From Rhodocyclales bacterium (GTDB lineage Bacteria; Pseudomonadota; Gammaproteobacteria; Burkholderiales; Rhodocyclaceae): 64,000 nt of DNA. The position numbers and the translations under genes were made by a program. A model generated the notes under the pieces. The model was not told where the DNA came from and did not search any database. It worked only from the letters and a program-made list of their open reading frames with translations. This document shows positions 1-64,000 of this stretch, one piece after another; positions within the stretch are counted from its first letter, which is position 1, and each line of letters begins with the position of its first letter. The stretch spans positions 1 through 64,000 of the forward strand of contig JACPUD010000126.1 of the NCBI GenBank assembly GCA_016192435.1. Direction: 5' to 3'.

Positions 1-390
1 AAGGCGCTGCCCACGGGGCTGGAACCGAAAATGCGCAAACCGAACCTCGAAGCCACCCAGGTGTTGCTGGACGCCATTGAGCGCCGCAATCTTTCCTATA
101 TCAAAACCCTATTGACCATGGATTTCGATCTCGACGAGCCCGGCGCCGACGGCGCGACGCCGCTGATGCGCGCCGCCCAGCGCGGGGAATTCAAGATAGT
201 CCAGTTGCTGATCAAGCGGGGCGCCTCGCCATTGGTGGCCGGAGCTAACGGCAAGGCTTCGGATCTGGCGCAAAAGAACAACTTCCCGTCGGTCGCCGAG
301 TACTTGAAGAAGGTTGAAGAAGTCCAGGCGGCGGAAACCTCGCGACGGGCCGCAAGCCGGTCTCAGGGCGATACGGCGGTCGTTGCTTGA
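1..390 (+). CDS. Ankyrin-repeat protein (5' end outside window)
   Basis: The frame is open from base 1 and the first ATG is at 31, so the true start may lie upstream of the window. The visible 119 residues hold roughly one and a half ankyrin repeats: a DGATPLMRAAQRGEFKIVQ helix pair (about residues 39-60), then GANGKASDLAQKNNFPSVAEYL. A charged Ala/Arg-rich tail follows. Ankyrin repeats are protein-binding scaffolds, and in Gram-negative bacteria short ones are often periplasmic. No signal peptide can be judged because the start is uncertain. The partner and function are unknown. The repeat assignment is firm and the role is not. Confidence 0.72.
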   Translation, partial: KALPTGLEPKMRKPNLEATQVLLDAIERRNLSYIKTLLTMDFDLDEPGADGATPLMRAAQRGEFKIVQLLIKRGASPLVAGANGKASDLAQKNNFPSVAEYLKKVEEVQAAETSRRAASRSQGDTAVVA

Positions 391-414
391 CCCGGCTTGC
401 TCGCGGCGAGAAGC

Positions 415-666
415 CTAGCTTCCCGTACCGGCGGCGTCTCGCTTATCCCGCAGCGGCTCGCCGGCCATCAGGTGGAGAGCAATGACGATTCCTGCGATCA
501 CGTTGCCCAATGCAAATCCCGCAAGCAGCAGCGTGGTGCCAAGGGGCAGTTGATAGGCGTGCAACACGAAGGAGATGGCCGACGACAGGCCGTTGAGTAG
601 GATAAGCAGCCAGAACAGCGGATTTCGCGGCTGTATGAGTCGCGCGAACTTCAGTTCTCTGGTCAT
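415..666 (-). CDS. Small membrane protein of unknown function
   Basis: A protein of about 83 residues from ATG 666; a TTG at 684 would add six residues and cannot be excluded. It has two hydrophobic stretches, FWLLILLNGLSSAISFVL and TTLLLAGFALGNVIAGIVIAL, so it is probably a two-helix inner-membrane protein with a short positively charged tail. No family is recognised. It lies downstream of the lipoprotein gene at 704-1270 on the same strand, with a 37-base gap, and may be co-transcribed with it. Coding status rests on length, hydrophobic pattern and position. Confidence 0.5.
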   Translation of the reverse strand: MTRELKFARLIQPRNPLFWLLILLNGLSSAISFVLHAYQLPLGTTLLLAGFALGNVIAGIVIALHLMAGEPLRDKRDAAGTGS

Positions 667-703
667 AAGACACGATCGCTGCAATCCGCATCACGACACA
701 CGA

Positions 704-1270
704 TTAGTAACCGGGCCGCAGCAGATAGATTTCCACCCAGTGCCGCCGCGCATCCCGCTCCTTTTCGTGTTCACCGCCGAAACTGGCCAACAGGATGCGT
801 CGCGAGAGCACGCCGAGTTCTTGCAGGCGTTCCTTGACTTGTTGCAGGACTTTCTCTGCGAGTCCGATATTCAATGCCGGACTGCCGCGGTCCGGAACAT
901 GGCTTTCGAGGCGCAGAAGAATGCGCTCATCCCGCTTTGCCTCGTTGGCTATTTTCGCCAGGCGACCTTCCATCTCCAAGGAAAATCCCCCGCTGCCCGG
1001 GTCGATCTTGATCACCGCATCGGGTTCCGGCTCATGGCTGGCTTCCTTCTGCGGAGCAGACGGTGGCGCCGGCTTGGTAGCCAGCTTCCGCCTGGCTTGA
1101 TCGCTGTCGGCAGGAGATCGCCTGGCTTGCCGGATGGCGGCGGAATCGGTGCGGTAGTCCGTCGCTTGGGGCACCGCCGAATGGGTATTTCCGGCGCTCT
1201 TTGGCGGGGCCGCGCATGCGCCCAGGCATAGCGCAGTCGCCGCGATCAATAGGCTTGCTACAAGTTTCAT
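704..1270 (-). CDS. OmpA-like C-terminal domain lipoprotein
   Basis: A 188-residue protein. It begins with a lipoprotein signal, MKLVASLLIAATALCLGAC, where the lipobox LGAC gives cysteine 19 as the lipidated residue. A Pro/Ala/Lys-rich linker follows. The C-terminal region (about residues 95-185) is divergent OmpA/MotB-like: RILLRLESHVPDRGSPALNIGLAEKVLQ, then a basic strand and a final VEIYLL. Such domains bind peptidoglycan. The usual NxxLSxxRA motif is weak, so this is a distant member. The start overlaps the nhaR stop in an ATGA arrangement, which suggests translational coupling although the functions look unrelated. Confidence 0.6.
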   Translation of the reverse strand: MKLVASLLIAATALCLGACAAPPKSAGNTHSAVPQATDYRTDSAAIRQARRSPADSDQARRKLATKPAPPSAPQKEASHEPEPDAVIKIDPGSGGFSLEMEGRLAKIANEAKRDERILLRLESHVPDRGSPALNIGLAEKVLQQVKERLQELGVLSRRILLASFGGEHEKERDARRHWVEIYLLRPGY

Positions 1271-2190
1271 TTCTTTCTCGCTGCAATGGTTCCGCCAAAA
1301 ATATCATGCTGAGCGAAGCGGCAGATGGCGGCGATGATGGGATGCGTCAGCTTGCGTTCATTGGTAATGGCAAAGATCTGTTCGCGCACGGTATCGATTC
1401 TGCCCACGACCTGTACGTCGTGCTGACTGACGATGTAGGACTCGATCGCCGTCGGTGCCACAAAAAAACCGGCCCCGGCCTGGCCGAATGCCTGCAACAG
1501 TGCGCTGTCGTCGAATTCACCGACGATGCGCGGCCGCAGCCGCTCGGCCTCGAACCAACGCATCAGGCGCGGTTGCAAGGCCACATCGACTCCGGGAAGC
1601 AGAAACGCGGCGCCGTCGAGCAGCAGCGGAAAGGGTCGGGACGCCTGCTGGACCAGCGCTTGCGTGCCAAACACGCTGATCCCGCTCTCGCCCAGGAAAT
1701 GGTCGTAACCGCGCACATTCAGGTTGTCGGGCATGGGACGATCGGCGATCACCATGTCGAGGCGATGTATCGCCAGGTCCGCCAGCAGCGTCGTCAGGCG
1801 CCCTTCGCGACAGATCAGCTTGATGGGTTCCTCAAAGGCCAGGGACGGCTCGACCAGACGATAAGCCACCATTTTCGGGACCGAGTCGGCGATGCCTACA
1901 CGGAACGGCGCACCGTGCGCCAGCGCGCCGTCGCGCAGCGAATCCAGCATTTCATCCCCCAGCGCGAATATCTGTTCGGCGTAACCGAGCAGGCGTTGCC
2001 CGGTTTCGGTCAACTCCAGGCCGCGTCCGACACGGCGAAACAGATCGACCCCGAGCATGGCCTCAAGTTCGCTCAACTGGCCGCTGATCGACTGAGGCGT
2101 GAGATGCAGTTGCTCGCTGGCACGGGCGATGCTGCCGGATTTTGCAACCATCCAGAAATAGCGCAAGTGCTTGAAGTTGAGGGCGGCCAT
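1267..2190 (-). CDS. nhaR: LysR-family regulator, NhaR type
   Basis: A 307-residue LysR-type transcriptional regulator. The N-terminal winged helix-turn-helix (residues 3-62) contains LNFKHLRYFWMVAKSGSIA and LHLTPQSISGQLSELE. The FWMVAKSGS and TPQSISGQ motifs are typical of NhaR, the sodium-responsive activator of the Na+/H+ antiporter nhaA in enterobacteria. The rest is the substrate-binding domain. No nhaA gene is adjacent, but a CPA2 cation/proton antiporter lies at 5240-6430. The gene is divergent from htpX across a 215-base AT-rich intergenic region where it may bind. NhaR subfamily confidence is good; target genes are inferred. Confidence 0.8.
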   Translation of the reverse strand: MAALNFKHLRYFWMVAKSGSIARASEQLHLTPQSISGQLSELEAMLGVDLFRRVGRGLELTETGQRLLGYAEQIFALGDEMLDSLRDGALAHGAPFRVGIADSVPKMVAYRLVEPSLAFEEPIKLICREGRLTTLLADLAIHRLDMVIADRPMPDNLNVRGYDHFLGESGISVFGTQALVQQASRPFPLLLDGAAFLLPGVDVALQPRLMRWFEAERLRPRIVGEFDDSALLQAFGQAGAGFFVAPTAIESYIVSQHDVQVVGRIDTVREQIFAITNERKLTHPIIAAICRFAQHDIFGGTIAARKK

Positions 2191-2405
2191 GATGTCTCGT
2201 CGTTGATTTATGCGCTATGCGCCGCAGATGCCGTGATCCGACTTGCTGCGCAGACCGTCGCATCCGTTTATCCGATTAATTAGTTAATTATATTCGATTT
2301 GTACGATCCTTCTGCCGACTCTATGATGGCCCGTTCGGTGATCCCGAGGCTGCTATCCGCAGCGCCTGACACTCACTGAACAGTGCAATCGAAGAGGAGT
2401 CAATC

Positions 2406-3284
2406 ATGAAACGGACACTGCTATTTCTCGCTACCAACATGGCCATCGTGCTGGTGCTCTCGATCACCATGCGCGTGCTGGGTGTCGAGCCCTATCTCAA
2501 CGCCAACGGCCTGAATCTAGGCTCCTTGCTGATATTTGCCGCAGTGATGGGCTTTGGCGGATCGTTCATCGCGCTGGCCATCTCCAAGTGGTCGGCAAAA
2601 AAATCGATGGGTGTGCGGGTGATCGAGACGCCGTCGACGTCGACCGAATTCTGGCTGCTCGAAACCATCCGCAAATATGCGGCGGAAGCCGGCATCAAAA
2701 CGCCCGAAGTGGGCATCTACGAATCGCCGGACGTCAATGCCTTTGCCACTGGCATGAGCAAGAACAGTTCACTCATCGCTGTCTCCACGGGCCTGCTGCA
2801 AACCATGACCAGACAGGAAACCGAAGCGGTGCTCGGGCATGAAGTCGCCCACGCAGCAAACGGCGACATGGTAACCCTGGCGCTGATCCAGGGCGTGGTG
2901 AATACCTTCGTGATGTTCTTCTCGCGCGTTATCGGTCACCTGGTGGACAAGGTGGTGTTCAAGACCGAGCGCGGCCATGGTCCGGCGTTCTTCGTCACCA
3001 TGATCGTTGCCGAACTGGTATTGGGTGTCCTCGCCTCTGTCATCGTCATGTGGTTCTCGCGCCAGCGTGAATTCCGGGCCGACCAGGGGGGTGCCAGCCT
3101 TGCCGGTAGGCAAAACATGATTGCCGCGTTGCAACGTCTGAATTCGCTGCATCCGCAGCCTCTGCCCGACAAAATGGCCGCCTTCGGCATTGCCGGCGGC
3201 GGCGGTGGCGGCATCAAACGGCTTTTCATGACCCATCCGCCATTGGAAGAGCGCATCGCGACGCTCAAGGCTGGTTCCGACTGA
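2406..3284 (+). CDS. htpX: Membrane zinc metalloprotease HtpX
   Basis: A 292-residue protein of typical HtpX length. It has two N-terminal membrane helices (about 5-25 and 38-60), the zinc-binding motif HEVAH at residues 145-149 preceded by AVLG, two further helices (about 155-215), and the third zinc-ligand region in [11 protein letters not shown] Gly-rich loop precedes the C-terminal [10 protein letters not shown] motif, conserved in the family. HtpX degrades misfolded inner-membrane proteins alongside FtsH and is usually heat- or envelope-stress inducible. The start is supported by a strong AGAGGAG site about seven bases upstream. It is transcribed alone, divergent from nhaR. Confidence 0.95.
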
Positions 3285-3333
3285 TCGGACATCGGCCAGG
3301 CCGGTTTTATCGCCTTGGCGCCGGCCGCGCTGT

Positions 3334-4110
3334 TCAGCGCGCGGCAGCGAGGAAGGCTTCCAGCAGCGGCGCGCAGTCGAGCAAGTCCTCGTCGGCGAAC
3401 TGGGCGTGAAACTCCGGATGCCATTGCACGCCGCAGACGAAGCTGCGACCGTCCCAGCGTATCGCCTCCACTACGCCGTCGGCACCCTCGGCCTCCACCA
3501 CCACGCCGCGGCCGGGCCGGTTGATCGCCTGGTGATGGATCGAGACGACCTTGGCTTCGGTACGGCCGCCGAACCAGTCGGCGAACTTTCCGCCGGCGAT
3601 GAATTTCACCGTATGGATGTTGCGATCGTAAGCCGGCGTCTCATGCCCGGATGCCGTAGGAAATTGGGTCGGCAGATCCTGAAACAGCGAGCCGCCGAGT
3701 GCAACGTTGATCAACTGCATGCCGCGACAGATACCAAGAATGGGTTTGCGGGCTTCCATGAACTCATGCACCAGTTCCAGCTCGTAGGCGTCGCGCACCG
3801 CATCCCCGTTCCATTCCGGCCGCAGCGGCTCTTCGCCATAGGCTTGCGGGCTGACATCGGCGCCGCCCTGCAGGATCAATCCATCAAGGTATTCGGCATA
3901 GTCGCGCAAGCGGATATTGCTGCGCAGCAATGTGCCATCGGCCACCACCGAGGGCACCATCAGCACCAGTACATCCCGCGACATCGCCCACTGCGCCACG
4001 CTTTGCTCGAGTACCTGCAGCGTCCTGCTGCGAATGCCGGCGCCGCCCAGTTCGGGATGAAAGATGCGGGCCGAAAGGCCGATGCGGATCGGCCGCCGCC
4101 GCCCGATCAT
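3334..4110 (-). CDS. Class I glutamine amidotransferase, PuuD-like gamma-glutamyl hydrolase
   Basis: 258 residues from ATG 4110. This start overlaps the stop of the upstream YbdK-type gene (ATGA). The frame is open further upstream, but that part is shadow sequence. It contains the nucleophile elbow [21 protein letters not shown], with cysteine in GICRG, and the histidine/glutamate part of the triad in GVQWHPEF. An early GGADVSP segment matches the gamma-glutamyl-GABA hydrolase family. These enzymes hydrolyse gamma-glutamyl amide bonds of putrescine catabolites or related compounds. Pairing with a glutamate-amine ligase-like gene suggests a gamma-glutamyl compound as substrate, but the exact one is not known. 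Confidence 0.85.
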
Positions 4111-5237
4111 GTCGCCCTCTTGGTGCGGAAGCTGCGAACGGCGGCATCGACCATGCCCGCGACGCCTCCCTGCTCGCCATACTGTCCGCGCAGAAAGCTG
4201 GCGTGATTGCCCGTGTGGACCGTAACGGCGTAGAGCTCGTCGAGAGCCGCCTGGCTGCCCAACGCCGCGGCATGAGGGGTGAGGTGGCGCAGCGTGGCCA
4301 GGATGTCTTCGCGCAATGAACGGTTCTCGTTGGTCTTGGGATGCACGAAGGCGCCGTCGAGACCAAATCGGCAGGCTTGAAAGCGGTTGTAGTTGTAGAC
4401 CAGATAGTCGTCTTCGGCCGGTGGCGGCTCCTGGTGTTGGAGCAACATGCGGCACAAGGCCTGCAGGTAGCTGGCCAGGGCCGCGGCACGTTCTACGCTC
4501 AACGGCGTATCGCAGACGCGCAGTTCGATGGTGCCGTACTCGGGCTTGGGGCGGATGTCCCAGTAAAAATCCTTCATGCTCTTCACCACGCCGGTAGCCT
4601 CCATCTTGGCGAAGTAGCTACGTTCGAAGTCGATCCACCTTAGCAGGAAGGGCGCGCGACCAGAAAGCGGAAAGGCAAACACCGAATTCAGGCGCGCCGA
4701 GTCGAACAGGGTGTCGACGCCCTGCGAAAACGGCGACGACGCCGAAAGCGCTATGAAATGCGGCAGATAGCGATTCAGCGCGTGCAGCAGATAGAGTCCT
4801 TCGTCGGCCGAGCCGCAGCCGATATGCACATGCTGGCCGAACACGGTGAACTGCTTGGCGAGGTAGCCGTAAAGTTCGGAAAGCTCCTTGAAGCGCGGCT
4901 TGGCGAAAATGCGCTGGTCGAACCAGCGCTGGAAGGGATGGGTACCGCCGCCGCATATCGCAACATTGAGGCGGTCGCCGGTCGCCACCAGTGCGTCGCG
5001 CATCTGCCGCAACTGTTCCAGCAGTTCGTCATGGCGCGTATGCACGTCGGTGGCGATCTCGATCATGCTCTCTGTAATTTCCGGTTTGACGTCGCCGGGG
5101 AAGGGTTTGCGGGCAAGCAGATGCAGCATGTCGGTGGCTGCCGCCGCGAGATCGAAATCGGTAGGATTGACCAATTGCAGTTCGAGTTCGACGCCCATGG
5201 TCAGCGGGCTGCTGGTCTTGAAGGCTTCGAGCGCCAT
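4107..5237 (-). CDS. YbdK-type carboxylate-amine ligase (GCS2 family)
   Basis: 376 residues starting at ATG 5237; the longer open frame upstream belongs to the antiporter region read out of frame. It has the N-terminal [12 protein letters not shown] (family motif GxExE), then [19 protein letters not shown] with the metal/ATP-binding histidine pair, and [19 protein letters not shown] near the C-terminus. This is the glutamate-cysteine ligase 2 superfamily. E. coli YbdK has weak gamma-glutamylcysteine ligase activity; most members have no proven substrate. It is sandwiched between the antiporter (2-base gap) and the amidotransferase (4-base overlap), so the three form an operon. Confidence 0.88.
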
Positions 5238-5239
5238 AT

Positions 5240-6430
5240 TCAGCCCTCCCGTCCCGGCTGCGCTTCGCCGGCACGGCACAGCGCCCATTGCGTTGCCATC
5301 GGCCCCACTATATTGAGTAATAGCATCACGGCGGCCACGCCGGGCAGGTGCGCGACGAGTTTCGCATCGAGATGGCGCGTCTGTTCCAGCAGCATCATGG
5401 AGAATACCGACAGTGGCATCAGGGCGACGCCAGTCAAGGCTCCCTTGCGCCAACTCAGTCCGCTGACCCGGGCGAACAACGTGGTGGCACCGGTTTTGAC
5501 CAGCAGGCGCGCCACCAGCACCGCGGCGCCCAGCTCGATTCCGGCGACAACCTGTCGCCAATCGAGCGTAGACGCGATGAACACGAACAACAGCACTGTC
5601 AGCAGGTCGCCCAGGGCGCCGAAATTGCGCTGGGCCTGCGACAGCAGGACGCGTCGATGACGGGCTACCAGCCCGAAAGCCAGCGCGGCGAGGATCGGCG
5701 AAAACTTGAAGGCGTCGGTCAGCGCCGTGAGCAGCAGCACAGCCAAGGCAAATGCCACCGTGGTGTGGTGCGTAAGCCCCCCGGTGATGCGCAGCAGCCC
5801 TGGAACCGCGACGCCGAACAGGGTGCCCAGGCCGGCGGACACCAGAACCACGACAACGCTGTTCCATACCGCCGTGAATACGCCGCCATTGCCGGTCAGC
5901 ATCGCATAACCGACGACAGCCTTGAAGGCGACCACGGCGAACACGCAGTTGAAGGCAGACAGATGCAGCGTGCGCTCGGTCACCTGCCCCGATCCGCGCA
6001 ATTCGTTGACCACCCGCAGTACGGCAGCCGGCGAGGTCGGTACCGCGAGGGCAGCCAGCAACAGCGCGGGTATCGGCGCCTGGCCGAATATCCGGGCGAT
6101 GAGAAATACCACGGCGAAGGTGGCCGTGGCTTCGACCACACTGGTCGCGCCCAGCCAGGGATTGGCGCGCAGCCAGCCGAGGTTGATGCGGTAGCCCAAC
6201 TCGAACAGGATCAGCGCGAGAGCTACATTGATCAGCAACATCATTGCTGCACCTGACGGCTGGGACAGAAAGCCTCCCTGGCTCGAAGCCATCAGGAATC
6301 CGGCGATTGCGTAACTGCTGATGCGGGGCAAGCCGAGCCAGCGCCGCCCGAATTCGCCCGCTATCCAGGCCAGCGCCAGTGCGACCGGCCAGGCGATCTC
6401 CACAAGGATAAGGTTGAGGCTCGCTGCCAT
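5240..6430 (-). CDS. CPA2-family cation/proton antiporter
   Basis: 396 residues and almost entirely hydrophobic, with about twelve predicted helices. Motifs typical of Kef-type monovalent cation:proton antiporters are visible: [17 protein letters not shown] in helix 3-4 and [18 protein letters not shown] in the core helix, with [15 protein letters not shown] and [27 protein letters not shown] later. There is no C-terminal TrkA-N domain, so it is a membrane-only member. It exchanges protons for Na+ or K+ across the inner membrane. It is the first gene of the operon with the YbdK-type ligase and the amidotransferase. E. coli Kef systems are gated by glutathione, so the pairing is suggestive, but no gating domain is present. 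Confidence 0.85.
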
Positions 6431-6519
6431 GTTTTCCTTTACTCAAGCGTTTCCGGCGCCAGCCGGCTTTCGATCAGTTGCCGGTGCCGCCGGATTCACC
6501 GTCCCGTCAGCGCCAACTT

Positions 6520-6915
6520 TCAATCTGGTGTCGACTTGCCGCCCTCGCCTCCGCTGAGCAAGGTCCGTAGCCCGACATAGGGCTTTTCGGGCTCCGCCAT
6601 CGCCGGTGCGGGCGCCACTTTGGCGAGTTCGGCCGCGAGTTCCTCGTTGCGGTGCTGTTGCTCGGCCAATTTGCGCTCAAGATCGGCGACCTGGCGACCG
6701 AGCCGTGCCGCCGCCCATTGCCCACGGATGACGGTCGGAGATGAGAGCAGGCCCGCAATCAGCGCGCCGAGACCGAGCGACAGCAGCAATACCAGCGCCA
6801 GTGAACCCTCGAAACGCCAAACGGCAAGCGTCACCACGACCGGTGTGTTGTTCTGCAGAGCGAACAACACCGCCCCGATGGCGAAGACGATGCCGACAAT
6901 CAACGTGAGCTGCAT
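6520..6915 (-). CDS. LapA-domain (DUF1049) inner-membrane protein
   Basis: 131 residues from ATG 6915. An in-frame ATG at 7002 would add 29 polar residues, but the domain begins at the 6915 start. The N-terminus MQLTLIVGIVFAIGAVLFALQNN is a membrane helix with the LapA-type FALQNNTPVVV turn, followed by a second helix ALVLLLSLGLGALIAGLL. It ends in a coiled-coil segment LGRQVADLERKLAEQQHRNEELAAELAK and a disordered tail. LapA with LapB controls LpxC and LPS synthesis; a true lapA lies next to lapB at 26.9-27.1 kb, so this is a second, longer paralogue. Confidence 0.75.
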   Translation of the reverse strand: MQLTLIVGIVFAIGAVLFALQNNTPVVVTLAVWRFEGSLALVLLLSLGLGALIAGLLSSPTVIRGQWAAARLGRQVADLERKLAEQQHRNEELAAELAKVAPAPAMAEPEKPYVGLRTLLSGGEGGKSTPD

Positions 6916-7031
6916 GACGAATTTTCCATTTTGGTGCTCCGATTCGATCCTGCGCGAGGGATCAATTCGAACACGATAGTCGCAAAAGATCTTGGAATCC
7001 ATGGCATAGTCGACTCATTACTTCGAATATA

Positions 7032-7057
7032 TCGAATAGTAACTAAATACTATTCGA
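7032..7057. promoter_or_regulatory. Perfect 10-bp inverted repeat in a divergent promoter region
   Basis: The arms TCGAATAGTA and TACTATTCGA flank a 6-base spacer, in an AT-rich stretch (about 7015-7085) between the LapA-like gene on minus and the BI-1 gene on plus. Additional TCGAAT half-sites lie at about 7022 and 7052. The symmetry and position suggest an operator for a dimeric repressor or activator, not a terminator, because no U-run follows either arm. The binding protein is unknown. Confidence 0.5.
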
Positions 7058-7130
7058 ATGGATCGATGCATCTAAAGCCCATACAATGGCTGCGTATCCA
7101 TCTACAAACCAAGATGACAAGGAGAAGCAA

Positions 7131-7805
7131 ATGAGCAACCTGCGAGCAATTGCCATTCCGCATAGTGGCGCTGAGTCGGTGCTGGCGACCAACAAGGTGA
7201 TTCGCAATACCTACATGCTGCTGTCGATGACGCTGCTGTTCTCCGCAGCCACCGCAGCCGCCGCGGTGGCGTTGAAGCTACCGCATCCCGGGTTGGTAGT
7301 GACCCTGGTTGGCTACTTCGGCCTGCTGTTCGCCACGACCAAACTGCGCAACAGCGCTTGGGGTCTGCTTTCAGTATTCGCACTGACCGGCTTCATGGGC
7401 TACACCCTGGGGCCGATTGTCAGCCACTATCTGGGCCTGCCCAACGGCGGCCAGACCGTGATGATGGCCATGACCGGCACCGCCGCGATCTTCCTCGGCC
7501 TGTCCGCTTACGCACTGACCACACGCAAGGATTTCAGCTTCATGGGCGGCTTCCTGATGGTCGGCATCCTGCTCGCCTTCCTTGCCGGCCTGGCGGCGAT
7601 ATTTTTCGAGATTCCGGCACTGTCACTGACCGTCTCGGCCGCCTTCGTCCTGCTGATGTCGGGCCTGATCCTGTATGAAACCTCGAACATCATTCATGGC
7701 GGCGAAACCAACTATGTCATGGCGACGGTGACGCTGTTCGTATCGATTTTCAATCTCTTCACCAGTCTCCTGCATTTGCTGGGCTTCATGAACAGCAGCG
7801 ACTAA
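7131..7805 (+). CDS. Bax inhibitor-1 / YccA family membrane protein
   Basis: 224 residues from ATG 7131, chosen because AAGGAG lies 6 bases upstream; an earlier in-frame start at 7086 lacks a site. Seven hydrophobic helices fill the protein, beginning with NTYMLLSMTLLFSAATAAAAVAL. The family C-terminus is visible in LYETSNIIHGGETNYVMATV, whose acidic and tyrosine residues are conserved in BI-1 proteins, followed by LFVSIFNLFTSLLHLLG. E. coli YccA binds and inhibits the FtsH protease; bacterial BI-1 homologues are also proposed pH-sensitive calcium leak channels. Transcribed alone, divergent from the LapA-like gene. Confidence 0.92.
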   Translation: MSNLRAIAIPHSGAESVLATNKVIRNTYMLLSMTLLFSAATAAAAVALKLPHPGLVVTLVGYFGLLFATTKLRNSAWGLLSVFALTGFMGYTLGPIVSHYLGLPNGGQTVMMAMTGTAAIFLGLSAYALTTRKDFSFMGGFLMVGILLAFLAGLAAIFFEIPALSLTVSAAFVLLMSGLILYETSNIIHGGETNYVMATVTLFVSIFNLFTSLLHLLGFMNSSD

Positions 7806-7879
7806 TCAAAGCAGAACGATGCCGACCGCCTGAAACTGGCAGGGTGGTCGGCCTGTGGACTCTCATCGATCCCGGCAAT

Positions 7880-9229
7880 TCACGAGCTGCCGACTCCGCC
7901 GCCGACCTGGTCAGAGACCTGCGCAGCGTCGGTGGGTGGCTCTGACGGTTCAGGTAACTGGCTCGCGAGCACCTTATCCACCCGCTTGCCGTCGAGATCA
8001 ACCACTTCCATCTGCCAGCGCTCCCAATGGGCGATATCGCCCGTTTGCGGCAGGCGCCCCAGCAACCACATCATGAGGCCGCTAAGCGTGTGGTAGCGCC
8101 CCTTGTCTTCTTCGGGAACGGCCTTCAGCTCCAGCCGGTCCTTCAATTCGGGCACGGGAATCAGGCCGTCGAGCAGCCACGAACCGTCCTCGCGCTGGAC
8201 TGCCCATGCATCCTCCTGATTGCGCGGCTTGAACTCGCCGGTGACGGCCTCCAGCACGTCCTGCAGCGTGACCAAACCCTGTACTTCGCCATATTCATCG
8301 ACCACCAGCACCATCTGCATGCCGGAGGCGCGGAAATGCCCCAACAGGTCCATGCCGTTCAGGGTTTCGGGAACGAAAACGGCGGGTTGCAACTGGGCGG
8401 CGAGGTCAGTCGGCCCGCCCTTGAGCTTCTGGTTCAACAACTGCTTCGCATTGACGATGCCGAGTACTTCATGCAGTCCGCCGCGACAAACCGGAAAGCG
8501 CGAATGGTCCGAGGCGGCAATCCGTTGCAGGTTCTCTTCCAGCGAGCGCTCGACATCCAGATAGACGATATCGGCACGGGGAATCATCAGCGAACCGATC
8601 TGGCGGTCATCCAGGCGGAACACATTGCGCACCATCTCGTGTTCCTGCCGCTCGATCACTCCGGCTTCGGAACCTTCCTCGATCATGGCGTGAATCTCTT
8701 CTTCCGTCACGCCGTGAGTTGCCTGTTCGTGCTGTCCCAGCAGACGCAGGATCGCGTCGGTGGAGAAACTGAGCAAACGCACGAACGGTCGGGTGAACAG
8801 CGCGAGAAACTGCATCGGGCGCGCCACGAGGCGGGCGATTCCTTCCGGATTGATCTGGCCGATACGCTTGGGCACCAGTTCCCCGATGACGATGGACACA
8901 TAAGTGATGACTACCACCACCAGCGCCGTGGCGGCGATGCTACTGGCTTGCTGGTCGAAGCCCAGACCGTAAAGCCAGACGGCGAACGGGGCAGCCAGAA
9001 TCGCCTCACCGACGATGCCGTTGAGGATGCCGATCGAGGTAATGCCGATCTGAATGGTGGACAGGAAACGCGTCGGCTCGTCATGCAGCGTTATCGCGAC
9101 CGTGGCAGCCCCATCACCATTCTCCGCAAGCCTTGCCAGTCGCGTGCGGCGTGCCGTAACCAGGGCGATCTCGGACATGGCGAAGAGACCGTTGATCAGT
9201 ATCAAGATGATGAGCAGCAGGATCTCCAT
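7880..9229 (-). CDS. CorC/HlyC (CNNM) family protein with CBS domains
   Basis: 449 residues from ATG 9229. The N-terminal DUF21 domain (about 1-190) has three membrane helices and the segment MSEIALVTARRTRLARLAENGDGA. A CBS pair follows at about 205-325, including MIPRADIVYLDVERSLEENL and YGEVQGLVTLQDVLEAVTGE. The C-terminal CorC_HlyC domain has DGLIPVPELKDRLEL and YHTLSGLMMWLLGRLP. Family members are linked to magnesium/cobalt efflux or to membrane integrity; the haemolysin name is historical. It is transcribed alone toward the BI-1 gene. Confidence 0.9.
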   Translation of the reverse strand: MEILLLIILILINGLFAMSEIALVTARRTRLARLAENGDGAATVAITLHDEPTRFLSTIQIGITSIGILNGIVGEAILAAPFAVWLYGLGFDQQASSIAATALVVVVITYVSIVIGELVPKRIGQINPEGIARLVARPMQFLALFTRPFVRLLSFSTDAILRLLGQHEQATHGVTEEEIHAMIEEGSEAGVIERQEHEMVRNVFRLDDRQIGSLMIPRADIVYLDVERSLEENLQRIAASDHSRFPVCRGGLHEVLGIVNAKQLLNQKLKGGPTDLAAQLQPAVFVPETLNGMDLLGHFRASGMQMVLVVDEYGEVQGLVTLQDVLEAVTGEFKPRNQEDAWAVQREDGSWLLDGLIPVPELKDRLELKAVPEEDKGRYHTLSGLMMWLLGRLPQTGDIAHWERWQMEVVDLDGKRVDKVLASQLPEPSEPPTDAAQVSDQVGGGVGSS

Positions 9230-9710
9230 GGCGTAATCCCGGACTAGTTGATTACGACGAATGGCTGCGTCGCAGGACAAGCACGGGCGCATTTGTCGGC
9301 AAACACAGGAATGGACTTCAAGAGGACATTTACTTGCATATCAAGATACTTGGTCCCGTCACCATCAATCATCGCGGTATTTGATGGTGCTCGACATAGG
9401 CAGCGACTCGCGCGACGGCAACTCGCCGCACGTAATTGTCTCATGCAATATGGAGCAAAGCAGCCGCGACGAATCCAGTACGGGGTATGCGCGTCATCGA
9501 TGCCATCATCACCGCACCCTGGCCTATATGGATGGGTCAGATATTCTGGAGGCGTGTTACTCGGCCATCGAATGACTGGTGGCTACCGCATGCAGACTAC
9601 GAACGTCGTCAGGTGCGCGCATCATTGGCGCAGCATTCCCTCGCATGCGGTAGATTTCGAATTTGTGGGCAGCATGCGCATGCACGGGCAGTTCCGAACA
9701 GCGAACAGCC
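9230..9710. other. Gene-free stretch, likely island scar
   Basis: About 480 bases between the CorC-like gene and the integrase fragment, with no convincing gene. Short open frames exist on both strands but none has a recognisable protein, a good ribosome site or coding-like composition matching its neighbours. The base composition is visibly less GC-rich and more irregular than flanking genes. Together with the truncated integrase next door it is best read as the residue of a deleted mobile island at the guaA locus. No copy of the guaA 3' end was found here by eye. Confidence 0.5.
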
Positions 9711-10157
9711 TCAGCTCGCCGCAATGGCTGCCAATAGCGCGTGCTGCACCTCGACCGGGCGCGGCAGCGGGGCTAGGTCAGCGTCCTCGAAATACTTGTC
9801 GGCCCACCCGTCGAGGGTGAGTTCCGCGCGCACCTTGTTCTTCGCTTCGGCCTTGGCCTTGGCCGGCGACTCACCCGCCTCGACGCTACGCCGTGCGCGG
9901 GTGAGTAGGAGCCGCGCTTCGGCAAGCGACATCCCCATGCCGTAGGCGAGAACGTCGAGCTCACGCGGCAGTTCCTTCGCGCGGGTGTCGTCGTAGCGGC
10001 CAAGGGCCAGTGTCTCGCGACGGCTGTTGATCCGGTAGTCGTACCTTAAAAGCAGTGAGCCGGCGGGAGTGACGAGAACGTAGAGGCCATCACGGTCGGC
10101 GACCTTGTAGGGCTTCTCGTTGGCCTTGAGATTCTTGAGCTTGAGATCGGCAAGCAT
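9711..10157 (-). pseudogene. Truncated P4-type tyrosine integrase (N-terminal DUF4102 part)
   Basis: 148 residues, against about 400 for an intact enzyme. The start MLADLKLKNLKANEKPYKVADRDGLYVLV and the strands LLLRYDYRINSRRETLALGRYD match the N-terminal arm-binding DUF4102 domain of P4-like integrases. LAEARLLLTRARRSVEAGESP continues into the SAM-like region. Homology stops near residue 125 and the rest (about 23 residues) looks unrelated. The catalytic domain with the R-H-R-Y residues is absent, so it cannot recombine. It lies 217 bases past the guaA stop on the same strand, the usual position of guaA-targeting integrases. Confidence 0.8.
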
Positions 10158-10167
10158 GAGGTTCTCC

Positions 10168-10252
10168 GTGTACCGTCATGCGATACCGTCAACCCATTTG
10201 ACGGTATCCACTCGGACGTTGCGAGGCACCTCAATTTATACCGTCACGGATG
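10168..10252. repeat. Cluster of TACCGTCA direct and inverted repeats upstream of integrase
   Basis: The octamer TACCGTCA occurs at about 10170, 10185 and 10241, and its complement at about 10199, giving an inverted pair ATACCGTCAA/TTTGACGGTAT around 10184-10207. The cluster lies directly before the integrase start. Repeats of this kind are typical of integrase arm-binding sites or an excisionase/regulator operator in P4-like islands. The assignment is by position only; no matching island end was found. Confidence 0.45.
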
Positions 10253-10374
10253 TCGACAAAATAAACAGGCTTCGATTGAGCGACGTTGAACGACGTTGAA
10301 ACCCAGCTATCTGTCTGCGCTCGGTAAATCTATTGTTTTCGGGACGTTGTTGAACGGTGCGGAGTGAATCTAAA

Positions 10375-11940
10375 TCACTCCCACTCGATGGTCGCCGGCG
10401 GCTTACCCGAGATGTCGTAGACCACGCGATTGATGCCGCGAACTTCGTTGATGATGCGGTTGGAAACCCGGCCCAGCAGCTCATGCGGCAGTTCGGCCCA
10501 TCTGGCGGTCATGAAATCGGAAGTCTGTACCGCGCGCAACGCCACTACATATTCGTAGGTTCGGCCATCGCCCATGACGCCGACGCTTTTTACCGGAAGG
10601 AATACGGCAAATGCCTGGCTGGTTTTGTCGTACCAGTCGGCGGCGCGCAGTTCGTCAATGAATATGGCATCGGCGCGACGCAGCAGATCCGCAAACTCGG
10701 GCTTCACCTCGCCGAGGATACGCACGCCCAGACCGGGCCCGGGGAAGGGATGGCGATAGACCATTTCGTGCGGCAGACCCAGCGCCACGCCGAATTCGCG
10801 CACCTCGTCCTTGAACAGTTCGCGCAGCGGTTCCAGCAGCTTGAGGTTCAGTGTTTCGGGCAGGCCGCCGACATTGTGGTGGCTCTTGATGGCGTGGGCC
10901 TTCTTGGTCTTGCCTCCGGCCGATTCGATCACGTCGGGATAGATGGTGCCCTGCGCGAGCCACCTTGCGTTGGGCAGTTTCTGTGCCTCGGCCTGGAACA
11001 CTTCGACGAACTCGCGTCCGATGATCTTGCGCTTTTGTTCCGGATCTGCGACGCCTTTGAGGTGGCCCATGAACTGGTTCACCGCATCGACGTGGATCAC
11101 CTTGACGCCGAGGTTGCGGGCGAAGGTGTCCATCACCTGCACGCCTTCATTGAGTCGCAGCAGGCCGTTGTCGACGAAGACGCAGGTCAGCTGGTCGCCG
11201 ATCGCGCGATGCAGCAGCGCGGCGACCACCGAGGAGTCGACGCCGCCGGAGAGGCCGAGGATCACTTCCTCCTTGCCGACCTGGGCACGCACCTTGGCAA
11301 TTGCTTCCTCGACATAGTTGGGCATGTTCCAGTCACCGCGGCAGCCGCAGATTTCGCGCACGAAGCGGGCATAGATCTCGCGTCCCTTCAGGGTGTGGGT
11401 GACTTCGGGATGAAACTGAACGGCATAGAAACCACGCGCTTCGTCGGCCATGGCGGCGATCGGGGTCGATTCGTTGCTGCCGATGACCTTGAAGCCGGGC
11501 GGCAGTTCGGTGACCTTGTCGCCGTGGCTCATCCAGACTTCGAGCAGGCCATGCCCTTCTTCGTTGACGCGATCCTGAATGCCGTCGAACAGTTTTGAAT
11601 GGCCTCGGGCGCGCATTTCAGCGTAGCCGAATTCGCGCTTGTGACTGCTTTCGACCTTGCCGCCGAGTTGCGCCGCCATGGTCTGCATGCCGTAGCAGAC
11701 GCCGAGGACGGGAACACCCAGTTCGAAGACGATCTGCGGCGCCTTCCATTCCTCGGCCGCATAGACCGAGTTCGGCCCGCCGGAGAGGATGATGCCCTGC
11801 GGATTGAATTCGCGGATGAATGCCTCGCTGACGTCGAAGGGATGCAGTTCGCAATAAACCTGCTGTTCGCGCACGCGACGGGCAATGAGTTGTGCGACCT
11901 GGGAACCGAAGTCGAGGATGAGGATTTTCTGGTGGGCCAT
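10375..11940 (-). CDS. guaA: GMP synthase (glutamine-hydrolysing)
   Basis: 521 residues from ATG 11940; upstream open frame is shadow. The N-terminal class I amidotransferase domain begins [20 protein letters not shown], has nucleophile cysteine in GVCYGMQ and the histidine in [10 protein letters not shown]. The ATP-pyrophosphatase domain has the PP-loop [10 protein letters not shown]. The C-terminal dimerisation domain has [12 protein letters not shown] and ends PPATIEWE, as in all GuaA proteins. It converts XMP to GMP using glutamine. It lies downstream of guaB, with a hairpin terminator in the 121-base gap. Its 3' end is a recognised island integration site, and an integrase relic follows. 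Confidence 0.97.
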
Positions 11941-12022
11941 GATGGGGGTCTCAGTAAAAGAATACGCAGTTTCAGTGCAGGCTGACGTCGGCACTTTGAC
12001 GTTAAGCATAGCGGCCGAAACT

Positions 12023-12048
12023 AAAAAGGCGGCCGCAGCCGCCTTTTC
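12023..12048 (-). terminator. Hairpin terminator between guaB and guaA
   Basis: Ten-base arms AAAAGGCGGC and GCCGCCTTTT flank a CGCA loop. Read on the minus strand the hairpin is followed by a run of five T, so it fits a Rho-independent terminator for guaB. It lies 14 bases after the guaB stop and about 85 bases before guaA. It may uncouple guaA from guaB or act as a partial attenuator. Confidence 0.75.
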
Positions 12049-12061
12049 CAGACAAGAAACA

Positions 12062-13522
12062 TCAATCGATATGGTAGTTCGGTGCTTCCTTGGTGATCTG
12101 CACGTCATGCACATGCGACTCGCGGATGCCGGCCGAAGTGATTTCGACAAACTCGGCCTTTGCGCGCATGTCGTCGATCGTGGCGCAACCGACATAGCCC
12201 ATCGACGAACGCAAGCCGCCCATCAACTGGTGGATCACGGCGGTGACCGGCCCCTTGTAGGGAACGCGGCCCTCGATGCCTTCCGGCACCAGCTTCTCGA
12301 CGTTGGCGTCGGAATCCTGGAAATAGCGATCCGCGGCGCCGTCCTTCATTGCGCCGAGGCTGCCCATGCCGCGATAGGCCTTGTAGGAGCGTCCCTGGTA
12401 GAGCACGGTTTCGCCCGGCGCTTCTTCGGTGCCGGCGAACAAACCACCCAGCATCACGGCGTTGGCGCCGGCGGCGATGGCCTTCGAGATGTCACCCGAG
12501 TAACGGATGCCGCCGTCCGCCACCAGGGGGATACCGCTGGCGGCGAGTGCATTGGCGACCATATCGACCGCGGTGATCTGCGGCACGCCGACACCGGCGA
12601 CGATGCGCGTGGTGCAGATCGAACCGGGACCGATGCCGACCTTGACGCCGTCGGCGCCGTGATCGACCAGCGCTTTCGCGGCATTCGCCGTGGCGATGTT
12701 GCCGCCGATCACTTCGACCTGCGGGAAGTTCTTCTTGACCCACTGCACGCGCTTGAGCACGCCTTCGGAATGGCCGTGGGCGGTATCGACCACGATCACA
12801 TCGACGCCGGCCTCGGCCAGCAGTTCGACACGTTCTTCGGTGCCTTCGCCGACGCCGACGGCGGCGCCGACGCGCAGATGACCCTGCTCGTCCTTGCAGG
12901 CAAACGGATGTTCGCTGGACTTGAGGATGTCCTTGACGGTCACCAGGCCACGCAACTGGAACGCCGCATTGACCACCAGCACGCGCTCCAGGCGATGCTT
13001 GTGCATCAGTGCCTTGGCTTCCTCGGCCGAACTACCCTCGCTGACCGTGATCAGGCGCTCGCGCGGGGTCATGATGGCGCGCACCGCCTGGTCGAGATTA
13101 GTCTCGAAGCGTGTGTCGCGATTGGTGACGATGCCTACAACAACGCCGTTATCCACCACCGGCAAGCCGGAAATCCGGTGGGTGCGCGTCAGCGCCAGCA
13201 CTTCGCGCACCGTCATGGTCGGCGGAACGGTGATCGGGTCTTTCAAGACACCTGACTCGAAACGCTTGACCTTGGCCACTTCGGCCGCCTGCGCTTTGGG
13301 GTTCAGGTTCTTGTGCACGATGCCGATGCCGCCTTCCTGGGCCAGGGCGATGGCCAGGCGCGCTTCGGTCACCGTATCCATGGCGGCAGACAGCAGCGGC
13401 AGGTTCAACTGAATCTTGCGGGTAAGACGGGTGGCGAGGCTGACGTCGCGGGGGAGGATCGCCGAATGGGCGGGTACCAGGAGGACGTCGTCAAACGTCA
13501 GCGCCTTCTGGAGCAGTCGCAT
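12062..13522 (-). CDS. guaB: IMP dehydrogenase
   Basis: 486 residues from ATG 13522, with an AAGGA site upstream. It opens with [24 protein letters not shown] pair lies at about 95-205 ([23 protein letters not shown] and [19 protein letters not shown]). The barrel follows with [12 protein letters not shown], then [20 protein letters not shown], whose cysteine forms the covalent IMP intermediate. The flap motif [10 protein letters not shown] and the C-terminal [17 protein letters not shown] are present. It catalyses NAD-dependent oxidation of IMP to XMP, the rate-limiting step to GMP, and precedes guaA on the same strand. Confidence 0.97.
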
Positions 13523-13651
13523 AATTATTTTCCTTGATTCCAAAGCGGCATTATACGCGAGTGCACCTTTCCCTCTTTACCGCAGCGTACCGTGGTGCCA
13601 GAGCCGTCCGCAAGGGATACCGTCTCCGGCAGAGCCGGAGACATAACTTTC

Positions 13652-13969
13652 TCAGGCATCTGCTTCGCCGCCGCCCTTTTTCATGACCTTGCCTTCCGCC
13701 GCGCGCTGTTTGCGCACTTCCTTGGGATCGGCGATCAGCGGACGATAGATTTCCACGCGGTCGCGGTCGCGCAAGGCCGTGTCGGCCTTGGCCAGCTTGG
13801 CATAGATGCCGAGCTTGTTTTTCGTCAGGTCGATTTCGGGATAACGGGCCAGCAGGCCCGACGCTTCGATCGCCTGCCCAGCCGTACTGCCGGCGGGCAA
13901 TGTGAGACTGGCAACCTCCTGGCGGTCCGGCCGGGCATAGACAACTTCGACATGGATGGTTTCAGCCAT
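13652..13969 (-). CDS. rnfH: RnfH-family ubiquitin-like protein
   Basis: 105 residues from ATG 13969, overlapping the ratA stop by 8 bases. The sequence [35 protein letters not shown] and the downstream [24 protein letters not shown] are the conserved features of RnfH (UPF0125), a beta-grasp protein. Its biochemical role is unproven; the name comes from occasional linkage with rnf electron-transport genes. It is regularly found beside ratA, as here, and the overlap indicates co-translation. Confidence 0.9.
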
Positions 13970-14393
13970 AGATCTTCTGCGCCCTTTTGACGAAGGAATC
14001 AACGAAAGTGTCGGCGATGTGATTGAACACGGGGCCGAGTACTTTTTCCAGCAGGTGGCTGGAAAATTCGTAGTGCAGGCGGAATTCTACCTTGCAGGCG
14101 GTTTCGCCCAGCGGCGTGAAGCGCCAATGCCCGTCCATTTGCGCGAACGGCCCGTCGGTCAGCCGTATGTCCATCTGGCGTGGTTCTTCCTTGGTGTTCT
14201 CGGTGGAAAAGTGCGATTTGAGGCCATGGTAGTTGATGTGCAGCGTCGCCGATGTGTGGATTGCCGTGCGCTCGTGCAGCTCGGTGCCGCCGCACCAGGG
14301 CAGAAACTGGGGGTAATCCTCGACGCGATCGACGAGACCGAACATCTGCGCCGGCGTGCGTTCGATCAGTACGGATTTTTCGACCAGAGCCAT
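13962..14393 (-). CDS. ratA: RatA-family START/polyketide-cyclase-like protein
   Basis: 143 residues covering one coenzyme-Q-binding COQ10-like START domain. It begins [31 protein letters not shown], with the conserved YPxFLPWC motif, and ends [26 protein letters not shown]. coli RatA was described as a toxin that blocks 70S assembly by binding the 50S subunit; related COQ10 proteins bind ubiquinone, and which role applies here is open. It is divergent from smpB across 54 bases, the conserved ratA-rnfH/smpB arrangement. Confidence 0.9.
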
Positions 14394-14447
14394 CGCAAAG
14401 CCGGGTAGACGTGTGAAGTAGAATGCCGCATTTTATCGCGCCACCTC

Positions 14448-14897
14448 ATGAGCATCGCCGACAACAAGAAGGCATTCCACGATTACTTCATCGAAGAGCG
14501 CTACGAGGCCGGACTGGTGCTCGAAGGCTGGGAAGTGAAGGCGATTCGCGCCGGCCGGGCGCAGATCAAGGAAGCCTATGTGGTGCTCAAGCGCGGCGAG
14601 GTGTTCCTGATCGGAGCCCACATCACGCCGCTGCTTTCCGCCTCGACCCACGTCCATCCCGATCCGGTGCGCACGCGCAAGCTGCTGCTGCATGCCACCG
14701 AAATCAGCAAGCTGATCGGCAAGGTCGAGCGCGCCGGCTACACGCTGGTGCCGCTTGACCTGCATTACAGCAAGGGCCGCGTCAAGTTGTCGGTCGGGCT
14801 GGCCAAGGGCAAGAAGCAGCACGACAAGCGCGATGCCGAGAAGGACCGCGACTGGGTTCGCGAAAAGAGCCGGCTGATGAAGGAAAGCAGGAAATGA
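14448..14897 (+). CDS. smpB: SsrA-binding protein SmpB
   Basis: 149 residues, standard length. Motifs include [47 protein letters not shown] and [31 protein letters not shown], with a lysine/arginine-rich tail that inserts into the ribosomal mRNA channel. SmpB binds the tRNA-like part of tmRNA and delivers it to stalled ribosomes for trans-translation. Its RNA partner ssrA is in the same window at 43102-43463. Confidence 0.97.
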
Positions 14898-15026
14898 CCT
14901 ATGCCCGGCTCTTTCGGCGAAGGCTAACGTGAGCAGCGCGAACGTTAAGCCGCGAAGCGGCGGCCGTAGCCACAAGGCGCGCGTGATGCGCGACCGCCGC
15001 GGCTGAGCACGGCCAGCGACCCTCCC

Positions 15027-16208
15027 ATGACCCCGACCACGCTGCTCTGGCTGGTGACCGGCTGCCTGATGCTGCAGCCCTTGTCGACCGATCTCTACCT
15101 CGCCTCGCTGCCGAACCTCGCCAGCGACTTTGCCACGACTCCTGCGGCGGTACAGCAGACGCTCTCGCTGTTCGTCTTCGGCTTCGGCACGGCGCAACTC
15201 ATCAGCGGCCCGCTGTCCGATCGCTTCGGCCGGCGCCCGGTGCTGATCGGCGGCCTCTCGGTGTACCTGGTTTCCGGCCTGGCCTGCGCCCTGGCATCGA
15301 GCCTGGACTTGCTCGTCGCGGCGCGTTTCGCCCAGGCGATCGGCTGCTGCACGGCCGTGGTGGTGGCCCGCGCCATCATCCGCGACGCCTACGCGCCGGC
15401 CGAGGGCGCCCGGGTGCTGGCCAAGGCCAGTTCCCTGCTGGCGCTGGCGCCCATACTCGGCCCGATACTCGGCGGCTACCTGCAAGTGAGCTTCGGCTGG
15501 CGCGCGGCATTCGTGGCGCTGGCCCTGGCCGGGCTGGCGGTCTGGATCGCCGCCTGGCGCAGCATGAAGGAATCCAACAGCCAACTGAATCCGCAGGCCA
15601 TGCGCCCGGGCAGCCTTGGCCGCACCTATCTCGACGTGGTCCGCACGTCGGCCTTCTGGGCCTACGCCCTGCCCGGTGCGATTTCCTACGCCTCGATCTT
15701 CGTCTTCATTTCCGGCACGCCCTTCGTCCTGATCCGGGTTCTCGGCGTGGCGACCGAGTACTACGGCTACCTGTTCGCCTTCGGCGTCTGCGGCTATCTC
15801 AGCGGAACCCTGATCTGCCGCCGGCTGCTGTCCAGGATCGGCGTCGACCGCGTGCTGACGCTGGGCACGACGATCGGCCTGATCGGCGGCCTGGGCTTCC
15901 TCGGTCTGGTGCTGGCGGGCGTCAGCCACTGGACCCTGGTGGTGGCCGCGCAGTTCGTGGTGATGACCGCCCATGGTATCAACTTTCCCTGTGCCCAGTC
16001 GGGATCGCTGGCCCCGTTTGCGCAGCAGGCCGGAGCCGCCGCCGGACTCTTCGGCTGCCTCACCATGTATGCGGCCCTGCTGGCCGGGACCTGGGTCGGC
16101 AGCAGCCACGACGGCACGCTCCTGCCGCTGGCGAGCATCAGTGCCACGGTGGCCGTCATCCTGTTCGCCGGCACCCGCCTTATGGCGCGCCACGGCACGC
16201 CCGCATAA
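15027..16208 (+). CDS. Bcr/CflA-type MFS drug efflux transporter
   Basis: 393 residues with twelve predicted helices. The segment LQPLSTDLYLASLPNLASDF and the loop motif GPLSDRFGRRPVLIGG (MFS motif A) are characteristic of the DHA1 Bcr/CflA group, as are LGPILGGYLQVSFGWRAAFVALA and the C-terminal half. E. coli Bcr exports bicyclomycin and dipeptides; the substrate here is unknown. It follows smpB by 129 bases that hold no gene and is probably transcribed separately. Confidence 0.88.
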   Translation: MTPTTLLWLVTGCLMLQPLSTDLYLASLPNLASDFATTPAAVQQTLSLFVFGFGTAQLISGPLSDRFGRRPVLIGGLSVYLVSGLACALASSLDLLVAARFAQAIGCCTAVVVARAIIRDAYAPAEGARVLAKASSLLALAPILGPILGGYLQVSFGWRAAFVALALAGLAVWIAAWRSMKESNSQLNPQAMRPGSLGRTYLDVVRTSAFWAYALPGAISYASIFVFISGTPFVLIRVLGVATEYYGYLFAFGVCGYLSGTLICRRLLSRIGVDRVLTLGTTIGLIGGLGFLGLVLAGVSHWTLVVAAQFVVMTAHGINFPCAQSGSLAPFAQQAGAAAGLFGCLTMYAALLAGTWVGSSHDGTLLPLASISATVAVILFAGTRLMARHGTPA

Positions 16209-16256
16209 GGCGCACTCGCCGTACTGCCAGCGCCAACTCTTGCGGCGCTTCGACGC

Positions 16257-17078
16257 TCAGTAGTCGAAGCGCGCCTGCAGGTCTTGCAGATTCAATTCGT
16301 GCAGTATCCGCCCCAGGCGTTCGCGCGCATTGCCGCGCGGCGTCTGGCCGCGACGGGCGATGATCAGTTCGTTCTTCAGCGAATGCTCCCAGCCCACCAG
16401 TTCGGTGACCGTCAACTGGTAGCCGTGCGCTTCGAGCAGCAGGCAGCGCAGCACATTGGTGATCTGGCTGCCGAATTCGCGGGTATGGATCGGATGGCGC
16501 CAGATTTCGGCGAGCGCCGTCTGCGCCAGCGATGCGCTCTTGTGCCGGCGCAGCACGGCCGCCACTTCGGCCTGGCAGCAGGGCACCAGCACGATGAACT
16601 GCGCCTCCTTGTGCAGGGCAAAGCGGATCGCGTCGTCGGTGGCCGTGTCGCAGGCATGCAGCGCGGTGACGATGTCGACCTGTGGCGGCAGTTCCGGCGA
16701 CGCGATCGATTCTTCCACCGACAGGTTGAGCAGGGCCATGCGGGCGAAGCCCAGGCGCTGCGCCAGCTCGCGGGATTTCTCGACCAGTTCGCTGCGCGTC
16801 TCGATGCCGAATACCTGTCCGTGGTCGCGCCCCTTGAGGAACAGGTCGTAGAGGATGAAACCGAGGTAGGACTTGCCCGCACCGTGGTCGACCAGCGTCA
16901 GGTCGCCGCGCGCGGCCATGACTTCGGCCAGCAGCGGCTCGATGAACTGGTAGAGGTGATAGACCTGCTTGAGCTTGCGCCGGCTGTCCTGGTTGAGCTT
17001 GCCGTCGCGGGTCAGGATGTGCAGTTGCTTGAGCAGTTCGAGCGACTGCTGCGGCTTGATCTCTGGGATGCTGTTCAA
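16257..17078 (-). CDS. Class I SAM-dependent methyltransferase (Methyltransf_32-like)
   Basis: 273 residues if the TTG at 17078 is the start; no strong ribosome site is seen and the next ATG is far inside. The AdoMet-binding glycine loop is TLVDHGAGKSYLGFILYDLF, followed by an acidic residue in VFGIETRSELV. A HACDTATDDAIRFAL segment and LVPCCQAE match the Methyltransf_32 type with its HxCDT motif. Bacterial members have no established substrate; eukaryotic relatives methylate RNA or protein. It sits 8 bases after the NYN-domain gene on the same strand, so the two are probably one operon. Confidence 0.75.
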   Translation of the reverse strand: MNSIPEIKPQQSLELLKQLHILTRDGKLNQDSRRKLKQVYHLYQFIEPLLAEVMAARGDLTLVDHGAGKSYLGFILYDLFLKGRDHGQVFGIETRSELVEKSRELAQRLGFARMALLNLSVEESIASPELPPQVDIVTALHACDTATDDAIRFALHKEAQFIVLVPCCQAEVAAVLRRHKSASLAQTALAEIWRHPIHTREFGSQITNVLRCLLLEAHGYQLTVTELVGWEHSLKNELIIARRGQTPRGNARERLGRILHELNLQDLQARFDY

Positions 17079-17086
17079 ACCGGGGC

Positions 17087-17917
17087 TCAGTCTTCGGCGG
17101 GCAGGCGGATGATGTGCTGGCCGGACTTCTCGTCGCGCTCCAGCACCAGCAGCTTGTGCTTCATGGCATCTTCGAGCAGTTCGCCGAAGGAGCGGTAGCC
17201 GTAGTAGGACTCGCTGAAGCCGGGCTTGCGCCGCTTGAGCGTCTGCTTGACCATCGAACCCCAGATCTTCTCGTCCTCGCCGCGCTCGGTGACCAGGGCC
17301 TCGACGGTTTCGACGACGAGGTCGATCGCCTCCTGACGCTTGCGGTCTTCGGTCTTTTCCTCGCTCTTCGGCTTGGCGGTGGCGCTGGCAGTGGGTTTGG
17401 CCGCGGCCTTGCGCTCGCTGCGCTGCTTCTTGGCCGGCAGTTCGCGCACCAGGTCGTCGTAGAAAATGAACTCGTCGCAGTTGGCCGCGAGCAGGTCGGA
17501 AGTCGCCGCCTTGACGCCGACGCCGATCACGCGCTTGTTGTTCTCGCGCAGCTTGGACACCAGGGGCGAAAAATCCGAGTCGCCGCTGATGATGACGAAG
17601 GTATCGACATGCGACTTGGTGTAGCAGAGATCGAGCGCGTCGACCACCATGCGGATGTCGGCCGAGTTCTTGCCCGACTGGCGCACATGGGGAATCTCGA
17701 TCAGCTCGAAGGCGGCCTCGTGCATCGGCGCCTTGAACTCCTTGTAGCGCGCCCAGTCGCAGTAGGCCTTCTTGACCACGATGCTGCCCTTGAGCAGCAG
17801 GCGTTCGAGCACCTTCTTGATGTCGAACTGGGCGTACTTGGCGTCGCGCACGCCCAGCGCCACGTTCTCGAAGTCGCAGAACAGCGCCATGCTGGTGATT
17901 TCGGGGTTTCCGGCCAT
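17087..17917 (-). CDS. NYN-domain (LabA-like) protein with C-terminal OST-HTH/LOTUS domain
   Basis: 276 residues from ATG 17917. The N-terminal NYN/PIN-like domain (about 8-150) shows MALFCDFENVALGV, KKAYCDWARYKEF, NSADIRMVVDALDL and TFVIISGDSDFSPLVSKLRENN. The acidic residues D15, D87 (in SADIRM) and the SGDSDF pair form the expected nuclease site. A Lys/Ala linker leads to a C-terminal OST-HTH/LOTUS domain with GSMVKQTLKRRKPGFSESYYGYRSFGELLEDA. This architecture is associated with RNA binding and cleavage. The RNA target is unknown. Confidence 0.85.
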   Translation of the reverse strand: MAGNPEITSMALFCDFENVALGVRDAKYAQFDIKKVLERLLLKGSIVVKKAYCDWARYKEFKAPMHEAAFELIEIPHVRQSGKNSADIRMVVDALDLCYTKSHVDTFVIISGDSDFSPLVSKLRENNKRVIGVGVKAATSDLLAANCDEFIFYDDLVRELPAKKQRSERKAAAKPTASATAKPKSEEKTEDRKRQEAIDLVVETVEALVTERGEDEKIWGSMVKQTLKRRKPGFSESYYGYRSFGELLEDAMKHKLLVLERDEKSGQHIIRLPAED

Positions 17918-18027
17918 GATCGGGCTCCAGTGAAGAGGCTTCGATGATATCAGCGTCGTGCCCATGGTTTCCGGCAAGCAGGGCGAGCGGGCATAATGCA
18001 CGCCCCGCTCCTCACCGCTTTTCCCGC

Positions 18028-19851
<1,824 letters not shown>

Positions 19852-19939
19852 GGCAGAAAGATTTTTCCGCCCGAATGGCACCAGATTGGTGTGCCGACAG
19901 GCGATAATGTCGGGCTGCAAAACAATGGAAAAGCTTTCA

Positions 19940-21184
19940 ATGAAGCGCGTCGATGATTTCCGCCTGCGGCTGGGCAAGCAGGAATTGGTGCCGATCGTGG
20001 TCGGCGGCATGGGCGTCGACATTTCGACCGCCGAACTTGCGCTCGAGGCGGCTCGCCTGGGTGGCATCGGCCATATTTCCGACGCAATGGTGCCGACGGT
20101 TTCGGATCGCCGCTTCAATACCAAGTACGTCAAGAACAAGCTCAGGCAGTACAAGTTCAACGTCGCCAACACCGAGAAGGCCGTGGTGCAGTTCGACCTC
20201 GGCCTGCTGGTGGAAGCCACGGCCCTGCACGTCGGGCGCACCATGGAAGCCAAGCGCGGCGACGGCCTGATTTTCATCAACTGCATGGAAAAGCTGACCA
20301 TGAATGCGCCCAGGGAAACCCTGCGCGCCCGGCTCAAGGCGGCACTGGATTCCGGCATCGATGGCATCACCCTGGCCGCCGGACTGCACCTGGGCTCATT
20401 CGCCCTGATCGAGGATCATCCGCGTTTCCGCGACGTCAAGCTGGGCATCATCGTTTCGTCGCTGCGCGCCCTGCAGCTGTTCCTCAAGAAGAGCGCGCGC
20501 ACCGGCCGTCTGCCCGACTATGTCGTGATTGAAGGACCGCTCGCCGGCGGGCATCTGGGCTTCGGCATGGATTGGGCGAAATACGATCTGGCCAGCATCG
20601 TGATTGAAATCCGCGACTGGATGAAGGCCGAACATCTCGACATTCCGCTGATCCCGGCGGGCGGCATTTTCACCGGTTCGGATGCCGTCGCCTTCATGGA
20701 AATGGGCGCCGCCGCCGTGCAGGTCGCCACCCGCTTCACGGTGTCCCATGAATGCGGCCTGCCCGAAGATGTGCAGCAGGAATACTTCAAGGCCAGCGAG
20801 ACGGACATCGAGGTAAATACGATTTCACCGACCGGCTATCCGATGCGCATGCTCAAGAACAGTCCCGGCATCGGCGACGGCATCCGCCCCAATTGCGAGG
20901 CTTACGGCTACCTGCTGGATTCCACCGGCAGCTGCCAGTACATCGAGGCCTACAACCGGGAAGTGGCGCTGCACCCCGAAGCGAAGAAGGTCAAGGTGAT
21001 GGACAAGACCTGCCTGTGCACCCATATGCGCAACTTCGAGATATGGACCTGCGGCCACTATACCTACCGGCTCAAGGACACCACGCGGCGCAACGAAGAC
21101 GGCAGCTACCAGCTCCTCTCCGCGGAACACATCTTCCACGATTATCAATTCAGCATCGACAACAAAATCGCGCTGCCCGACTAG
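19940..21184 (+). CDS. Nitronate monooxygenase-like FMN flavoprotein
   Basis: 414 residues from ATG 19940, chosen for the GGAAAAG just upstream; ATGs at 19886 and 19925 are alternatives. A TIM-barrel FMN domain is indicated by LVPIVVGGMGVDIS at the N-terminus, DYVVIEGPLAGGHLGFG with the catalytic-loop glycines, and IPLIPAGGIFTGSDAVAFMEMGAAAVQVATRF for the phosphate site. This is the 2-nitropropane dioxygenase/nitronate monooxygenase family. About 110 extra C-terminal residues carry several cysteines (KTCLCTHMRNFEIWTCGHY), unusual for simple nitronate monooxygenases. The substrate is therefore uncertain; enoyl-reductase-like members of the family also exist. Confidence 0.75.
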   Translation: MKRVDDFRLRLGKQELVPIVVGGMGVDISTAELALEAARLGGIGHISDAMVPTVSDRRFNTKYVKNKLRQYKFNVANTEKAVVQFDLGLLVEATALHVGRTMEAKRGDGLIFINCMEKLTMNAPRETLRARLKAALDSGIDGITLAAGLHLGSFALIEDHPRFRDVKLGIIVSSLRALQLFLKKSARTGRLPDYVVIEGPLAGGHLGFGMDWAKYDLASIVIEIRDWMKAEHLDIPLIPAGGIFTGSDAVAFMEMGAAAVQVATRFTVSHECGLPEDVQQEYFKASETDIEVNTISPTGYPMRMLKNSPGIGDGIRPNCEAYGYLLDSTGSCQYIEAYNREVALHPEAKKVKVMDKTCLCTHMRNFEIWTCGHYTYRLKDTTRRNEDGSYQLLSAEHIFHDYQFSIDNKIALPD

Positions 21185-21215
21185 CCATGCCGACGAGAGT
21201 CCGGGCTTTGTCCTG

Positions 21216-21356
21216 CGGACTTGTAGGGCGGACTTGTAGGGCGGACTTGTAGGGCGGACTTGTAGGGCGGACTTCAGTCCGCCATCGTAAACCGGCCGAC
21301 TGAAGTCGGCCCTACAAAGCCATCGTAAACCGGCCGACTGAAGTCGGCCCTACGAC
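21216..21356. repeat. Tandem 13-mers and REP-like palindromes
   Basis: Four perfect tandem copies of CGGACTTGTAGGG run from 21216 to 21267. They lead into the palindrome GGCGGACTTCAGTCCGCC (21266-21283). A 35-base unit containing GGCCGACTGAAGTCGGCC then occurs twice, about 21281-21315 and 21319-21353, 38 bases apart. A degenerate further copy follows to about 21390. Each palindrome could fold as a hairpin. This resembles REP elements mobilised by RAYT transposases, lying between two convergent genes. Confidence 0.8.
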
Positions 21357-21483
21357 GCCATCCTAATCCCGCCGACTGCAGTCAGTCCAACGAAGCCATC
21401 CTGTCTACTGAAGCCACCATGCCTTCGTAAGCCGGTCCTGCGGTCGCCGTGACACATCTGCGGGCAGACCGCCCAGCGGGGCA

Positions 21484-22386
21484 TCAGGCGGGAAACACCC
21501 CGGTCGAAAGATAGCGGTCGCCGCGATCGCAGACAATGCTGACGATCACCGCATTCTCCGCCTGGGCGGCGATGCGCAAGGCGACCGCCAGCGAGCCGCC
21601 CGATGAAATTCCCGCGAATATGCCTTCCTCGCGCGCCAGCCGCCGCGTCATTTCCTCGGCTTGGCCCTGGCTCACGTTTTCGACCTGATCGACGCGCGAA
21701 CGATCGAAGATTTTCGGCAAATAGGCCTCCGGCCACTTGCGGATGCCGGGAATCTGCGAACCTTCCTCGGGCTGGCAGCCGACGATGCGGATCGCCGGGT
21801 TCATTTCCTTGAAGTAGCGCGAGCAGCCCATGATTGTGCCGGTGGTGCCCATGCTGGAGACGAAGTGGGTAATGCGGCCTCCGGTATCGCGCCAGATCTC
21901 GGGACCGGTGGCTTCGTAATGCGCCAGCGGATTGTCGGGATTGGCGAACTGGTCGAGTACGATGCCCTTGCCATCCGCCACCATTTTCTCGGCCAGATCG
22001 CGGGCGGCTTCCATGCCGCCAGCCTTGGGCGTCAGCACCAGTTCGGCGCCGTAGGCGCGCATGGTCTGGCAGCGTTCGACGCTCTGGTTCTCCGGCATGA
22101 TCAGGATCATGCGGTAGCCGCGCATCGCCGCCGCCATCGCCAGCGCGATCCCGGTGTTGCCCGAGGTGGCCTCGATCAGGGTATCGCCCGGCTTGATGCG
22201 GCCGCGCGCCTCGGCATGAGTGATCATCGACAGCGCTGGCCGGTCCTTGACCGAACCGGCCGGATTGTTGCCTTCCAGCTTGGCCAGGATCACGTTGTTG
22301 CGCCGGGCATTGTCGGCACCGGGCAAGCGCTTGAGTTGCACCAGCGGCGTATTGCCGACGAAATCTTCGAGCGATCGGTAGTTCAT
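21484..22386 (-). CDS. cysM: Cysteine synthase B
   Basis: 300 residues from ATG 22386, which overlaps the hldD stop in ATGA form; another in-frame ATG at 22398 is less likely. Fold type II PLP enzyme: the PLP lysine is in [12 protein letters not shown] (about residue 44), and the substrate loop is [30 protein letters not shown] binds the PLP phosphate. Family-specific [15 protein letters not shown] identifies CysM and not CysK. It makes cysteine from O-acetylserine and sulfide or thiosulfate. It is the last gene of the long minus-strand block. Confidence 0.95.
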
Positions 22387-23369
22387 TTCGCGAGCCATTT
22401 CACATAGTCTGCCACACCCTCTTCGACGGTGGCGAAGCTTTCCTGATAACCGGCTGCGCGCAATTGCCCGAGATCGGCCTCGGTAAAGCTCTGGTACTTG
22501 CCTTTCAATGCATCCGGAAAGGGAATGTATTCGATGATGCCCTGCGCCACCAGTTCGGCCACCGACTGGGCCGGCTTGCCTTCCAGCGCGCGGCAGGCAT
22601 TTACGGTGGCGGCGGCCAGCTCGTTGAAGCTCTGCGCGCGGCCGGTGCCGAGATTGAAAATGCCCGATGCCCGGCTTTCGAGGAAATCCATGTTGACCTT
22701 GACCACGTCCCCGACATACACGAAATCGCGCCGCTGCTCGCCGTTGCCGTAGCCGCCGTAGCCTTCGAACAGCTTGACCTTGCCCTCGGCCCGGTACTGG
22801 TTGAAGTGGTGGAAGGCCACCGAGGCCATGCGTCCCTTATGCTGTTCGCGTGGGCCATAAACGTTGAAATAGCGGAAGCCGGCCACCTGGGAGTCGGCGT
22901 TGGCGAGGCGGCGACGCACCACCTGATCGAAGAGGAATTTCGAATAGCCATAGACATTGAGCGGCGCCTCGAACTCGCGTTCCTCGCGGAATACGCCGCC
23001 GCCACCATAAACGGAAGCCGAAGAGGCATACAGCAGCGGCATCTCCTGCTCGGCGCAGAAATCCAGCAGGGACAGCGAGAAGCGGTAATTGTTGGCCATC
23101 ATGTAGCGGCCATCGGTTTCCATGGTGTCCGAGCACGCGCCTTCGTGCAGGATGGCCTCGACGCCGCCGTCGAGCTGGCCGTTCTCCACCAGTTCGAGGA
23201 ACTCGTGCTTATCGAGGTAGTCGGCGATCTCGCAGTCGGTGAGGTTGAGAAACTTGTCGGCGCGCGTCAGGTTGTCGACGGCGATGATGTCCGTGACGCC
23301 ACGCTCGTTGAGCGCCTTGACCAGATTTGCGCCGATAAAACCGGCTGCACCAGTGACTACGTAGTACAT
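22383..23369 (-). CDS. hldD: ADP-L-glycero-D-manno-heptose 6-epimerase
   Basis: 328 residues. The Rossmann signature is [22 protein letters not shown], followed by DNLTRADKF typical of HldD. The catalytic residues are in SSASVYGGG and [10 protein letters not shown] (YxxxK), and [23 protein letters not shown] is the HldD-specific segment. It converts ADP-D-glycero- to ADP-L-glycero-manno-heptose for the LPS inner core. It lies 13 bases after the hldE kinase gene in the same operon, and its stop overlaps the cysM start. Confidence 0.96.
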
Positions 23370-23382
23370 GGAATTTCCTAAG

Positions 23383-24315
23383 CTAGTTGAGCAGCTTCAA
23401 TTCATCGAGAGAGCACGTCGCCGTGCCCAATTTGCCGACCACGATGCCGGCGGCGAGATTGGCCTGACGCATGGACTGCGGCAGGGACAGGCCGCTGCCC
23501 AGCATCACCGCCAGCGTCGCAATCACCGTGTCTCCGGCGCCGCTGACATCATAGACCTCGCGCGCCACGGCGGCCTCATGGGCCACAGCGCCGGCCGAAA
23601 ACAGCGTCATGCCTTCCTCGCTGCGGGTCACCAGCAAGGCTTCCAGCCGCAATTCCTCGCGCAGGCGCGTGGCCTTGCGTTCAAGTTCGGCATCGTCTTT
23701 CCAGCGACCGACGACCTGACGCATCTCGGACCGGTTCGGCGTCAGCAGCGTGGCGCCGCTATAACGGGCGTAGTCCTCACCCTTCGGATCGACCAGCACC
23801 TGCTTGCCGGCGGCACCGGCCAGGGCGATCATTTGCGTGATGTGGGCGAGACCGCCCTTGCCGTAATCGGACAGGATCACCACGTCGCAGTCAGTCAAAC
23901 GCGATTTGAAATCCGCTAGCTTGGCCTGCAGCACTTCGTGATCCGGCGAGTTTTCGAAATCGATGCGCAGCAGTTGCTGCTGGCGGCCGATCACGCGCAG
24001 CTTGACCGTGGTGCTGAGCTTGGCGTCCTCGTGCAGGCTGCATTCGATGCCGGAGTCATTCATCAGGCGCGCCAGACTCTGTCCCGCCTCGTCGGCGCCG
24101 ACCACCGACAACAGAGCAACGCGCGCGCCCAGGGCGGCGCAGTTGCGTGCCACGTTGGCGGCGCCGCCCGGGCGCTCTTCGACGCGCTCGACCTTGACCA
24201 CCGGCACCGGCGCTTCAGGCGAAATGCGCGAGACCTCGCCGAACCAGTAGCGGTCAAGCATGACGTCGCCGACCACCAGGATGCGGGTGTTGGAAGTGTC
24301 AGGAACCAAGTTCAC
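23383..24315 (-). CDS. hldE: D-glycero-beta-D-manno-heptose-7-phosphate kinase (HldE N-domain type)
   Basis: 310 residues if the GTG at 24315, overlapping the ugd stop (GTGA), is the start; a TTG at 24309 is an alternative. It is a PfkB-family kinase: [29 protein letters not shown], then [29 protein letters not shown] and the ATP/anion-hole motif [16 protein letters not shown]. It phosphorylates heptose-7-phosphate at C1 for LPS core synthesis. Only the kinase half of E. coli HldE is present (rfaE domain I); the adenylyltransferase domain must be encoded elsewhere. Confidence 0.93.
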
Positions 24316-25634
24316 AGGCGGCCGATCGCGAAGTATTCCAATCCGGCCTTGCGCGGCGTCGCCGGATCGTAGAGATTGCGGCCGTCGAAAATCACCGGCG
24401 TCTTCAGCTTGGCCTTGATCGCCGCGAAGTCGGGGCTGCGGAATTCCTTCCACTCGGTGACGATGGCCAGCGCATCGGCGCCGTCGAGCGCCTCCATCGG
24501 CGATGCGGCATAGCGGATGCGCGGATTGTCGCCGAGGATGCGCCGGGCTTCGTGCACTGCCACCGGGTCATAGGCGCAGACCGCTGCGCCGCGCGCCAGC
24601 AACTCCTCGATCAGCACCAGGCTCGGCGCCTCGCGCATGTCATCGGTATTGGGCTTGAAGGCCAGGCCCCAGAGGGCGAAGGTCTTGCCGTCGAGATCCT
24701 TGCCCAGGCGCGCGGTGATCTTGTGCCCCAGCACGCCCTTCTGCATCTGGTTGGCCGCCTCGACCGCCTGCAGTACCTGCAACTCCTGCCCGGCATCCTG
24801 CGCGGTGCGGATCAGTGCCTGCACGTCCTTGGGAAAGCAGGAACCGCCGTAGCCGACGCCCGGATACAGGAAATGAAAACCGATGCGCGGATCGGCGCCG
24901 ATGCCCTTCCTGACCAGTTCGATGTCGGCACCGAGCTTTTCGGCCAGATTGGCGAGTTCGTTCATGAAGCTGATGCGGGTCGCCAGCATGGCGTTGGCGG
25001 CGTACTTGGTCAGCTCGGCGCTCTTTACGTCCATCAGGATCAGGCGTTCATGATTGCGCTGGAAGGGTGCGTAAAGCTCCCGCATCAGGGCTATCGCCCG
25101 CTCGTCGTCGGCACCGACGACAATGCGGTCGGGCTTCATGAAGTCGTCGACCGCCGCACCTTCCTTGAGGAACTCCGGATTGGAAACCACGCTGAAGTCG
25201 ATCTTGGCGCCACGCGCCGCGAGCTCTTCGGCGATCGCCGCGCGCACCTTGTCGGCGGTACCCACCGGGACCGTGGACTTGTCCACCACGACCTTGTAGC
25301 CGTCCATGTAGCGTCCGACATTGCCCGCGGCGGCGACCACGTATTGCAGGTCGGCGGAGCCGTCCTCGTCGGGCGGCGTGCCGACGGCAATAAACTGCAG
25401 CACGCCGTGGGCCACCGCGGCTTCGATATCGGTGGTGAAGCGCAGGCGTCCGGCCGCTTCGTTCCTCCTCACCATGGCTTCCAGGCCGGGTTCGTAGATC
25501 GGTATGCCGCCTTCGTTGAGGGTGCGGATTTTCGCCGCGTCGAGATCGAGGCAGAGCACGTCGTTGCCTACGTCTGCCAGGCAGGTGCCGGAGACCAGGC
25601 CGACGTAACCGGTGCCGATGACGGTGATCTTCAT
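24312..25634 (-). CDS. ugd: UDP-glucose 6-dehydrogenase
   Basis: 440 residues. The NAD-binding N-terminus is [25 protein letters not shown]. The middle has [17 protein letters not shown] and [24 protein letters not shown]. The catalytic cysteine is in [17 protein letters not shown], and the C-terminal domain shows [20 protein letters not shown]. It oxidises UDP-glucose to UDP-glucuronate for capsule, exopolysaccharide or LPS modification. It follows lapB by 9 bases and overlaps the hldE start, consistent with one envelope-polysaccharide operon. Confidence 0.96.
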
Positions 25635-25643
25635 GGAGTTCCT

Positions 25644-26855
25644 CTACAAGGTAATGTCGAATTCTTCGGTGCGCCGGGGCGGGTAGGTTTCCCAACCGCC
25701 GCAGCCGGGGCAGCGCCAGTAGAACTGCCGCGCCTTGAAGCCGCAGGCATCGCAACGATAGCGCGCGACGCGTCGGGTGTGATTGTGGATCAGGTTCTTG
25801 ATCAGTTCCAGGTCAGGGCGGCGCTCGGGCGGCACCACCAGGATTTGCGCTTCAAGCAGTTTGTCGAGCCCGAGCAGCGTCGGATTGCGCCGCAATTCGT
25901 CGCGCACCAGCGTATAGGCGGCTTCGGCACCGTCGTTGTCGAGCGTCGCGCGAAACACCGCGTCGAGCAGGTCGAGCGAGGGATGTCGTTCCAGCCAGCC
26001 GCGCAGCAGTTGCACGCCCTGTTCGCGACGCCCGGCCTGGATATGGGCGGTCATGAGCTTTTCCGCGGCCAGCGCGAGATACACCGGATTCTGCTGCTCG
26101 ATGCGCTTCCAGTGCTCGATCGCCGCGTTTACCTCACCCCGGCCAGCGCCGTCCCCGGGGACACCGCTTTGCATGACTTTTACTGCCAGCTCGCCCAGCA
26201 GCAAATTGGCGCGCACGCACTTGCGGTTGGCGACCAGTGCATCTTCGAGCAGTCGGCGCGCTTCGTCGTGGCGATCGTGAAGCATTTCATTGGCGGCCAT
26301 CTCGCAACGAAACTCGGCGATTTCCTTGTGCCAGAGATGATCCGAATGGTTGGGCATGGCATCGCAAATGGCGATTGCCTTGGCCCATTCCTTTTCCTGC
26401 TGGTAGATTTCCAGCAGGTTCTTCAGCGCCTCCTCGTCGCGGTCCGTGCCGCGCAATTTGACGAAGATGTCCTCGGCGCGATCCAGCAGTCCGGCCTTGA
26501 GATAGTCCTGGCCGAGTTCCGACAGTGCGTGCAGGCGCTGCGCCGCCGACAATCCGTCGCGTTCGATCAGGTTCTGATGCACGCGGATGGCGCGGTCGGT
26601 CTCGCCGCGGCGGCGAAACAGGTTGCCCAGCGCGAAGTGCAGTTCGATGGTTTCCGGATCGACGCGCGCCGCCTCGATGAAGGCTTCGATGGCCTGGTCC
26701 GGCTGTTCGTTGAGCAGGAAATTCAGGCCCTTGAAATAGGACCGCGGCAGGGCACGCGATTCTTTGAGAAGTTGCCGGATATCGATGCGCGCCGCCACCC
26801 AGCCGAGAACGAAAAACGCTGGCAGGACCAGCAGCCACCAGAGTTCGATTTCCAT
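25644..26855 (-). CDS. lapB: LPS assembly regulator LapB (TPR and rubredoxin-type zinc protein)
   Basis: 403 residues, a little longer than E. coli LapB (389). An N-terminal membrane anchor (LWWLLVLPAFFVLGWVAA) is followed by RSYFKGLNFLLNEQPDQAIE and TPR repeats. The C-terminal zinc-binding rubredoxin-like motif is YRCDACGFKARQFYWRCPGCGGWETYPP. LapB recruits LpxC to FtsH and so limits LPS synthesis. A 14-15 residue Gly-rich stretch near residues 230-245 (VMQSGVPGDGAGRGE), with a DNA palindrome inside it, interrupts the TPR region and looks like an in-frame insertion. The gene lies 4 bases after lapA. Confidence 0.93.
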   Translation of the reverse strand: MEIELWWLLVLPAFFVLGWVAARIDIRQLLKESRALPRSYFKGLNFLLNEQPDQAIEAFIEAARVDPETIELHFALGNLFRRRGETDRAIRVHQNLIERDGLSAAQRLHALSELGQDYLKAGLLDRAEDIFVKLRGTDRDEEALKNLLEIYQQEKEWAKAIAICDAMPNHSDHLWHKEIAEFRCEMAANEMLHDRHDEARRLLEDALVANRKCVRANLLLGELAVKVMQSGVPGDGAGRGEVNAAIEHWKRIEQQNPVYLALAAEKLMTAHIQAGRREQGVQLLRGWLERHPSLDLLDAVFRATLDNDGAEAAYTLVRDELRRNPTLLGLDKLLEAQILVVPPERRPDLELIKNLIHNHTRRVARYRCDACGFKARQFYWRCPGCGGWETYPPRRTEEFDITL

Positions 26856-26859
26856 GGGG

Positions 26860-27102
26860 CTACCGCGGCTCGCGCGAGGAAGTGCGGTCGGGGTGCAGGA
26901 ATACGCCCAGCGCCGCGGTCAGCCCGACCGCCACGCCGATGGCGAATACCGTGAGGATCACCAGCGAAATCGGCGCCGTCCAGGACTGCTCGAGAAAGAA
27001 GCGCAATTCCATCGGGCCGCTGTTCTTGATCGCCAGTCCGAACAGCCCGACGAAGACCACGATACGCAACAGCCAGACAAGAAGCTTGAGCAGGGTGGTC
27101 AC
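26860..27102 (-). CDS. lapA: LapA-family inner-membrane protein
   Basis: 80 residues from a GTG at 27102. There are two hydrophobic helices: LLKLLVWLLRIVVFVGLFGLAIKN, then the LapA-type polar turn KNSGPMELRFFL, then ISLVILTVFAIGVAVGLTAAL. A basic C-terminal tail (HPDRTSSREPR) faces the cytosol. LapA (YciS) binds LapB and takes part in control of LpxC proteolysis. It sits 4 bases before lapB, the conserved order after ihfB. Confidence 0.85.
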   Translation of the reverse strand: MTTLLKLLVWLLRIVVFVGLFGLAIKNSGPMELRFFLEQSWTAPISLVILTVFAIGVAVGLTAALGVFLHPDRTSSREPR

Positions 27103-27123
27103 AATAGAATTCTGAAAGTCAGC

Positions 27124-27149
27124 AAAACGGCACCCTGGTCAGGGTGCCG
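27124..27149 (-). terminator. Hairpin between ihfB and lapA
   Basis: Perfect 10-base arms CGGCACCCTG and CAGGGTGCCG with a 2-base loop as drawn (the loop opens to 4 if the top pair melts). On the minus strand it is followed by four T. It lies about 22 bases past the ihfB stop, so it probably ends most rpsA-ihfB transcripts before lapA. Confidence 0.7.
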
Positions 27150-27170
27150 CTCTGATGCGAGCTACGCGGC

Positions 27171-27455
27171 TCATGGCCGATAATCGACCCGTTCCCGTAG
27201 TTCCTTGCCGGCCTTGAAATGGGGCACGTACTTTTCAGGTACCTGCACCTTGTCGCCCGACTTCGGATTACGACCTACGCGTGGTGGCCGATAGTTCAGC
27301 GCAAAGCTGCCGAAGCCGCGGATCTCGATGCGGTCACTGCGCACCAGCGCCGCAGTGAGGGCATCGAGGATCATCTTGACGGCATAGTCGGCATCCTTCG
27401 CCACGAGCTGGGGAAAACGCTCCGCCAGCCGGGCGATGAGTTCCGATTTTGTCAT
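27171..27455 (-). CDS. ihfB: Integration host factor subunit beta
   Basis: 94 residues, standard length. It starts [15 protein letters not shown], has [21 protein letters not shown] with the proline in the intercalating arm, and ends [21 protein letters not shown]-beta pairs with IHF-alpha to bend DNA at sequence-specific sites. It follows rpsA by 12 bases, the usual rpsA-ihfB operon of proteobacteria. Confidence 0.96.
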
Positions 27456-27467
27456 AAGGTCGGATTG

Positions 27468-29180
27468 TTATGACTGCTGGTTGAGTTTGGCCTTGAGCAG
27501 CGCGCCCAGATTGGTCGTGCCGCTGCTGGCTGAACTGCTGTCCGATGCAAGCTTCTGCATCGCCTGGCTCTGTTCTACCTGATCCTTGGCCTTGATCGAC
27601 AGATTGATCGAGCGCGTCTTGCGATCGACATTGACGATCATGGTTTCGATCACATCGCCGACCTTCAGATGCTGGGTCAGGTCTTCGATGCGCTCGCGGG
27701 AGAACTCGGAAACGCGCAGATAGCCTTCGACCTCGGAACCCAGATCCACCACCGCACCGCGCTGGTCGACGCTGGTCACCGTGCCGGACACCAGGCTGTT
27801 CTTGTCATGAGTCGCAACGAAACTGGTGAAGGGATCGCCATCGAGCTGCTTGACGCCGAGCGAAATGCGCTCTTTCTCGACATCGATGGACAGCACCACG
27901 GCCTCGACTTCATCGCCCTTCTTGAAGTTCTGCTTGGCTTCCTCGCCGGTGGCCGACCAGGACAGGTCGGACAGGTGCACCAGGCCGTCGATGCCGCCAG
28001 GCAGGCCGATGAAGATGCCGAAGTCGGTGATCGACTTGATGGCGCCGCGGACCTTGTCGCCCTTCTTGTGGTTCATCGCGAAATCGTCCCACGGGTTCGC
28101 CATGCACTGCTTCATGCCGAGCGAAATGCGGCGACGGTCTTCGTCGATCTCGAGGATCATCACTTCGACTTCGTCGCCCAATTGGACAACCTTGGTCGGG
28201 TGGATGTTCTTGTTGGTCCAGTCCATTTCGGAGACGTGCACCAGGCCTTCGATGCCCTGCTCGATCTCGACGAACGAACCGTAGTCGGTCAGGTTGGTGA
28301 CCTTGCCGAACAGGCGCGTGCCCTGCGGGTAACGGCGGGCGATTCCCACCCACGGATCTTCGCCCAGCTGCTTCATGCCGAGGCTGACGCGGTTCTTTTC
28401 CTGGTCGAACTTGAGCACCTTGGCGGTGACCTCGTCGCCGACGTTGAGCACTTCCGACGGGTGACGCACGCGGCGCCAGGCCAGGTCGGTGATGTGCAGC
28501 AGGCCGTCGATGCCGCCGAGGTCGACGAATGCGCCGTAGTCGGTGATGTTCTTGACGATGCCCTTGATGACGGTGCCTTCCTGCAGGTTTTCCAGCAACT
28601 TCTGGCGCTCTTCACCCATGCTGGCTTCAAGCACGGCGCGGCGCGACACCACCACGTTATTGCGCTTGCGGTCGAGCTTGATGACCTTGAATTCGTATTC
28701 CTTGCCTTCGAAGGGCGTGGTGTCCTTGACCGGACGGGTATCGACCAGCGAGCCGGGGAGGAAGGCACGGATGCCATTGACCATGACGGTCAGGCCGCCC
28801 TTGACCTTGCCGGTGATCAGACCCTTGACCAGGGCGCCGTCGACCATGGCCTTGTCGAGATCGTTCCAGGCGGCGATGCGCTTGGCTTTCTCGCGGCTCA
28901 AACGCGTGGCGCCGTAGCCGTCTTCGAGCATCTCGATCGCCACCAGGACGAAATCGCCCGGCTTGGCTTCGATTTCGCCACGCTCGTTGTGGAATTCCTC
29001 GACGGGAATCATGGATTCGGACTTGAGACCCGCATTGACGACCACGAAATTCTGGTCGATGCGAACAACTTCGGCCGTGATGACTTCACCGGCACGCATT
29101 TCCTGGCGCTGGAGGCTTTCCTCGAACAGGGCGGCAAAGCTCTCCATGGGTGAAGCTTCGGCAATAGCAGCAGTAGACAT
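27468..29180 (-). CDS. rpsA: 30S ribosomal protein S1
   Basis: 570 residues from ATG 29180; a start 30 bases further upstream is in frame but the N-terminus matches betaproteobacterial S1 from here ([17 protein letters not shown]). There are six S1 domains: two atypical N-terminal ribosome-binding ones, then four RNA-binding repeats, each with the signature D(Y/F)G(A/S/I)F(V/I) and GLLH/GLVH. S1 recruits mRNAs lacking strong ribosome sites. Upstream is the aroA/cmk gene and downstream ihfB, as in the classic cmk-rpsA-ihfB cluster. Confidence 0.97.
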
Positions 29181-29311
29181 TGAGTGGGGGACCTTACGGA
29201 TGTTTGTCACCGGGGTGACGGGTTGGTTAATTTTCGCCGCAGCGACCGGGCGGCCGTTGCGACACCGTTACTGTGTTGCTTTACTGGTATGACATTTTCC
29301 TAATACCTGAA

Positions 29312-31249
29312 TCACAGCGGCGACCGCTGCACGATCGTCATTACGGCTGCCACTGCCGCTTCGATGTTCATCTCGGTGGTATCCACCAGATCCGCATCGT
29401 CGCAATGCCGGAGGGGCGCCACGCTGCGTTGGGCATCGCGCGCATCCCGCTCCTGCAAATCTTGCAAAAGGGCGTGCATGTTAGCAGGCATCCCCTTTGC
29501 GATCAACTGTTTATAGCGTCTTTCTGCACGTGCCTGGGCCGAGGCGGTAAGAAACACCTTGGCGCCGGCCGTGGGAAACACCACGGAGCCCATGTCGCGG
29601 CCGTCCGCCACCAGGCCCGGGAAGCGGCGGTAGGCGCGCTGGCGGGCCAGCAGCGCGGCGCGCACGGCCGGCAAAGCCGCGACTTTCGAGGCGCCCGCCG
29701 AGATTTCCTCGGTACGGATGGCGTCCGTCACGTCGTCATTCGCGAGCAGGATGCGGCCGCCGGAGAAACTGGCGGGCAGGCCGGCCGCCAGCGTCGCGAC
29801 GCCGGCCTCGTCATCCAGCGCCAGGCCGGCGCGCAGCGCTGCGAGAGCAGTCAGGCGATACAGCGAGCCGCTGTCGAGGTAGTGATAGCCGAGGGCTGCG
29901 GCGACACGCTCGGCCACCGTGCCCTTGCCCGAAGCCGAGGGGCCGTCGATGGCGATCACCGGCGCGGTAATTTCGGCCAGGGCGTCGAAATAGTCGGGAA
30001 AGGTCTTGTTCACGCAGGCGGGGTCGTTGATGGTGAGCGGCACGCCGCCGAGCGCCGCCAGCGCGAAGCACATCGCCATGCGATGGTCGTCGTAGGTGTC
30101 GATAGCGCAGTGAGGCACAAGAGTTGGCGCTGGGGTGACGGCGATGAAGTCGGCGCCCTCCTCCACGGTCGCCCCGAGTTTCCGCAATTCGGTCGCCATC
30201 GCCGCGATGCGGTCGGTTTCCTTGACGCGCCAGGAGCCGATGTTGCGCAGCAGGCAGCGGCCGTCGGCGAACAGCGCCGCAACGGCCAGCGTCATCGCCG
30301 CATCGGGAATGTGGTTCAGATCGAGATCGAATGCCTTGAGTTTCCCGCATGCAGGCGCCCGTGCTTCGATATGCTGCTCGCCCCATTCGATGCGCGCACC
30401 CATCACCGCCAAGGCTTCGGCGAAACGCACGTCGCCCTGGATGCTGTCGCGGCCGACGCCTTCGACCCGCACCGGTCCGCCGCCAATCGCGCCGGCGGCG
30501 AGAAAATAGGATGCAGCCGAGGCGTCCCCTTCGACATGCAGCAAGCCCGGACTGCGATAGCTTTGCCCGGCGGGAATACTGAACCGTTCCCAGCCCTGCC
30601 GCTCGACCTGGACGCCAAAGCGAGCCATCAGGTTCAGCGTGATCTCGATGTAGGGCCGCGATATCAGCTCGGTGGTCATCTCAATCACCACCGCCTCGCC
30701 GGTCAGCGGCAGGGCCATCAGCAGTGCGGTAAGGAACTGCGAGGAGACGTCGCCGCGCAGACGGATCGGCGCGGCGAGTTGCACGCGCGCCGGATGAATG
30801 GCCAGCGGCGGGAAGCCGGGCGTGCCGCTGTAACGGATATCGGCACCGATTTGCAGCAGGCCATCGACCAGATCGCCGATCGGCCGCTCATGCATGCGTG
30901 GCACGCCGGACAGGCGGTAGTGTCCTTCCGACAGCGCCAGCGCCGCGGTCAGTGGGCGGATCGCGGTGCCGGCATTGCCCATGAACAGATCCGCGTCCTT
31001 GACCGGGAATACCCCGTCGCAGCCTTCGACGCGCCAGGCGCCGCCGCCCAGCGCCGTCACGCCAACGCCAACTCTTTGCAGCGCCGCCAGCATCACGCGC
31101 GTGTCATCGGAATCCAGCAGATCGCGAATTTCGGTGCTGCCCTTTGCCAAGGCCGCCAGCAGCAGCATGCGATTTGAAATGCTCTTCGACCCGGGCAGGC
31201 GCACGCATCCCGAGGCAGACCGCAAGGGCGGAAGATTCAGGCTTTCCAT
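29312..31249 (-). CDS. aroA-cmk: Fused 3-phosphoshikimate 1-carboxyvinyltransferase / cytidylate kinase
   Basis: One uninterrupted frame of 645 residues from ATG 31249 (TGATG junction with tyrA). Residues 1-425 are EPSP synthase: [66 protein letters not shown]-type segment ([16 protein letters not shown]) and the usual C-terminus [11 protein letters not shown]. Immediately after, [22 protein letters not shown] is the cytidylate kinase Walker A, followed by [21 protein letters not shown] and the C-terminal RDARDAQR lid. No stop lies between the domains. AroA makes EPSP in chorismate synthesis; Cmk phosphorylates CMP/dCMP. A GTG inside the junction could also give free Cmk. Confidence 0.92.
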
Positions 31250-32142
31250 CACTCCCCCGGCGGCAACAGGGAATCGAGCCAGGCGTCGCGCCTTGCCCGC
31301 GCAGTCGAAAACAGTTCCTCCAGCCCCTCCGCATCGGCGGCAGCCAGGAGTACCCGCGTGCGCATCAGTTCGGCCATGTAGGCATCGAGTTCGAGCAGCA
31401 GGGCCTGGCGATTGGCGACGCAGATGTCGCGCCACATCTCCGGATGACTGCTGGCGATGCGCGTGAAATCGCGAAAACCGCCGGCAGCGAAACCGAACAG
31501 CTGATCCGAATTGGGGCGCTGGGCAAAATCATGCACCAGGGCGAAGGCCAGCAGGTGCGGCAAGTGGCTGACGGCCGCGAACACGCGGTCATGTTCCGCG
31601 GGGGCGAGTTGCGACACCTTCGCGCCGCAAAGCTCCCAGACCGTGCGCACGGCCTGCACGTCGTCGGCCGAGTTCTCGGGCAGAGGTGTCAGCACCACTC
31701 GCTTGTCGAGGTAGAGATCCGCCTGCGCTGCTGCGACGCCGCTCTTCTCGGCGCCGGCGATCGGATGGCCGGGAACGAATTGCCCAATCTTGTCGCCGAG
31801 TGCAGCGCGTGCCGCGGCGACCACATCCGACTTGGTGCTGCCGCCGTCGGTGACGATGGTGTGCGGCCGCAGATGGGGCGCCAGCGCCTCCATCACCGCC
31901 GGCATCTGGCCTACCGGCATGCCGAGCAGCACCAGGTCGGCACCGTCGAGCGCAGACGCCCAGTCGGACGCGATTGCATCGATCACGCCAAGCCGCAGCG
32001 CCTGCTCCAGCGGCGCGCGCGTGCGTCCCATGCCCACGACCTGCAAGTCCCGCCGTAGCGCCAGCGCCGACTGCTTGAGTGCGAGCGCGAACGAGCCGCC
32101 GATCAGCCCGACGCCGCAGATGACAAGTTTGCTTTGCGCCAT
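31249..32142 (-). CDS. tyrA: Prephenate dehydrogenase
   Basis: 297 residues. Rossmann motif [19 protein letters not shown], then [31 protein letters not shown] and [19 protein letters not shown] (the conserved HPIAG substrate loop), followed by [12 protein letters not shown] and [21 protein letters not shown]. It oxidatively decarboxylates prephenate (or arogenate) to the tyrosine precursor. No chorismate mutase domain is attached; that activity sits in pheA. Its stop overlaps the aroA start by one base. Confidence 0.95.
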
Positions 32143-32163
32143 TCAGTCCCCCCCCGAAAACGC

Positions 32164-32227
32164 CGCCATGCGGCGTTCTCCCCCCAGGGGGCGATGAAAC
32201 GCTTGGGGCGGCCCGGCGCGTTTCATC
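32164..32227. repeat. Two inverted repeats between hisC and tyrA
   Basis: The 83-base gap holds two palindromes. AACGCCGC-CAT-GCGGCGTT lies at about 32158-32176. GATGAAACGC at 32193-32202 pairs with GCGTTTCATC at 32218-32227, which reaches into the hisC stop codon, around a GC-rich 15-base loop. Similar GATGAAACGC-containing repeats are common between betaproteobacterial genes. They may reduce read-through from hisC into tyrA. Confidence 0.5.
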
Positions 32228-33314
32228 AGCGCGATTGTTCCAGCGCTTCGAGGAAGCGTGCGTTCTCGGTCTCAAGGCCAATCGTGACGCGCAGGTGATT
32301 GGGCATGCCGTAGCCGCCGATGGGCCGTACGATCACGCCCTGCTTCAGCAAGCGGCCGTTCACGCCAGCGGTATCGGCCACCTCGAAGGTGACGAAGTTG
32401 CCATGCGACGGAATGTGTTCCAGCCCCAGCCGTTTGAGGCCGGCCACGATCTGCTCCATGCCGCGCCGGTTGGACTCATAGCTTGCGGCGAGGAAAACAT
32501 GGTCATCCAGCGCCGCAATGGCGCCGGCCAGGGCCAGATTGTTCACGTTGAAGGGCTGGCGCACACGGTTCAGCAGATCGATTACCTCGGCGCGGCCGAC
32601 GCCATAGCCGACGCGCAGGCCGGCCAGGCCGTAGATTTTCGAAAATGTGCGCACCACCAGCAGATTCGGGAAATCCTTGATCCAGGCCACGGTATCGGCC
32701 CGGTCGGCCGGCGCCAGGTATTCCGTATAGGCCTCGTCGAGCACCACGGCGATGTGCGCGGGAATCCTTTCGATGAAGGCCCGCACCTCCGCTTGCGGCA
32801 GGAAGTTGCCGGTGGGATTGTTGGGGTTTGCAATCCAGACCATGTGCGTGTCGGGACGGATGGCGGCGAGCATCGCAGCCGGATCGTGGCCATAGTTCTT
32901 CGCCGCGGCGGCAATGCATTCGGCACCGGCGGACATGGTCGCCAGTGGATAGACGGCAAACGCATGCTTGGAGAACACGGCCGAACGGCCCGGCGCCAGA
33001 AACACGCGGGCCGCCAGGTCGAGCACGTCGTTCGAGCCGTTGCCCAGCACCACCTGTTCCTGCGCCACGCCGTGGCGTTCGGCCAATGCGGCGATCAGGT
33101 CGAACTGGTCGGGGTAACGTTCGATGCCCGCCAGCGCGGCTTCAACTGCCGCGCGTGCCTTCGGGCTCATGCCTAGCGGGTTTTCGTTGGAGGCCAGCTT
33201 GACGATTTTCTCGACCGGGATGCCCATCTGGCGGGCCAGTTCGGTGATCGGCTTGCCGGGGATGTAGGGCGAAATGGCGCGTACGTAGGACGGGGCCTGC
33301 TCAACAATGCTCAT
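32226..33314 (-). CDS. hisC: Histidinol-phosphate aminotransferase
   Basis: 362 residues from ATG 33314, with a GAGG site about 9 bases upstream. Fold type I PLP enzyme: ISPYIPGKPITELARQMG and LASNENPLGMSPKA at the N-terminus, VVLGNGSNDVLDL, then NPNNPTGNFLP and VLDEAYTEYL. The PLP lysine is in RTFSKIYGLAGLRVGYG, with the phosphate-binding arginine in that segment. The position inside a pheA/tyrA/aroA cluster suggests it also transaminates aromatic 2-oxo acids, as seen for HisC2-type enzymes; this is inference. Confidence 0.93.
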   Translation of the reverse strand: MSIVEQAPSYVRAISPYIPGKPITELARQMGIPVEKIVKLASNENPLGMSPKARAAVEAALAGIERYPDQFDLIAALAERHGVAQEQVVLGNGSNDVLDLAARVFLAPGRSAVFSKHAFAVYPLATMSAGAECIAAAAKNYGHDPAAMLAAIRPDTHMVWIANPNNPTGNFLPQAEVRAFIERIPAHIAVVLDEAYTEYLAPADRADTVAWIKDFPNLLVVRTFSKIYGLAGLRVGYGVGRAEVIDLLNRVRQPFNVNNLALAGAIAALDDHVFLAASYESNRRGMEQIVAGLKRLGLEHIPSHGNFVTFEVADTAGVNGRLLKQGVIVRPIGGYGMPNHLRVTIGLETENARFLEALEQSR

Positions 33315-33324
33315 GGTCGAACCC

Positions 33325-34407
33325 TCAGTAAACAGCTTTGGGATAGGAGCCCAGCTCTTTGACGAAGCCGGCGCGATGACGAAGTTGTTCCAGGGCGCGG
33401 GCCACCGCCGGCTCGCTGCGATGCCCCTCGATGTCGATGTAGAACACGTATTCCCAACGGCTGCCGCCAAAGCCGCGCGCCGGGCGGGACTCGAGTCGGC
33501 TCATGGAGACGCCGTTGTCGGCGAACGGCGCCAAAAGCTGATACACCGCCCCCGGCCGGTTCTGCGCCGAACACACCAGCGAAGTCCGGTCCGCGCCTGA
33601 TGCGCCGGCATCGTGGTCGGCAATGATGACGAAGCGCGTGGTGTTGTTCGGATCGTCCTCGATGTTGGCGGCCAGTATCGGCAAGGCGTATAACTCGGCG
33701 GCGGCATCGCCCGCGATGGCGGCGGCACCGTCTTCTCCAGCCGCCAGGCGTGCCGCCTCGGCATTGCTTGCCACCGGTACGCGGCTCACCAGAGGCAGAT
33801 TGCGGTTGAGCCACTCATGGCACTGTGCCAGCGATTGGGCGTGGGAATAGATGCGGGTGACGTCGCTCAATGCGCCGCACCGGGTCATCAGGTTGTGATG
33901 AATCGGCAGATTGATCTCGCCGCAAATCTTGAGCGGCGAAGACAACAGCAGATCCAGCGAGCGGCCGATGGCGCCTTCGGTCGAATTCTCGATCGGCACC
34001 ACGCCGTAGTGGGCGTTGCCGGATTCAATCGTCCTGAACACATCGTCGATCGCCGGGCACGGCAGCAGCGTCGGTGCACCACCGAATTGCTTGCGCGCCG
34101 CCGCTTCGGAATAGGTGCCGGCCGGGCCCAGGTAGGCGATGGTCAGGGGCTGCTCCAGCGCCAGGCAGGCCGACATGACCTCGCGAACGATGCGCTGCGC
34201 TGCGGCCGCCGAGAGCGGGCCTGGATTGCGTTCGGCGACCCGCCGCAGCACTTGCGCTTCGCGTTCCGGGCGGTAGATATTGCCCTGCTTGATTTCGCCG
34301 ATGCGGTGCGCCAGTTGCGCCCGTTCGTTGATCAGGCGCAACAGTTCGCCGTCGATCGCGTCTATTCCCTCGCGCAGCTTGCCCAGCTCCTGCGAATCGT
34401 CGGCCAC
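33325..34407 (-). CDS. pheA: Bifunctional chorismate mutase / prephenate dehydratase
   Basis: 360 residues from a GTG at 34407, 2 bases after the serA stop. Residues about 5-90 form an AroQ-type chorismate mutase (LREGIDAIDGELLRLINERAQLAHRIGEIK). The prephenate dehydratase domain follows with IAYLGPAGTYSEAAARKQF, VPIENSTEGAIGRSLDLL, and ATRFVII-type TTRFVIIADHD. The C-terminal ACT domain carries GAVYQLLAPFADNGVSMSRLESRPA, the phenylalanine allosteric site (ESRPA). It makes phenylpyruvate from chorismate in two steps. Confidence 0.96.
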   Translation of the reverse strand: MADDSQELGKLREGIDAIDGELLRLINERAQLAHRIGEIKQGNIYRPEREAQVLRRVAERNPGPLSAAAAQRIVREVMSACLALEQPLTIAYLGPAGTYSEAAARKQFGGAPTLLPCPAIDDVFRTIESGNAHYGVVPIENSTEGAIGRSLDLLLSSPLKICGEINLPIHHNLMTRCGALSDVTRIYSHAQSLAQCHEWLNRNLPLVSRVPVASNAEAARLAAGEDGAAAIAGDAAAELYALPILAANIEDDPNNTTRFVIIADHDAGASGADRTSLVCSAQNRPGAVYQLLAPFADNGVSMSRLESRPARGFGGSRWEYVFYIDIEGHRSEPAVARALEQLRHRAGFVKELGSYPKAVY

Positions 34408-34409
34408 TC

Positions 34410-35600
34410 TCAGCTCTCCAGCGGCAGATACCGAACAGCCAGCACACCATCAATCTTCGCGATGGCGTCGATCACCGCCGGCTTCACCTGGCTATCCACG
34501 TCCACCAGCGTGTAGGCCATTTCGCCGCGCGACTTGTTGACCATGGTATGGATGTTCAGCCCGGCGTCGGCCATGGTCGTTGAAATCTGGCCCAGCATGT
34601 TCGGCACATTGGCATTGGCGACGGCAATGCGGAAGTTCGATTCACGCGGCAGCACCACGTTGGGAAAGTTCACGGCGTTCTGCACATTGCCGTGTTCCAG
34701 ATACTCGCGCAACTGGTCGGCGACCATGATGGCGCAGTTTTCCTCGGCCTCGCCCGTGGAAGCGCCCAGATGCGGCAAGGCGATCACATGGGGATGATGA
34801 TTGACCTGGGCACTGGGGAAGTCGCAAACATAGGCACCGAGCTTCCTTGTGTCGAGCGCGGCGAGCACCGCCGCCTCATCCACCACGCCCTCGCGGGAAA
34901 AGTTCAGCAGCACGGCACCATGCCTGGCGTGGGCCAGCATTTCGGCGTTGATCATCTTGCGCGTGGCATCGACCAGCGGCACATGCATCGAGACGAAGTT
35001 GGCGCTTTTCAGCACTTCCGCCACGCTGTTCGCCTTTTTCACCTGCGACGGCAGGCTCCAGGCCGCATCGACCGTGATTTCAGGATCGTAGCCAAGCACA
35101 TGCATGCCGAGCTTGATCGCCACATCGGCGACCAGACAGCCAATCTTGCCCAGGCCGATCACGCCCAGCGTATGCCCCGCCAGCTCGAAGCCGGCGAAAG
35201 TCTTCTTGCCGTCCTCGACCTTCTTCTCCATGTCCGGATCGGCGGGATCCAGCGATCCGACGAATTTCATCGCGCCGCCGATGTTGCGCGCCGCGAGCAG
35301 CATGCCGGCGACTACCAGTTCCTTGACCGCATTGGCATTGGCGCCGGGTGCGTTGAACACCGGCACGCCGCGCGCCGACATGGCCTTGACCGGAATGTTG
35401 TTGGTGCCGGCACCGGCACGGCCGATGGCCTGTACCGACCGCGCTATGTCCATCTTGTGCATGTCGGCCGAACGCACCATGATCGCGTCGGGATTTGCGA
35501 TGTCCTTGCCCACGTGGTAGCGCTCCGCCGGCAGGCGCTTGAGGCCGTTCTGCGAGATCTGGTTGAGGATCAGGACGCTGATCGGCTTGGCCATGCTCAT
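34410..35600 (-). CDS. serA: D-3-phosphoglycerate dehydrogenase
   Basis: 396 residues; the ATG at 35600 overlaps the serC stop (ATGA) and is preferred over the ATG at 35594. The substrate domain shows IGRAGAGTNNIPVKAMSARGVPVFNAPGANANAV. The NAD site is LGVIGLGKIGCLVADVAIKLGM, and the active-site loop is ALPHLGASTGEAEENC with the catalytic histidine. The C-terminal ACT domain (from about 320) has NVPNMLGQISTTMADAGLNIHTM. This is the shorter, E. coli-like form subject to serine inhibition. It catalyses the first step of serine synthesis and lies with serC. Confidence 0.95.
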   Translation of the reverse strand: MSMAKPISVLILNQISQNGLKRLPAERYHVGKDIANPDAIMVRSADMHKMDIARSVQAIGRAGAGTNNIPVKAMSARGVPVFNAPGANANAVKELVVAGMLLAARNIGGAMKFVGSLDPADPDMEKKVEDGKKTFAGFELAGHTLGVIGLGKIGCLVADVAIKLGMHVLGYDPEITVDAAWSLPSQVKKANSVAEVLKSANFVSMHVPLVDATRKMINAEMLAHARHGAVLLNFSREGVVDEAAVLAALDTRKLGAYVCDFPSAQVNHHPHVIALPHLGASTGEAEENCAIMVADQLREYLEHGNVQNAVNFPNVVLPRESNFRIAVANANVPNMLGQISTTMADAGLNIHTMVNKSRGEMAYTLVDVDSQVKPAVIDAIAKIDGVLAVRYLPLES

Positions 35601-36682
35601 TTGGCAAACCTCGCCTCGAATTCCTTCATGTAATCGACCAGCGCGGCAACGCCGGCGAGCGACATCGCGTTGTAGATCGAAGCGCGCATGCCGCCGACCG
35701 AACGGTGACCCTTGAGCTGCACCATGCCCTTGGCCTTGGCTCCCTTGAGGAACTCCTCGTCCAGCGCAGCATCCTTGAGCGTGAAAGGCACGTTCATGCG
35801 CGAGCGGTCTTCCTTGCGCACCGGATTGGCGTAGAAGTTCGATGCGTCGATACAGTCATAGAGCATCTTGGCCTTGGCGATGTTCTGCTTCTCGATGGCC
35901 GCCAGTCCGCCCTGCTGCTTGAGCCACTGAAATACCAGGCCGGCGATGTAGATGCCATAGGTGGGCGGCGTGTTGTACATCGAGTCGTTTTCGGCGTGGG
36001 TCTTGTAGTCCATCATGGTCTGCGGCGCCGGCACGCCCTTGCCGATCAGGTCGTCGCGGATGATGACGATGGTCAGCCCGGCCGGACCGATGTTCTTTTG
36101 CGCGCCGGCGTAGATCAGGCCGTACTTGCTGACGTCGATCGGCTTCGAAAGAATGTTGGAAGACATGTCGCACACCAACGGGACATTTCCGCTTTCCGGC
36201 GTCCAGTGGAATTCGACACCGCCGATGGTCTCGTTGGCGGTGTAATGCACGAAGGCGGCATCCTTGTCGAGTTTCCATTCCTGCTGCGCCGGCGCGTAGG
36301 TGAATTTGCCTTCCTCGCTGCTGGCGACGATATTGACCTTGCCGAAAGCCTTGGCTGCCTTGATGGCTTTCTTGGCCCACTCGCCGGTATGCACGTAGTC
36401 CGCGCTGGCTTTGCCGGCAAACAGGTTCATCGGGATCATCTCGAACTGCAGCGTGGCCCCGCCCTGCAGGAACAGCACCTTGTAGTTGGCCGGAATCCCC
36501 ATCAATTCGCGCAGATCGGCCTCGGCCTGGGCATGGATGCCCATGTATTCCTTGCCGCGATGGCTCATTTCCATGACCGACTGGCCGCTGCCGTGCCAAT
36601 CGAGAAGTTCGTCGGCAGCCTGCTTGAGTACTGCCTCGGGAAGTGCTGCGGGTCCTGCGCTGAAATTGAAAATTCGTGCCAT
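35597..36682 (-). CDS. serC: Phosphoserine aminotransferase
   Basis: 361 residues with a good GGAGG site in the leader. It starts IFNFSAGPAALPEAVLKQAADELLDW. SVMEMSHRGKEYMGIHAQAE is the conserved SHR segment, VLFLQGGATLQFEMIPMN follows, the PLP lysine is in IYAGAQKNIGPAGLTIVIIR, and the C-terminal GHRSVGGMRASIYNAM is family-typical. It makes 3-phosphoserine and also serves PLP synthesis. It starts the serC-serA-pheA-hisC run; gyrA lies 118 bases upstream with a small hairpin (36770-36794) between them. Confidence 0.96.
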   Translation of the reverse strand: MARIFNFSAGPAALPEAVLKQAADELLDWHGSGQSVMEMSHRGKEYMGIHAQAEADLRELMGIPANYKVLFLQGGATLQFEMIPMNLFAGKASADYVHTGEWAKKAIKAAKAFGKVNIVASSEEGKFTYAPAQQEWKLDKDAAFVHYTANETIGGVEFHWTPESGNVPLVCDMSSNILSKPIDVSKYGLIYAGAQKNIGPAGLTIVIIRDDLIGKGVPAPQTMMDYKTHAENDSMYNTPPTYGIYIAGLVFQWLKQQGGLAAIEKQNIAKAKMLYDCIDASNFYANPVRKEDRSRMNVPFTLKDAALDEEFLKGAKAKGMVQLKGHRSVGGMRASIYNAMSLAGVAALVDYMKEFEARFAK

Positions 36683-36800
36683 AACCAGCCTCCGGAAGTG
36701 ACTAAATCAATATGGGAAAATCAGGACAGAAAAAGAATACAGGATACCGTATACATTATTCAAGGCAATGTCACGTCCACTCGTTCGACGTGACCTTCGG

Positions 36801-39389
36801 CTAGTCCGCCTGATCCTCGATCGGCAGATCGGCGGCCGGATCATCTTCCTCGGTCTCGATCACCTTTTCGACGCCCGCCAGATAAGTGCCTTCATCGAGA
36901 TTGATCAGCGTCACGCCCTGAGTCGAGCGGCTCATGACGCGAATGTCGGCAACCCGGGTGCGAATCAGCACGCCGCCGGTCGAAATCAGCATGATCTCTT
37001 CGCGCGTTTCGCCGAGGTCGGCAAGCACCGCCGCAACCACCTTGCCATTGCGTTCGGAAGTCTGGATCGCGATCATGCCCTTGGTACCGCGCCCGTGTCG
37101 GGTGTATTCGGCAATCGGCGTACGCTTGCCGAAGCCATTCTCGGTCGCGGTCAGCACGGAATAATTCTCGCTGTCCGCCACCAGCATGGAAATCACCTGC
37201 TGGTCGTCTTCCAGCATCATGCCGCGTACGCCGCGGGCTTCGCGGCCCATTGGCCGCACATCGTCCTCGGCAAAGCGCACCGCCTTGCCGGCATCGGAGA
37301 ACAGCATGACGTCGCACTGGCCGTTGGTGATGGCGACACCGATCAGACGATCGCCCTCGTCCAGTCCGACCGCGATGATGCCCGCCTTGCGCGGATTGGC
37401 AAAATTGGTCAACGGTGTTTTTTTCACCGTGCCCATGCCGGTGGCCATGAAGACGAAGTGCTCCTCGTCGAACTCCTTGACCGGCAGGATCGCCGTGATC
37501 TTCTCGCCCTCCTCGAGCGGGAAGAGATTGACGATCGGCTTGCCGCGCGAGGCGCGCTGCCCTTCGGGAGCTTCATAGACCTTGAGCCAGTAGACACGGC
37601 CACGGCTGGAAAAGCACAGGATGTAGTCGTGGGTGTTGGCCACGAACAGGCGATCGACGAAATCATCTTCCTTGATCGCCGCCGCCTGCTTGCCGCGCCC
37701 GCCACGCCGCTGGGACCGATAGTCGGCCAGGGGCTGGCGCTTGATGTAGCCGGTATGCGACAGCGTGACGACCATGTCTTCGCGGACGATCAGGTCTTCA
37801 AAATTGATGTCTGCGGTGCTGAGCACGATTTCGGAGCGTCGGGCATCGCCGAACTGCGCTTTCACTGCCACAAGTTCGTCACCAATGATGGTGGTAATGC
37901 GCTCGGGCTTTGCCAGAATATCCAGCAGGTCGACGATCTGTTCCATCACCTCCTTGTATTCGGCGACGATCTTGTCCTGCTCCAGCCCGGTCAGGCGCTG
38001 CAGCCGAAGTTCGAGAATCGCCTGGGCCTGGGCGTCCGAGAGCAGATAACCGTGCGCGGAAAGACCGAATTCCGCCGCTAGGCCGTCGGGCCGCGAAGAT
38101 TCGGCAGACGCACGCGCCAGCATGCCTTCGACCGTGCTTGAGCGCCAGTTGCGCGCCATCAGTCCGCGTTTGGCGTCTGCCGGCGTCGGCGCCGCCTTGA
38201 TCAAGGCAATGATTTCGTCGACATTGGACAAGGCTACGGCGAGGCCTTCGAGAATGTGGCCGCGCTCGCGTGCCTTGCGCAGTTCGAATACCGTGCGCCG
38301 CGTGATGACCTCGCGCCGGTGAGCGAGGAAGCACTGCAGCATATCCTTCAGATTCAGCAGCTTGGGGCGACCATCGACCAGAGCCACCATATTCATGCCG
38401 AAGGTGTCCTGCAATTGCGTCTGCTTGTAGAGATGGTTCAGTACCACCTCAGGCACCTGGCCCTTTTTCAGTTCGATGACCAGGCGCATGCCCGATTTAT
38501 CGGACTCGTCCTGAATATGGGCGATACCCTCGATCTTCTTTTCGTGCACCAGTTCGGCAATCTTTTCCTGCAGCGTCTTCTTGTTGACCTGGTAGGGCAG
38601 TTCATCGACCACGATGGCCTGGCGCCCGCTGCGCGGCAAGTCCTCGATATGGGTGCGCGCGCGCATGATTACGCGGCCGCGGCCGGTGAGGTAGCCGTCG
38701 CGCACGCCGGAAACGCCGTAGATCAGGCCGGCGGTCGGAAAGTCCGGCGCGGGAATGATGTTGATCAGCTCGTCGATCGTGGTTTCCGGCTTGGCCAACA
38801 AGACCAGACAGGCATCGACCACCTCATTGAGGTTGTGCGGCGGAATATTGGTCGCCATGCCGACGGCGATACCCGAAGAACCATTGATCAGCAGATTCGG
38901 GATGCGCGCCGGGAGAATCAGCGGCTCGTGCTCCGAACCATCGTAGTTCGGTCCGAAATCGACGGTTTCCTTGTCGATATCAAGCAGCAACTCATGTCCG
39001 ATGCGCGCCATGCGTACTTCGGTGTAGCGCATGGCCGCCGCGCTGTCGCCATCCACCGAGCCGAAGTTGCCCTGGCCATCGACCAGCATGTAGCGCAACG
39101 AAAAGTCCTGCGCCATGCGCACGATGGTGTCGTACACCGCCGTGTCGCCGTGTGGATGGTATTTACCGATCACGTCGCCGACGATGCGCGCCGACTTCTT
39201 ATAGGCCCGGTTCCAGTCGTTGGACAACTCGTGCATGGCAAAAAGCACACGGCGATGGACTGGCTTCAGACCGTCCCGCACATCCGGCAGGGCTCGTCCG
39301 ACAATCACGCTCATGGCGTAATCGAGATAGGAGTGGCGCATCTCCTCTTCGAGGCTGATCGGCAGGGTTTCTTTGGCGAACGAGGTCAT
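36801..39389 (-). CDS. gyrA: DNA gyrase subunit A
   Basis: 862 residues. The N-terminal breakage-reunion domain has [15 protein letters not shown], the quinolone-determining segment [26 protein letters not shown], and the catalytic tyrosine in [11 protein letters not shown]. The C-terminal DNA-wrapping domain carries six beta-pinwheel blades, with the GyrA-box in [12 protein letters not shown] (QRRGGRG), which separates it from ParC. An acidic tail closes the protein. The residue matching E. coli Ser83 is threonine here, which also occurs naturally in other genera; Asp87 is conserved. Divergent from the amidohydrolase gene. Confidence 0.97.
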
Positions 39390-39502
39390 TTAGGCTGCCT
39401 TAACCGACTTGCGGCGGACGATGGCGTAAAAAGGAGCAATTTTAGCATGCACGGATAGCCCCGGCGGTTGTCGCGGCCAGCCAAATCTGGTTGAATCGAG
39501 AC

Positions 39503-40846
39503 ATGAATGCACTTGCCGCGCAGAGCGCCAATCCCGTCGATGTGGATCTTCTGATCCATCCCGAATGGATCATCCCGATCGAACCCGCCGGAGTAACGCT
39601 GTCCGGTCATTCACTGGCAGTCAAGGACGGTCTTATTCTCGGCCTGCTGCCCAATGAAGAGGCGGCGCGACGCTGGCGGCCAAGGCAGACGCTCGATCTG
39701 CCGGGCCAGGTGCTGTTGCCGGGCCTGATCAACCTGCATACCCATGCTGCGATGAGTCTGATGCGCGGCTATGCCGACGATCTGCCCCTCATGCGCTGGC
39801 TATCCGAACGCATCTGGCCGGCCGAATCGCGCCACGCCGGACCGGATTTTGTGAGGGACGGCACCCTGCTGGCCTGCGCCGAAATGCTGCGCGGTGGCAT
39901 CACCGCCTTCAATGACATGTATTTTTTTCCAGACGCCGCCGCCGCCGCGGCAAAACGGGTCGGAATACGAGCCGTGTTGGGAATCATAGCGATCGAGTTT
40001 CCCACCAGCTATGCCGCCGATGCCGACGACTACCTGTCCAAGGGCCTGGCGATCCGCGATGCTTTGGGCAGCGACACCCTGCTGAGTTTCTGCCTTGCTC
40101 CACATGCGCCCTATACCGTGGCCGACAAGACCTTCCGCAAAATCTCAACCCTCGCCGCGCAACTCGAACTACCGATACATGTGCATGTTCATGAAACCCG
40201 CCACGAAATCGAGGACAGCCTCAAACAGCATGGCGTGCGTCCGATTGAACGCCTGCGTCGTCTGGGCCTGATCGGGCCGCAATTGATCGCCGTCCATGGC
40301 GTTCACCTCGACCCCGGAGAGATTGACCTGCTGGCGCACGAGGGATGCCACCTGGCGCATTGCCCGACATCCAACCTGAAACTCGGCAGCGGCATTTCGC
40401 CCTTGTCCGCGATCCAGTCGCATGGTATGAATTTCGGCTTCGGCACCGACGGCGCCGCTTCCAACAACCGTCTCGACATGTTTCAGGAAATGCGCCACGC
40501 CGCGCTGCTGGCCAAAGGCGCAAGCCAGAATCCGGAAGCGCTCGCGGCCCATGCAACACTTGCAGCGGCTACATTGGGCGGCGCTCGCGCCCTCGGACTG
40601 GACGAAAAAATAGGTTCGCTGCTGCCCGGCAAGGCAGCCGACCTGTGCGCGGTACGTCTCGATGAATGGCTGATCCAGCCTTGCTTTGATCCTGCTTCTC
40701 ATCTCGTTTATGTGGCGGGACGGGAACAGGTTAGCCACACATGGGTCGCGGGAAAGTTGGTGATGAGCAACGGTGTTCCTGCACAAATCGGCATTTCTGA
40801 ATTGCTTGACGTCGCAGGTTTGTGGCATACTCAACTGACGTCCTGA
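39503..40846 (+). CDS. mtaD: TRZ/ATZ-family amidohydrolase (MTA/SAH deaminase-like)
   Basis: 447 residues from ATG 39503; a TTG 12 bases earlier is in frame. The metal-binding LLPGLINLHTHAAMSLMRGYADDLPLMRWL is the HxH signature of this family, with LRGGITAFNDMYFF, IHVHVHETRHEIED (third histidine), VHGVHLDPGEI and FGTDGAASNNRLDMFQEMR (aspartate ligand). It matches 5-methylthioadenosine/S-adenosylhomocysteine deaminases, which in betaproteobacteria commonly lie upstream of ubiG. The deaminated substrate is not proven by sequence alone. Confidence 0.88.
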   Translation: MNALAAQSANPVDVDLLIHPEWIIPIEPAGVTLSGHSLAVKDGLILGLLPNEEAARRWRPRQTLDLPGQVLLPGLINLHTHAAMSLMRGYADDLPLMRWLSERIWPAESRHAGPDFVRDGTLLACAEMLRGGITAFNDMYFFPDAAAAAAKRVGIRAVLGIIAIEFPTSYAADADDYLSKGLAIRDALGSDTLLSFCLAPHAPYTVADKTFRKISTLAAQLELPIHVHVHETRHEIEDSLKQHGVRPIERLRRLGLIGPQLIAVHGVHLDPGEIDLLAHEGCHLAHCPTSNLKLGSGISPLSAIQSHGMNFGFGTDGAASNNRLDMFQEMRHAALLAKGASQNPEALAAHATLAAATLGGARALGLDEKIGSLLPGKAADLCAVRLDEWLIQPCFDPASHLVYVAGREQVSHTWVAGKLVMSNGVPAQIGISELLDVAGLWHTQLTS

Positions 40847-40918
40847 CGCCATGCTGCGCTCCGGGAAAAGAAAAGGCCGGATTCCGTCAAACTCAACAAA
40901 CCCAACAAAGGGGGAAAC

Positions 40919-41599
40919 ATGATCAATAGCGCCAAACATTCTCTGCTGCTTGCCACCCTGCTCGGACTTTCCGCTGCCGCCGTCGCTCAGACGCCGGGTA
41001 TCGACCGCTCGGGCACCGTTGGCTACGTCATCGACCAGCGTGACAATGTCGTCAAGAGTGGCACCGGCCTTTGCTGGCGGACCGGCTTCTGGACTCCGGC
41101 CATGGCCATCGAGGAATGCGATCCGGATCTAGTGAAGAAGCCCGCACCGGCCGCAGCCCCTGCTGCTCCCGCCGCCAAGCCTGCCGCACCGGTCGCCGCC
41201 GCGCCGAAGCCCGCCGCACAGAAAGTGACGCTGGCCGCCGATGCCCTGTTCGATTTCGACAAGGCTGTGCTGCGTCCTGAAGGCAAGTCCAAACTGGACA
41301 AGCTTTCCGGCGACATCAAGGGGATCAAGCTCGAAGTGATCATCGCCGTCGGCCACGCCGACCGCTTCGGTAGCGACGCCTACAACCAGAAGCTGTCCGA
41401 GAAGCGCGCGGAAGCCGTCAAGGCCTATCTGGTGAGCAAGGGTGTCGAGCCGAACCGTGTCTACACCGAAGGCAAGGGCGAGAAGCAGCCGGTCACCAAG
41501 GCCGATCAGTGCAAGGGTCCGAAGAGCAAGAAGACCATCGACTGCCTGCAGCCCGATCGTCGCGTTGAAATCGAAGTCATCGGAACCAAGAACCAGTAA
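40919..41599 (+). CDS. OmpA-family outer-membrane protein
   Basis: 226 residues with a strong AAAGGGGG site. A cleavable signal peptide (MINSAKHSLLLATLLGLSAAAVAQ) is followed by a short N-terminal domain containing GYVIDQRDNVVKSGTGLCWRTGFWTP and a Pro/Ala/Lys linker. The C-terminal OmpA domain (from about 95) has ADALFDFDKAVLRPEGKSKLDKL, GHADRFGSDAYNQKLSEKRAEAVKAYLVSKGV and PDRRVEIEVIG. It anchors to peptidoglycan. Two cysteine pairs occur (GLCW/EECD; QCKG/DCLQ). The order ompA-ubiG-gph after gyrA is typical of betaproteobacteria. Confidence 0.92.
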   Translation: MINSAKHSLLLATLLGLSAAAVAQTPGIDRSGTVGYVIDQRDNVVKSGTGLCWRTGFWTPAMAIEECDPDLVKKPAPAAAPAAPAAKPAAPVAAAPKPAAQKVTLAADALFDFDKAVLRPEGKSKLDKLSGDIKGIKLEVIIAVGHADRFGSDAYNQKLSEKRAEAVKAYLVSKGVEPNRVYTEGKGEKQPVTKADQCKGPKSKKTIDCLQPDRRVEIEVIGTKNQ

Positions 41600-41615
41600 T
41601 TTCGTCTGACTCCGG

Positions 41616-41647
41616 AAAAAGCCCTGCCCTGCAGGGCTTTTTTTGTT
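41616..41647 (+). terminator. Rho-independent terminator of the OmpA-family gene
   Basis: Arms AAAAAGCCCTGC and GCAGGGCTTTTT with a CCT loop, followed by further T residues (TTGTTTT). It lies 16 bases past the stop codon on the plus strand and probably isolates this gene from ubiG. Confidence 0.88.
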
Positions 41648-41691
41648 TTGGCCACTGCGCTTAATGCTGATAGACGACTTGGGGCACCCAC

Positions 41692-42399
41692 ATGAATGCA
41701 AGCAGCAACGCCGACCCGCGGGAACTCGACAAATTCGGGGAAGTCGCCCATCGTTGGTGGGACCCGAATTCAGAATTCCGTCCCCTGCATGACATCAACC
41801 CGGCCCGTCTGGCATGGATCGACCGCCACGCAGGATTGAGCGGCAAACGCGTGATCGATGTCGGCTGCGGTGGTGGGCTGCTCAGCGAAGGCATGGCGGC
41901 GCTGGGCGCGCAGGTCACCGGAATCGACCTATCGGACAAGGCCTTGGGCATTGCCCGGCTGCATCTCTACGAAAGCGGCCACGCCATCGACTACCGCCTG
42001 ATCGCGGCAGAGGCCATGGCGGCGGAAGCACCGGCGAGCTTCGACCATGTCACCTGCCTCGAAATGCTGGAGCACGTGCCCGATCCGGCCAGCACCGTGG
42101 CTGCCTGTGCGCGCCTGGTAAAGCCCGGCGGCCAGGTGTTCCTGTCCACGCTCAACCGCAACGCCAAGGCTTACCTGCTGGCGGTGGTCGGCGCAGAATA
42201 CCTGTTCAACCTCCTGCCACGCGGTACCCACGACTACACGCGCTTCCTCAAGCCGGCCGAACTCGCACACCTGTGCCGCGATGCCGGGCTGGAAGTGCTC
42301 GAAATCACCGGCCTGCGCTACAACCCCTTCAGCCGCGAAGGCGTATTGGGCGCAGATACCGAGGTCAATTACCTGCTCAGGGCGCAGCGCAGTGCCTGA
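41692..42399 (+). CDS. ubiG: Ubiquinone biosynthesis O-methyltransferase
   Basis: 235 residues. N-terminal [33 protein letters not shown] is the UbiG signature, followed by the AdoMet site [42 protein letters not shown] and [33 protein letters not shown]. It methylates two hydroxyl groups in ubiquinone synthesis. Its end overlaps the gph start, so the two are co-translated. Confidence 0.96.
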
Positions 42400-43051
42400 A
42401 GCCGTACTCTTCGACCTCGACGGGACGCTGGCCGACACGGCACCTGACCTCGGCGGGGCCCTCAACCAATTGCTGCGGGAGCGCGGGTGCGATCCGCTGC
42501 CGATGGAAAAGCTGCGCCCGCACGTCTCCTCGGGCGCCCGCGGCATGATCGGTGCCGGTCTCGGCATCACACCGGCTGATCCGGGTTACGTCGACCTGCA
42601 GCAGCGGTTCCTGGCCATCTATCAGGAAGCCTTGTGCGTTGGCACCCGGCTGTTCGAGGGGATGGCCGAGCACCTCGATGAGCTTGATGCCCAGGCAATT
42701 CCCTGGGGCATCGTGACCAACAAATCCCAGCGTTTTGCGATTCCCCTCATGGAAGGCCTGGGCTTGCGTCAGCGCTGCGTCTGCATCGTCTGCGGCGACA
42801 GCGCCCGGCGTGCCAAGCCTCACGGCCATCCCATGCAGCTTGCCAGCGCGGTGATGGGAATCGCCGCCAGCGCATGCGTCTACGTCGGCGACGATGAACG
42901 CGACGTGATCTCCGGCCGCGCCGTCGGCATGAGGACCATCGTCGCCGGCTGGGGCTATCTCGGCGACGGCAAGCCGCCGGCGAGCTGGGGCGCCGATGCG
43001 ATTGCTCGGGCACCGCAAGATATCCTCGGCATTGCCGCAGCAAAGCGTTAA
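42392..43051 (+). CDS. gph: Phosphoglycolate phosphatase (HAD family)
   Basis: 219 residues from GTG 42392, which overlaps the ubiG stop by 8 bases; the frame is open further upstream but that part lies inside ubiG. HAD motif I is [16 protein letters not shown]. Motif II is GIVTNKS, and motifs III/IV are in [12 protein letters not shown] and [21 protein letters not shown]. It removes phosphate from 2-phosphoglycolate, a by-product of DNA repair. Tandem ubiG-gph is a standard betaproteobacterial arrangement. Confidence 0.92.
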
Positions 43052-43059
43052 ACTCCTAC

Positions 43060-43087
43060 TTGCAATCCGCAGATCAGGCACTATTTG
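43060..43087 (+). promoter_or_regulatory. Possible ssrA promoter
   Basis: TTGCAA at 43060-43065 and TATTTG at 43082-43087 are spaced 16 bases apart and end 14 bases before the mature tmRNA 5' end. Precursor tmRNA carries a short 5' leader removed by RNase P, which fits. The -10 match is imperfect. Confidence 0.45.
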
Positions 43088-43101
43088 ATCTCCACCATCC
43101 A

Positions 43102-43463
43102 GGGGGCGACATGGCTTCGACATGGGTGACAAAGCATGCAGGGCATACCGAGGATCCGGGTACCTCGTAAATCCATCTGGAAAGTACTAACTGCCAACGA
43201 CGAGCGTTTCGCTCTAGCCGCTTAACAGCGGCTGGCTTCCGAACTGGTTTGCTTCTGGGCCAGGTAGCGCAAGCTACATCGGAATCATATACAGGAGATA
43301 AGGCTGTGCGGAGTCGCGATGCACAGTTCGAAAATCCAGCGAATCGCCTGCAACCAGCCTGTCCGTCGGCGTGTTGCGGGTCAAATCAAATGACGCGACT
43401 AAGTATGTAGAACTGTATGTGGCGCACTTATGGACGCGGGTTCAATTCCCGCCGCCTCCACCA
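43102..43463 (+). ncRNA. ssrA: Transfer-messenger RNA (tmRNA)
   Basis: 362 bases. The 5' end GGGGGCGACATGG and the 3' end CGCCTCC-ACCA form a 7-pair acceptor stem with one G-U pair. The T-arm reads GGACGCGGGTTCAATTCCCG and CCA is encoded. The resume codon and tag reading frame lie at 43193-43225 and encode ANDERFALAA followed by TAA, so the complete tag with the tRNA-charged alanine is AANDERFALAA, typical of betaproteobacteria. With SmpB it rescues stalled ribosomes and marks the product for proteolysis. The 3' end is a common phage attachment site and a prophage follows directly. Confidence 0.97.
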
Positions 43464-43492
43464 TTAACGGCTAATTAAATCAATTAGTTATG

Positions 43493-43524
43493 AATAGCCA
43501 GCGAGCAATTGCTGGCTATTTTTT
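43493..43524 (+). terminator. Terminator after ssrA
   Basis: Arms AATAGCCAGC and GCTGGCTATT with an 8-base loop, followed by four more T. It ends ssrA transcription 30 bases past the CCA. The last codons of a small minus-strand prophage frame (43516-43716) run into the right arm. Confidence 0.88.
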
Positions 43525-43716
43525 GGGGCTATTTAGGGTAGCGTGGTCAGCATTTTGGTCAGCATTCTTCGCGCTCCCGGCAACTGCCCGCAGTGCCTTG
43601 AAGATATACCGAACCCGATGCCCGTCGGCGCCAATCTCGAAGAGTTGCGACGGGAATGGTGCATCGCGCCGCAATCTCAATGCGCTCGCGTGACACCGCA
43701 GGATGCCGGATCTCAC
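43516..43716 (-). CDS. Small prophage protein at the left end, unknown
   Basis: 66 residues starting at GTG 43716, which overlaps the stop of the DUF6527 gene (GTGA) and has GGAGG 7 bases upstream. Arg- and Ala-rich; no family recognised. Its 3' end contains an 11-base direct repeat TGGTCAGCATT (43544-43554 and 43556-43566) and it stops inside the ssrA terminator stem, so the end of this frame may mark the prophage-chromosome border. A competing 54-residue frame (ATG 43723) has the ribosome site touching the start and is less likely. Confidence 0.4.
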   Translation of the reverse strand: MRSGILRCHASALRLRRDAPFPSQLFEIGADGHRVRYIFKALRAVAGSAKNADQNADHATLNSPKK

Positions 43717-44105
43717 GTACCATCCTCCGTCCATTCCGGGAGCGGCACGGTCTGCCCGGCAAGCGCATGGGTACAATCGCTGAGAAACTGCATCTGGCCA
43801 TCCTTCACGAAGGAATGACAGACCTCGCACTTGAACTTCGATGGCTTCTCGCCTTTCGCTTCCCGCTCCGCGTTGTAAGTGCACCAGCAGCCATCCTTGT
43901 CACGCCCAGGAACGTAGTGCCCGGACCGCACCAGGACCGACGGCGTAAAGGTCGGCTTTTCGACATCGCCATTCCAACCCCACGCCGTCGCGCCCTTGGT
44001 CCGAATGGAGTGATGATCGCCGCAACCAGGGCAGAAGAACGTCAGGCCTTCATCGCCGTTGTCCGGATTGCGCCAGTTGCGCAGTATCTTCGACAAGGCG
44101 CTCAC
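43713..44105 (-). CDS. DUF6527-family phage protein
   Basis: 130 residues from GTG 44105, overlapping the Rz stop (GTGA). Cysteine pairs FFCPGCGDHHSI and FKCEVCHSFV suggest zinc binding. The family pattern is WGWNGDVEKPTFTPSVLV, then CHSFVKDGQMQFLSDCTHALAGQTVPLPEW. DUF6527 members occur in tailed phages, and some lie near ubiquitin-like conjugation genes, but no function is established. It closes the late operon after the lysis genes. Confidence 0.75.
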   Translation of the reverse strand: MSALSKILRNWRNPDNGDEGLTFFCPGCGDHHSIRTKGATAWGWNGDVEKPTFTPSVLVRSGHYVPGRDKDGCWCTYNAEREAKGEKPSKFKCEVCHSFVKDGQMQFLSDCTHALAGQTVPLPEWTEDGT

Positions 44106-44581
44106 TGCACCACCTCCCACCACGCCTGCCACCCCTTCACTTGCTCGATGGCGTCGCGGCACTGGATGTAGTTTCCGGCGACAGTGCCGAGGGCGGCAGC
44201 GTCTGTAACGGGCTGGGCGTCACCAGCAGCCAGGCGGGCGGGGTCGGCAGGCTCGCCGGTGGCGGCGAGGTCGTGGCGCAGGCGCCAAGCGCCAGGCAGA
44301 GTGCAGCGATCAGCAGCGGGCGTGACGTGTTCATAGCGATAGACCTCCTGGATGATGATGCGGTCGCGGCCGGCGCGATTGGCCTTTGCCTGAGCGAGCT
44401 GCTGGCCAATCGTGTCGACCCGCTTCTGTTTGCGACTGAGCAGCGCCGCGGCCAGGCGCTCCGACTCAAGCTGGGCCCGCGCGGTCTCGTCCTCCTCGAC
44501 GTGTTTTCCGAACAGGAAGCTGCTGGCATTGCTGACCGCCAGCGCGACGATGAAGCTGATGATGATCCATGGATTCGGCAT
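44102..44581 (-). CDS. Rz-like inner-membrane spanin (i-spanin)
   Basis: 159 residues. An N-terminal membrane anchor (NPWIIISFIVALAVSNASSFLF) is followed by a long helical, charged periplasmic segment (ETARAQLESERLAAALLSRKQKRVDTIGQQL). This is the layout of lambda Rz. The o-spanin is nested in another frame (44137-44334). Spanins fuse inner and outer membranes in the last step of lysis. It starts 2 bases after the endolysin gene's stop. Confidence 0.8.
   Translation of the reverse strand: MPNPWIIISFIVALAVSNASSFLFGKHVEEDETARAQLESERLAAALLSRKQKRVDTIGQQLAQAKANRAGRDRIIIQEVYRYEHVTPAADRCTLPGAWRLRHDLAATGEPADPARLAAGDAQPVTDAAALGTVAGNYIQCRDAIEQVKGWQAWWEVVQ
44137..44334 (-). CDS. Rz1-like outer-membrane lipoprotein spanin, nested in Rz
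   Basis: 65 residues from ATG 44334, entirely inside the Rz gene in another frame. It starts MNTSRPLLIAALCLALGAC, a lipoprotein signal with lipobox LGAC at residues 16-19, and the mature part is proline-rich (PPPASLPTPPAWLLVTPSP), exactly as lambda Rz1. It would sit in the outer membrane and contact Rz across the periplasm. Confidence 0.82.
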   Translation of the reverse strand: MNTSRPLLIAALCLALGACATTSPPPASLPTPPAWLLVTPSPLQTLPPSALSPETTSSAATPSSK

Positions 44582-44582
44582 G

Positions 44583-45065
44583 TCAGGCCTCGCTCTGGCT
44601 GGTTTCCGCGCTGCCGATCTGCAGCGGCACGGACGGGATATGCACATCGACCGGCCAGCGGTAGCCGGTCACGCGGCCCTGCGGGAAGGCCTTGACGCTC
44701 ACACTGTCGCCCTGGTTACCACCCAGCACCAGCAGCTTGCCACCTTCATCGCGGCCGACCACGAAGCCGACATGCCCGCCACCCTCGCGGCTGAACACCA
44801 CGATGCAGCCATGCGCGGGGCCGTCGAGCCGCACGCCCCACTTGAGATAGCTGGCCGCGGACTCGAAGCGGCTGCTGCGAATGCCGGCGCGCTCCAGGCA
44901 GGCGCCGACGAAGGCCGCGCACCACGGCACCTCGTCGGACTGGATGCCACTGCGCTTGATCGCGCGCCACATGGCCAGGATCTCGGGCGCGTGTTGCGGG
45001 CCGGGAATTTCTTCCAGCCCTACCAGCGGGCGGGCGATGGCCAGCCATTGCGGATCGATGATCAT
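44583..45065 (-). CDS. Endolysin-like NlpC/P60-type peptidase (TIGR02594 family)
   Basis: 160 residues from ATG 45065, overlapping the previous stop (ATGA). WLAIARPLVGLEEIPGPQHAPEIL is the TIGR02594 N-terminus. The catalytic cysteine is in EVPWCAAFVGACLE and the histidine in GGGHVGFVVG. Position between holin-like genes and spanins supports a role as the phage peptidoglycan hydrolase. No signal peptide is present, so it needs the holin for export. Confidence 0.85.
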   Translation of the reverse strand: MIIDPQWLAIARPLVGLEEIPGPQHAPEILAMWRAIKRSGIQSDEVPWCAAFVGACLERAGIRSSRFESAASYLKWGVRLDGPAHGCIVVFSREGGGHVGFVVGRDEGGKLLVLGGNQGDSVSVKAFPQGRVTGYRWPVDVHIPSVPLQIGSAETSQSEA

Positions 45066-45319
45066 CGCGGCCGCCTCCGATCGAACACCACCCAGCCCGC
45101 CACCGCCATCAGCAGCAGCAGCGGGCCGAAGCTGGCGTGCAGCGCGGTACCGACGGCGCCGCCGGCGAGCAGGGCGTAGGTGCCGGCCAGCGCAGCGAAA
45201 TGGCCACGGCTGCCGGTCCAGGCGGTGCGCGACAGGCGCGGCACGATGCAAATGCAGCGCGCCAGCACGATCAGCATGCAGACCAGCATCAGCGCATCGG
45301 GGAGGTGTATGTCGTTCAT
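45062..45319 (-). CDS. Small membrane protein of the lysis cassette
   Basis: 85 residues, overlapping both neighbours by 4 bases (ATGA). Two hydrophobic segments, LMLVCMLIVLARCICIV and FGPLLLLMAVAGWVVF, with AALAGTYALLAGGAVGTAL between, suggest two or three helices. It may be a second holin or antiholin. No family is recognised. Confidence 0.6.
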   Translation of the reverse strand: MNDIHLPDALMLVCMLIVLARCICIVPRLSRTAWTGSRGHFAALAGTYALLAGGAVGTALHASFGPLLLLMAVAGWVVFDRRRPR

Positions 45320-45666
45320 TTCTCGGCCCTCCCCCGCAGCCACCGCGCCGCCACCGGGATCACGGTCGGCGCACCGGCGCCGATCAGCACGGCCATCAAG
45401 AGGCGCAGCGCGTCGGCATTGCCGGCGATCGATGGCACCTGGCTGGCGGCCCACGCCGCGGCGAAGGGGCTGCCGTAGCCGGCCAGCATGGCCGACAGTA
45501 GCGCCGCCGAGCCGGCCTTGATCTTGTCGTCGATAGTTTCCATCCAGATGCTCACGAAGATGGCGGCCACCAGGCCGAGCGCCAGGGCATCCACCTGCGC
45601 GCCGAGCAGCGCCGTCCCCAGCCCGACGCCGGCGCCGATAACGATTGATGTGTGCGGTTCGGCCAT
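45316..45666 (-). CDS. Holin-like phage membrane protein
   Basis: 116 residues from ATG 45666. Predicted helices are SIVIGAGVGLGTALLGAQV, ALALGLVAAIFVSIWM, AALLSAMLAGYGSPFAAA and a C-terminal ALRLLMAVLIGAGAPTVIPVAARWL with a basic end. Size and topology fit a phage holin (LydA/holin 3-3 like). It would form the membrane lesions that release the endolysin encoded two genes downstream. Confidence 0.7.
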   Translation of the reverse strand: MAEPHTSIVIGAGVGLGTALLGAQVDALALGLVAAIFVSIWMETIDDKIKAGSAALLSAMLAGYGSPFAAAWAASQVPSIAGNADALRLLMAVLIGAGAPTVIPVAARWLRGRAEK

Positions 45667-45683
45667 TACGTGATCTCCCAGGT

Positions 45684-46001
45684 TTAGCGGCAATGCCCGC
45701 CGAATTCGAACGGGTCCAGCCAGTTGGCACATAGATACCTGGCAACGCCCGCACGCCATCCTTCGGCCCGCTTCAGTCGCCCACATTTCTGCGATAACGT
45801 CGCATCCGGCGTGATGCCGAGCGCGAGGCCGGCGGTCCAGTTGAGAGCGACGTCGAGCAGCCAGCCGGCGGCGACCACCGCAGCGCCGGCGGCCTTGACT
45901 TCGGGCCGCAACGTGGGCCAGGTGGCGCGCAGCGCGGTGTAGGCGAGGTACAGCACCCACATCAGCGGGATCGCACTGACGAGGACCAGGGCGGCGGTCA
46001 T
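45684..46001 (-). CDS. Conserved small phage membrane protein
   Basis: 105 residues from ATG 46001, which overlaps the upstream stop (ATGA). Two hydrophobic segments (LVLVSAIPLMWVLYLAYTAL and VKAAGAAVVAAGWLLDVALNW) are followed by a soluble tail with three cysteines ending in LDPFEFGGHCR. It sits at the head of the lysis cassette, and a role in lysis timing is possible but unproven. Confidence 0.6.
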   Translation of the reverse strand: MTAALVLVSAIPLMWVLYLAYTALRATWPTLRPEVKAAGAAVVAAGWLLDVALNWTAGLALGITPDATLSQKCGRLKRAEGWRAGVARYLCANWLDPFEFGGHCR

Positions 46002-46675
46002 TGCAGTTGCTCCTTCAGCGCCTGTATTCGATCGTCGAAGTCCTTGAACTTCTTCCAGCTCTTCGCGGCCTCGGGGGCGGCGTCGCCCAGGGTCACGGCA
46101 AGCGCATAGACCTGGTCGAGGGTGTAGCCGATGGCGGCGGCGTCTTCGGCGACGGACTTTTTGACCATGTCGCGCACTGGGCGCGGCAGCAGTTCCTTGG
46201 ATTCGAGCGCCTGAATTTGCGCCAGGATCGCCGCGTTGGCTTCGGCCACCGCAGCCACCGGCGGCACGAGCGCGGCCTTCTGGTCGCGGCCCCAGGCGCG
46301 GCACTCTTCGGCGTAGGCGTGGTAGGCCTCGTAGTCGGCGCTACGGGCGTTGCGCAGCAGCTTGAGTTCGTCGCCGGTGCTGTAGCGCTCGCCGATCTTC
46401 ACGGCGACCATGTGCTCGATCACAAAGGCCAGCGGGCTGGCGTCGAGGAGGGTCGCGCGCAGGGTCGCGTCGGGCGTCACGGCCTGGATGCTCGCGGCGA
46501 TCTCCGCCGCCTGCTCGGCGGGCAGCACGGCGCCGTCGGGCAGGCTGACGTAGGTGATGCCGCCGATCGTGGCGATCTCCTGCCCGAGCGGCTGGCCGGC
46601 CGCGTCACGCGGCAGACTGAGTTCGCGGGTGACCAGCGCATCGATATATTTTCGGTAGCTGATGAGCGAGGGCAT
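45998..46675 (-). CDS. Unknown prophage protein directly after the DGR reverse transcriptase
   Basis: 225 residues from ATG 46675, overlapping the last 71 bases of the reverse transcriptase gene in another frame. It begins MPSLISYRKYIDALVTRELSLP and has long predicted helices rich in Ala and Glu, a SADYEAYHAYAEECRAWGRDQKAA segment, and a C-terminal half with KELLPRPVRDMVKKSVAEDAAAIGYTLDQVYAL. No family is recognised. The overlap suggests coupled translation with the RT, so it may be a tail-fibre accessory/assembly protein or a DGR-linked factor; neither is shown. Confidence 0.65.
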   Translation of the reverse strand: MPSLISYRKYIDALVTRELSLPRDAAGQPLGQEIATIGGITYVSLPDGAVLPAEQAAEIAASIQAVTPDATLRATLLDASPLAFVIEHMVAVKIGERYSTGDELKLLRNARSADYEAYHAYAEECRAWGRDQKAALVPPVAAVAEANAAILAQIQALESKELLPRPVRDMVKKSVAEDAAAIGYTLDQVYALAVTLGDAAPEAAKSWKKFKDFDDRIQALKEQLQ

Positions 46676-47627
46676 GGTGATGCTCCTTGATGGTGGCCAG
46701 CATGTGCTGCAGCGAGTGGGTGCGGCGGGCGTGGCCGAGCACGGACACCGCGCTTTGCATCCGAGCGCGCGCCAATGCCTGGCGGAAGGTGTAGAGGCTG
46801 TGACGGCGCACGAAGCGCTTGCTGGCCCATGTGCGGTAGCCGACGAAGTTGATGCCGCGCGAGACGCGCGCCAGGGTGGATTTCGACAGCTCCAAGTGCA
46901 AGCGCCTGGTGATGAATTCCACGATGCGCGTCTTGGCCACCAGCAGCGCCTCGCGTGACTCACCGAAGAGAATGAAGTCATCGACATAGCGGCAATAGCG
47001 CTTGATGCCCAGCTCGCGCTTGATGAAGTGATCAAGCGGGTTGAGGTAAATCAGCGCGTAGAGCTGGCTCAGCAGGTTGCCGATCGGGATGCCGATGGGC
47101 TCGCCGTGGTCGGCGAACTGCATCATCAGATCCACGAAGCGGCGGTCCTTGATCCTTTTCTCGATCAGCCGGCGCAGGGTCGGTCGGTCGATGCGATAGA
47201 AGAACTTGCGGATGTCCAGCTTCAGTGTGTAGCTGTCGCGCGGCACGGCCTGCAGCGCAGCCTGCGCGTAATCGGCGGCCTTGTGCGTGCCGAATCCGAC
47301 GCGGCAGGCGAAGGATTGATCGATGAACGTCCGCTCGAAGATCGGGCCGGCGACGGCATAGATAGCGTGCTGCACCACCAGATCGCGAAAGGCCGGCGCG
47401 AAGATGCGGCGCGGCTTGGGCTCGAAGACCATAAAACTATAGTAGGGCCGCGGCCGGTAGCTGCCGTCCGCCAGTTCTTGGTGCAGTGCATCCAGGTTGC
47501 TGGCCAGGTGCGTCTCGAACTTGAAGCAGGCACGCTTGCCGTGCTTGTGGCGCGCAGCCGCATGAAACGCCGCCAGCAGCGCCTTGGGCGTAAATGCCTT
47601 TTCGTACAGGAATCCGATGCGCTTCAT
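46605..47627 (-). CDS. DGR reverse transcriptase
   Basis: 340 residues from ATG 47627, with AAGG about 9 bases upstream. Palm motif A is TLKLDIRKFFYRID (residues 134-147). Motif B is GIPIGNLLSQ (179-188), with SQ where retroviral and group II intron enzymes have SP, the hallmark of DGR RTs. The catalytic YVDD is at 214-217 in CRYVDDFILF. Thumb-like basic helices follow. There are no maturase, endonuclease or integrase domains. It would copy the TR RNA with errors at adenines and deliver the cDNA to the VR in the tail-fibre gene. It lies 153 bases after the TR. Confidence 0.93.
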   Translation of the reverse strand: MKRIGFLYEKAFTPKALLAAFHAAARHKHGKRACFKFETHLASNLDALHQELADGSYRPRPYYSFMVFEPKPRRIFAPAFRDLVVQHAIYAVAGPIFERTFIDQSFACRVGFGTHKAADYAQAALQAVPRDSYTLKLDIRKFFYRIDRPTLRRLIEKRIKDRRFVDLMMQFADHGEPIGIPIGNLLSQLYALIYLNPLDHFIKRELGIKRYCRYVDDFILFGESREALLVAKTRIVEFITRRLHLELSKSTLARVSRGINFVGYRTWASKRFVRRHSLYTFRQALARARMQSAVSVLGHARRTHSLQHMLATIKEHHHALAHQLPKIYRCAGHPRTQSAA

Positions 47628-47780
47628 GTCACGAGACCTTCGAGCGCAACATAGCGCCTACCAGAATCGCGGAAGCCCGCCGATTTCGCCGCAGCTCGAC
47701 TGCTGATACCGCTGCGCGCCGGAAAGCGTCTCCCTTGATTCCACTGCGATCTGTAACCGATCCGTGAGGTGAAATCGAGT
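47628..47780 (-). other. Spacer between TR and RT gene
   Basis: 153 bases downstream of the TR. The TR sense frame runs on through here, but it has no counterpart in the tail-fibre protein. In characterised DGRs this spacer forms part of the structured RNA that primes template-directed cDNA synthesis. No clear long hairpin was identified by eye; the RNA role is inferred from arrangement. Confidence 0.4.
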
Positions 47781-47892
47781 CCGCGCGGAACCCCACGTTG
47801 TTGTTGGAGTTCGTCCGCACATTGTTGAGATTCAACGTCCACACCCCGGCGTTCGACGAGTTGTTCCAGTTGCCGCCTGAGATCGGGCACAT
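47781..47892 (-). repeat. DGR template repeat (TR)
   Basis: 112 bases directly after the avd stop. It matches the variable repeat at 48335-48446 at 95 positions. All 17 mismatches fall on adenines of the coding (minus) strand TR. It is rich in AAC codons: nine of the ten altered codons are Asn codons or the Thr codon ACG at the sites that vary, with one silent TCA/TCG change. The end matching the 3' end of the VR is GC-rich and unchanged for 17 bases. It is the donor sequence copied by the reverse transcriptase and itself stays unchanged. Confidence 0.95.
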
Positions 47893-47893
47893 G

Positions 47894-48304
47894 TTAAGAC
47901 GCCTCCCGTGTTGCCAACTGCCGATCGACGACGATCCAGCCGCCGATCATCCTGCCCAACTCATCCACCAGCCGCGACAAGGCCAGGTAACGATGCTCGC
48001 CTGCTGCTGCCGGGGATTTCTGCTCGCGCTTGCCATCCTTGAACTCGAAGTAGCCCAACTCGAACGACAGGCGAACCAGCATGCGCAGCTTCTCGTGTTC
48101 GACATCAAGACTGGAAAGCGCGGTCTTCTTGTGATAGCGCTTCTGCGCCTCCACGATGAAGCCATACACCGCATAGGCCGTGCGCCGGATTTCCAGCGCG
48201 AGGCCGTACTTTTCGTGTTTCGGAAAGTGGTTCAGATGAATGTTCATCAGCTTGGCGAATTCCACGAATTTGCGGTCCAGCTTGGCTTCGTCATGGAGCC
48301 CCAT
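47894..48304 (-). CDS. avd: DGR accessory variability determinant (Avd-like)
   Basis: 136 residues, basic. It shows the four-helix-bundle pattern of bAvd: HLNHFPKHEKYGLALEIRRTAYAVYGFIVEAQ, then LDVEHEKLRMLVRLSFELGY, and the terminal helix YLALSRLVDELGRMIGGW with the typical GrxxGGW ending. Avd pentamers bind the RT and template RNA and are required for mutagenic homing in Bordetella phage BPP-1. Its stop codon is 1 base from the TR. The start lies 17 bases after the tail-fibre stop. Confidence 0.88.
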   Translation of the reverse strand: MGLHDEAKLDRKFVEFAKLMNIHLNHFPKHEKYGLALEIRRTAYAVYGFIVEAQKRYHKKTALSSLDVEHEKLRMLVRLSFELGYFEFKDGKREQKSPAAAGEHRYLALSRLVDELGRMIGGWIVVDRQLATREAS

Positions 48305-48322
48305 CGCTATCGCTCAGGGCTC
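48296..48322. repeat. Inverted repeat just downstream of the VR
   Basis: GAGCCC at 48296-48301 pairs with GGGCTC at 48317-48322, with a 15-base loop that itself contains CGAT repeats. It spans from the tail-fibre stop to the avd start, 12 bases past the VR. In BPP-1 a hairpin or cruciform after the VR improves target recognition. The loop here is longer, so this is only a candidate. Confidence 0.35.
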
Positions 48323-49967
48323 AGAGATACAAGGCCGCGCGGAACCCCACGCTGCCGGTGGAGCCCGCCCGCACATCGGCGAGATTCAACGTCCACACCC
48401 CGGCGCCCGACGAGCCGTTCCAGCCGCCGCCCGAGATCGGGCACATTTCGTTCGGTTTGTAGTCGTAGAAAATGTCGTTGCCGAAAGCATTGGTACCGCC
48501 GTCGCCCGTGGTCAGCATACCGCCGACGCCGGCCCAGTTCCAGGCATTGCCGCTGGTCGCTTCGCTGAATACCTGCGTTGCCGCTCCGTAGCTGATGGAG
48601 CGATCAGCGCCGGTCTCGCGCCAGACTTGGTAGCTGGTACCGAGATCGTCATACAGCGCAGCGATGCCGGTCGCGCCCCACAGGTCCGTTGCCAGCGTAT
48701 TGCTGCCGGTCACGTTCTTCATGGTCGCGCTGGTCTTGAGGATGTAGAGGTTCGTGCCGTTGCTGGTCAGGCCCGGCGTGATCTCCCATACCAGGCCGTT
48801 GAGGTCGGCCACGCCACTGGCCTGACCGTTATGCGTGGATTTCGCCAGCGTGCTGGCGCTGCCTGTCTTGCCGACGCCGAGATAAGTGCCGTTGCCGTCA
48901 TACGTCCAGGTGACGGTGGCGTCCTGTGCGTCGCTCAGGGCGTTGTTGTTATTGCCCTTGGGGAAGTTGTTGGTCGCGTGCCACCAGGCGCAGTAGGTGG
49001 TGTTGGTGCTGGCCCGCGCGTGCGCGTAGGACAGCAGCGCCAGCGCCGAAAAAATGAAGCGCGAGCTGCAGAAGAAGTTGGCGCCGCGCGTCTTGGCAGA
49101 GGCGAGCGCGCCGCTGTAGTTCAGCGCCGGCGCGCCGGTCAGTGAATTGAATTTCGCGGTGGCCAGCGTGCCGCGCTGGGCGCTGGTGAGGACGATGCCG
49201 TTGGCCAGGCTCGATGCGATGCCGCCGTTGTTGCTGCACAGGTATTTATCGACGAAGACGCCGCGCTGCACCGCGCCGCCGTCGTAGAAGGCCCGGTGCA
49301 GGGCGTAGCCGGCCGCGTTGGCCGCGGCCACGTCCGCGAAGAACGACTCCGGCTTGATCAGCACTTCGTTGAGCGCGACGCCATTGGCGCCGGTGCCCCA
49401 CTTGTAATAGAAGGCCGGAATCCACACCATGACACTGCCGTCGCTGTACTGGTAGTTGCCGTAGTTGGCCGAGGCGAGGTCGTTGTAGCCGGACATCGCG
49501 CCCATGCCGGCCGGCAGCGCGGTCGGGCAGATGCCCACGCCGAAGCCCTGCGCGCCTGGGGTGCCGATCGCGTTGATGGCTGCGGCGGCGAGGAGTGCGA
49601 TGGCGGCGGAAACGGCGGCGGCGGTTTCCGAGGCCAGCGCGGCGGCCGCCGCGGCTTCGGCGGCGACGCGGTCGGCGTCGGCCAGGGCGGCCTGGGCGGT
49701 GGCGATGCCGGCTTGCGCGGTGGCGGTGGCGGCCTCTGCACCGGCCGCGCCTGCAGCAGCTTCGGCGGCCCCTTGCGCGTCTTCCGCCCCTTGTTGCGCA
49801 AGCTCGGTGGCGAGCCGGTCAGCGGCGGCCTGTGCAGCGCTTGCCGATGCGGCGGCAGCGCTCGCGGCGGCGCTGACCACCGCGGGCCGATTGGTGGCCA
49901 CGATCGCCGGCTCGGCGACGGTGACGCGGGTGACATCCTCGGTGATATTGACGACGATCTGGGGCAT
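48321..49967 (-). CDS. Tail-fibre/receptor-binding protein, DGR target
   Basis: 548 residues with AAGGTG upstream. Residues about 30-130 are almost pure Ala with Glu/Gln/Ser, a stalk-like coiled coil. GTPGAQGFGVG links to a globular part (about 145-548) containing GSVMVWIPAFYYKW, KYLCSNNGG and WEITPG, like formylglycine-generating-enzyme/C-type-lectin folds used by DGR targets. The C-terminus NEMCPISGGGW...GFRAALYL carries the variable repeat (residues 508-544) with the family GFR motif. Observed variable residues are 515, 518, 521, 530, 531, 534, 535, 537, 538 and 539. It probably forms the adhesin tip of the phage tail. Confidence 0.9.
   Translation of the reverse strand: MPQIVVNITEDVTRVTVAEPAIVATNRPAVVSAAASAAAASASAAQAAADRLATELAQQGAEDAQGAAEAAAGAAGAEAATATAQAGIATAQAALADADRVAAEAAAAAALASETAAAVSAAIALLAAAAINAIGTPGAQGFGVGICPTALPAGMGAMSGYNDLASANYGNYQYSDGSVMVWIPAFYYKWGTGANGVALNEVLIKPESFFADVAAANAAGYALHRAFYDGGAVQRGVFVDKYLCSNNGGIASSLANGIVLTSAQRGTLATAKFNSLTGAPALNYSGALASAKTRGANFFCSSRFIFSALALLSYAHARASTNTTYCAWWHATNNFPKGNNNNALSDAQDATVTWTYDGNGTYLGVGKTGSASTLAKSTHNGQASGVADLNGLVWEITPGLTSNGTNLYILKTSATMKNVTGSNTLATDLWGATGIAALYDDLGTSYQVWRETGADRSISYGAATQVFSEATSGNAWNWAGVGGMLTTGDGGTNAFGNDIFYDYKPNEMCPISGGGWNGSSGAGVWTLNLADVRAGSTGSVGFRAALYL
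48335..48446 (-). repeat. DGR variable repeat (VR) in the tail-fibre gene
   Basis: 112 bases covering codons 508-544, 12 bases before the stop codon. Compared with the TR, 15 A-to-G and 2 A-to-C changes (coding strand) and no other differences are seen. The last 17 bases before the 3' boundary are unchanged and GC-rich, the position expected for the initiation-of-mutagenic-homing (IMH) element. Past that point VR and TR diverge at once. The variation changes 10 residues and introduces no stop. Confidence 0.95.
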
Positions 49968-49971
49968 GGCG

Positions 49972-50343
49972 CTACACCTTGCGCGTGATGGTGAAGGTGC
50001 CCTCCAGCAGCCGTATGACGACGGCGCCGAGGGTGATGGTCAGGGCATAGACGCACTTGCGCCGCGCCGGCGTGCCGGGCGCATTGGGCACGTCGAGCGC
50101 GGCCATTTGCGTGGCGGTGGCCAGCGGCGCGATGGTGCCGGCTGCACCACCCAGGGTGAGGCCGCCGTTTTCGGTGGTGAGGGTCAGCAGATCGGCCTCG
50201 TCGGCATACGCGGCCTTGACGGCCAGCTCGGCGGTGTAGCCGGTCAGATCGATGGCCGCACCAGCGTCGTCGGTCAGCTCGATCGGGTCGGGCTGCCAGG
50301 TGACGCCTTGTTCGGCGGTGATGTTCCAGGTGCCTGCGCTCAT
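49972..50343 (-). CDS. Small phage tail-associated protein
   Basis: 123 residues, 4 bases before the tail-fibre gene. A beta-rich sequence: WNITAEQGVTWQPDPIELTDDAGAAIDLTGYTAELAVK, then CVYALTITLGAVVIRLLEGTFTITRKV. The pattern of an N-terminal strand-rich domain resembles BppU-type baseplate or tail-fibre connector domains. No firm family; function inferred from location between distal tail genes. Confidence 0.6.
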   Translation of the reverse strand: MSAGTWNITAEQGVTWQPDPIELTDDAGAAIDLTGYTAELAVKAAYADEADLLTLTTENGGLTLGGAAGTIAPLATATQMAALDVPNAPGTPARRKCVYALTITLGAVVIRLLEGTFTITRKV

Positions 50344-50348
50344 TTTGA

Positions 50349-51701
50349 TTACCTCAATTCACGCGAGCTCACCGCCGACACGCCGCCCGTGTCGGTGACC
50401 ACGTATGAAGCCCCGGGCGGGATCACTATGGACCCCACGGCGCCCGCAAATCCAGACGGAATCACGCAATAGAGGAAGGTGATTACCGCCCCGCCGTTGA
50501 TCGATACATCGGACTTCACCGATGCCCCGCTGCCGTAAAACTCGCGGTGCAGGACGATCGGTTTTCCGGTGGTGTTGTAGTAGGTCGTGCCGGAATTCCG
50601 CGTCACCGCCTGCCAGGTCTGGCCGTAGCCGAGGCCGGCCATCGCCAGGGCCTGACCGCCGGCCCCCTGGATTGTGCTGGGGGCGGTAGCCCAGGTGCCC
50701 GCCGTAGCTTCCGTCACATCGACGAACCCAACCACGCGGAACGGCACATTGGCGCGCGCCGTCGTCGAGTAGATGGTGCTCGCGCTATCAGCGGCGCCAG
50801 CACCGCCCTCGGCCGTGGTCGAGATCAGCGCGGTCTCGTCAAGGTTGGTGCCGCCGGCCATATTCACCACGGCGAGTTCCACCGTGCCGGCATTGTCGAT
50901 CGCCAGCACCGCCAGCCGGGCGGCCGTCGCATTCACTGTGCCCAGGCTGGAGCCGGACGACACAACCATCGAGATCGCTGCGGAAACGGAGCGTGTATTC
51001 ACCGCGCCACTGGAGAGTGTGTCGGCGCGAAAATCCAGTGCTGTGGGGTTCAGCGTCAGCGTCAAGGCGTTGGCGGCGACCGAAGCGGTGATCGGCTGCA
51101 GCTTGCTCGTTACCGTAGGCGGCAGCGGATCGAGGATCACCAGGTCGGTGCCGTCATATTCCACGTCCGCCAGCTGGTTCGCCGCGACCACCGCGGCGAC
51201 CTTGGCGCCCGCCGAATCGAACTGCTTGAGGTTCTTCACGCCCAGCCCGCTGATGTTGAGGGTGTTGCTGCCGGTGGTGCCGGCGGCGTTGAACTTGACG
51301 CGGAAGCGCAGGTTCGAGGTGTAGGCAGTAGGGGCCGGCGACGGCGTGAGCGTGAAGGCTGGCGCCGTGCCGGCGGTGGTAAACGCGGTCGCGCTCTGGG
51401 TCTGAAGGCTGGTCGCAGAGATCTCCGTGCGCTGCCAGTTGGTCGAATCCGCCGAGGGGTCGGTGGTACCCGCGCCAGCCGTCTTGCGCCGGTACCCCTG
51501 GAAATCGGCGGGGCTCCAGGTGACTTCGCCGACCGCGTAGGTGGTGCCGCTGACCCACTCGGTGATATTCACCACGCCGAGCGCGGCGTTCATCTCGGTG
51601 ACCAGGGTGGCCAGCGCGGCGACGAAGGCGTCGGCCTTGGCGATGAAGACATCCGGCGCGTCGGAACGCGACGGGGCGGCAGGAAGTGCGGAAATGGTCA
51701 T
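50349..51701 (-). CDS. Distal tail / fibre-like protein with carbohydrate-binding-type module
   Basis: 450 residues; its start overlaps the upstream stop (ATGA). An N-terminal helical segment (DVFIAKADAFVAALATLVTEMNAAL) is followed by a CBM5/12-like WVSGTTYAVGEVTWSPADFQGYRRK module (about 48-70), common in phage tail fibres. Beta-rich sequence with Thr/Ala repeats follows. The C-terminal domain contains ATGKPIVLHREFYGSG-like and FAGAVGSIVIPPGASYVV. Probably a baseplate or side-fibre component. The exact position in the virion is unknown. Confidence 0.65.
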   Translation of the reverse strand: MTISALPAAPSRSDAPDVFIAKADAFVAALATLVTEMNAALGVVNITEWVSGTTYAVGEVTWSPADFQGYRRKTAGAGTTDPSADSTNWQRTEISATSLQTQSATAFTTAGTAPAFTLTPSPAPTAYTSNLRFRVKFNAAGTTGSNTLNISGLGVKNLKQFDSAGAKVAAVVAANQLADVEYDGTDLVILDPLPPTVTSKLQPITASVAANALTLTLNPTALDFRADTLSSGAVNTRSVSAAISMVVSSGSSLGTVNATAARLAVLAIDNAGTVELAVVNMAGGTNLDETALISTTAEGGAGAADSASTIYSTTARANVPFRVVGFVDVTEATAGTWATAPSTIQGAGGQALAMAGLGYGQTWQAVTRNSGTTYYNTTGKPIVLHREFYGSGASVKSDVSINGGAVITFLYCVIPSGFAGAVGSIVIPPGASYVVTDTGGVSAVSSRELR

Positions 51702-52606
51702 GTCAGTCCTTCGATTTCAATGGCGCACAGAGAGGCGCCGGGATAGGCAATGTCGATGTCGAAGTCCTTGTAGAACCCGTAGATCATCGTGGCGGCGTGG
51801 ATGTCGGTGCCGATATACACGGCGGGCGTGGCGCGGTAGCTGGCGAGGATGGTCTGCAGCTCGCTGGTCAGCCCAGAATCGACCCACAGCGAGAAGCTGC
51901 CGCGCTTGCTGAATGCGCGCTCAAGAATGGTGTAGTTGCCGAAATCGTCCTGCGTCTTCACGCTGTAATCGCGGATGCCGATCTTCGCTCCGTACTGCGT
52001 GCCGCCGATCTCGCGTGCCATGCCCAGAATGCACTCGCCGATAGCTGCGGTGCCGCCGGTGTCGGTCGCGGTAATGGCGATCGCCGCGCCCAGGTAGCGC
52101 GGCAGATCGCTCAGATTGAAATCCACCTTGCGCACGATCGGCTCGAAAAAATAGCTGTACCAATCCTGAATGCCGCTGTCGCTGACCAGGCTCACCGTCT
52201 CGTCATAGACCACGCCCTCGGCGGCATCGGTCATCGTCACATGGACGCTGGCGGCGGACACATTCAGCAACACCACGCTATCCACCACCGCGGCGAGCGT
52301 CACCACCACGGCGATGCTGTCGGCCGCCGAAGACTGCGTGCCGACCAGGGCATCGAACATCCGCCAGCGGTTCGTCGCGCCGAAATCCTGCCACCACACC
52401 GGGTTGGCCGGATCCGCCTCGCCGGCCGGATCGTGGCCAGTGTTGCCCGCCTGCAGACTCTTGTAGATGCGGTGCGTGGCGGCCTTGATACAATAGGCCG
52501 CGAGGCCATAGGTCGTGCCGCCGGCCCACTCGCCATAGTCGTTTTCGGCAATGCTGCTGCTGGTCAGCGTCGCATCGGTCACATTGACAGGCCGAACGAT
52601 TCTCAT
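51698..52606 (-). CDS. Distal tail protein with carbohydrate-binding-type module
   Basis: 302 residues from ATG 52606, overlapping the tape-measure stop (ATGA). It contains EWAGGTTYGLAAYCIKAATHRIYKSLQAGNTGHDP, the same module type as the next gene, then a long beta-rich region with DFNLSDLPRYLGAAIAITATD and YSVKTQDDFGNYTILERAFSKRGSFSLWVD. Its place right after the tape measure suggests a distal-tail/baseplate hub role comparable to lambda M or L. No defined family is recognised. Confidence 0.6.
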   Translation of the reverse strand: MRIVRPVNVTDATLTSSSIAENDYGEWAGGTTYGLAAYCIKAATHRIYKSLQAGNTGHDPAGEADPANPVWWQDFGATNRWRMFDALVGTQSSAADSIAVVVTLAAVVDSVVLLNVSAASVHVTMTDAAEGVVYDETVSLVSDSGIQDWYSYFFEPIVRKVDFNLSDLPRYLGAAIAITATDTGGTAAIGECILGMAREIGGTQYGAKIGIRDYSVKTQDDFGNYTILERAFSKRGSFSLWVDSGLTSELQTILASYRATPAVYIGTDIHAATMIYGFYKDFDIDIAYPGASLCAIEIEGLT

Positions 52607-55600
52607 ACCAACACCCGCTCCGCCGGCATGCCGTCGCCGTCCCACCTCTCCAGCACCTTCGCCGTCTTGCTCGAAACGCGCACCATGGCCGCATTCACCG
52701 CGCGCAGATCAGCGCGGAGCGCATCGATCGCCTGCGTCACCTGGCTCATGTCCAGCAGCGCCTTGCTGTCACGATTCGAATACACATGCGCCGGCGGCAT
52801 GTAGGCCAGCTCCGAGCCACGTTCGCCCACAATCGCCCAGCCGCCGCCATGGTCGCCGCCATCGGCATACGCCGGCATGATTCCCGTCTTCTGCGCGAAC
52901 AGATAATCCGCCCGCGTCTTGAACCGCTCCGTGCCCAAAGCCCTGGCCGCCTCGTCCGCCGATGCAGTGATACCGGCGAACGCATCGGATACCGACAGCA
53001 GCGTCGCGTACATCGTTCGCCCAGCCTCGGTCGCCAGGTTCTGCCCCTCCACTAGCGACCGGAACTGCTCCCGCGTCGCCGGCACGTCCGCAATGCCGAT
53101 CGCCCGCAACGTGCTTTCAATGCTTCCGCGCATATCGGCGGTACGCTCTCGGTCGCTGTGAAAATTCCTGTAGTAGCTATCGAAAACACTGGTCGCGCCG
53201 CCGACGCCACCCAGCGACTGGATCAGCGAATCGCGGGCCTTGAGGTTGTTGCTGCCGAAAGCGGTGGCCGCATCCTTACCCATCAGCGCGGCCATCTTGT
53301 TGGTCAGCACGAATTCCTGCGTAATGCGCGCCGCGGTTTGCGCCAGCGATTCGCCGCTGGCCTGGAACTCATTCAGGTTCGGAATGATCTTGACCGCGAT
53401 CGATTCGCCCAGGGCCGCGAAGGCTTGCTCCATCGACGAAAAATAGCCTTGAATATGCCCGTTGCTCGGCGTGCCGTCGCGACGGCTATCGACGGTCGCC
53501 GAATCGATCACCGATGGATCGACGCCAAACATCTGGGCCATCGCACGGCCCTGGGCGAAGGTGACCGCGATCTGTTGATTGATCGCGGCGATCTGTGCCG
53601 CCGAAAGGTTGGCTGAGTCCGCCCACCAGCCCTCGCCCGAGGTCGGCCCGGCCGACATCATGGACGGCGCGCCCGTGGCATCCGAGTTCTGCACGGCGAA
53701 GACGCCGGACTTGGCCAGCCCCAGCTCGAAGCCGGTCGCCGACGTGTTGTTGTGCGGATCCTCGCCGCCGCCATCGAAGAGGCCCAACATCGACCCGACA
53801 GCCAGTGCCGCGCCGAGATAGGGCAGCGCGGTACCGAGCGCGGATAACGCGGTGCCGCCGACTGCCTCGCCGATGCCGAGCGCATCAATGTAGGCGGTGG
53901 ACAGCCCCAGCGACGCGCCCGTCTCCGACAAGGCGAAGGCGGTATAGGCCGAACTCCCGCCGAGCAAGCTGTTGGCGCTGCTGCCCATCGAAAACAGATC
54001 GCCGATACCGCCGCCGCCGAAGCCACCAGCCCCCCCGAACCCGCCGCCGCCTGCGCCGGAAACACCCAGCAGCGAACCAGCCGCCCCCATCACCGGATTC
54101 ACCACCGCCTGCACCGCGATCTTGAATGCCGCCGTCTTCAGTGAATTCTTGATTGAATCGACGAAGGCCTTGCCGCCATCCTTGCCGTTCTCGAACCCGC
54201 GCATCAGCGCATCTGTCAGCGACCGATCCACCTCATCGGTAAAGCGCTTCCACTCCTTTGCCTGGTCATCGATCGCCTTCTTTGCTGCCTCCTTCTCGTC
54301 GATGCCATGCAGCGCATCGCGCAACCGCATGCGCGCCGCGATTTCCTGTTCCAGCGCCTCCAGTTCCTTCTCGTGGCCGTCCAGCCCGGCATACATCGCC
54401 CGCCGCTCTTCCAGCCGCGCGATCGTGGTGCTCTCGATCTGAGCGCGGGTCATGCCGTAGGTCTGCAGCTCGAACTCTGCCGCCGTCGCCTTGTCCTCCA
54501 ACGCTGCCAGCACCTTGCGCTGCGCCTCGGCCGCCTGCTCGGCCGCCTTCGCCTGCTCCAGCATCGTCTTGCGCAGCGCTTCGGTCTTCTGGTTCTCCTG
54601 ATCGACCGCCAGCAGGGTCTCCAGCCGCGTCGTCAGCGTCACCTTCTGCGAGTCGTTGAGCTTGAGGTAGCCGCCCTGCAGGTCCGTCATCAACTTCAGC
54701 GCGAACTTCTGCGACTCGCTCAGCCGGTCTGTCGATTCAGCCTCCGCCGCCAGCGACGACGTCCGCTCGTCAATGCCCTTCAGCAGCGACGAGAAAAGAT
54801 CTGATTTTGTCGCGGCTTTTCTACTGTGTACCCCGGATTCCAGCGTCGCCGCCGCAGCGTCGGTGTTTGCGACCGGAGGCAGCATTCCATTTCCGGAATA
54901 ATCTCCTTTCTCAAACAGCCGGCGAGCGCGGGCGGCATATAAATCGGTCGGCAGTTTATTAGCCAACTTGCGTGCATCAAGATCAGCAAAAAATGCCTGA
55001 TTCTCTGCTTTGAGCGCAGCGTAAGCCTGTTTCTTTTCATCGAGAGATCCTTTGGCGGCAATCGCTCCCAAGGCACCGACGGTCTCGATGTTTTTCCCAA
55101 TTCGTTCAAACGGGATGGACACTTCCACCAGGAGGAACTTGAGCAAGGTCAGTTCGTCCATAACGTGCGCCGTCGCCATGACAACGCTCTTGCTCCAATC
55201 AGCCAGCGTTCCGTCTTTAGAAAACCGCTCAAATGTGGGCAACAGATCTTCATTGACTGCCTTGACCAGCGGATACACGCCTTCGGTGGCCGCCTGCTTG
55301 AAGTTGACCCCAATCAACGTCAGGCGATCATTCGCCTTCTGCGCCTCCGGCGACAGCTTCTCCAGCGCCGCGCCGTAGCCGTCCGTCGCTTCCTTGATCT
55401 CAAGCAGCGCCTTGCTGCCCATCACCAGCGTCGGCAGCAGTTGCTGGCCGATGCCGCGCCCGAACAACTTGGTCGCCAGGTCCAGCCGCGCCACCGGATC
55501 CGTCATGCCGGCGAACAGGTCGGAAAGCTGCAGGAATGCCTTGTTCGTGTCCTTCGTGTCGATGCCAGCCTGGCGCAGCGCCGCACCGTGCTCCACCATG

Positions 55601-55923
55601 TGCTTCGACAACATGCGCGTTCCGGCCGCCATCGATTCGAGGGTCGCGCCGTTCATCTCGGCGGCCGTCTTCCAGTACGTCAGGTCCTTGATCGACATGG
55701 CCATGCGAACGGACATCTCGTCCATCGAATCGGCCAGATTGACCTGCTCCTTCCACAGTCCGATGGTCTGCTGCGCCATCTCGCCGATGGCGCCGATGGC
55801 GACCTGCGTCGCCGCCGCAAATACCCCGATCGTCGCCCCCAGCCCGGCCATGCTGGTCTTGACCGAATTGATCCCCTCGCCGGTCTGGTCTTCGGCAGTG
55901 ATGATGACCCGGGTATTACTCAC
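52603..55923 (-). CDS. Phage tail tape measure protein
   Basis: 1106 residues from a GTG at 55923 with GGGAG upstream, the largest phage gene, placed after the tail chaperones. N-terminal hydrophobic helix (SMAGLGATIGVFAAATQVAIGAI), then long helical repeats with LEERRAMYAGLDGHEKELEALEQEIAARMRL coiled coil, hydrophobic Gly-rich segments (about 620-690), and a C-terminal MPAYADGGDHGGGWAIVGERGSELAYMP motif common in tape measures. It sets tail length and helps DNA ejection. A segment around 54790-55150 is clearly more AT-rich than the rest, suggesting mosaic exchange. Confidence 0.9.
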   Translation of the reverse strand: MSNTRVIITAEDQTGEGINSVKTSMAGLGATIGVFAAATQVAIGAIGEMAQQTIGLWKEQVNLADSMDEMSVRMAMSIKDLTYWKTAAEMNGATLESMAAGTRMLSKHMVEHGAALRQAGIDTKDTNKAFLQLSDLFAGMTDPVARLDLATKLFGRGIGQQLLPTLVMGSKALLEIKEATDGYGAALEKLSPEAQKANDRLTLIGVNFKQAATEGVYPLVKAVNEDLLPTFERFSKDGTLADWSKSVVMATAHVMDELTLLKFLLVEVSIPFERIGKNIETVGALGAIAAKGSLDEKKQAYAALKAENQAFFADLDARKLANKLPTDLYAARARRLFEKGDYSGNGMLPPVANTDAAAATLESGVHSRKAATKSDLFSSLLKGIDERTSSLAAEAESTDRLSESQKFALKLMTDLQGGYLKLNDSQKVTLTTRLETLLAVDQENQKTEALRKTMLEQAKAAEQAAEAQRKVLAALEDKATAAEFELQTYGMTRAQIESTTIARLEERRAMYAGLDGHEKELEALEQEIAARMRLRDALHGIDEKEAAKKAIDDQAKEWKRFTDEVDRSLTDALMRGFENGKDGGKAFVDSIKNSLKTAAFKIAVQAVVNPVMGAAGSLLGVSGAGGGGFGGAGGFGGGGIGDLFSMGSSANSLLGGSSAYTAFALSETGASLGLSTAYIDALGIGEAVGGTALSALGTALPYLGAALAVGSMLGLFDGGGEDPHNNTSATGFELGLAKSGVFAVQNSDATGAPSMMSAGPTSGEGWWADSANLSAAQIAAINQQIAVTFAQGRAMAQMFGVDPSVIDSATVDSRRDGTPSNGHIQGYFSSMEQAFAALGESIAVKIIPNLNEFQASGESLAQTAARITQEFVLTNKMAALMGKDAATAFGSNNLKARDSLIQSLGGVGGATSVFDSYYRNFHSDRERTADMRGSIESTLRAIGIADVPATREQFRSLVEGQNLATEAGRTMYATLLSVSDAFAGITASADEAARALGTERFKTRADYLFAQKTGIMPAYADGGDHGGGWAIVGERGSELAYMPPAHVYSNRDSKALLDMSQVTQAIDALRADLRAVNAAMVRVSSKTAKVLERWDGDGMPAERVLV

Positions 55924-56248
55924 GCCTGCGCTCCCATCGCCGCAGCACTTCGGCCTCCATGATTCGCAGGCCCTCGAAGCGCCCTGGCCTCAGGCGCACG
56001 CCCAGCGCCTGCGCCACCACCGGCAAGGCCGAGTAATCCAGCCCGTAGGCCCCGTTCATGCCCATGCGCCACTGCGTGCCCATGCCGATGAACAGACGCA
56101 CGGTTTTTACATTGCAGGGCAGGATGTGGATCGCGGCGTCCAACTCGCATGGCGTGTCCCGTTGCAGTCCGAAGGCCGCCAGCGCGGCATCGGTATCGTC
56201 TTCCCCCGCCGCGCCGGAAAGCTCCCGCGCGACGGCCCTTAGTTTTTT
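55916..56248 (-). CDS. Frameshift extension of the tail chaperone (gpT-like, DUF1799)
   Basis: No good start codon of its own; it is read after a -1 shift at the A-AAA-AAC heptamer (56242-56248). The shifted frame continues KKLRAVARELSGAAGEDDTDAALAAFGL, then the DUF1799 pattern VRLFIGMGTQWRMGMNGAYGLDYSALPVVAQALGV and FEGLRIMEAEVLRRW. The fused protein (56547 to 55916, about 210 residues) matches lambda gpG-T, which loads tail-tube protein on the tape measure. Its stop lies 8 bases inside the tape-measure start. Confidence 0.82.
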   Translation of the reverse strand, partial: KKLRAVARELSGAAGEDDTDAALAAFGLQRDTPCELDAAIHILPCNVKTVRLFIGMGTQWRMGMNGAYGLDYSALPVVAQALGVRLRPGRFEGLRIMEAEVLRRWERRRE

Positions 56249-56547
56249 GCCTTCGACTCCAGCAGCTCGCGGCGGAAGACATTGAACAGCTCCCGCTCCG
56301 AAGTCGGGTAGTTGTCCAGCATTTCCTCCAGCGCCGCCGGGCTGTAAGCCTCCTCGTAGTCGCTCCAGCCGACCATGACTTCGGTCAGACATTCCAGCGG
56401 CGTCTTCTTGCTCAGATCAGCCGCCCAGGCCGCCATCTGCTTGCGCGTGAAATAGCGGTACTCGACCTTGATGATCTCGACGCCGCCTCCGGCAATCGAA
56501 ATTTCGACATCCGCCTTGAACGTGGCTTTGGGTTGTTTGGCCAGCAT
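56239..56547 (-). CDS. Tail assembly chaperone (gpG-like)
   Basis: 102 residues between the tail tube and the tape measure. KQPKATFKADVEISIAGGGVEIIKVEYRYFTRKQMAAWAADL is a typical tail-chaperone N-terminal beta/helix pattern. Its last codons GCA AAA AAC precede TAA and contain a perfect slippery heptamer. Most ribosomes would make this short form; a fraction would shift to the longer G-T fusion. Confidence 0.82.
   Translation of the reverse strand: MLAKQPKATFKADVEISIAGGGVEIIKVEYRYFTRKQMAAWAADLSKKTPLECLTEVMVGWSDYEEAYSPAALEEMLDNYPTSERELFNVFRRELLESKAKN
56242..56248 (-). promoter_or_regulatory. Programmed -1 frameshift site A-AAA-AAC
   Basis: The heptamer AAAAAAC is in the proper zero frame (A AAA AAC) immediately before the chaperone stop codon. 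A -1 shift enters an open frame of about 110 codons with DUF1799 features. The same kind of site controls the G/GT ratio in lambda (GGGAAAG) and other siphophages. Confidence 0.85.
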
Positions 56548-56556
56548 GGCGGCTCC

Positions 56557-57546
56557 TTACAGCGCAACGAGCTTCAGCTCGTCGTTGCCGGAAGACGGCA
56601 GGAATCGCAAATCGAAACCGATGATGCGGCGACCGTTCTGATCCTCCTTGCGCGGGTTGATCATCTGCACCGCCGGCGCATACACCAGCATCTTGTAGCC
56701 GGCCGTCGTCCCATGCACCAAGCCCAAGCTCTGCGTCGTCGCCGCCAGCACCGAAGCCATGAACGTCACCTCGTTCGCCGCTGTCAGGTCAAAGGCGATC
56801 TTTCCCGTCGCATCGCGATTGGTGATCTCCACCGTCTGCCCGGAAGCTGCGGCCGTGCCCAGCAGGTCGATGTAATTCACATCGTTGCCAAGGTCGATTT
56901 CAAGCCCGTTGGTGATGTACTCCGTGCCAGACGACAGCGCACCGATCGCGTAGGTGCAGCCCAGCGTCACGGCGCCGGTGTTGGCATCCGTCATCACCAG
57001 CGGCGTCTTGAACGCCGTCAAGGTCGGCGTCGGATTCGACACCGCCGTCACCCCGCCATCCAGGCCGACAAAACGGAAGCGATACACTGGCCGCTCACCG
57101 ATGCCCAGCGCCAGGCTGACATTGCCGCGCGCGCCCAGCAGCTTGTGCAACACACCGTCGTCGTGGTAATAAATCGTCAGGCTCTTGAACGCCGCGTAAT
57201 CGGTCGCCAGCGCATATTCCACACGGCTGCCCGCCGTGCCGGATCCTGCCTGATAACCGCAGGCCTGCAGCAGCGCATCCCAGGCCGGAACCGTCGGCGT
57301 CGTCATGCTGCCCGATGATTGAAACTCGACATCGAACGAACATTCGACAGACCGGCTGCCGATCAGATGCTCCGATCCGCCGAAGTACGGCCGGATCAGG
57401 TTGCGCGGCACGTTGTTGGCGTTCAGCGGATTGACCGTCAGGTTGCTCACCAGCACGGCATTCGCCGCGCCGGTCGGTGTCGGGTCGGTACCGTAGGTCG
57501 TTTCGATCTTGGCGAGAATCGCCGAATTGCGGACATAGCGAGGCAT
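56557..57546 (-). CDS. Phage tail tube protein
   Basis: 329 residues. N-terminal YVRNSAILAKIETTYGTDPTPTGAANAVLV is a common major tail tube start, followed by a beta-rich body (VECSFDVEFQSSGSM, FKSLTIYYHDDGVLHKLLGARGNVSLAL, RPVYRFRFVGLDGG) and a C-terminal IIGFDLRFLPSSGNDELKLVAL. It forms the stacked rings of the tail tube. Position before the chaperone pair supports the call. Confidence 0.85.
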   Translation of the reverse strand: MPRYVRNSAILAKIETTYGTDPTPTGAANAVLVSNLTVNPLNANNVPRNLIRPYFGGSEHLIGSRSVECSFDVEFQSSGSMTTPTVPAWDALLQACGYQAGSGTAGSRVEYALATDYAAFKSLTIYYHDDGVLHKLLGARGNVSLALGIGERPVYRFRFVGLDGGVTAVSNPTPTLTAFKTPLVMTDANTGAVTLGCTYAIGALSSGTEYITNGLEIDLGNDVNYIDLLGTAAASGQTVEITNRDATGKIAFDLTAANEVTFMASVLAATTQSLGLVHGTTAGYKMLVYAPAVQMINPRKEDQNGRRIIGFDLRFLPSSGNDELKLVAL

Positions 57547-57549
57547 GAT

Positions 57550-57699
57550 TTATTTCTCCTTGGTGAGCACAGCCGGGGCCGGGGCGGGTTCGGCGGGCTT
57601 GTCAGGTGTGGCCGCGGCCACGCTTGGCGTGACAGCGATCCACTGATGGGTTTTCTCGTCGTATATCGCGCCGTCCTGCGGCGTCTGTTTGCTGCTCAT
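57550..57699 (-). CDS. Small phage protein of 49 residues
   Basis: ATG 57699 to TAA 57550, fitting precisely between the tail terminator and the tail tube genes. It starts MSSKQTPQDGAIYDEKTHQWIAV and ends in a Pro/Ala-rich tail with VLTKEK. The GGAG-type ribosome site of the next gene lies in its last codons (AAGGAGAAATAA). A KTHQW element and acidic start are visible but no family is known. Coding is supported by exact packing in the operon. Confidence 0.6.
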   Translation of the reverse strand: MSSKQTPQDGAIYDEKTHQWIAVTPSVAAATPDKPAEPAPAPAVLTKEK

Positions 57700-57702
57700 G
57701 GC

Positions 57703-58119
57703 TCAGGTCTCCAGGTTGTTTTCTGCGGTGCGATAACCCACGCGATACGCCAGCCGCCGCGCCGCGCAATCGCCCAGGTCAAAATCCCAAGTGCCTCCCA
57801 GCCGCCGCACCAGGTCGCCGTAGCCGGCGAAGCCGGAAGCCATCATCGCGGCGTGAATCGCGGCCTCGTAAGGGTCTGCCGCGGCCTCGGGGTTCTCTGA
57901 ATTGGCCAGCAGGACATCGATCTCGATGACAACGTTCTGATCTAGCACCCCCAGCGGAGACGGATTCTCGTCTGGCTTGTCTTCTCCAGAAATCACCACC
58001 AGCGCCGGCAGGTTCTCCGACTCCAGCGCGTAATCCAGATTGCGCCACAACGTCAGCCGCGTCGCCGACTCCAGCGCCGTTGCCACCGCATCCACCACCT
58101 GCAGGCGAACGGTCGTCAT
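57703..58119 (-). CDS. Tail terminator protein (gpU-like)
   Basis: 138 residues; start overlaps the upstream stop (ATGA). VRLQVVDAVATALESATRLTLWRNLDYALESENLPALVVISGED followed by VVIEIDVLLANSENPEAAADPYEAAIHAAMM resembles the alpha/beta pattern of lambda gpU. The position between head-tail connector and tail tube also matches. Tail terminators cap the tube and join the head. Confidence 0.65.
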   Translation of the reverse strand: MTTVRLQVVDAVATALESATRLTLWRNLDYALESENLPALVVISGEDKPDENPSPLGVLDQNVVIEIDVLLANSENPEAAADPYEAAIHAAMMASGFAGYGDLVRRLGGTWDFDLGDCAARRLAYRVGYRTAENNLET

Positions 58120-58433
58120 GCCGACACCTTTCTCACGCGAAACCGCCGCGCCGTCGCATCCTTGAAATTGCCGCCGTCTCGCACCTTGAAAAATGCGCCG
58201 CCGATCTCAAGTTGATCGCCGTTGGTCAGCAGTGGGCAATAGGCCGTCTCGAAAGTAACGACCGGCTCATCGGCGGTCACCATTCCGAAACGCACCTCGC
58301 TCTGCGCATCCTGGTACAGCGCCTTGAAGGTCACGGCCGCCGCGGCACTCCCGGCCGAGGTCCAGGTCACATCGACCATGAACCCCGACCGCTCGAACGA
58401 GCGCAGGAACTCCGCGGCGGTTTTGCCGGCCAT
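58116..58433 (-). CDS. Head-tail connector protein (gpFII-like)
   Basis: 105 residues, small and beta-rich: FKALYQDAQSEVRFGMVTADEPVVTFETAYCPLLTNGDQLEIGGAFFKVRDGG. This matches the pattern of lambda FII-type head-tail joining proteins (a ring bound below the portal and its adaptor). It lies directly after the capsid gene with a 13-base gap. Confidence 0.65.
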   Translation of the reverse strand: MAGKTAAEFLRSFERSGFMVDVTWTSAGSAAAAVTFKALYQDAQSEVRFGMVTADEPVVTFETAYCPLLTNGDQLEIGGAFFKVRDGGNFKDATARRFRVRKVSA

Positions 58434-58446
58434 TGCTCAACGCTTA

Positions 58447-59481
58447 TCAGGTGCGCTTCGCCGACTGCAGCATCGCCGGCCGGGTGCACATGAATAGCGG
58501 GTACGAATACACCTCCAGATCGACGAAGGCATTGCGCTTTTCGTCCGGGATGACCATGCCATACACCGGCAGACCCGGCGTATTGACGTAATCGAAGGTC
58601 TCGGCCGGGCTGTAGGCCACCTGGAAAACGCCGTTGCCATTCACCGGGAAGAACTTCGCCTTGTCAGTGCCAACAGCCACCGTCGAGCCGTCGTCCGTAC
58701 CGCGGTAATTGATCCAGGTGATGCCGCCGTAGTTGAACGTCTCGTAGGCCAGCCCGTCGCGCAATTGGCGCGCTTCCTGAGTGTTCAGGTAGGTCTGACG
58801 CACTTCCGTATGTGCGGTCAGATCGTCCCAGAAGGCATCGCCGCACAAGGCCATGACGTAGGTACGGCCCGGAATCCAGCCACCCGAAGCCGCCTTCTGC
58901 ATCTGACGCACCACCTGGGTGCACTTTTTGCGCACCGCGCCCGAAGCCGGCGACGCCGCATCGAGGTCGAAATCGATCTCGCTCGCCGCGCTGATGCCGA
59001 ACTCGTCGTAGAAGTTGTAGATCACCGACGCGTCAGCATCGGTCACGATGCCCTGGATCGCGCCCAGCGCCATGTTCTCCCAGGTGAGCTCGACGTCACG
59101 CATCAGGCCGGTCGGCCCGTTCATGCGCTGATTGACTTCATCCACCACCTGCATCAGCTCGGTTTCCGAGCCGAAGGCGCGGATGCTCTGGATCTCGTCG
59201 GCGCGCAGGCTGTCATGCTTGGCGATGCGGCGAGTGCGAAAGTCGCGAATCTTGCGCTTCTCGCGATCCGCCTCGGCCAGCGGCGCGCCGCGCTCGGATG
59301 TCTGGATCAGCGACAGCGTGCCGTTCTTCTCTTCCACCGACACGCCGACGGTACGCACCGGCTTCGGCGTGAAGAGCTTGAGCCCGGTGATCAGGCCCGG
59401 CTGAAAAGGCACATTGTTCAGCGCCTCGGTGATCGAAACCATCCCGAACGCGGACGACTTGAAGATGTCAAGAGTTGCCAT
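58447..59481 (-). CDS. Major capsid protein (lambda gpE family)
   Basis: 344 residues with a strong AAGGAG leader. It starts MATLDIFKSSAFGMVSITEALNNVPFQPG and has KLFTPKPVRTVGVSVEEKNGTLSLIQTSERGAP, TRRIAKHDSLRADEIQSIRAFG and AFFDVNTPGL-like ETFDYVNTPGLPVYGMVIPDEKRNAFVDLEVYSYPLFMCTRPAML at the C-terminus. These are typical of the phage major capsid protein E family with the HK97 fold. Follows the decoration protein gene by 12 bases. Confidence 0.93.
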   Translation of the reverse strand: MATLDIFKSSAFGMVSITEALNNVPFQPGLITGLKLFTPKPVRTVGVSVEEKNGTLSLIQTSERGAPLAEADREKRKIRDFRTRRIAKHDSLRADEIQSIRAFGSETELMQVVDEVNQRMNGPTGLMRDVELTWENMALGAIQGIVTDADASVIYNFYDEFGISAASEIDFDLDAASPASGAVRKKCTQVVRQMQKAASGGWIPGRTYVMALCGDAFWDDLTAHTEVRQTYLNTQEARQLRDGLAYETFNYGGITWINYRGTDDGSTVAVGTDKAKFFPVNGNGVFQVAYSPAETFDYVNTPGLPVYGMVIPDEKRNAFVDLEVYSYPLFMCTRPAMLQSAKRT

Positions 59482-59493
59482 GGTGTGATCTCC

Positions 59494-60354
59494 TTAACGG
59501 GCGACGATGTTCTTCGCCACCAGATCGGCCAGGCCGTTCGTCTTGTCGGTAGCGTCGTTGGTGGCAGCCCACTGCAGGGCCGAGTTCTTGACTTCCGCGT
59601 TGCGGAAGATGACGGTGCATGCCTTGTCGGCGGTGGTCGCGTCGACCTCGTCGTAGGCGATCGCCGCGGCGACTTCCGTGCCGTCGGTGTTGTCGTCGTC
59701 GTAGGGCGCATACTTGCCGTCGCCCGCCGCCACCGTGATCGTGAAACCGTCGCCGGCCACGAAATCGGTACTGCCGTCCGCCAGCGTGAAGGCCAGCCCG
59801 CCGGCCGAGAACGCCGCCGCCACATCGCCCTGCCCGACGAACTTGCCGTCCGGATCCTCGACGATGAAATTGCCGACGTTGGTCCCGGGCGAAACGATGG
59901 TCAGCTTGTAGTCGCCCACCTTAGCCCCGGCACTGACCGTGATCGCGCCCATCGCGCCGTTGCCGGTGTTGCCGGAGTAGGCCGCCGAGGAAGCCGCCGA
60001 CGCCGTAACGGTGGTGGAGGATGCCGTCTGCGAAGTATCCACCGTGTAAGTGCCGGTACCGCCGATACCGGTGCCAAGCGCCGTGATCTTGGTACCGGCC
60101 GTGATGCCGGAGCCGCTGATCGTCTGCCCCACCGACAACTTTCCGGAGGTCACCGCCGTCACGGTCAGCACCGTGGTGGCGATCGATCCGGTCACCACCG
60201 CGGCGGCTTCGGCATGGGTGCGCTTGCCCAGCACCATGCCGGCCGTAACGACACCGGACCCGGCGGCAACAGTGCCGGCCTCGCGCGACAAGGTGCCAGG
60301 TGCCTCGGAAATGAGGAATTCCCCGGCGTGCGTGCCTTCAGTAAGCGTAGTCAT
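59494..60354 (-). CDS. Head decoration protein (gpD family) with inserted repeat domain
   Basis: 286 residues, against 110 for lambda D. The N-terminus [27 protein letters not shown] and C-terminus [19 protein letters not shown] are the two ends of the gpD fold. Between them (about 50-120) lies [22 protein letters not shown] followed by a Gly/Thr-rich stretch, a beta-structured module common in phage tail and fibre proteins, and then a second beta-rich region (about 130-250). It would decorate and stabilise the capsid, with the insert displayed outside. Confidence 0.85.
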
Positions 60355-60381
60355 GTTCGTGTTCTCCTGTGAATGCCGCGC

Positions 60382-60777
60382 TTACTTGACCGCACGCAAC
60401 TTGGCGTTGCTGCGGTTCCACACGGCGGCGGCTTCCGCCTGCGGATTCGGATCGCCGGCGGCAGCCGCTTCGCTGCCCACGGCCGGATTGGTCAGCTTCG
60501 CCATGCCGGCGGCCAGCGCGCTGGCCTGCCCGGCGGCTTCGGCCGCTTCGACGGCCGAGGCCGCCAGCATTGCCTTGGCGTCATCGACGCCCATCGCCGT
60601 GTTGAAAGCCAGGTGCGCGGCCAGCTTGCTGCGCCCCTTCGCTTCGTCGCAGGTCTGGATGTCACGGATGCGCGCCTGCATCTGCGTGGCGCCGGAGGCT
60701 TGCGCCGCAGCGACGTGTGCGGCCAGTTGCTCGGCAGTCACGGCTTCCGCCGCCGCCGCTTGAGCTTGATTGCTCAT
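60382..60777 (-). CDS. Nested in-frame scaffold protein (Nu3-like)
   Basis: 131 residues starting at an internal in-frame ATG (60777) of the protease gene. A strong AAAGGAG at 60786-60792 stands 8 bases before it, which has no purpose for the long product. The product MSNQAQAAAAEAVTAEQLAAH... is Ala-rich and helical, like the lambda Nu3 scaffold, which is made in exactly this way from the 3' end of gene C. Confidence 0.78.
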   Translation of the reverse strand: MSNQAQAAAAEAVTAEQLAAHVAAAQASGATQMQARIRDIQTCDEAKGRSKLAAHLAFNTAMGVDDAKAMLAASAVEAAEAAGQASALAAGMAKLTNPAVGSEAAAAGDPNPQAEAAAVWNRSNAKLRAVK

Positions 60778-61713
60778 GGTTGCGACTCCTTTCGGGAGGT
60801 TGGTGCGGACGCCTTTGCCAGGATGGCCGCCGTTGGAATTCCCCGTCGGCTTCGAGACCGAATTGACTTCGTCCTCGAACGCCTTCAGGGTTTCTTGAAA
60901 ACTCATGATCGAATCCACCAGGCCGGCATCGATTGCCGCCTGCCCCGTCAGCACGCCCGCATCCAGCGCGCGCACCGCCGCCGGATCGAGGTTCCGCATC
61001 TGCGCCACGTAGGAAACAAAGTGATCGTTCAGGCCATCCACCATCGCCTGCATCTCGGCCCGGGCCGGATCGGACAGCGGCTCATGCGGCGTGCCGTAGT
61101 TCTTTTTCGCGCCGGCGTGAATCGCCGTGTAGGTGATGCCCGCCTTCTCGTTCGCCTTCGAACGGTCCTGATGCAGCGCAATCACGCCGACAGACCCGAC
61201 GCGTCCGGTCTTCGTCATCGTCACGCGATCGGCCGCGCACGCCAGCAGGTAGCCGCCCGACAGCGCCTTCTCATTCACGCTGGCCCAGACCGGCTTTTTG
61301 CCAGCGCGGATTTTTTCGCCCAGCGCGAACGCGCCATCGGCCTGCCCGCCGTTCGAATCGTCTTCCAGCAGGATGCCCTTGACATCCGGGTCGGCATCGG
61401 CGGCATCGAACTGCCGCTCTATTTCCGTGTAGCTCGTCAGCCCCGACATTGCATCCATCTGCGAGCCGCGATGCACCATCGTGCCGATGATCGGCAGCAC
61501 CGCCACACCCGCCTCCGTCACCGTGTAAGGCTTGCCCGCAAAGCGCGGCGCGGCATACGCCGCCGCCATCGGTGCCGGCCGATCGCCTTCGGTCAGCGCC
61601 GTCGGGTTGCCGCTTGCATACGCGCGAAATACCGACTCGATCACCGCCGCCTTCTCGGGATCGAGTAGCAGCGGGATGCCGTAAAGCTGGGTGGCGATCA
61701 GGGGATAGCGCAT
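60382..61713 (-). CDS. S49-family capsid maturation protease (gpC-like)
   Basis: 443 residues from ATG 61713; a GTG at 61722 is an alternative and neither has a strong ribosome site. It has the SppA/ClpP-like fold: VAVLPIIGTMVHRGS, VKGILLEDDSNGGQADGAFALGEKI and the catalytic serine in EKALSGGYLLACAADRVTMTKTGRVGSVGV. C-terminal to residue 290 the sequence becomes Ala-rich and helical and includes a nested scaffold start. In lambda, gpC processes the portal region and its 3' part encodes the scaffold Nu3. The same layout is seen here. Confidence 0.9.
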   Translation of the reverse strand: MRYPLIATQLYGIPLLLDPEKAAVIESVFRAYASGNPTALTEGDRPAPMAAAYAAPRFAGKPYTVTEAGVAVLPIIGTMVHRGSQMDAMSGLTSYTEIERQFDAADADPDVKGILLEDDSNGGQADGAFALGEKIRAGKKPVWASVNEKALSGGYLLACAADRVTMTKTGRVGSVGVIALHQDRSKANEKAGITYTAIHAGAKKNYGTPHEPLSDPARAEMQAMVDGLNDHFVSYVAQMRNLDPAAVRALDAGVLTGQAAIDAGLVDSIMSFQETLKAFEDEVNSVSKPTGNSNGGHPGKGVRTNLPKGVATMSNQAQAAAAEAVTAEQLAAHVAAAQASGATQMQARIRDIQTCDEAKGRSKLAAHLAFNTAMGVDDAKAMLAASAVEAAEAAGQASALAAGMAKLTNPAVGSEAAAAGDPNPQAEAAAVWNRSNAKLRAVK

Positions 61714-61736
61714 GATTCGCACTGTGCGGGCCAGGC

Positions 61737-61765
61737 TGTCCCGTTTTTAAGGAAAGAACCGGACA
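61737..61765. repeat. Hairpin repeat, copy 1 (between portal and protease)
   Basis: TGTCCCGTTTTT..GAACCGGACA with one mismatch and one G-T pair; closely related to the perfect copy at 63668-63696. It lies in the 59-base gap between the portal and protease genes. Confidence 0.7.
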
Positions 61766-61772
61766 CCACGCC

Positions 61773-63350
61773 TCACGCCGCTGCCGGCGCTGGTTTCGGC
61801 GCAGGCTTGCCGTCAGTCTTGGTGCCACCCGTCGTCTCGCCAGGCTTCACCGGCGCTTCCTTGTCGCTCGGGTAATCGCGCGCATTGGCCGGCGTCACCG
61901 GCACCTCGGGCAGCAGCCCGAGTTCCTTCATCTTCGCCTTCTCCGCCGCGCGCTGTTCCAGCACTTCTTCCCAGTCCTGGCCCTGCTCGGCGCACTCGGC
62001 TTCCAGCGTCGAAAGGTTCGCATCCATGCGAATCTTCGCCGCGTCGGCTTCCTTCACCGGATCGATCCAGCCGCGCCCGGGGCCGACCCAGCGGCAGCGG
62101 CAATACGCCGCCATGTTCTCGTAAAAGTCCGGCGCCTCCACCAACCCCAGATTCACCGCCTCTTCCAGCCACAGCTCGAACACCGGCCGCGCCCAGTAGG
62201 TCGAAATCCACTGCCGGCGCCCGCGAAAGAATCGCCAGGCCTCGATCAGCGCCGCTCGCGCCGACGAATAGTTCGTCCGCGAAAAATCCTTCATCAGCAG
62301 CTCGTAGGGGATGTTCAGTCCCGTCGCGATATGCCGGAAAATCGAGGTCACGAACGGATCGAAGGATCCGGACGGCCGCTGCGGCGAGAACCCCGCCAGC
62401 TTCTCGCCCAGCCCGAGCGGGATGATCTGGCCATCCTCCATCGTGATCGTCGAAAGCCCGCGCTCCGTCAGCGCGTCCGCGTATTCCGATCGCGCATCCT
62501 CGGAAGACGACAGCAGCTCCGCCACCGCCTCCGGCGACAGATTTGATTCCGTCAGCATCGCCACCTTGGCATTCACCACGGCGGCCTTCAGCTCTGCATC
62601 CGTGAAATCGCGCAGCACCTTGAACTGCCGCATCACCGATGCCAGCGACGGCTTACCCCGGCTCTGCCCCGCGCGCTCGCGGTCATGCACATGGATCACC
62701 CGGCGCCGGCCCCAATCGGTGAATGCCGGCACATATTCCCAGGTCAGCAAGTCCGCCGCCGACGCCATGCCGCGCTCGCCCGGGTGCGCGCGGCGAATGT
62801 GGTAGCCCTGCGGCGCCCCGTATTCATCGATCGCGATACCCTCGCGCAGCCGTGGCCCATTCGTGCGCCCCATCGGGTTCGACAGCCGTTCCGGCTCGAT
62901 CACCTGCAAGCGCAAGTTGAATCGCACGCCGGGGCGCGGCAGCCACAGCGGAAGCGCCAGGCCCTCGCCGTTCAGCCAGCCCGAGCGGAACACCTGAATC
63001 GTCAGCCCGGTAAAGTCCAGCGAGCGCCCCGCATCGCAATCCATCGCCTCGGACCATGTGCGCCACAGGCTCTCGACGCCCGTGCTCCACTCCTCGGCCC
63101 ATTCCTTGGATTTGCCCAGCAGCCGGTAATCCGGCGTCGATACCAGGCGCAGCCCGACGCCGATGACGTTGTCCGTCACCGTCTGCAGCGCGCCTTCGGC
63201 CACCCCGGAATTGCGTGTCAGGTCGCGCGAGCGCGCCGCCATCGTCTGCCGCTCGGGCAGCAGGTCGGCATCGGCCGATTGCACCAGCGGCTGCCAGCGC
63301 CGCATGTCCGGATGATCAAGCGACGCCGCCAGGTAAGCGCTGGTGTTCAC
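61773..63350 (-). CDS. Phage portal protein (lambda gpB family)
   Basis: 525 residues from GTG 63350, with AGGGGAGGG seven bases upstream; the frame stays open a little further. Lambda-type portal features are SRDLTRNSGVAEGALQTVTDNVIGVGLRL, FRSGWLNGEGLALPLWL, AFTDWGRRRVIHVHDRERAGQSRGKP, TGLNIPYELLMKDFSRTNYSSARAALIEAWRFFRGRRQW and a disordered Lys/Pro tail. It forms the dodecameric DNA gate at one capsid vertex and nucleates assembly. A 21-base GC-rich palindrome (63358-63378) overlaps its leader. Confidence 0.94.
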   Translation of the reverse strand: MNTSAYLAASLDHPDMRRWQPLVQSADADLLPERQTMAARSRDLTRNSGVAEGALQTVTDNVIGVGLRLVSTPDYRLLGKSKEWAEEWSTGVESLWRTWSEAMDCDAGRSLDFTGLTIQVFRSGWLNGEGLALPLWLPRPGVRFNLRLQVIEPERLSNPMGRTNGPRLREGIAIDEYGAPQGYHIRRAHPGERGMASAADLLTWEYVPAFTDWGRRRVIHVHDRERAGQSRGKPSLASVMRQFKVLRDFTDAELKAAVVNAKVAMLTESNLSPEAVAELLSSSEDARSEYADALTERGLSTITMEDGQIIPLGLGEKLAGFSPQRPSGSFDPFVTSIFRHIATGLNIPYELLMKDFSRTNYSSARAALIEAWRFFRGRRQWISTYWARPVFELWLEEAVNLGLVEAPDFYENMAAYCRCRWVGPGRGWIDPVKEADAAKIRMDANLSTLEAECAEQGQDWEEVLEQRAAEKAKMKELGLLPEVPVTPANARDYPSDKEAPVKPGETTGGTKTDGKPAPKPAPAAA

Positions 63351-63357
63351 GCCTTTA

Positions 63358-63378
63358 CCCTCCCCTTCAAGGGGAGGG
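63358..63378. repeat. GC-rich palindrome at the portal leader
   Basis: CCCTCCCCTT-C-AAGGGGAGGG, 10-base perfect arms with one central base. On the minus strand the right half supplies the portal ribosome site, so the hairpin may mask it. The wider sequence (GGGGAGGGCCAGGGAGGGG) resembles short interspersed repeats common between chromosomal genes of GC-rich proteobacteria. Confidence 0.6.
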
Positions 63379-63411
63379 CCAGGGAGGGGATGGGGCAAGC
63401 AGCCGCCAGCA

Positions 63412-63645
63412 TCACAACGTCACCGTCATGGCCCGACGCCGCAGCCCGACGGATGTACCGCCCGCCGCCGCCACATCGCTCTTGAGCTGCGAGATATACC
63501 CCGCCAGCATCGGCGCCTGCGAGCGCGTGTAACGCACCTGCATGTCCCCCAGCCCGATGGATTCCTCCAGCGAGCCGGTCAGAAGCCGGTGATACGCGCT
63601 TTCCGCCTCGTCCAGACGGGTCTGCAAGGTAGCGAGGTCTGCCAT
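63412..63645 (-). CDS. Head-tail joining protein (gpW family)
   Basis: 77 residues from ATG 63645. ADLATLQTRLDEAESAYHRLLTGSLEESIGLGDMQVRYTRSQ and ADLMAYIAQL-like APMLAGYISQLKSDVAAAGG match lambda gpW (68 residues), which binds under the portal. It is the first gene of the late head operon in this window. In lambda the large terminase lies upstream of W, but here no terminase is seen. Confidence 0.85.
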   Translation of the reverse strand: MADLATLQTRLDEAESAYHRLLTGSLEESIGLGDMQVRYTRSQAPMLAGYISQLKSDVAAAGGTSVGLRRRAMTVTL

Positions 63646-63667
63646 GGGCGCACTGTGCCGCCCCACC

Positions 63668-63696
63668 TGTCCCGTTTTTTAGGGAAAAACGGGACA
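63668..63696. repeat. Hairpin repeat, copy 2 (upstream of gpW)
   Basis: TGTCCCGTTTTT and AAAAACGGGACA form a perfect 12-base stem with a TAGGG loop. It shares sequence and layout with the copy at 61737-61765. It could be a repressor operator, a transcript stabiliser or a terminator for minus-strand transcripts (a T-run lies within the stem on either strand). Confidence 0.7.
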
Positions 63697-63815
63697 CCGC
63701 CCGCAAAGTGCCACGAATGGCCCTTTAGAGCCTCACCACAACCCCGAACCACGCGCGGGAACACAACTAAAACACGTTATTTATCAATGTATTGCGATTT
63801 TCTGCAATAAATCAC

Positions 63816-63843
63816 TTGACACGCGGCCCAATGGGCCTATTAT
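63816..63843 (+). promoter_or_regulatory. Strong sigma-70 promoter with palindromic spacer
   Basis: TTGACA (63816-63821) and TATTAT (63838-63843) with a 16-base spacer. Within the spacer lies GGCCCA-A-TGGGCC (63825-63837), a perfect 13-base palindrome, ideally placed for a repressor. It drives the plus-strand gene at 63894 onward. Confidence 0.75.
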
Positions 63844-63893
63844 GCGATTCATGGCCGGCCCACTTCGGGCAAGGCCGACACCCAGGAGACTGA

Positions 63894-64000
63894 TGATGCT
63901 TGATCTCAACAACGCCCGCCGCACCGCGGCCCCCGTAATTAGCCAGTTCGCCCCGCGCGACCATCATATCGAGCGCGCCGGCCTTGGCTATGCCCGCCCC
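63894..64000 (+). CDS. Prophage gene, 3' part outside window
   Basis: Opens with two ATGs (63894 and 63897) after a CAGGAG site at about 63883 and continues through the window edge. The first 36 residues (MMLDLNNARRTAAPVISQF and RDHHIERAGLGYARP) match no family I can name. The strong repressible-looking promoter and divergent direction suggest an early or DNA-processing phage gene. Confidence 0.5.

What the first reader, a model, noticed from the sequence alone, without database searches (positions are those of the whole stretch)
46605..49967. Complete diversity-generating retroelement in a prophage, targeting the tail fibre
Transcription order is tail fibre with 3' VR, Avd-like gene, TR, reverse transcriptase with the DGR-type LLSQ and YVDD motifs. 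All parts appear intact and tightly packed, and the order equals that of Bordetella phage BPP-1 (mtd-avd-TR-brt). Here the host phage has lambda-type head and tail genes, so a similar cassette sits in a different virion type. It predicts a phage with a self-diversifying receptor-binding tip in this betaproteobacterium.
Basis: partly seen in the sequence, partly recalled or inferred. Interest (0 to 1): 0.95.

Follow-up and report, generated by a model that had tools for sequence, protein, structure and literature searches.

The report
Prophage with two mutation-making retroelements
A bacterial virus sleeping in this bacterium's chromosome carries a complete gene cassette that deliberately scrambles the tip of what is probably its tail protein, and, about 35 thousand bases away in the same virus, a second unrelated cassette of the same kind that scrambles two small proteins of another sort.

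Summary
On the minus strand, 49967-46605 is a complete diversity-generating retroelement (DGR): lectin-fold target with VR, Avd, TR, RT. TR and VR differ at 18 of 115 positions, all 18 at TR adenines (chance about 3e-14). The RT falls among DGR RTs but in a clade apart from BPP-1 Brt; only the layout is BPP-1-like. Near-identical relatives from metagenomes keep TR and flanks (nearly) constant while their VRs differ almost only at TR adenines, so the family is active in nature; this copy was not tested. The 150-nt TR-RT spacer is a covarying RNA found in 28 of 29 held-out relatives tested and not matched by Rfam.

The larger result lies outside the window. The cassette sits in a 51-kb lambda-headed prophage in ssrA (29-bp att repeats), which carries a second, unrelated DGR: RT 31% identical, different Avd, an Rfam RT-15 leader before its TR, and two small lectin-type targets in the presumed early region. 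Three metagenomic viruses (3 of 57 records looked at) also carry two DGRs; two RT queries found no public phage record (50,697) with two RT places. The first cassette alone is a new member of a known kind; the pair is a new variant. The small proteins' role is inference.

The parts
48321..49967 (-). DGR1 target: 548-aa putative tail-tip/receptor-binding protein; C-terminal 430 aa model as a C-type-lectin-fold DGR variable protein
   Evidence: weak PHROG tail hit, E 1.6e-4; pLDDT 89, pTM 0.92; TaqVP 5vf4 E 7e-16; lies after tape measure/minor tail genes and before a CHAP gene
48332..48446 (-). Variable repeat (VR), 115 bp, end of the target gene
   Evidence: 18 differences from TR, all at TR adenines; only VR of this TR in the held genome
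48335..48351 (-). A-free, GC-rich 17-nt block near the VR 3' end, identical in TR (47781-47797): IMH-like retrohoming site (inferred)
   Evidence: alignment; function inferred from recalled BPP-1 knowledge
47894..48304 (-). avd1, accessory variability determinant (136 aa)
   Evidence: bAvd 58.3 bits, PHROG 3206 82.3 bits
47778..47892 (-). Template repeat (TR), starts 1 nt after the avd stop codon
   Evidence: similar adjacency in many relatives
47628..47777 (-). 150-nt TR-RT spacer, conserved structured RNA (model R1 matches 47622-47793)
   Evidence: no Rfam hit to E 0.1
46605..47627 (-). RT1, DGR reverse transcriptase (340 aa)
43435..43463 (+). attL: last 29 nt of the tmRNA gene (43102-43463); identical copy at C127:94658-94686 = attR, outside the window
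52603..55923 (-). Tape measure protein of the host phage
58447..59481 (-). Major head protein (PHROG 29)
60382..61713 (-). Head maturation protease (PHROG 53)
61773..63350 (-). Portal protein (PHROG 21)
44583..45065 (-). CHAP-domain protein, probable endolysin, on the far side of the cassette

Best explanation
The window holds a complete, probably working DGR of a temperate lambda-headed phage integrated in ssrA. TR RNA, with its structured 3' spacer, is copied by RT1 with Avd1; adenines are misread; the cDNA replaces the VR at the 3' end of the tail-tip gene at an A-free GC-rich 3' site, so progeny carry varied lectin-fold tips (retrohoming, misreading at A and receptor binding are inferred from DGR biology; the parts, the A-only TR/VR pattern and ongoing A-targeted VR change in near-identical relatives are shown). 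The same prophage carries a second, unrelated DGR (C127:84977-87814, plus strand) that diversifies two small lectin-type proteins in what looks like the early region, using a different RT, Avd and template RNA. The phage thus most likely varies two separate sets of binding proteins with two independent machines.
For: TR/VR 18 of 18 at A (2.8e-14). RT in the DGR part of the tree, own clade 100/100. Avd over the Pfam cut-off. Target fold: TaqVP DGR variable protein E 7e-16, then Mtd variants E about 1e-3. 98 of 114 RT1-related loci plus the window show an A-biased TR/VR pair; over 88 distinct pairs 1349 of 1429 mismatches are at TR A. In 39 locus pairs with RT identity printed as 1.000 and 0 differences in the 120-300 bases before the VR, 32 differ in VR, 29 of them by 6-22 positions. 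Spacer RNA: 96.6% of cells paired, covariation score 0.481 against 0.164 shuffled (0 of 500) and at most 0.095 when slid; found in 8 of 8 and 20 of 21 loci not used to build the model. Finder control: the annotated TR/VR of BPP-1 is recovered (18 of 22 mismatches at A). Prophage ends: exact 29-bp repeat, one copy the 3' end of ssrA; integrase 93376-94581. Second DGR: VRs 13 of 14 and 15 of 17 mismatches at TR A, bAvd 51.7 bits, RT, Lcl_C-type targets, Rfam RT-15 178.6 bits ending at the TR start. RT1 and RT2 31% identical, Avd1 and Avd2 without significant similarity.
Against: No reads, no second copy of this prophage, no expression data: activity of these two copies is not shown. The genome is a fragmented draft (148 contigs, 83% complete). 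The target has no Pfam hit and only a weak PHROG tail hit, so 'tail tip' rests on position and fold. Both Avds are under the NCBIfam Avd equivalog cut-off of 80 (74.6 and 57 bits) and no NCBIfam model names either RT a DGR RT. The window's VR is unusually A>G (15 of 18). A hairpin like BPP-1's behind the VR was not beyond shuffles (z 0.18). The spacer of the window sequence alone does not fold better than shuffles (z -0.44); the structure was counted on the alignment it was derived from, and one held-out locus of 29 (L112) is not found by the model.
Confidence: 0.88

Rival explanations
1. A decayed DGR: the TR/VR difference is a fossil and RT1 no longer works in this prophage.
For: No population data for this copy; no relative of this exact phage was found (closest RT 83% identical).
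Against: RT1, Avd1 and target are open; catalytic motif present; spacer RNA scores 149 bits, though the window is a training row; 0 of 18 TR/VR mismatches are at non-A positions, which decay would add.
Confidence: 0.08
2. The second RT cassette is not a partner but a passenger (chance neighbour), gained for unrelated reasons or belonging to another element.
For: It lies on the other strand 35 kb away; DGR2-type cassettes mostly occur alone (31 of 33 records with exactly one RT match, one with two, one with none).
Against: It is inside the att repeats. Three further viral records combine two DGRs, in three RT combinations.
Confidence: 0.12
3. Both DGRs serve receptor or surface binding: the small DGR2 proteins are minor virion or surface proteins rather than intracellular ones.
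For: Their fold is that of a surface adhesin domain (Legionella Lcl C-terminal domain); the remote RT2 relatives L194-L196 and L200 have 522-720-aa targets, more like virion fibres.
Against: In this prophage and in Magia, Haboob, Cruim01 and QDWS the RT lies near recombination, repressor, methylase or integrase genes as annotated (the LPPA56 record, names only a recombinase); the N-termini listed look unlike signal peptides (by eye, no predictor run).
Confidence: 0.4
4. RT1 is another kind of reverse transcriptase (group II intron, retron, defence RT) beside a fortuitous repeat.
For: RVT_1, PADLOC and NCBIfam RT models of other kinds match generically, under their NCBIfam cut-offs.
Against: A-only repeat, Avd, tree, PHROG 1423 and 8ub7 match.
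Confidence: 0.01

Closest known systems
Bordetella phage BPP-1 tropism-switching DGR (mtd-avd-TR-brt)
   Same: Gene order, TR abutting the avd stop, spacer of similar length (144 against 150 nt), single 3' VR in a lectin-fold protein
   Different: RT in another clade; target models closer to TaqVP than to Mtd; spacer RNA model does not hit BPP-1; lambda-type head genes; a second DGR present
Pseudomonas phage Bise DGR (OR683401)
   Same: Same RT clade (60% identity), same spacer RNA (73.4 bits), TR/VR 9 of 9 at A, target before avd
   Different: Contractile-tail phage by its annotation; one RT place only
Burkholderia phage Magia / Pseudomonas phages Haboob and Cruim01 / Shewanella phage QDWS DGR-type cassettes
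   Same: Same RT clade as RT2; near recombination, methylase or integrase genes; TR/VR with two VRs each in Haboob and Magia (not tested in Cruim01 and QDWS); Magia annotates a lectin-fold potential DGR target; Cruim01 annotates RT-15 between the ORF before and the RT
   Different: One RT place per record
Quimbyviridae gut phages (PMC8008677, passages read)
   Same: One phage diversifies a structural and a non-structural lectin protein
   Different: There a single DGR serves two VRs; here two unrelated DGRs each have their own TR, Avd and RT
Thermus aquaticus DGR variable protein TaqVP (5vf4)
   Same: Best structural match of the DGR1 target
   Different: 19% identity over the Foldseek alignment

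Membership tests
Diversity-generating retroelement | RT of the DGR group | tested here: met
   (47-row tree; outgroup of 3 rows presumed to be group II intron RTs from RVT_1 scores of 141-148 bits and a recalled motif; no retrons included)
Diversity-generating retroelement | TR/VR repeat whose mismatches are at TR adenines | tested here: met
   18 of 18
Diversity-generating retroelement | Accessory Avd protein | tested here: met
   Over the Pfam bAvd cut-off, PHROG 3206; under the NCBIfam equivalog cut-off (74.6 against 80)
Diversity-generating retroelement | VR in a C-type-lectin or Ig-type target | tested here: met
   Predicted fold
Diversity-generating retroelement | Adenine-mutagenic retrohoming observed | not testable with these tools
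   Seen only as population variation in relatives, not for this copy
Diversity-generating retroelement | IMH at VR 3' end and stem-loop behind it | tested here: inconclusive
   A-free GC-rich identical block present; hairpin not beyond shuffles
BPP-1-type (Brt/Mtd) DGR | RT sister to Brt | tested here: not met
   Brt groups with G061 tail RT (100/100), RT1 in its own clade (100/100)
BPP-1-type (Brt/Mtd) DGR | Order target-avd-TR-RT | tested here: met
BPP-1-type (Brt/Mtd) DGR | Mtd-family target | tested here: not met
   No Pfam hit; Mtd only at E about 1e-3 by fold
Rfam RT-15 (RF03018), for DGR2 | Score above the curated gathering score | tested here: met
   178.6 against 82 bits

The most novel reading that the evidence does not exclude
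Some temperate phages run two orthogonal DGRs for two different jobs: one re-aims the tail tip at changing receptors, the other continuously re-aims a pair of small early-expressed lectin-fold proteins at something inside or on the host cell (for instance a defence component or a rival phage), i.e. a hypermutating intracellular or lysogenic effector. The use of different RT clades, Avds and template-RNA folds keeps the two from crossing. In the second kind the Rfam RNA RT-15 is the 5' leader of the DGR template RNA, and the RT frame often runs through TR.
Probability: 0.3. Interest if true: 0.85.

Novelty: new variant of a known kind. Interest (0 to 1): 0.62.

Why it matters
Phage DGRs are mostly thought of as receptor-binding diversifiers. 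A phage that keeps a tail DGR and a separate DGR on small non-tail lectins makes the question 'what else do phages need to hypermutate?' testable by removing one cassette at a time. The two RNA results are useful by themselves: the DGR1 spacer is a covarying RNA, absent from Rfam 15 as searched, that goes with one RT lineage; and RT-15, an Rfam family, is placed here directly before the TR of a DGR, as the probable leader of its template RNA. Both give searchable markers and a basis for asking how a DGR tells its own template from another in the same cell.

Tried and rejected
Rfam on the DGR1 region: nothing up to E 0.1. Single-sequence folds of the spacer (z -0.44) and of the post-VR stretch (z 0.18): not beyond shuffles; only the alignment supports the spacer. 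PADLOC on the two RTs matched many generic RT models and gave no defence assignment; NCBIfam has no over-cut-off match for either RT or Avd. Considered and set aside: that the pair arose by recent duplication (RT1/RT2 31%, different clades, Avds unrelated); that RT1/Avd1 serves the second VRs (the genome searches with TR1 and TR2 do not find each other's repeats).

Limits and dropped rows. The RT1 scan kept the best 80 of 291 viral stretches. Only 24 of those 80 loci and 33 of the 54 RT2 viral loci were followed to their records, the longer contigs, and 13 of 34 genome loci; so the count of pairs is a lower bound, and the peptide-pattern scan missed the second RT of G003. In one search six of the 13 genomes have two or three RT matches; only those of G035 were tested for TR/VR. 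Tree: of 16 RT1 and 14 RT2 relatives chosen, L024, L109, L162, L180 and L191 fell out because the tblastn match runs past the natural stop near the C-terminus, and one outgroup row (L125) was dropped as wrong frame; two rows entered as outgroups were not: L206 is the same RT as L198, and L127 proved to be a DGR RT. The tree program warned of long branches. The spacer alignment used 45 of 73 distinct spacers of suitable length; 28 of the others, plus phage Bise, were then searched with the model: 28 of 29 found, several of them close to training rows. DGR2 pair L169/L174: one VR 17 of 18 at A, but the other place differs in flanks too (149 of 200) and was not comparable. A fourth structure-search library and pdb_via were not used.

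Literature: searches (DGRs; RT-15) in the held open-access library; some lists were capped (116: 15 of 34; 75: 15 of 217). No paper with two DGRs in one phage was seen; this is a statement about those searches and the passages read only. One search found no paper whose listing concerns RT-15 RNA. Weinberg et al. 2017, which I recall as the source of the RT-numbered RNA motifs, was not held and is cited from memory only.
Full report
WHAT IS THERE. The cassette is complete and open at the stated place, all on the minus strand: target 49967-48321, VR 48446-48332, avd 48304-47894, TR 47892-47778, spacer 47777-47628, RT 47627-46605. TR and VR align without gaps over 115 bp and differ at 18 places, each of them an adenine in TR (15 A>G, 3 A>C, 0 A>T). 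With 28 adenines in 115 bases the chance of 18 of 18 is 2.8e-14. Eight of the 12 changed codons are AAC in TR and become Gly, Ala, Thr or Ser codons; no stop arises. A search of the held genome with the TR finds no third copy.

THE PROTEINS. RT1 matches RVT_1 (57.6 bits) and PHROG 1423 (345 bits); among solved structures the best sequence match is 8ub7 (E 1.4e-52), a 'Reverse transcriptase' of 328 aa that I recall as the BPP-1 enzyme, ahead of group II intron RTs (E 6.7e-21 and weaker). NCBIfam has no over-cut-off match; its best, the group II model, scores 119 against a cut-off of 300. In a maximum-likelihood tree of 47 RTs rooted on three rows that I presume to be group II intron RTs, RT1 and 15 relatives, including Pseudomonas phage Bise, form one clade (100/100); BPP-1 Brt lies in another with the tail RT of virus G061 (100/100). 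Some rows have long branches and some deep forks are unresolved, so only these clade memberships are used. Avd1 passes the Pfam bAvd cut-off. The last 430 residues of the target, modelled with 55 relatives, give pLDDT 89 and pTM 0.92; the best solved folds are TaqVP, a DGR variable protein (E 7e-16), then the Mtd variants (E about 1e-3). That it is a tail-tip protein is inferred from fold, a weak PHROG tail hit and position between tail genes and a CHAP gene.

IS THE FAMILY ACTIVE? A scan kept 80 of 291 viral and all 34 genome loci with relatives of RT1. Of these 114, 98 (and the window) hold a repeat pair whose mismatches are at least 70% at adenines of the RT-proximal copy; 10 of the 16 misses begin less than 800 bases before the RT match, so their upstream part is largely missing. 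The same kind of search recovers the annotated TR and VR of BPP-1 (18 of 22 mismatches at A). Over 88 distinct pairs, 1349 of 1429 mismatches (94%) are at TR adenines; the per-base rate is 0.56 at A against 0.005-0.021 at the other bases. Among 44 pairs of loci with RT DNA over 95% identical, VRs differ at 517 places, 501 of them at TR adenines, while TRs differ at 6 in all. In 39 of the pairs the RTs are printed as 1.000 identical and the 120-300 bases before the VR do not differ at all; 32 of those 39 differ in VR. In 31 of the 32 all differences but at most one are at TR adenines; in one (L019/L020) the single difference is elsewhere. Pairs share members and are not independent. This shows adenine-targeted change going on in the family, not in this copy.

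THE TEMPLATE RNA. The spacer between TR and RT was aligned for 45 of 73 distinct members. RNAalifold finds 30 pairs in 7 helices, 17 with compensatory changes. Counted directly, 96.6% of cells pair, against 79.3% after shuffling; the covariation score is 0.481 against 0.164 (0 of 500 shuffles) and at most 0.095 when the partners are slid. The structure came from the same alignment, which favours it. An independent check: a covariance model built from it finds the TR-RT spacer in 8 of 8 loci with RTs 43-60% identical to RT1 that were not used to build it (L243 Bise, L091, L094, L095, L101, L102, L104, L109; 25.8-73.4 bits) and in 20 of 21 further unused loci, some of them close to training rows (31-147 bits; L112 is missed). 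In one search nothing else scored better than E 0.13, including BPP-1 and the DGR2-type loci. Rfam 15 has no match there to E 0.1.

THE SECOND DGR. The window is the first 64,000 bases of contig C127 (104,944 bases). A family search for RTs in the genome gave two places, both on this contig. The other is a second DGR on the plus strand (C127 coordinates): targets 84977-85588 (203 aa) and 85618-86001 (127 aa), avd 86022-86375, TR 86554-86665, RT core about 86696-87814. Its two VRs have 13 of 14 and 15 of 17 mismatches at TR adenines; one non-A difference, a G/A shared by both VRs, lies behind the last changed adenine, as expected of an IMH/IMH* difference, and the second VR has one more (C/T) near its end. 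Apart from matches of E 0.1 or worse, no further copy of this TR is in the held genome. Both targets match the Lcl C-terminal domain family (44.8 bits over, and 25.3 bits under, the cut-off of 34.9). A relative's target (L154) models as that fold (pLDDT 83.5; 8q4e E 4.9e-5).

ONE PROPHAGE. An exact 29-bp repeat, the last 29 nt of the tmRNA gene, stands at 43435-43463 and again at 94658-94686; an integrase lies at 93376-94581. Between these att sites are terminase, portal, protease and major head genes of lambda type, tape measure and minor tail genes, a CHAP protein, and both DGRs. The element is 51.2 kb. DGR2 lies in the plus-strand block of genes before the integrase: a DUF2303 gene before it, a DndC-like PAPS-reductase (PADLOC DndC 110 bits) and a C5 DNA methylase behind it. 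That this is the early region is inferred from position and neighbours.

TWO UNLIKE MACHINES. RT1 and RT2 are 31% identical, and Avd1 and Avd2 show no significant similarity. RT2 belongs to another clade, with phages Magia, Haboob, Cruim01 and QDWS, and Bacteroides phage F2 further out. The RNA layout differs: DGR1 has TR right after avd and a 150-nt structured spacer behind; DGR2 has about 180 nt before TR and about 30 nt between TR and the RT core. That leader is Rfam RT-15 (RF03018, 178.6 bits, gathering 82), ending at the TR start. RT-15 stands in the same place, to within a few bases, in 12 of 12 and 7 of 11 further RT2-family loci that I scanned, 23 of 54 in all; the four misses (L194, L195, L197, L200) are among the remote RTs, 39-49% identical. 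The Cruim01 record already carries an RT-15 annotation. The mutation spectra also differ (A to C/G/T: 0.31/0.52/0.17 in the DGR1 family, 0.15/0.50/0.35 in the DGR2 family), but selection and base composition are not separated from the enzyme.

HOW COMMON IS A PAIR? Of 24 viral records with an RT1 relative, two have a second RT; of 33 with an RT2 relative, one: 3 of 57, or 3 of the 28 that are at least 40 kb long. In all three both cassettes have their own A-biased TR/VR. G003 (record of L007) repeats the present pair (RT1 81%, RT2 72% identical) with few other shared genes in the 20 kb read. G004 (record of L013) has a DGR1-type cassette and, beside a DUF2303 gene as here, a third kind of DGR whose 227-aa target is an FGE-sulfatase-type lectin fold (16 of 17 at A). 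G061 (record of L192) has a DGR2-type cassette and a Brt-like DGR whose target has the Mtd second domain (78 bits). So a tail-type DGR plus a small-lectin DGR occurs in three combinations of RT lineages, which is hard to ascribe to one accident. A further candidate turned up in checking: contig C6 of genome G035 (Aliarcobacter, the genome of L105) has two RTs 27 kb apart on one strand, and both stand beside A-biased repeats (15 of 17 and 14 of 14); whether they share a prophage was not tested. In 50,697 public phage records, RT1 finds 145 records and 145 places, RT2 113 and 113: no record has two RT places at E 1e-5 with these two queries. In the RT2 family, cassettes with two VRs are the rule (34 of 55; three VRs in 7, one in 11, none found in 3), and near-identical pairs of viruses differ in one VR at 14 places, all TR adenines, while another VR is unchanged (L159/L160, L186/L192).

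COMPARISON WITH WHAT IS PRINTED. One DGR serving a structural and a non-structural target is described for Quimbyviridae (PMC8008677, passages read), and one DGR with two targets for gut phages with tentaclins (PMC10743442, start of abstract and passages). Two or more DGRs in one cellular genome are described (PMC3521204, PMC8867640, PMC4372165, passages). Roux et al. 2021 (PMC8144416, abstract and passages) mention non-structural targets. PMC7981956, PMC4159848, PMC11792537 and PMC12386605 (passages or searches inside) say nothing of two DGRs in one phage. I saw no such paper in eight searches of the open-access library; subscription papers and preprints are not covered.

VERDICT. The finding is right. 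Taken alone it is a well-formed new member of a known kind. Together with the second, unrelated DGR in the same prophage, the recurrence of such pairs, and the two template-RNA results, it is a new variant that deserves attention. What the small lectin proteins bind is unknown; an intracellular or lysogenic role is the bolder reading and is not excluded.

Noticed in passing
G000:C127:84977-87814 (L001, L120), outside the window: A second complete DGR in the same prophage, with two small lectin-type targets; described in the report.
   Followed up: yes
C127:86359-86556 (L120:11359-11556): Rfam RNA RT-15 ends at the TR start of DGR2 and of 19 of 23 scanned relatives: probably the 5' leader of a DGR template RNA.
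   Followed up: partly
C127:86243-86696 and RT2-family loci: The RT2 frame is open through the TR in 45 of 49 cassettes, and in 17 of 49 no in-frame ATG/GTG/TTG lies between TR end and the RT core: the RT may start inside or before the TR, or use an unusual start codon.
   Followed up: partly
L239:4368-8110 (record of L013): A third kind of DGR with a 282-aa accessory protein that has only a weak bAvd-like C-terminus (20.3 bits, under the cut-off) and an FGE-sulfatase-type target next to DUF2303.
   Followed up: partly
G035:C6:119399-147142 (L127, L105): Two RTs 27 kb apart on one contig of an Aliarcobacter genome, both beside A-biased TR/VR pairs: perhaps another two-DGR element.
   Followed up: partly
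window:48332-48446: The window's VR is strongly A>G (15 G, 3 C, 0 T) compared with its family (0.52/0.31/0.17), making the variable face Gly-rich; cause unknown.
   Followed up: no
G244:C2:10420-12990: Two RT1-like RT matches (41% and 40% identity) lie about 0.8 kb apart in a genome of the same family.
   Followed up: no
G182:C1 (641910, 2715436, 3144047): Three matches with the same score and length to RT1 in one genome of the same family, perhaps copies of one mobile RT element.
   Followed up: no
L105 and L108: RT DNA 99.8% identical between genomes labelled Aliarcobacter and Sulfurimonas, with VRs differing at 18 places, 17 at TR adenines: recent transfer or a shared phage.
   Followed up: no
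window:46605-46675: The RT1 gene end overlaps the start of the next ORF (45998-46675, 225 aa, no Pfam match), which is partly kept behind the DGR in L236 and L240 (51% and 48% identity).
   Followed up: no
C127:68160-68897 and 88226-89449: Two PAPS-reductase-family genes in the prophage, one DndC-like, beside methylases: a possible DNA-modification or counter-restriction set.
   Followed up: no
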